Source: JAUWCW01 sp030609125 [NCBI: Candidatus Rokuibacteriota bacterium] (lineage in GTDB: Bacteria; JAUVQV01). Taken from it: a DNA stretch of 16,397 nucleotides. Below the pieces are notes generated by a model that saw nothing but the letters and a program-made list of their open reading frames with translations, was not told where the DNA came from and ran no database searches. This document shows positions 1 through 16,397 of the stretch, in pieces. Numbering within the stretch: position 1 is the stretch's first letter; each line of letters begins with the position of its first letter. The DNA lies in the NCBI GenBank assembly GCA_030609125.1, contig JAUWCW010000015.1:1-16397 (forward strand). The letters run 5' to 3'. The position numbers and the translations under genes were made by a program.

Positions 1-599
1 GCGGTTCCCACCGCCTCAACCTCCATGATATTCCGCACCAGAGCCGTTCCCGTGATTGAGGCGGTGAGCCCCAGGCCCGAGAAGACGAGGACCGGGCCGA
101 CGAGGATTATGCTCAGGTAGTCACTGACCCTCCGGGAAAAACTTCGCTGTTTCCTGACATGCCAGATGTCGTTGAAAGCGGCCTCTATCTTCTGCACCAG
201 CGATATGACGGTGTAGAGGAGAAGGGCCAGTCCGAGCGACCCGAGAACTCCCACGTTGAGGTTCTCCACGAAGCCGATGATCTTCACCGTCAGCTCTTCG
301 CCCTTGGGACCGAGGGGAGCCAGATAATTGGCGAGCGCCGGCTCGATCTGGTTGTGAACCCCGAATCCCTTCAGGACAGAGAAACTCACGGCGAGCAGGG
401 GGACCAGCGAGAGGAGGGTGGTGTAGACGAGGCTCATGGCCCGCAGGCTGATGAGGCCCTCGGAGAAATCCTTGACGCTCACGGTCACTAGGCGCAGAAG
501 TTTGACCAGAAAGGCCTTCGGCCCCGAAAGGGTCTCGAGGGGGACCTTCCAGAGTCCTTCCAGCAGGAAGGATCTTGCTTTCCTCAGATATTCGATCAT
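1..599 (-). CDS. YihY/BrkB (UPF0761) family inner-membrane protein, partial
   Basis: The gene runs off the left edge, so only about 199 N-terminal residues are visible. After a basic N-terminus, residues about 53-75 read RAMSLVYTTLLSLVPLLAVS, the conserved first membrane segment of the YihY/BrkB family (once called ribonuclease BN, now regarded as membrane proteins of unknown transport or envelope role). A second hydrophobic segment lies near residues 115-135 and a third near 165-185. Between them is FNDIWHVRKQRSF, typical of the family's cytoplasmic loop. The ATG at 599 is the first possible start: an in-frame TGA lies seven codons upstream with no other start between, and GGGAG directly abuts the ATG. 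A sigma70-like promoter lies about 70 bp upstream. Family assignment is firm; function is not known. Confidence 0.88.
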   Translation of the reverse strand, partial: MIEYLRKARSFLLEGLWKVPLETLSGPKAFLVKLLRLVTVSVKDFSEGLISLRAMSLVYTTLLSLVPLLAVSFSVLKGFGVHNQIEPALANYLAPLGPKGEELTVKIIGFVENLNVGVLGSLGLALLLYTVISLVQKIEAAFNDIWHVRKQRSFSRRVSDYLSIILVGPVLVFSGLGLTASITGTALVRNIMEVEAVGT

Positions 600-672
600 C
601 TCCCGCGGTTCACCAGGTCACGCTTCACGTGCGTCCGTGGGGCATACCCGGAAACCGGGACGCCGCCCCTCT

Positions 673-702
673 ATAGTAGGTCACCGTTCGCCCGGATGGC
701 AA
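673..702 (-). promoter_or_regulatory. Predicted sigma70 promoter of the YihY/BrkB gene
   Basis: On the minus strand TTGCCA (697-702) is followed after 18 bp by TACTAT (673-678), 5/6 and 4/6 matches to the consensus. It points at the start at 599 and leaves a leader of about 65 nt. It is back to back with the plus-strand promoter at 716-744. Confidence 0.5.
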
Positions 703-715
703 GAGCGGAAAGGAT

Positions 716-744
716 TTGACAAAGGCTTTCCGGGGAGGTACATA
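716..744 (+). promoter_or_regulatory. Predicted sigma70 promoter of the zinc-ribbon gene
   Basis: A perfect TTGACA (716-721) is followed after 17 bp by TACATA (739-744), a weak -10 match. The start codon at 789 is about 38 nt beyond the expected transcription start. Confidence 0.4.
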
Positions 745-788
745 GACCGTAAGGAGCCTTCATTCACATTCACCGGAGGAGGGGTTTC

Positions 789-977
789 ATGGCTGCCGGA
801 GAAAACGGCGTCAAGGGTGATGCATCGTGCGCCAACACCTTCATGATGTCGCTCCAGTGCCCTTCCTGTGACTGGATCTGGAGCGACAGCTTCACCTGCC
901 GCGTGGAGAACCTGACTCCCCGGTGCCCGAAGTGCTCCCACGAGCCCGTTCTGGCGCTCAAGGTCTACGGTGTCTGA
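789..977 (+). CDS. Small zinc-ribbon protein (62 aa)
   Basis: The protein is short, with two Cys pairs: LQCPSCDWIW (C34, C37 region) and RCPKCSHE about 20 residues later. This is the CxxC-x(n)-CxxC arrangement of a zinc ribbon, with a short beta-rich stretch between. The first 18 residues look disordered. A strong ribosome-binding site, GGAGGAGGGG, sits just before the ATG, and a promoter candidate is placed correctly upstream, so I take it as a real gene despite its size. It converges on pilT with only 14 bases between the stops. A 5-bp hairpin, CTTTC-GGA-GAAAG (979-991), covers that junction but has no T-tract. No specific function can be assigned; such ribbons act in nucleic-acid or protein contacts. 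Confidence 0.72.
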   Translation: MAAGENGVKGDASCANTFMMSLQCPSCDWIWSDSFTCRVENLTPRCPKCSHEPVLALKVYGV

Positions 978-991
978 CCTTTCGGAGAAAG

Positions 992-2419
992 CTACTCTTC
1001 GGCCATCTCGAGGGGAACGTTGTTCCTCTCGAAGATCCCGACAAGCCCCGCCTTGTCGACGGCCTTGATGTAGGCCTCTTTGGGGTCGACGAGACCCTTC
1101 TTCACCAGTTCCATCAGCGAGTCGTTCAGGGCCCTGTTTCCCAATCCCTTCTGTGTCTGCATAACAGACGGTATCTGGTAGGTTTTTCCCTCGCGGATAA
1201 GATTGGACGTGGCGCTGTTGACGACAAGGATCTCGAAAGCCGCGATGCGCCCTCCCCCCTTCTTCTTGCAGAGGGTCTGGGCGATCACCGCCTTGAGGGT
1301 TTCGGAGAGCATGACCCTGACCTGGGACTGGCGGTCCGCGGGAAACTGGTCGATGATCCTGTCGATCGTCGACGGGGCCGTCGTTGTATGCAGGGTTCCG
1401 AAAACCAGGTGCCCCGTCTCGGCGGTCTCGATGGCGATGCTGATCGTCTCAAGATCCTGCATCTCACCAACGAGGACAATGTCGGGATCCTGGCGCAGCG
1501 CGGACCGCAGGGCCCTTCTGAAACTGGTGGTGTGGTCCCCCACTTCCCGCTGGTTGATGAGGCATTTGTCATTGGGGTGGACGAATTCTATAGGGTCCTC
1601 GATGGTCACGATGTGGTCTTTGCGGTTCTGGTTGATGAATTTCACCAGCGCCGCCAGGGTGGTGGACTTACCGGACCCGGTGGGGCCCGTGACGACAACG
1701 AAACCCTTTGAAAGCCAGCAGAGTTCGGTGATGCTCCTGGGCAGGCCGAGCTGGTCGATGGTCGGAATCTGCGTCGGAATCTGGCGGAAGACGCCACCCA
1801 TGCCGGTCCTGTCCATGAAATAGTTGCAGCGGAAGCGGGCCAGGCCCGGCACCTCGTAGGCAAAGTCCGTGTCGTGGACCTTCTCGAACTCGTCGCGGTT
1901 CCTCTCGGGGCAGATGGGCCAGAGATACCCTTCCATGCTCTCCTTCGTAAGGGGCGGATCATCCATGAGCGTCATTTCACCGCTCAGCCGGAGCCACGGC
2001 TTCTCTCCCATCGTCAGGTGCAGATCGGACGCACCCGCCTGTATCATCTTGCGAAAGAGCCCGTCTATCGACGCCCCGCCTCCCGGTCCCGCCGCCCCGG
2101 CGGTCGCACCGCCTTTTTCGCCAGCGCTCTTCTGCACGGGAGTGATCTTCGCCGATACGTCGCCCGAAACTTTCTCCACGTCGATCCTGAATGTCCTGTA
2201 GAGAAAACTCGCAGGGCCGCCGCCCTCGAGCGCCTGCCGCTCTGCCGGCCCGGCCAGCTCCCTGAGATACGAGAGAACCTGGGCGGCGGTGAGAGGCTGT
2301 TTGTGAACAGGGCTGCTGCCGGCGGCGGTGTGCAGCAGGGGCACCTCCCCCGCTTTCAGCGTCAGCAGGTGAGCCCCCGAGGGAGCCATCGAATCCAGGA
2401 CCTTGTCAAGCGCCGCCAT
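992..2419 (-). CDS. pilT: Type IV pilus retraction ATPase PilT, with extra N-terminal domain
   Basis: This is a hexameric cytoplasmic motor that depolymerises pilin for twitching. The ATPase half is complete: Walker A GPTGSGKST (residues 245-253), Asp box TIEDPIEFVH (272-281), Walker B DIVLVGEM (313-320) and His box GHLVFGTLHTT (336-346). Residues 115-215 are the usual PilT N-terminal domain (GASDLHLTMGEKPWLRLSG; ARFRCNYF). At 475 aa it is about 120 residues longer than a standard PilT. Residues 1-95 look like a degenerate second copy of the N-terminal domain (LDKVLDSMAPSGAHLLTLKA, then a Pro-Leu-Thr helix), joined by a Gly/Ala-rich linker at about 97-117. The start is supported by GGGAGGA seven bases upstream. 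The gene probably once overlapped the gene upstream of it; a palindromic element now lies between them. Confidence 0.95.
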   Translation of the reverse strand: MAALDKVLDSMAPSGAHLLTLKAGEVPLLHTAAGSSPVHKQPLTAAQVLSYLRELAGPAERQALEGGGPASFLYRTFRIDVEKVSGDVSAKITPVQKSAGEKGGATAGAAGPGGGASIDGLFRKMIQAGASDLHLTMGEKPWLRLSGEMTLMDDPPLTKESMEGYLWPICPERNRDEFEKVHDTDFAYEVPGLARFRCNYFMDRTGMGGVFRQIPTQIPTIDQLGLPRSITELCWLSKGFVVVTGPTGSGKSTTLAALVKFINQNRKDHIVTIEDPIEFVHPNDKCLINQREVGDHTTSFRRALRSALRQDPDIVLVGEMQDLETISIAIETAETGHLVFGTLHTTTAPSTIDRIIDQFPADRQSQVRVMLSETLKAVIAQTLCKKKGGGRIAAFEILVVNSATSNLIREGKTYQIPSVMQTQKGLGNRALNDSLMELVKKGLVDPKEAYIKAVDKAGLVGIFERNNVPLEMAEE

Positions 2420-2434
2420 GGGCTTCCTCCCTTA

Positions 2435-2613
2435 GGGCCCGCGCAAGAATAACTTCCCATTTTCGCATCTCATCTTCAGGTCGTCTTCGGCCGATCTTCA
2501 CTCACGAAATCCTCAAAATAGCCCTGCTATTCCTGTGGTTTCGCTCAATCAGATCGACCAAATCCAACCTGAATCTGAGCGCGAATTCTGTGAACTTATT
2601 CTTGCGTGGGCCC
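2435..2613. mobile_element. MITE-like 179-bp palindromic element with TTA target duplication
   Basis: The two ends are inverted repeats: GGGCCCGCGCAAGAATAA at 2435 and, on the other strand, GGGCCCACGCAAGAATAA ending at 2613. They match at 20 of the outer 22 bases. TTA lies directly outside both ends (2432-2434 and 2614-2616), as a 3-bp target duplication would. The dyad extends through the whole element. Both arms are 88 bp, about two thirds of positions pair without gaps, and the exact centre (2523-2525) is the loop of a perfect AATAGC-CCT-GCTATT hairpin (2517-2531). It holds no transposase ORF. Deleting the element plus one TTA joins the upstream frame to a stop inside the pilT start region. 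The family that mobilises it is unknown to me. Confidence 0.75.
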
Positions 2614-3091
2614 TTACGGTGAGCGCGGTTATGTGCACGAGGTTGACGAGGAAGAGCCCCGTGCCCGTCTCGAGCTGGACGAAGCCCTCCTGGCGGTTCA
2701 CCACGTCCTGGACACGCTGCTCCCCGGCCGGTCCGACGGCATAGAGGGTCCCTTCCAGGACCTCTCCATCCTCGAAGCTGCAGCGGACTGTGGACCGGGG
2801 GGCTCCCTGGCGAACCTCGTAGTAGTACCACTCGAACCGCTCCGGATCCTCGACTCTCACCCAGCGGATCGCGTTTCTGCGGACCAGAACAATCCCTTCC
2901 CGTTCGTCGAGGAGGGGAAAGAACTTGCGCGGTGTGTTGAAAAGGTCGGAGACCGTCTCCCGGCCGCGGTGTGTCTCCGCGCAGGAGGAGATGAATACCG
3001 TTTTCCACTCCGGCGGCATCGGCGGCATTTTCACCAGCACCAGGGACTTCTCCTTGGGCACCTTGTACAACCCCGGATCGCCATCTGTCAC
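2549..3091 (-). CDS. Uncharacterised two-repeat protein upstream of pilT, 3' end altered by an insertion
   Basis: A 180-residue product with no signal peptide or membrane segment. Two halves resemble each other. The first has VSDLFNTPRKFFPLL, then GIVLVRRNAIRWVRV; the second has VQDVVNRQEGFVQLE, then GLFLVNLVHITALTV. The second is preceded by FEDGEVLEGTLYAVGP, so each unit looks like a small beta-rich domain ending in a hydrophobic strand. It vaguely resembles the domain catalogued as DUF6812, but I am not sure. I chose GTG at 3091 because GGAAGGGGG lies nine bases upstream. The TTG at 3151 falls inside the likely -10 element and is rejected. The last 21 residues come from the inserted element. 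Without it the gene would end at 2406, giving about 167 aa and overlapping the pilT start by 14 nt. Co-transcription with pilT is likely. Confidence 0.72.
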   Translation of the reverse strand: MTDGDPGLYKVPKEKSLVLVKMPPMPPEWKTVFISSCAETHRGRETVSDLFNTPRKFFPLLDEREGIVLVRRNAIRWVRVEDPERFEWYYYEVRQGAPRSTVRCSFEDGEVLEGTLYAVGPAGEQRVQDVVNRQEGFVQLETGTGLFLVNLVHITALTVRAHARISSQNSRSDSGWIWSI

Positions 3092-3145
3092 AGCACTGCA
3101 CCCCCTTCCACTGCCGGCATCCTCCGGAACCCGGCGGGCAGGATC

Positions 3146-3174
3146 ATTCAACCCTCAATGATGCGCAGGGTCAA
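3146..3174 (-). promoter_or_regulatory. Predicted sigma70 promoter of the pilT operon
   Basis: On the minus strand TTGACC (3169-3174), a 17-bp spacer and TTGAAT (3146-3151) match the consensus 5/6 and 4/6. Transcription would start near 3139, about 48 nt before the GTG at 3091. This also helps fix the start of that gene. Confidence 0.5.
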
Positions 3175-3224
3175 TAAGAAAGTGGAGCCGCGGGGAGGGA
3201 CCCATTTACAGAAGGAGCCTTTTC

Positions 3225-3263
3225 GTGAACAATCCAGGGGAACATGCCGGGGAAGGACGGTGA
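3225..3263 (+). other. Possible 12-codon leader ORF coupled to the M28 peptidase
   Basis: AAGGAG (3212-3217) is placed seven bases before GTG 3225. The frame runs twelve codons and stops with TGA at 3261-3263, overlapping the GTG of the peptidase at 3260 in a GTGA junction. The layout would allow translational coupling, but the peptide itself has no recognisable features. Confidence 0.3.
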
Positions 3264-4270
3264 AAGGAGCACAGGTGCTGTGGGTGGCTGCCGTCGCCGC
3301 TGTCGTTCTGGCGGCGTCTTTCTGGCTCAACACGATGCGTGACATGCCTCTCAAGTCTCACTCCGGCCCCCTGCCGCCTCTCACGGCGGAGGAGAAGAGA
3401 ATCGCCGCGAGACTGCGGGAGCACGTGCAGGTCCTGGCCGGCGACACGGGTGAGCGCAACATGTGGCACTACGAGGCCCTTCTCTCCTCGGCCCGATACA
3501 TCCGCCGGCGGTTCGAGGACGCGGGCCACACGGTGCGGGTGCAGGAATACACGGTGCGGGGAAAGGCGGTCGCCAACCTGGAGATCGAGATTCGGGGACG
3601 ATCCCTGCCCGACGAGCACGTAATCGTCGGCGCCCACTACGACTCGGTTCCCGGCTGCCCCGGCGCGAACGACAACGCCAGCGGCGTGGCGGCCCTTCTC
3701 GAGCTGGCCCGCCTTTTCTCCCGGCACAGTCCCGAAAGAACCGTGCGCCTCGCGGCCTTCGTCAACGAGGAGCCGCCCTTCTTCCAGACCGACGAGATGG
3801 GCAGCCGGGTCTTCGCCCGGGCGGCAAGGCAAAGGGGGGACAACATAATCGCCTTTCTCGCCCTTGAGACAATCGGCTGCTACTCCGACGAGCCGGACAG
3901 CCAGAGCTACCCACCGCCTTTCGGCCTGATGTACCCCGACCGCGGCAATTTCATCGGCTTCGTGGGCAACACCGCCTCCCGGAGCCTCGTACGCCGCTGC
4001 GTGGGCTCCTTTCGCAGTCACACCGCCTTTCCTTCGGAGGGGATCGCGGCGCCGGGAGCGGTGGCCGGTGTCGGATGGTCCGACCACTGGGCCTTCTGGC
4101 AGGAAGGCTACCCGGGAGTCATGGTGACCGACACCGCTCTCTTCCGCTACGCCTACTATCACGACGCGCACGACACGCCGGACAAGATCGACTACGACCG
4201 GACCGCCCGGGTCGTGGCGGGTCTGCACCGGGTCGTGGCGGACCTCGCCGGCGACGGTGAAGACCGATGA
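3260..4270 (+). CDS. M28 family zinc metallopeptidase, membrane-anchored
   Basis: A co-catalytic di-zinc aminopeptidase-type enzyme. Residues 5-24 form an uncleaved-looking signal anchor after a lysine, so the catalytic domain should face the periplasm. M28 landmarks in order: HYD (H126, D128), bridging Asp in ANDNASG (D138), catalytic and ligand Glu pair NEEP (E170, E171), ALETIG (E203), and YYHDAHDTPDKIDY with the last ligand, probably H301. The substrate cannot be told from sequence. Two starts are possible: GTG 3260, which overlaps a short leader stop and keeps the lysine ahead of the anchor, and GTG 3275, which has AAAGGAG five bases upstream. The open frame continues to 2606, but that stretch is antisense to another gene and is not coding here. 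The stop overlaps the next gene as ATGA, so the two are coupled. Confidence 0.88.
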   Translation: MKGAQVLWVAAVAAVVLAASFWLNTMRDMPLKSHSGPLPPLTAEEKRIAARLREHVQVLAGDTGERNMWHYEALLSSARYIRRRFEDAGHTVRVQEYTVRGKAVANLEIEIRGRSLPDEHVIVGAHYDSVPGCPGANDNASGVAALLELARLFSRHSPERTVRLAAFVNEEPPFFQTDEMGSRVFARAARQRGDNIIAFLALETIGCYSDEPDSQSYPPPFGLMYPDRGNFIGFVGNTASRSLVRRCVGSFRSHTAFPSEGIAAPGAVAGVGWSDHWAFWQEGYPGVMVTDTALFRYAYYHDAHDTPDKIDYDRTARVVAGLHRVVADLAGDGEDR

Positions 4271-5658
4271 AGACGGCCTTCGTCATCCCCTGGTTCCATG
4301 AGAAAATAGGCGGCGGGGCCGAGGCCCAGTGCCGGGATGCCGCCCTTCTGCTGAGCCGCTCCGGCTGCGACGTGACGATACTCACCACCTGCATCAGGGA
4401 CCACATGAGCGACTGGAACGTCAATTACTTCCCCCCCGGCGAAACCAGGGAACTCGGCCTGCGCATCCTGCGCTTTCCGGCGGACCGAACCGACCGCGAC
4501 CGGTTCGACCGCATCAACGCCAGGTACATGGCTATGGGAAGCGGGGAGAAGCACACCCTTCCGGAAAAGGAGGAGGAGGCCTTCTTCCGGAGCATGGCGC
4601 CGAGCTCGGCCCTGCTCGAGTACGTGGAGAAGAACCGGGAATCCTACGATTTCTTCATCTTCATCCCCTACCTCTTCCATTCGTCGGTGTACGGACCAGC
4701 CCTGGCCGGTTCCAGGTCACTTCTCATTCCGTGTCTCCACGACGAAGGCTACGCCTACTCCCGCCCGGTGGCGCGCTCCTTCGCCGCCGCGGGAGGGATC
4801 ATTTTCAACACCCGCTCGGAGCAGTCCCTCGCCTCGGCAATCGTTCCCGTCGCCGGCAAGAGGCAGGCGGTGGTAGGCGACTGCGTCGACATGGGCTCCT
4901 GCGCCGGCGACGGGGACCTCTTCCGGCGGCTCCGCGGCCTTGAAGACCCGTTCATCCTCTGTCTCGGCAGGAGGGACTCCACCAAGCGGACCGACGTGCT
5001 GGTCCGTTACTTCCTCGCCTACAAGAAGCTGCGGCACTCCTACCTCAGGCTGGTCCTTGCCGGCCCCGGAGAGATCGACACCTTCGGCTCGCCGGAGATC
5101 CTGGACGTGGGCTTTCTGGACAGGAAGGAGAAATACGGGGCCCTGGCGGCCTGCGCCTTCCTCTGCAACCCCTCCCTCAACGAGTCCTTCTCCATCGTCC
5201 TCCTCGAAGCCTGGGCCAACCGCCGGCCCGCTCTCGTAGCCTCCGGCTGCCCCCCGACGACCGAACTCTGCCGCCGCTCCGGAGGGGGGCTCTGGTTCGA
5301 TTCCTTCGCCTCCTTCTGTGCCGCCACCGACTATCTCGTCTCCCGTGAGGAGCCGGCCCGTGCCATGGGGGAGAGCGGACACCGCTTCACGGAGGAGAAC
5401 TACAGCACCGAGGTGGTGGCGAAGAGGTACCTTCTGCTCCTCAAGGCCTGGCAGTCGGGCGGTGATCCGGATTTCGCCGCCGGCACAGAGGAGTGCTCCC
5501 GGAAGAGAATCGACAGCGAGGCGATCATGGAAGGGCTTCTTTCCGGGCTCGAGCCGCTGCCGGAGCCCGCGCCCCCGCCGCGGCCCCTCCACCGGGCCCT
5601 GCGAGGGGCGGTGACGGGGGCCCTGAGAAAGCTGCGCCGGGCGGGGCGGAAACCCTGA
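4267..5658 (+). CDS. GT4-family glycosyltransferase (GT-B fold)
   Basis: A 463-residue retaining-type sugar transferase using a nucleotide-sugar donor. The N-terminal Rossmann half opens with FVIPWFHEKIGGGAEAQCRD, where the Gly-rich loop binds the acceptor side. The C-terminal half begins near residue 228 (FILCLGRRDSTKRTD) and holds the E-x7-E donor motif NESFSIVLLEAW (E306, E314). TTCIRDHMSDWNVNYF near residues 40-54 is shared, as I recall, with glycan-assembly GT4 enzymes. Residues about 415-463 are an unusual tail: a short acidic helix, a Pro-rich linker (EPLPEPAPPPRP), then a strongly basic amphipathic stretch that could bind membrane. The start overlaps the peptidase stop (ATGA), which implies co-translation. 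Acceptor and pathway are unknown: no other glycan genes are in view. Confidence 0.88.
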   Translation: MKTAFVIPWFHEKIGGGAEAQCRDAALLLSRSGCDVTILTTCIRDHMSDWNVNYFPPGETRELGLRILRFPADRTDRDRFDRINARYMAMGSGEKHTLPEKEEEAFFRSMAPSSALLEYVEKNRESYDFFIFIPYLFHSSVYGPALAGSRSLLIPCLHDEGYAYSRPVARSFAAAGGIIFNTRSEQSLASAIVPVAGKRQAVVGDCVDMGSCAGDGDLFRRLRGLEDPFILCLGRRDSTKRTDVLVRYFLAYKKLRHSYLRLVLAGPGEIDTFGSPEILDVGFLDRKEKYGALAACAFLCNPSLNESFSIVLLEAWANRRPALVASGCPPTTELCRRSGGGLWFDSFASFCAATDYLVSREEPARAMGESGHRFTEENYSTEVVAKRYLLLLKAWQSGGDPDFAAGTEECSRKRIDSEAIMEGLLSGLEPLPEPAPPPRPLHRALRGAVTGALRKLRRAGRKP

Positions 5659-5662
5659 GGCG

Positions 5663-5753
5663 CCGTCCCAAAAACCTTGACCGCTTACCCGGGCGGATCT
5701 ACCATGGGACGGGAGCAGATCGATGGGATTGCGACACCTGCACTTCCGTCCCA
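5663..5753. repeat. Three copies of CCGTCCCA around a promoter (candidate operators)
   Basis: CCGTCCCA occurs at 5663-5670 and 5746-5753 on the plus strand, and inverted as TGGGACGG at 5705-5712. Start-to-start distances are 42 and 41 bp, close to four helical turns each. The copies lie upstream of the -35, across the transcription start and in the leader. The last two form a perfect 9-bp inverted repeat (ATGGGACGG/CCGTCCCAT). The next gene encodes a small HTH protein, which could be autoregulatory. Confidence 0.45.
5677..5705 (+). promoter_or_regulatory. Predicted sigma70 promoter of the HTH gene
   Basis: TTGACC (5677-5682), a 17-bp spacer and TACCAT (5700-5705) match the consensus 5/6 and 4/6. 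Transcription would begin near 5712, inside the middle copy of the repeated 8-bp motif. Confidence 0.5.
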
Positions 5754-5783
5754 TCACGCAGCCCAGGAAAGGCCGGTCCCGGC

Positions 5784-6095
5784 ATGAAGATGCCAACGAA
5801 CTGCGGCAAGGCTTTCGAGCTTCTTGTGAAGTACTATGGCACGGACGATCTCGCCGAGCTGAGCCGCCTCTCCAGTATTTCCCGCTCCACCCTCGCCTAC
5901 TGGAGGTCCTGCCCCGATGCCCGCATGCGCAGGAACGGGCGGGCTCACCTCAGCCGCATCTGTTCCGAGAACCTCTCGGACTGCATCGAGGCCCCTTCGC
6001 GGGAGCCGAGCCTCACGCCTCTGCTGGAAATGTTCCAGGAAGTAAGGGACCTTCTCGTCAAGATTGAGCAGGAGTTCATCGATCGCTCCTCCTGA
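5784..6095 (+). CDS. Small helix-turn-helix protein (103 aa)
   Basis: Residues about 22-42, DLAELSRLSSISRSTLAYWR, have the shape of a helix-turn-helix with SISRSTLAYW as recognition helix. A basic patch (ARMRRNGRAH) follows. The C-terminal third (LLEMFQEVRDLLVKIEQEF) is a likely amphipathic dimerisation helix. This fits a small DNA-binding regulator, though I recognise no named family. ATG 5784 is chosen. Its ribosome-binding site (GGAAAGG, about 12 bases upstream) is weak, and ATG 5790 is an alternative. The frame stays open upstream into the glycosyltransferase gene, but that part is Pro/Arg-rich shadow sequence. The promoter at 5677 and three repeated motifs lie upstream. The next gene starts 27 bases after the stop, so the two may be co-transcribed. 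Confidence 0.7.
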   Translation: MKMPTNCGKAFELLVKYYGTDDLAELSRLSSISRSTLAYWRSCPDARMRRNGRAHLSRICSENLSDCIEAPSREPSLTPLLEMFQEVRDLLVKIEQEFIDRSS

Positions 6096-6122
6096 CTCTC
6101 AACCTCCGGAGGTCATTCGAAA

Positions 6123-6362
6123 ATGAGCAGTAAGCAGATCAATTACGAAGGCTACACGATTGCTGCCGAGCCCAGCCGGGTCGAAGATTCGGACCGGTGG
6201 TCGGCGGTCATCACCATAACCCGCGGCTCGGGGGAGAACCAGGAGTCCTGGCTCGTCAGCGCCAGCGACGTCTACGAAAGCAGGGACGACGCCCTTACGC
6301 GCTGCTTTGACTTCGCCAGGGAGCTCATCGACAGGGAGATGAAAGGCTGCAACCTGGACTGA
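6123..6362 (+). CDS. Small conserved-looking protein of unknown function (79 aa)
   Basis: An acidic, soluble protein with no Cys pairs at metal-binding spacing and no membrane segment. The layout is a beta-strand hairpin (INYEGYTIAAEPSRVEDSDR, WSAVITITRG) followed by a long helix (RDDALTRCFDFARELIDREM). This alpha/beta pattern, with a GY...W...I core and a final helix ending in ID, occurs in several small uncharacterised families; I assign none. The start at 6123 is supported by GGAGG about ten bases upstream. It follows the HTH gene closely and may share its promoter. It converges on trmFO. The 111-bp interval contains GGGCAGG (6374-6380) pairing with CCTGCCC (6419-6425) around a GCCTC/GAGGC inner stem, without a T-tract. 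Confidence 0.72.
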   Translation: MSSKQINYEGYTIAAEPSRVEDSDRWSAVITITRGSGENQESWLVSASDVYESRDDALTRCFDFARELIDREMKGCNLD

Positions 6363-6373
6363 CCGCCCCCTCC

Positions 6374-6425
6374 GGGCAGGCATCGGCAGCCTCTTGAGGC
6401 AATGAGGCGAAAGCGCGCCCTGCCC
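6374..6425. other. Inverted repeat in the convergent interval after the 79-aa gene
   Basis: GGGCAGG (6374-6380) and CCTGCCC (6419-6425) can form a 7-bp stem around an inner GCCTC (6389-6393) and GAGGC (6404-6408) stem. It lies between two convergent stops and could end transcription, but no T-run follows on either side. Confidence 0.3.
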
Positions 6426-6450
6426 ATTCCTGCCCCCTGATGAGCCCTGT

Positions 6451-6502
6451 CCTGAGCCCTTCGTCGGGGCCCGTCAGATCCCTCGCTCCACTCGGGATGA
6501 CA
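6451..6502. repeat. Dispersed intergenic repeat overlapping the 3' end of trmFO
   Basis: GATCCCTCGCTCCACTCGGG and the following ATGACA (6477-6502), next to CCTGAGCCCTTCG (6451-6463), match a widespread bacterial intergenic repeat known from its translations VIPSGARDL and SSRVERGI. Both appear here, in two minus-strand frames. Copy number elsewhere in this genome cannot be seen. Confidence 0.6.
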
Positions 6503-7808
6503 CGACCCACTCCCGCATCGCCGCCAGGGCCCGATCGCTGCGGGCCTGCCTCCGGGCCTTGCGTCCCCTGACCCTCCCCGGAAGGGGAGGGAGGAGACCG
6601 AAGGTCGCGTTCCTCGGCTGGTAGTCGTCCGGGTCGGAGGTCGCCAGGTAACGGCAGATGGAGCCCATCATCGTCTCCGGCGGCGGGACAACCGGCTCTT
6701 CCCCGCACAAGAGCCGGGCGGCATTGATCCCCGCCAGAAGACCCGTGGCGGCCGACTCGGTGTAGCCCTCCACGCCCGAAATCTGCCCGGCAAAGAAAAG
6801 TTCCCGCCTCTGCGTGCAGGCCAGGGTCGGCTCGAGCAGGGCCGGGGCGTTGATGTAGCTGTTCCGGTGCATCTGGCCGAAGCGTGCGAACCCGGCCCCC
6901 CCGAGGCCGGGGATCATGCGGAATATTCTCTCCTGTTCGGGCCACAGCAGGCGGGTCTGGAACCCCACCATCGAGTACTGCCCGGCGGCGAGGTTGTCCT
7001 GCCGCAGCTGGACTACCGCGTACGAGCGCGCCCCGCTCCGGGGGTCGCGGAGGCCGACGGGCTTCATGGGACCGAACCGGAGCGTGTCGCGCCCACGCCT
7101 CGCCAGCTCCTCGATGGGCAGGCAGCCCTCGAAAAAGAGGGCGCTGTCAGCTCCCTGGAGGGGGACCTTGCCTCCTTCGAGAAGGGCGTCCACGAACCGC
7201 TCGTACTCTTCGGCGGTGAGGGGGCAGTTCAGGTAGTCCCCTTCCGCCTCCCCGTCGTACCGCGAAGCGGCGTAGACGATGGCGCGATCGATGCTCTCCG
7301 TCTCGATCACGGGGGCGATGGCGTCGTAGAAGTAAAGATTGTCCCTGCCGGTGAAGAGGGAGAGGGCCGCGGCCAGACTCTCCGACACGAGGGGACCGGC
7401 GGCGACGATGACCGGTCCTTCCGGCGGTATCTCCACCGCCTCCTCGCGCACCACGGTCACGTAGGGATCGGCCTCGAGGGCCGCGGTCACCGCCCGGGCA
7501 AAAAGGTTCCGGTCCACGGCGAGGGCGGTTCCGGCGGGCACCCGCGTCCGCTGTGCGCACTTGATGATGAGCGAGCCGAGAAGGGACATCTCCTCCTTGA
7601 GCAGACCGTGGGGCTTGGACGGGTGGGTGGTCTTGAGGGAGTTGGAGCAGACAAGCTCGGCCAGGTCTCCCGTGCGGTGAGCGGGCGTGCCCTTTTCGGG
7701 GCGCATTTCCCAAAGCCGCACGGGGACTTTCCGCCGGGCGATCTGCCACGCCGCCTCGGCGCCGGCGAGCCCGCCGCCGATCACTTCCACCGGCCGGGCA
7801 GCGCTCAT
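6474..7808 (-). CDS. trmFO: TrmFO, folate/FAD-dependent tRNA (uracil-54-C5) methyltransferase
   Basis: Makes ribothymidine at position 54 of the tRNA T-loop, using methylenetetrahydrofolate and FADH2. The 444-aa length is typical. Landmarks: dinucleotide-binding VIGGGLAGAEAAW at residues 9-21; ELVCSNSLKTTHPSKPHGLL, whose C54 corresponds to the catalytic Cys53 of Bacillus subtilis TrmFO; DNLYFYDAIAPVIE; FFEGCLPIEELARRG with the second catalytic Cys (C229, B. subtilis Cys226); and the tail motif NATFGLLPPL. The last nine residues (VSSRVERGI) come from a dispersed repeat and replace whatever native end existed. The ATG overlaps the exporter stop as ATGA, so translation is coupled to that gene. 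TrmFO instead of the SAM-dependent TrmA argues against a gammaproteobacterial host. Confidence 0.96.
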   Translation of the reverse strand: MSAARPVEVIGGGLAGAEAAWQIARRKVPVRLWEMRPEKGTPAHRTGDLAELVCSNSLKTTHPSKPHGLLKEEMSLLGSLIIKCAQRTRVPAGTALAVDRNLFARAVTAALEADPYVTVVREEAVEIPPEGPVIVAAGPLVSESLAAALSLFTGRDNLYFYDAIAPVIETESIDRAIVYAASRYDGEAEGDYLNCPLTAEEYERFVDALLEGGKVPLQGADSALFFEGCLPIEELARRGRDTLRFGPMKPVGLRDPRSGARSYAVVQLRQDNLAAGQYSMVGFQTRLLWPEQERIFRMIPGLGGAGFARFGQMHRNSYINAPALLEPTLACTQRRELFFAGQISGVEGYTESAATGLLAGINAARLLCGEEPVVPPPETMMGSICRYLATSDPDDYQPRNATFGLLPPLPGRVRGRKARRQARSDRALAAMREWVVSSRVERGI

Positions 7809-8455
7809 GAGGCGGCCCTTACCCCGGCTTTGATTCCCTCCACCAGAAACCACCCTCCGAAGGCGATGAGAAAGATGCCGCAGCCGCGAATCAGGCGCCG
7901 GTAGGCCCGGGGCGAGAAAAGGGCCCTCCCCCCGGCGATGGCCGCCGACACCAGGGAATACCAGGCGAAATCGGCCGCTATGTGTCCGGCAAAGAACGCG
8001 GCCACTCCCGGAAGTCCGACCTTGATGGAGGCCGCGAGGTAGCCGAGACCGATCGTCGCCCACCATATGATCCAGTAGGGATTGGAGAGCGAGCCTATGA
8101 TACCCAGCAGAACCAGGTTTCCCCCCTTGCTCTCCCCTTCCGCAGCGCCTTCAAGGTCGATCGTCGCCGACTCCCTGAACATGGCGATTCCCATGACGAC
8201 GAGTATCACGCCTCCCGACAGAAATGCGAAGAGCATGAAGCCTGTCTTCATCATGAGCGCCGAAAGCCCGCTCAGCAGAAGGACAACGAGAGCCCCCTCA
8301 AGGATCCCATGACCGACGATGAGGAGCGGACCCGCTTTTGCGCCCCTCTTCGCCGACTCGCTGATCGCCATCGTGAGGAGCGGTCCGGGCATCAGGGCCC
8401 CCGAGAGGGCGATAACGAACGAGCCCGCTGCCAGGAGAATGAGTTCGAGCATCAT
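7805..8455 (-). CDS. LysE/RhtB-family transporter
   Basis: A 216-residue polytopic inner-membrane protein of the LysE superfamily, exporters of amino acids or related small solutes. The first membrane segment carries the family's ALSGALMPGPLLTMAI motif (PGP at about residues 23-25). Further hydrophobic segments lie near 40-60, 66-85, 112-138, 145-165 and 187-205, giving the usual six. WIIWWATIGLGYL in the fourth segment is also typical. The substrate cannot be predicted. The ATG at 8455 is followed directly by a second ATG (8452); the ribosome-binding site is weak (GGGAT). An extended -10 promoter lies about 40 bp upstream, and its stop overlaps the trmFO start, so it is the first gene of a two-gene operon. 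Confidence 0.9.
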   Translation of the reverse strand: MMLELILLAAGSFVIALSGALMPGPLLTMAISESAKRGAKAGPLLIVGHGILEGALVVLLLSGLSALMMKTGFMLFAFLSGGVILVVMGIAMFRESATIDLEGAAEGESKGGNLVLLGIIGSLSNPYWIIWWATIGLGYLAASIKVGLPGVAAFFAGHIAADFAWYSLVSAAIAGGRALFSPRAYRRLIRGCGIFLIAFGGWFLVEGIKAGVRAAS

Positions 8456-8496
8456 TTTTCTATCCCGCGCTTGAGTGAAAAGATCTGAGCCGCTGT

Positions 8497-8505
8497 ATTG
8501 TATCA
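8497..8505 (-). promoter_or_regulatory. Predicted extended -10 promoter of the exporter/trmFO operon
   Basis: TGATACAAT on the minus strand is a TGn-TACAAT extended -10, with 5/6 matches in the hexamer. No good -35 is present, as is common for this type. The leader to ATG 8455 would be about 35 nt. Confidence 0.45.
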
Positions 8506-8550
8506 CCTTGCCAGTCCCCTTCCGGCGCCGCCCCGCCGGAGCATCCCCGG

Positions 8551-8559
8551 TGATAGAAT
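8551..8559 (+). promoter_or_regulatory. Predicted extended -10 promoter of the ferredoxin-nitroreductase gene
   Basis: TGATAGAAT is TGn-TAGAAT, 5/6 in the hexamer, with no recognisable -35. Transcription would start near 8566, about 35 nt before GTG 8601. It diverges from the promoter at 8497-8505. A GC-rich hairpin (CCGGCG 8522-8527, CGCCGG 8534-8539) lies between the two. Confidence 0.35.
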
Positions 8560-8600
8560 GAATCGGAAGGAGGCGCCGGGAGGCACCCGGCTGAATCGGC

Positions 8601-9509
8601 GTGAGACGGCTCATAGACACGAAGATAGATCCCGGCCGGTGCACCGGCTGCGGCGAGTGCGTCCGCGTCTGCCCTTCATTCGCCATCGAGATGGCGGGCG
8701 ACGTGGCGGTGGTTACGGGAAAGTGGTCCATCGGCTGCGGCCACTGCGCCGCCGTGTGTCCCGCCGATGCCGTAACCGTCGGCTTCATCGACGAGGACGC
8801 CCTGAGGCTCGCCACCGCGGAGATGGACGAGACCCTCCTGGAGCCGGGCGCGTTCGACACCCCGTCGCTCATCCGACTCATGCGCTCGCGGCGCTCGTGC
8901 CGCAACTACCTCGAGCGGCCGGTCCCGGAGGAGGTCCTGGACGATCTGGTCAGGATCGGCACCACCGCACCGTCGGGCACCAACTGCCAGCTCTGGAGCT
9001 TCACCATCCTCCCCGACCGTACGTCGGTGATGGCCCTCGGCGGCGCCGCGGCCGAATTCTTCCGCCGCCTCAACCGGAAGGCGGAGAACCCCGCCCTACG
9101 GCTCATGGCGAAGGCTTTCATGGGAGACGTGCTGGGAGAATACTACCGTGACTGGTACGAATCGGTGAAGGACGGGCTGCGCCAATGGGACGACGAGGGG
9201 CGCGACCGGCTCTTCCACGGCGCTCCCGCCGCAATCCTGGTCGGCTCCCGGCCGGGGGCGACCTGCCCCGTGGAGGACGCCCTTCTGGCGAGCCAGAACA
9301 TCCTTCTCGCCGCCCACGCCATGGGCCTCGGGACCTGCATGGTGGGCTTCATCGTCGAAGCCCTGAGCCGGGACGCGTCGATCCCCCGCCTTCTCGGCAT
9401 TCCCGCGGACGAGAAGATCCACGCCGCCATCGCCGTCGGCTACCCCGACGAGCCCTACCGGGCCCCGGCGGGGAGAAGGAGAATCGAACCGCGGTACTTC
9501 CGTCCCTGA
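8601..9509 (+). CDS. Nitroreductase-family flavoprotein with N-terminal ferredoxin domain
   Basis: A 302-residue fusion. Residues 10-60 are a bacterial ferredoxin domain: the first cluster motif [12 protein letters not shown] is intact (C14, C17, C20, C24), while the second reads [12 protein letters not shown] with Ser43 where the first Cys is usual (C46, C49, C53 remain). Residues 85-302 are the FMN-binding nitroreductase fold: [14 protein letters not shown] binds the FMN phosphate, [13 protein letters not shown] follows, and [12 protein letters not shown] lies near the C-terminal third. Such fusions pass electrons from the clusters to FMN for reduction of nitro, quinone or other acceptors; the true substrate is unknown. 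GTG 8601 is the earliest start because an in-frame TGA lies three codons upstream. Its ribosome-binding site is poor: GGAAGGAGG lies 27 bases away. Confidence 0.9.
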
Positions 9510-9560
9510 CGGGGGCGGTTATTTCGCTTCCTCCCCAGGGGCAAACACGCTACACTACCT

Positions 9561-9580
9561 CTCCCTCCGGACAGAGGGAG
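9561..9580 (+). promoter_or_regulatory. Hairpin in the typA leader
   Basis: CTCCCTC (9561-9567) and GAGGGAG (9574-9580) form a perfect 7-bp stem with a 6-nt loop, 30 bases before the typA start. There is no T-tract, so it is a leader structure more than a terminator. A weak TACACT (-10-like) lies at 9551-9556 just upstream. Confidence 0.35.
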
Positions 9581-9610
9581 GATACTGAAACCGTAAAGGA
9601 GAACCATCGG

Positions 9611-11419
9611 ATGACGGAAACACGCGGCGATGTACGCAACATCGCCATCATCGCCCACGTCGATCACGGCAAGACGACCCTCGTGGACGCCCTGCTCTGG
9701 CAGAGCGGCATATTCCGGGAGAACGAGAACGTGGTGGAGCGCGTGATGGACTCCCTCTCCCTGGAACGGGAGAAGGGGATCACCATCATGGCCAAGAACA
9801 CCGCCGTGGACTTCGGCGACGTTCACATCAACATCATGGACACCCCCGGGCACGCCGACTTCGGCGGCGAGGTTGAGCGCACCCTGAAGATGGTGGACGG
9901 GGTGTTGCTGCTCGTCGACGCCAGCGAGGGACCCCTCCCGCAGACGCGCTTCGTCCTCGGCAAGGCCCTGGAAGACAAGCTCGCCACGATCGTGGTCATC
10001 AACAAGATAGACCGCCACGACGCCAGGATCGAGGAGGTGCTGAACGAAGTCTACGATCTGTTCATCGACCTGGACGCCACGGAGGAACAACTGGGGTTTC
10101 CCGTTTTCTACTGCAATGCCCGCAAGGGGGTCTGCCGCACCAGCCTCGACGGAAAGGAGCAGACCCTCCTGCCCCTTCTGGAGGAGGTCGTGCGAACCGT
10201 GCCGCCGCCGAGCTACAATCCCGACGCGGCACTGCAGCTTCTGGTCACCAACCTCGACTACGACGACTACATCGGGCGCCTCATCATCGGACGGGTCGTC
10301 AGCGGACGGCTGCGGCAGGGTCAGACCGCGGCGCTCTGCCGGCTCGAGGGGGGTCCCGTCACCGGACAGGTGTCGGGCCTCTTCGGCTACACCGGCCTGA
10401 GCAGGATTCCCATCGACGAGGCGGGCCCGGGGGACATCGTCGCCGTCTCGGGGTTTCCCGACGTTCGCATCGGTGAGACCCTGGCCGACCCGGCGGATCC
10501 CCGCCCCCTGCCGCCGATCCAGGTGGACGAGCCGACCATCGCCGCTGTTTTCTCGGTGAACTCTTCTCCCTTCTCCGGACGGGACGGGCGGTTTCTCACC
10601 TCCCGCCACATACGCAGGCGTCTCGAGAAGGAGGCCCTCGTCAATGTCTCGATCCGCGTCGAATCCGGCGAGGCGCCGGATTCCCTTATCGTCTCCGGCC
10701 GGGGAGAGCTGCAGATCGCCATTCTCATAGAGATCATGCGCCGCGAAGGGTACGAGCTCTCCGTGGGACGGCCGGAGGTGGTGACCCGGCAGATCGACGG
10801 GACCCTCTGCGAGCCGATGGAGATCCTGGTGGTGGACTGCCTGGAGGAGTTCGTCGGCGCCGTAACCCAGATGACCGGTCTGCGCAAGGGGAAGATGACG
10901 CGCATGGTCAACCACGGCAGCGGCCGGGTGCGGATGGAGTTTCGCCTCCCTTCCCGCGGCCTGATCGGATTCCGCAGCCAGTTTCTCACCGAAACGCGGG
11001 GAAGCGGCATCATGAACCACCTCTTCGACGGTCACGAGCCCTGGCAGGGAGAGATCCGGCAGCGGCCCAACGGGGCCCTCGTCGCCGACCGGGCGGGAAG
11101 AGTGACGGGCTACGCCGTGGAACATCTTCAGCCCCGCGGGACCCTCTTCGTCCCCCCGGGGGAGGAGGTTTACGAAGGGATGGTCGTCGGCGAAAACGCC
11201 AGGCCCAACGACCTGGACGTGAACATCACCAAGGAGAAGAAGCTCACCAACATGCGCGCCTCCGGATCGGACGAAACGGTGAACCTCGTCCCTCCCAGGC
11301 TCTTCAGCCTGGAGCAGGCCCTCGAGTTCCTGCGCAAGGACGAACTGCTGGAGATCACCCCCAAGACCTTCCGGATGCGAAAGAAGAACCTTCCCGCCTC
11401 ACAGCGCAAGAACCGCTGA
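9611..11419 (+). CDS. typA: TypA/BipA ribosome-associated translational GTPase
   Basis: A 602-aa translation-factor GTPase, normal for the family, that binds 70S ribosomes and supports subunit assembly under stress or cold. G1 is AHVDHGKTT (residues 15-23), the switch I region REKGITI, G3 [14 protein letters not shown] and G4 NKIDR. The G5 position reads CNARKG where most homologues have an SA-x-x-G form. Domain II, the EF-G-like domains III and V ([30 protein letters not shown]) and the BipA-specific C-terminal domain ([29 protein letters not shown]) are complete. ATG 9611 has AAAGGAG eight bases upstream. The frame stays open back to 9185, but that is shadow of the nitroreductase gene. Confidence 0.97.
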
Positions 11420-11446
11420 TGCCGTGCACTCTTTCCCCGGAGAGGC

Positions 11447-11455
11447 TGGTACAAT
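11447..11455 (+). promoter_or_regulatory. Predicted extended -10 promoter of the YHS/nitroreductase cluster
   Basis: TGGTACAAT is TGn-TACAAT, 5/6 in the hexamer, with no clear -35. It sits in the 66-bp gap after typA and would give a leader of about 24 nt to the ATG at 11486. Confidence 0.45.
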
Positions 11456-11485
11456 GGCAGAAAGCCACGAAACCCGGAGGGATCG

Positions 11486-11758
11486 ATGCACGCCATGAAG
11501 ACGTCCCTGAAAGCGACAGCCGGAATTGCCCTCCTCACCGCGCTTATGACGGGATGTGCCGGGACACAGGAGCCGGCGGAAGGCCCCGGGGCGGGAAGGT
11601 CCGTGTCGGTGGTCATCACCTGCCCCGTCTCCGGCACGGAACTCGGGGCGCCCGCCCGGGCATGGCAATCGGAGTACAGGGGCCAGACCTACTACTTCTG
11701 CTGCGCCGATTGCAAGAAAGACTTCGACAAGAATCCCGAGCGGTACCTGAAGAAATAA
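11486..11758 (+). CDS. Small lipoprotein with YHS-type metal-binding domain
   Basis: A 90-residue protein. Residues 1-24 are a lipoprotein signal: basic MKTSLK, hydrophobic core, lipobox LMTGC with C24 as the lipidated residue. After a Gly/Pro-rich spacer, residues 44-90 form a YHS/TRASH-like domain: ITCPVSGTELG (C46) and then YYFCCADCKKDFDKNPERYL (C72, C73, C76). These small domains bind copper or other soft metals in sensors and copper enzymes, so an envelope metal-binding role is likely but not shown. The ATG has GGAGG five bases upstream; ATG 11495 is an alternative. Two nitroreductases and two cysteine-cluster proteins follow at short spacing, suggesting one transcript. Confidence 0.88.
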   Translation: MHAMKTSLKATAGIALLTALMTGCAGTQEPAEGPGAGRSVSVVITCPVSGTELGAPARAWQSEYRGQTYYFCCADCKKDFDKNPERYLKK

Positions 11759-11779
11759 GCGGCCCGTGGGGAGGAGCGG

Positions 11780-12298
11780 ATGAACACCCTTCTGCAGCTC
11801 ATGTTTTCGCGAAGAAGCGTTCGCCGATACCAGGACCGTGAGATATCCGAAAAGACCCTGAAAGACCTGCTGGAGGCGGCCATGGCCGCCCCGTCGGCGG
11901 TGGCAAAAGACCCGTGGCACTTCATCGTGATCAGGAACAAGGAGACCATGGGGCGCATCGCCGATCTTCTGCCCAACGGGCAGATGCTCCGTCGCGCCGC
12001 GGCGGCGATCGTCGTTTGCGGAGACATCGAAAAGGCCCACGACCGGGAAGAGTCGTACATGCTCCAGGACTGCAGCGCCGCCATCGAGAATATTCTTCTC
12101 GCCGCGACGGCCCTGGGCCTCGGCTCCTGCTGGCTGGGTGTACACCCCCGCACGGAGAGGATAGAGGGGATCCGGAGACTTTTCGATCTGCCGGAAAAGA
12201 TCATTCCCGTCGCCGGAATCTCTCTCGGCTGGCCGGAGAAGAACCCCGGCCCCCGGACACGGTACAGCGGCGATTCAGTTCACTGGGAGACATGGTAA
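11780..12298 (+). CDS. Nitroreductase-family flavoprotein (172 aa)
   Basis: A compact single-domain member of the FMN-dependent nitroreductase superfamily. MFSRRSVRRYQDREISEKTL is the N-terminal phosphate-binding Arg/Ser motif, AAMAAPSAVAKDPWHF the second FMN contact, and ATALGLGSCWLGVHP the third. The product ends in a Gly-Pro-rich strand (ISLGWPEKNPGPRTRY) that completes the dimer in this family. No ferredoxin domain is present, so electrons would come from NAD(P)H or a partner. GGGGAGGAG precedes the ATG. It lies 21 bases after the YHS lipoprotein gene and 10 before the next nitroreductase. The short form of this type is common in anaerobes; the substrate is unknown. Confidence 0.92.
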   Translation: MNTLLQLMFSRRSVRRYQDREISEKTLKDLLEAAMAAPSAVAKDPWHFIVIRNKETMGRIADLLPNGQMLRRAAAAIVVCGDIEKAHDREESYMLQDCSAAIENILLAATALGLGSCWLGVHPRTERIEGIRRLFDLPEKIIPVAGISLGWPEKNPGPRTRYSGDSVHWETW

Positions 12299-12308
12299 AG
12301 GAGAAGTC

Positions 12309-12971
12309 ATGGACGCCATAGACTGCATCAGAACTCGCAGGAGCATTCGCGCTTTCCGCAAGGGGCCCGTCCCGAAAGAGATCCTCATGGAGGTGATCGA
12401 CGACGCCAGGTGGAGCCCCTCCTACAAGAACAGCCAGCCCTGGGAAATCATGATCCTCTCCGGGGCCGCCAAGGAGGCCCTGTCAAAGCACATGGTGGAA
12501 CTGCTCGAGAGCGGGGCGGAGCCCACTCCCGACATGCCGGAGCCGCACTCCTGGCCGGAGGCGGAAAAGGCGCGGATCGACCACCTCTACAAGACTCGCT
12601 CGGAAGCGACGGGCATCGACTTTTCCGACCCCGCGGTGGTCAGAAAAGCCAAGAAAGTCAACTTCAACTTCTACCGCGCCCCGCATGCCATCTACCTCTT
12701 TCAGGACGGCTCCCTCACCCCGTGGTCACTCTTCGACCTGGGGCTTTTCGCCCAGAGCCTGATGCTGGCAGCCCACGCCAGGGGAATCGGCACCGTCCCC
12801 CAGGCGTTCGCCACCGACTACGCCCGGCAGATAAAGAGCTTTCTCTCCATTCCCAAGACGAAGCGTCTCGTCCTCGGCATCTCCGTCGGCTACCCCGACG
12901 AGAGCGCCCCGGCCAACGCGCTGAGAACCGATCGCGCAGCCGCGCAAGAGCTCGTGACATGGAATGAGTGA
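12309..12971 (+). CDS. Nitroreductase-family flavoprotein (220 aa)
   Basis: A second, longer nitroreductase in tandem with the 172-aa one and clearly diverged from it. It has CIRTRRSIRAFRKGPVPKEI (FMN phosphate site), ARWSPSYKNSQPWEIM (second FMN motif) and AHARGIGTVPQAFATDY. An insertion at residues 65-110, rich in Glu, Pro and His, separates the first and second halves and probably shapes the substrate pocket. The end, LGISVGYPDESAPANALRT, resembles PnbA/NfnB-type enzymes that reduce nitroaromatics or quinones. AAAGGAG lies seven bases before the ATG. The stop overlaps the start of the next gene by 8 nt, so translation of the two is coupled. Confidence 0.92.
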   Translation: MDAIDCIRTRRSIRAFRKGPVPKEILMEVIDDARWSPSYKNSQPWEIMILSGAAKEALSKHMVELLESGAEPTPDMPEPHSWPEAEKARIDHLYKTRSEATGIDFSDPAVVRKAKKVNFNFYRAPHAIYLFQDGSLTPWSLFDLGLFAQSLMLAAHARGIGTVPQAFATDYARQIKSFLSIPKTKRLVLGISVGYPDESAPANALRTDRAAAQELVTWNE

Positions 12972-13431
12972 GAAGGGGCGGCGTCCGCCTTCTTCCCCGG
13001 AAGATCTCACCCCCCACCTGCAGGAACGCCTGCAGCGGCTCGTCCCGCGGCTGATCGAGCTGGGGCTGGGATGCGTTCACTCCGCCGAGACCGAGTCCGA
13101 CGGCGGAGCAGACTCATCCGTGGACTGCCTCGACCGCATCCGCGTCTGTCGGGCCGTCTGCTGCAGCTACCGCTTTGCCCTCACCGAGAGCGAAGCCGAC
13201 GGGGGCAGAATCCTCTGGGACCGGGAGAAACCGTATTTCATCGCCCGTGATGAGAACGGGTACTGCACCCACCATGACACGTCGACGGGGAAGTGCCTCA
13301 TCTGGGAGGACCGTCCCCTCCGCTGCCGACGATACGACTGCCGGAGGGAAAGCACCCACTGGGAGGACGCGGATCGCCACGTTATTCGCCGGGGCACGTT
13401 CGATCACCTGCCCGGGGAAAAACCGCGGTGA
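12964..13431 (+). CDS. YkgJ-family cysteine-cluster protein
   Basis: A 155-residue soluble protein with the YkgJ cysteine signature. The key motif is CRAVCC (C62, C66, C67), then YCTHHDTSTGKCLIWEDRPL with C101 and C111, then RCRRYDC (C121, C126). In this family the cysteines are thought to bind zinc or an iron-sulfur cluster; no reaction is known. C37 and C55 are additional. The first 35 residues include an amphipathic helix (LQERLQRLVPRLIELGLG). The start overlaps the preceding nitroreductase by 8 nt, and the end overlaps the next gene in a GTGA junction. That wedges it into a tightly coupled redox cluster and suggests a role in supplying or sensing metal for it. Confidence 0.88.
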   Translation: MSEKGRRPPSSPEDLTPHLQERLQRLVPRLIELGLGCVHSAETESDGGADSSVDCLDRIRVCRAVCCSYRFALTESEADGGRILWDREKPYFIARDENGYCTHHDTSTGKCLIWEDRPLRCRRYDCRRESTHWEDADRHVIRRGTFDHLPGEKPR

Positions 13432-14045
13432 GCACCTACAACCACCGACAGACGGAGGCCATTCTTCTCGTACGCCGGCACCTTGCCGGTCTTTCCGGGA
13501 ACGAGGTGAGCCGCCTGAAGCAGAGCATGGCGCCGTACCTGGGGTTCAGGGATGAGGTCTCCTCTTTTCAGGCGGAAACCCTCGCCGGCGTCTGCACCGT
13601 CCGCTGTTTTCACGACCGGACAAGCGCCTGCTGCGGCCGCGAGGGCATCTTCACGTTCTTTGCGGACGTGGTGATGAACGTTCTTCTCTCAACGGGGGAG
13701 CAGAGCGACAGAATCCTGGAGACACTCGAGGAGGACACGGGCGGTCCCGACTGCGTTTACCTTGGCGACACCGGCTGCCTGTGGCGCCTCAAGCCGATCA
13801 TCTGCGAGATGTTCCTCTGCGGGCACGCCAGGGAGTCTGTCCTGGAAAAGAATGAGCCGCTCGCAAAACGATGGGAAGGTCTTCGGCGGCGGGAAAAGCT
13901 CTTCACCCTGCCCGACCGGCCGGTGCTCTTCGATGACCTGGAGAGCTTCTTTCTGGAAGCCGGGATGGAGAGCCCCCTGATGTACTTTCATCGCTCCCCG
14001 GGCCTGCTGCGCCTCAAGGCAAAGCACGGCGTCGGCCGGAAATAG
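13428..14045 (+). CDS. Second, divergent YkgJ-like cysteine-cluster protein (205 aa)
   Basis: Its cysteines follow the same order as in the preceding gene: C56-x3-C60 and CC at 68-69, then C109, C117 (DTGCLWRLKPIIC), C126 and C131 (CEMFLC). CLWRLKPIICEMFLC aligns by eye with CLIWEDRPLRCRRYDC of its neighbour, so I read the two as diverged paralogues. Differences are the wider gap before CC and a long C-terminal half (residues 135-205) with two likely helices and no cysteines. GTG 13428 is chosen because it overlaps the previous stop as GTGA. The frame is open further upstream (to 13293), but only in the shadow of that gene. A metal- or cluster-binding role is inferred from the cysteines only. 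Confidence 0.75.
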   Translation: MSTYNHRQTEAILLVRRHLAGLSGNEVSRLKQSMAPYLGFRDEVSSFQAETLAGVCTVRCFHDRTSACCGREGIFTFFADVVMNVLLSTGEQSDRILETLEEDTGGPDCVYLGDTGCLWRLKPIICEMFLCGHARESVLEKNEPLAKRWEGLRRREKLFTLPDRPVLFDDLESFFLEAGMESPLMYFHRSPGLLRLKAKHGVGRK

Positions 14046-14094
14046 ACCCGCGTATTGCATAAATGGCCTGCGACTGCGTCGGGCTTGTCGCCAG

Positions 14095-14120
14095 GTCCGC
14101 CCACCGTGTCCGCCCACCGT
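14095..14120. repeat. Perfect 13-bp tandem duplication
   Basis: GTCCGCCCACCGT occurs twice head to tail (14095-14107, 14108-14120) in the 180-bp gap between the cysteine-cluster gene and the SixA-type gene. It could be a protein-binding site or slippage product. Confidence 0.6.
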
Positions 14121-14138
14121 TGCTTTTTCGCGATCCTG

Positions 14139-14147
14139 TGAGACAAT
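14139..14147 (+). promoter_or_regulatory. Possible extended -10 promoter of the SixA-type gene
   Basis: TGAGACAAT is TGn-GACAAT, 4/6 in the hexamer. TTGCTT (14120-14125) lies 16 bp upstream as a weak -35. The leader to ATG 14226 would be about 70 nt. Confidence 0.3.
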
Positions 14148-14225
14148 CGCCAGTATCGAGCCCATTGCGGGACCGGCGGCGCGGCGAGCCTTGTTTCGGA
14201 GGAAGCAGCAGGGAGGACGGAAGAA

Positions 14226-14714
14226 ATGGCGCTCTTTCTTGTTCAGCACGGCAGGAGCCTCCCCCGGGATGCCGATCCCGACCAGGGGCTCTCACCGGAG
14301 GGTGTGGCCGACACCGAACGCATCGCCGGCGTCGCCCGGGGATACAAGGTGCGCGTCTCGGTCATCAGGCACAGTGGGAAAACCCGGGCCCGGCAGACAG
14401 CCGATATATTCGCCTCGGCCCTGCAGCCCGGGGGAGGGATCGAGGAGGCGACCGGCCTGAAACCGCTCGACGACGTTGCCGACGCGGCGGGGAGAATAGA
14501 CGCCGGTTCCAACGTCATGCTCGTCGGTCACCTCCCTTTCATGGAGAAACTGATCTCCTATCTTGTCACCGGCTCCGCCGACAAGCCCGTCTTCTCATTC
14601 CAGAACAGCGGCATCGTCTGTCTCGACCGGGATGTCGCGAGTCAATCCTGGGTCATCACATGGACCCTCATGCCGAAGATAGGGACTGAACAGCCCGGGG
14701 CCGGAACTACATGA
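14226..14714 (+). CDS. sixA: SixA-type phosphohistidine phosphatase (histidine phosphatase superfamily)
   Basis: A 162-residue single-domain enzyme that dephosphorylates phosphohistidine, for instance on HPt or phosphotransfer proteins. The catalytic histidine is H8 in LVQHGRS (many SixA relatives have Gln instead of Arg before HG). The partner arginine is in IRHSGKTRARQTADIF and the second histidine is H102 in MLVGHLPFMEKL. DQGLSPEGVADTERIA matches the family's second motif. The size is that of E. coli SixA. GGAGG lies eleven bases before the ATG. The last 12 residues (PKIGTEQPGAGT and after) are beyond the usual domain. The next gene begins within 100 bases on the same strand; whether they share a transcript is open. 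Confidence 0.88.
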   Translation: MALFLVQHGRSLPRDADPDQGLSPEGVADTERIAGVARGYKVRVSVIRHSGKTRARQTADIFASALQPGGGIEEATGLKPLDDVADAAGRIDAGSNVMLVGHLPFMEKLISYLVTGSADKPVFSFQNSGIVCLDRDVASQSWVITWTLMPKIGTEQPGAGTT

Positions 14715-14797
14715 TTCCCCCTGTTTTTTGAAAGGGCGTTGTGCCATCTCCAACCGGATTGTCAATCGCAGCCCCCCTGTCGGTCGGCGGAAACGTG

Positions 14798-15697
14798 ATG
14801 TACACTTGGGGCGCGATGCACTCCGAGCCGTTCGATCCGTCCCGGGCCTGGCTGCGCGGGCCCGACATGTTCCGGCGCTTCCGTGTGCCCGATGCCGGCC
14901 TGCAGCTGAGGGACGCAGCGTTGAAGGAGGAGACTGAGCTGCTCGTTTTCGAGCGGGGCGGTCTCCGGAGGGCCCTTGTGCTCCAGCAGATGGGCTACCA
15001 CCACCTGGCGCAGGGTGAGCTGGGGGGCCGGCCGTACCTCGTCTCTTTCTGACCCGTCTGCAACAGCGGTGTCGGTCTGACACCGTTGCTCGACGGCACG
15101 CTCCACCACTTCAGCGCCGGCGGGCTGTACAACGGCCTCGTCCTGCTGATTGACGACGAGACACAAACGTACTGGGACCACATAACGGGTGCGGCTCTCC
15201 ACGGTCCGCTCGCGGGCCGACGGCTCGTGACGTGGAGCGTCGCCGTGACGACGGTGGCGGCGGCCCTGAAGGACTCTCCGGACATCACCGTTTCACTTTC
15301 GGGGAAGATGCCCCTGAGGGCGCGGCTCTTCAGCCTGCTCCATCGGCGCACGATAGGGGCGAGGGGCTTTCTGCCTCCCCCCTTCCTCGTGACCATGGGA
15401 AAAGCCGACGATCGGCTGCCGCGCATGGCGCAGGGGCTCGGCGTGGCAGAGGCGGGGACGGCGCGCTTCTATCCCGCGGCGGCAATCGGGACCGGCATTC
15501 AGGACAGCTGGGACGGCCGGATCCTGCGCGTGGCCTTCGGTCCCGTAGACGGCGTTCCCTTTGCCGGCTGGGAGGACGGCGGCCGGCCCTTTCAGATATT
15601 CACGAGGTGGTACGGCTTCTCGTACACCTTTCCCGGCTGCGAAATATTCCCCCGGGGGGGGCCGGGTCTGCCTAGAGACTCTTCAGGAAGCTCTTGA
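14798..15697 (+). CDS. DUF3179-family protein, probable selenoprotein (in-frame TGA = Sec)
   Basis: One 300-codon frame contains a single TGA at 15050-15052. The residues around it are GGRPYLVSF-U-PVCNSG, where DUF3179 proteins have LVTFCPxCNSG. The TGA thus replaces the first Cys of the CxxC motif (U85, C88). Homology continues on both sides. Before it are RRALVLQQMGYHHLAQGELG; after it come LYNGLVLLIDDETQTYWDHI and TGAALHGPLAGRRLVTW, the family's two best-known motifs. A SECIS-like hairpin follows the TGA. DUF3179 has no established biochemical role; a UxxC pair suggests thiol redox chemistry. ATG 14798 has GGCGGA six bases upstream; GTG 14741 (AAAGGG upstream) and ATG 14816 are alternatives. 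The end overlaps the convergent PilZ gene by 26 bases. TGA works as a normal stop in many genes here, so the code is standard. Confidence 0.82.
15064..15088 (+). promoter_or_regulatory. Predicted bacterial SECIS element
   Basis: The stem is 15064-15073 with 15079-15088: ten consecutive pairs including one G-U (15066/15086). The loop is GGTCT (15074-15078), beginning 21 nt after the TGA. Bacterial SECIS hairpins lie just downstream of the UGA inside the coding region. The E. coli fdhF loop also contains GGUCU, with the G-U pair contacted by SelB. Position, stem length and loop all agree. Confidence 0.75.
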
Positions 15698-15989
15698 TTC
15701 TCTCCCGGCTCTTTTCGTTCATCTGCAGGAACTCGACACCCATCCCCGCCGCCTTCTGCTGCCAGGCGACCCTGCCGCTGCCGGTTATCGATATGTCGGG
15801 ATAGTTGTCGGGTATGAAGAACGAAAAGGTCACCGGTGCGCCGGCCGCGAGGGGGACCATGGTGTCGATGAAGATTCCCCCTTCTCCCAGGTCCATGATC
15901 CGGCCCAGCAGCGGCGGGCAGTTGCTGCGGTACTGTATCTCGGCCAGGAAGTGGTGGCGGGGCCAAGAGCGTTTCTCGTCGATCGTCAT
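15672..15989 (-). CDS. PilZ-domain protein (105 aa)
   Basis: A stand-alone PilZ domain, the usual receptor for cyclic di-GMP. RSWPR at residues 7-11 is the RxxxR motif. The second motif, normally D/N-x-S-x-x-G, reads DLGEGG (D33 to G38) with Gly in place of Ser. IFIDTMVPLAAGAPVTFSF and GSGRVAWQ are the following barrel strands, and a C-terminal helix (NEKSRERIKSFLKSL) closes the domain. The ATG has GGAG nine bases upstream and lies 26 bases after the stop of the PilT/PilU-like gene, so the two are probably one operon linking c-di-GMP to pilus function. The 3' end overlaps the convergent DUF3179 gene. Nucleotide binding is likely but weakened by the missing Ser. Confidence 0.9.
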   Translation of the reverse strand: MTIDEKRSWPRHHFLAEIQYRSNCPPLLGRIMDLGEGGIFIDTMVPLAAGAPVTFSFFIPDNYPDISITGSGRVAWQQKAAGMGVEFLQMNEKSRERIKSFLKSL

Positions 15990-16015
15990 GGCGTCACTCC
16001 ATCCGCCGGGAGCGG

Positions 16016-16397
16016 CTACTCGAAGTGCAGCGCCCGCTCGAAGTCGTTGGGGTTCGTCGAAGCCTGACGGGCGGTGTCGAGAGTTATGATCTTGTTCTGG
16101 TACATTTCGCTCAGGTGCTGGTCGAAGGACTGCATGCCGTACTGCTTCCTCCCCTTCTCGATGGCGTCCTTCAGCCTGCCGGTCCGCTCCATGTCCTTGA
16201 TGAACTCCTGGATGTCCGGAATGTCCTCATGGGGCATCGCCGCCCCGACGAAGAGCTTTGCCATGCCCAGCGTGTCTGCCGGCATGATCCTGTCGTACTT
16301 CAAGGTCAGCATCTTGCCATCTATCCTCAGCAGAGGCGGCGATCCCGGCCGGAAATGGATATCGCTTGCCCCGTGCTTGATACCCCCGCCCAGGAGG
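16016..16397 (-). CDS. PilT/PilU-like protein lacking the ATPase core, partial
   Basis: The gene runs off the right edge; 126 C-terminal residues are visible. They begin with GIKHGASDIHFRPGSPPLLR and IDGKML, the N-terminal domain motif of PilT/PilU/PilB-type ATPases. A short helix follows (MPADTLGMAKLFVGAAMPHE). Then comes a PilU-like C-terminus: IEFIKDMERTGRLKDAIEKG-type sequence, GMQSFDQHLSEMYQNKIITL and TARQASTNPNDFERAL. In a full PilT or PilU about 200 residues of RecA fold, with the Walker A, Walker B and His boxes, stand between these parts. None are present and the frame is unbroken. What lies further upstream is outside the window. It precedes the PilZ gene by 26 bases on the same strand. 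It may be a regulatory partner of the pilus motor or a deletion product. Confidence 0.7.
   Translation of the reverse strand, partial: LLGGGIKHGASDIHFRPGSPPLLRIDGKMLTLKYDRIMPADTLGMAKLFVGAAMPHEDIPDIQEFIKDMERTGRLKDAIEKGRKQYGMQSFDQHLSEMYQNKIITLDTARQASTNPNDFERALHFE

What the first reader, a model, noticed from the sequence alone, without database searches (positions are those of the whole stretch)
14798..15697. A probable selenoprotein of the DUF3179 family (UxxC in place of CxxC)
The only break in a 300-codon frame is a TGA that falls exactly on the first cysteine of the family's CPxC motif (TTC TGA CCC GTC TGC). Homology to DUF3179 continues for over 200 codons after it. A hairpin with a GGTCT loop follows at the SECIS position. 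A random nonsense mutation would not be expected to hit that codon and also sit next to such a hairpin. I do not recall DUF3179 among the described bacterial selenoprotein families. A Sec-containing redox pair would give this uncharacterised family a first mechanistic clue.
Basis: partly seen in the sequence, partly recalled or inferred. Interest (0 to 1): 0.92.

Follow-up and report, generated by a model that had tools for sequence, protein, structure and literature searches.

The report
A selenoprotein of the DUF3179 family
A gene interrupted by a stop-like UGA codon very probably makes a full-length selenium-containing protein; its family was already on published selenoprotein lists, but the gene's close relatives nearly all carry the same UGA, and its predicted shape resembles that of iron-sulphur (Rieske) proteins.

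Summary
In detail: frame 14798-15697 is broken only by TGA 15050-15052, on the first Cys of the DUF3179 C-P-x-C motif, and a hairpin with loop GGUCU starts 21 nt later. The selenoprotein reading is strongly supported. The genome has tRNA-Sec, selA, selB and a selD that is itself TGA-interrupted. Of 39 close relatives (56-79% identity over the searched stretch), 38 have TGA at the same codon and one has Cys. Hairpin partners at synonymous codon positions covary; the loop glycine codon is GGT in 39 of 39. The novelty claim fails: two reviews list DUF3179 (UxxC/T) as a selenoprotein family, citing a 2007 study. Added here: (i) the gene lies in a clade that is almost wholly Sec (40 of 41 tree rows); (ii) structure prediction gives the Sec-bearing domain a Rieske-type fold (VIA Z up to 9.7; all 50 rows shown), with the UxxC apparently away from the usual cluster-ligand loops; (iii) a His 17 residues before the Sec/Cys is kept in 96 of 99 sequences. 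Most likely function: a cytosolic thiol/selenol redox protein; chemistry and substrate are inferred.

The parts
14816..15697 (+).
   Evidence: start by alignment of MHSEPFD with MHSQPFD of L051
15050..15052 (+). in-frame UGA, read as selenocysteine (residue 85 counted from 14798)
   Evidence: TGA at this codon in 38 of 39 relatives, Cys in 1
15059..15061 (+). Cys88, fourth residue of UxxC; Cys in 41 of 41 rows of the clade
14999..15001 (+). His68, 17 residues before the Sec; His in 96 of 99 DUF3179 rows; probable active-site partner (inference)
   Evidence: invariant
15067..15085 (+). bacterial SECIS upper stem-loop, 7 bp with loop GGUCU (15074-15078), 21 nt after the UGA; a lower stem may extend it to about 15054-15096
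14960..15256 (+). Rieske-type fold domain that carries the Sec (residues about 55-153 of the predicted model)

Best explanation
The gene encodes a full-length, probably cytosolic DUF3179 selenoprotein of about 293 residues. UGA 15050-15052 is decoded as selenocysteine by SelB, tRNA-Sec and the SECIS hairpin at 15067-15085. The Sec sits at the end of a beta strand in a Rieske-type fold domain that appears to lack the Fe-S ligands. It is probably the reactive selenol of a thiol/selenol redox centre: Sec85 reacts with an oxidised or electrophilic substrate and Cys88 resolves it, assisted by His68, which the predicted beta hairpin should place opposite the Sec. Shown by computation: machinery, conserved codon, covarying SECIS, predicted fold. 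Inferred: actual Sec insertion, the selenenyl-sulphide chemistry, the His-Sec contact, the lack of a cluster; the substrate is unknown. The confidence below is for Sec decoding of this UGA; for the thiol/selenol chemistry I would say about 0.6.
For: TGA on the motif Cys. tRNA-Sec 67.9 bits, anticodon tca; selA (593.7 bits) directly before selB on C310; selD with its own TGA in KTCGU. Of 39 relatives 38 have TGA and 1 has Cys. tRNA-Sec or selB found in 36 of the 38 TGA genomes. SECIS helix: 29 cells changed on both sides against 9.5 in shuffles, covariation 0.254 against 0.075 shuffled and at most 0.076 when slid. Third positions of a Gly and a Thr codon pair in 33 of 36 distinct sequences against 14.2 expected; the loop Gly is GGT in 39 of 39 although GGT averages 20% of Gly codons elsewhere in these genes. 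The Cys relative L056 lacks the hairpin. Fold: pLDDT 92; a NirD-type protein and two Rieske ferredoxins at Foldseek probability 1.00; VIA Z up to 9.7.
Against: No protein, 75Se, read or ribosome data. G118 and G119 have TGA but neither tRNA-Sec nor selB was found (incomplete assemblies possible). L055, L065 and L066 break one SECIS pair and the outermost pair 18-36 fails in 17 of 36. Two of the five covariation measures do not exceed the shuffles: pairs with a change on both sides 3 against 2.2, further pair types 8 against 8.3. Folding energy alone is weak for most relatives (mean z -1.1 over 44 TGA sequences). No Foldseek match reaches E 0.001, the whole-model VIA Z is only 7.3, and profile comparison with Rieske sequences finds nothing. 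No neighbour gene points to a partner.
Confidence: 0.93

Rival explanations
1. The TGA is a genuine nonsense mutation or an assembly error, and the gene is a pseudogene.
For: The genome is a 376-contig assembly, 92% complete; a stop does break the frame.
Against: 38 of 39 relatives from many phyla share the TGA at this codon. Downstream of it, codon third positions differ 1.7 to 2.4 times as often as first or second positions in each of six relatives compared. Sec machinery is present.
Confidence: 0.02
2. UGA is a true stop and two separate products are made, the N-terminal piece and a restart such as TTG 15086.
For: A 203-residue frame from TTG 15086 exists mechanically.
Against: The predicted domain runs across the UGA. 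One close relative encodes Cys there and stays one frame (L056), and 29 of 100 DUF3179 rows have Cys at the column.
Confidence: 0.02
3. Sec is inserted, but the protein is a metal or Fe-S binder in which Sec85, Cys88 and His68 are ligands (a rewired Rieske centre) rather than a thiol/selenol redox enzyme. This rivals only the chemistry, not the Sec decoding.
For: Rieske-type fold; His at -17 in 96 of 99 rows.
Against: The aligned ranges put the UxxC about 30 residues into the Rieske domain, before the usual ligand loops (16-114 against 2-96; ligand positions recalled). The fourth position is Thr, Ala, Val or Ser in 23 of 27 Sec rows outside the clade. No profile similarity to Rieske sequences.
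Confidence: 0.15

Closest known systems
DUF3179 selenoproteins (Pfam PF11376; UxxC/T) listed in PMC9312934 and PMC13188914 (table passages seen), cited to Zhang and Gladyshev 2007 (reference seen; paper not held)
   Same: Same Pfam family, same Sec position in UxxC
   Different: The window protein is in a divergent clade: no signal-peptide-like N-terminus by eye (no predictor run), WHE replaced by YHH, Cys always at the fourth position, 40 of 41 rows Sec; the Pfam match covers profile positions 19-147 of 292 only. Whether the published example accessions belong to this clade could not be checked.
Rieske-type ferredoxins and NirD (Rieske or ISP-type fold)
   Same: Predicted fold of residues about 55-153; about 90-98 residues aligned at 2.4-3.4 A in the ferredoxin and NirD rows
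   Different: No sequence similarity by profile comparison; the Cys/His cluster ligands are not apparent at the corresponding loops; the Sec motif lies elsewhere in the chain
Bacterial SECIS of E. coli fdhF
   Same: Stem-loop just downstream of UGA; the string GGTCTG at the apex is shared (fdhF identity checked)
   Different: Stem sequence and spacing differ; here 21 nt lie between UGA and the loop

Membership tests
DUF3179 (PF11376) | Pfam match over the curated cut-off of 27 bits | tested here: met
   74.4 bits, E 1.3e-20; 30 of 30 scanned clade members match
DUF3179 (PF11376) | Match along the whole profile (not required by the curated cut-off) | tested here: inconclusive
   Only positions 19-147 of 292 match; the second half is divergent but alignable to homologues
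DUF3179 selenoproteins | In-frame TGA at the first Cys of CPxC, with Cys homologues | tested here: met
Bacterial selenoprotein gene | tRNA-Sec, SelA, SelB and SelD in the genome | tested here: met
Bacterial selenoprotein gene | bSECIS model: loop 3-9 nt, upper stem 4-16 bp, G in the first two loop positions, 16-37 nt from UGA, MFE -7.5 or lower (Fig. 2 legend of PMC13188914, seen) | tested here: met
   loop GGUCU of 5 nt, stem 7 bp, spacing 21 nt, -10.4 kcal/mol
Bacterial selenoprotein gene | Sec detected in the protein | not testable with these tools
   needs 75Se labelling or mass spectrometry
Rieske [2Fe-2S] proteins | Rieske-type fold | tested here: met
   on a predicted model only
Rieske [2Fe-2S] proteins | Cluster motifs CxH and CxxH | tested here: inconclusive
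   no profile similarity; no residue-level structural alignment was available, only ranges

The most novel reading that the evidence does not exclude
DUF3179 is a Rieske-fold family that uses a Sec/Cys-His centre instead of an Fe-S cluster, and the window belongs to a cytosolic clade, spread over many phyla, that is nearly always Sec and has kept one SECIS core throughout.
Probability: 0.4. Interest if true: 0.55.

Novelty: new member of a known kind. Interest (0 to 1): 0.33.

Why it matters
Annotation that takes UGA as a stop would cut such genes in two, and NCBIfam has no model that matches this clade (30 of 30 members without a match). A clade that is almost always Sec is a good place to ask what Sec offers that Cys does not. 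The Rieske-type fold would give an uncharacterised family a first structural lead that can be tested with purified protein.

Tried and rejected
Rejected: my own first idea that Sec replaces the Rieske box II Cys (C-P-x-H-G against U-P-x-C). Profile comparison found nothing, and the aligned ranges put the UxxC earlier in the domain than the ligand loops. A random nonsense mutation was rejected.

Led nowhere: neighbour clustering. One search printed only its 25 largest clusters; one search went through all 136. With the nine closely related Caldilineaceae loci counted as one, no cluster other than the DUF3179 frames and frames overlapping them reached more than 3 of the 32 remaining units; flanks are at most about 6 kb and often shorter. 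Rfam gave no SECIS family in this stretch, only two rows far below their gathering scores. Viral contigs and phages gave no match; plasmids gave 3 distant DUF3179 genes with Cys. PDB sequences gave no relative of the clade at E up to 1. Class and phylum searches around the window hold 2 genomes, around G025 and G033 3 and 1.

Results against: energy z-scores of most relatives are unremarkable. Two TGA genomes lack both tRNA-Sec and selB hits, and 3 of 8 Cys genomes have one or the other, so machinery alone does not predict Sec. G001, with a Cys-free DUF3179, also has tRNA-Sec. Two of five covariation measures do not exceed shuffles. In one search, 4 of 48 places carry a TAA or TAG besides the TGA and 3 carry two or three TGAs; in three of the four (L120, L121, L124) the TAA or TAG lies well after the motif, near the end of the printed stretch; L091 was not looked into.

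Rows dropped: of 40 sequences (window and 39 relatives), 30 went into the full model (without L054, L068, L069, L074, L082, truncated, frame-broken or gapped, and without the near-copies L075, L077-L080) and 27 into the domain model (also without L056, L071, L076). L074 was left out of the tree; L119 was dropped by the script (it reads UPLC). Of 48 places, one (G156) was not fetched and two (L127, L128) do not cover the column.

Papers: the 2007 Olavius paper was not seen. Of PMC9312934, PMC13188914, PMC12013277 and PMC9230427 I saw passages only; of the other papers, listings only.

Full report
What is there. The + strand frame from 14798 is interrupted once, by TGA 15050-15052, and ends at TGA 15695-15697; its first start codon is GTG 14741. 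With the TGA read as a residue, the protein matches Pfam DUF3179 at residues 39-166, E 1.3e-20. The TGA falls on the first Cys of the family motif. Alignment with L051 (MHSQPFD) suggests that the start is ATG 14816, giving about 293 residues.

The genome can make selenoproteins. G000 (376 contigs, 92% complete) has one tRNA-Sec over the Rfam cut-off, confirmed by ARAGORN with anticodon tca. selA and selB lie one after the other on C310. selD is present and is itself interrupted by a TGA in the motif KTCGU.

Relatives share the TGA. A scan of named genome contigs with 81 residues around the site found 39 loci at 56-79% identity. Their record titles name Polyangia, Deltaproteobacteria, Desulfobacteraceae and Desulfobacterales, Planctomycetota, Holophagae and Acidobacteria, Krumholzibacteriota, Chloroflexi (with Anaerolineae, Caldilineaceae and others), Gemmatimonadetes, unspecified proteobacteria and one Heimdallarchaeota. 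TGA stands at exactly this codon in 38 of 39; the Heimdallarchaeota locus L056 has Cys. One of the six search patterns demanded Cys at the site and none demanded TGA, so the search did not favour Sec. Of the 38 genomes, 31 have a tRNA-Sec over the cut-off and 5 of the other 7 have selB, so 36 of 38 have at least one. Of 8 genomes whose DUF3179 has Cys, 3 have either one.

The wider family. In 98 genomes (the window's own, one of its order, 96 others of the domain), 12 had a match to the window protein. Besides the window's own genome, 4 had TGA at the same column (UPLC or UPLT), and all 4 have tRNA-Sec. In 395 genomes of the phylum of G111 (the genome of L055, titled Desulfobacterales), 45 have a DUF3179 match, at 48 places. 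Of the 45 places that I could read across the column, 27 have TGA, 17 Cys and 1 Asp (with L055). On a quick tree of 100 sequences (68 Sec, 29 Cys, 2 His, 1 Asp) the window lies in a set of 41 rows, 40 Sec and 1 Cys, with support 99; the tree needs at least 6 changes between Sec and Cys (few columns, many forks unresolved, a long branch leads to this set). The fourth motif position is Cys in 41 of 41 rows of this clade but in 4 of 27 other Sec rows, the rest being Thr, Ala, Val or Ser (L119, dropped there, has Cys).

The SECIS. The 48 nt from the TGA fold at -23.7 kcal/mol (z -3.2) and the upper stem-loop 15067-15085 at -10.4 (z -3.4). It meets the bacterial SECIS model as given in a figure legend of PMC13188914: 5-nt loop, 7-bp stem, G in the first two loop positions, 21 nt from the UGA. 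Across 39 TGA sequences (36 distinct) the core GGNGTCGGTCTGACNCC is kept but for GTT/CTA in place of GTC/CTG in three. The 7-pair helix has 92.1% of cells paired, 29 double-sided changes against 9.5 in shuffles, and covariation 0.254 against 0.075 in shuffles and at most 0.076 when slid; the counts of changing pairs and of pair types do not exceed shuffles. The most telling pair joins the free third positions of a Gly and a Thr codon, with six standard pair types and 33 of 36 paired against 14.2 expected. The loop glycine is GGT in 39 of 39, while GGT averages 20% of glycine codons elsewhere in these genes. Protein coding alone does not explain this. The Cys relative L056 lacks the hairpin. 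The apex GGTCTG is also in E. coli fdhF (42-nt piece recalled, matched in 5368 of 5426 genomes and annotated fdhF in the rows shown). Against: folding energy alone does not single out most relatives (mean z -1.1 for 44 TGA sequences, including 4 canonical DUF3179 genes and selD, against -0.1 for 7 Cys sequences).

Fold. AlphaFold models of the whole protein (30 sequences, pLDDT 91, pTM 0.88) and of the Sec domain alone (27 sequences, pLDDT 92, pTM 0.82) are confident. For the domain, Foldseek ranks a NirD-type protein first and Rieske ferredoxins third and fourth, each at probability 1.00 with E 0.02 to 0.17, and none below E 0.001. VIA-align gives Z up to 9.7, 64 chains at Z 8 or more, and the 50 rows shown are Rieske-fold proteins by title or, for NirD and NdmB, by recall. 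With the whole model the best Z is 7.3, under the tool's caution level of 8, and the first 43 rows are again of this fold, the next at Z 3.5. There is no sequence-profile similarity to a set of 9 Rieske proteins, so common ancestry is not shown. The aligned ranges (domain 16-114 against chain 2-96) put the UxxC (domain 46-49) about 30 residues into the Rieske domain, ahead of the usual ligand loops (ligand positions recalled); no residue-level alignment was available. A His 17 residues before the Sec/Cys is kept in 96 of 99 rows. In the predicted hairpin (strands 30-36 and 39-46) it should face the Sec; that is my inference from strand register, not a measured distance.

How it most likely works. 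Sec is inserted at the UGA by SelB and the hairpin; then a selenol/thiol redox cycle runs on Sec85 and Cys88 with His68. The insertion is strongly supported by computation; the chemistry and the substrate are inference. No neighbour gene is shared widely enough to suggest a partner. Canonical members such as L030 begin with a long hydrophobic stretch; the window protein shows none by eye, so a cytosolic place is likely (no predictor run).

Known or new. Two reviews list 'DUF3179 domain-containing protein, UxxC/T' among bacterial selenoprotein families; the first cites the 2007 Olavius symbiont study (PMC9312934; PMC13188914; passages seen). In the held library 3 papers contain DUF3179 and 1 contains PF11376; the passages seen are two family tables and one gene list and say nothing of fold or function. 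So the locus is a new member of a known kind. The near-obligate-Sec clade and the Rieske-type fold did not appear in the passages these searches led to; the searches cover open-licence papers only, and I did not read the papers in full.

Noticed in passing
L020 (G000 C159:5730-6647): selD of the same genome is itself a predicted selenoprotein gene (TGA in KTCGU).
   Followed up: partly
L002 (G000 C220) and L019 (G001 C238): A short DUF3179 paralogue in this genome and its nearest held relative has HDPAL or HDPAR in place of the CPxC motif, so a Cys-free branch of the family exists.
   Followed up: partly
L120-L124: A DUF3179 branch with YUPLVD: Sec without a second Cys in the motif, so the redox pair is not universal.
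   Followed up: partly
L071 about 900-1,200 bases upstream of the site; L062 about 1,500 bases upstream: A second DUF3179-like stretch lies in tandem with the selenoprotein gene.
   Followed up: no
window about 13278-14045; also beside the gene in L046 and L054: An unassigned protein (no Pfam match) recurs within 2 kb of the selenoprotein gene in two other loci, on a different side and strand.
   Followed up: no
window 8601-9509, 11780-12298, 12309-12971: Three nitroreductase-family genes, the first fused to a 4Fe-4S ferredoxin domain, lie within about 4.4 kb.
   Followed up: no
window 11486-11758: A small YHS-domain protein; YHS is another family on the published selenoprotein list, but this listed frame has no internal TGA.
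   Followed up: no
window 15672-15989, - strand: A PilZ-domain gene overlaps the 3' end of the selenoprotein gene by 26 bases on the other strand.
   Followed up: no
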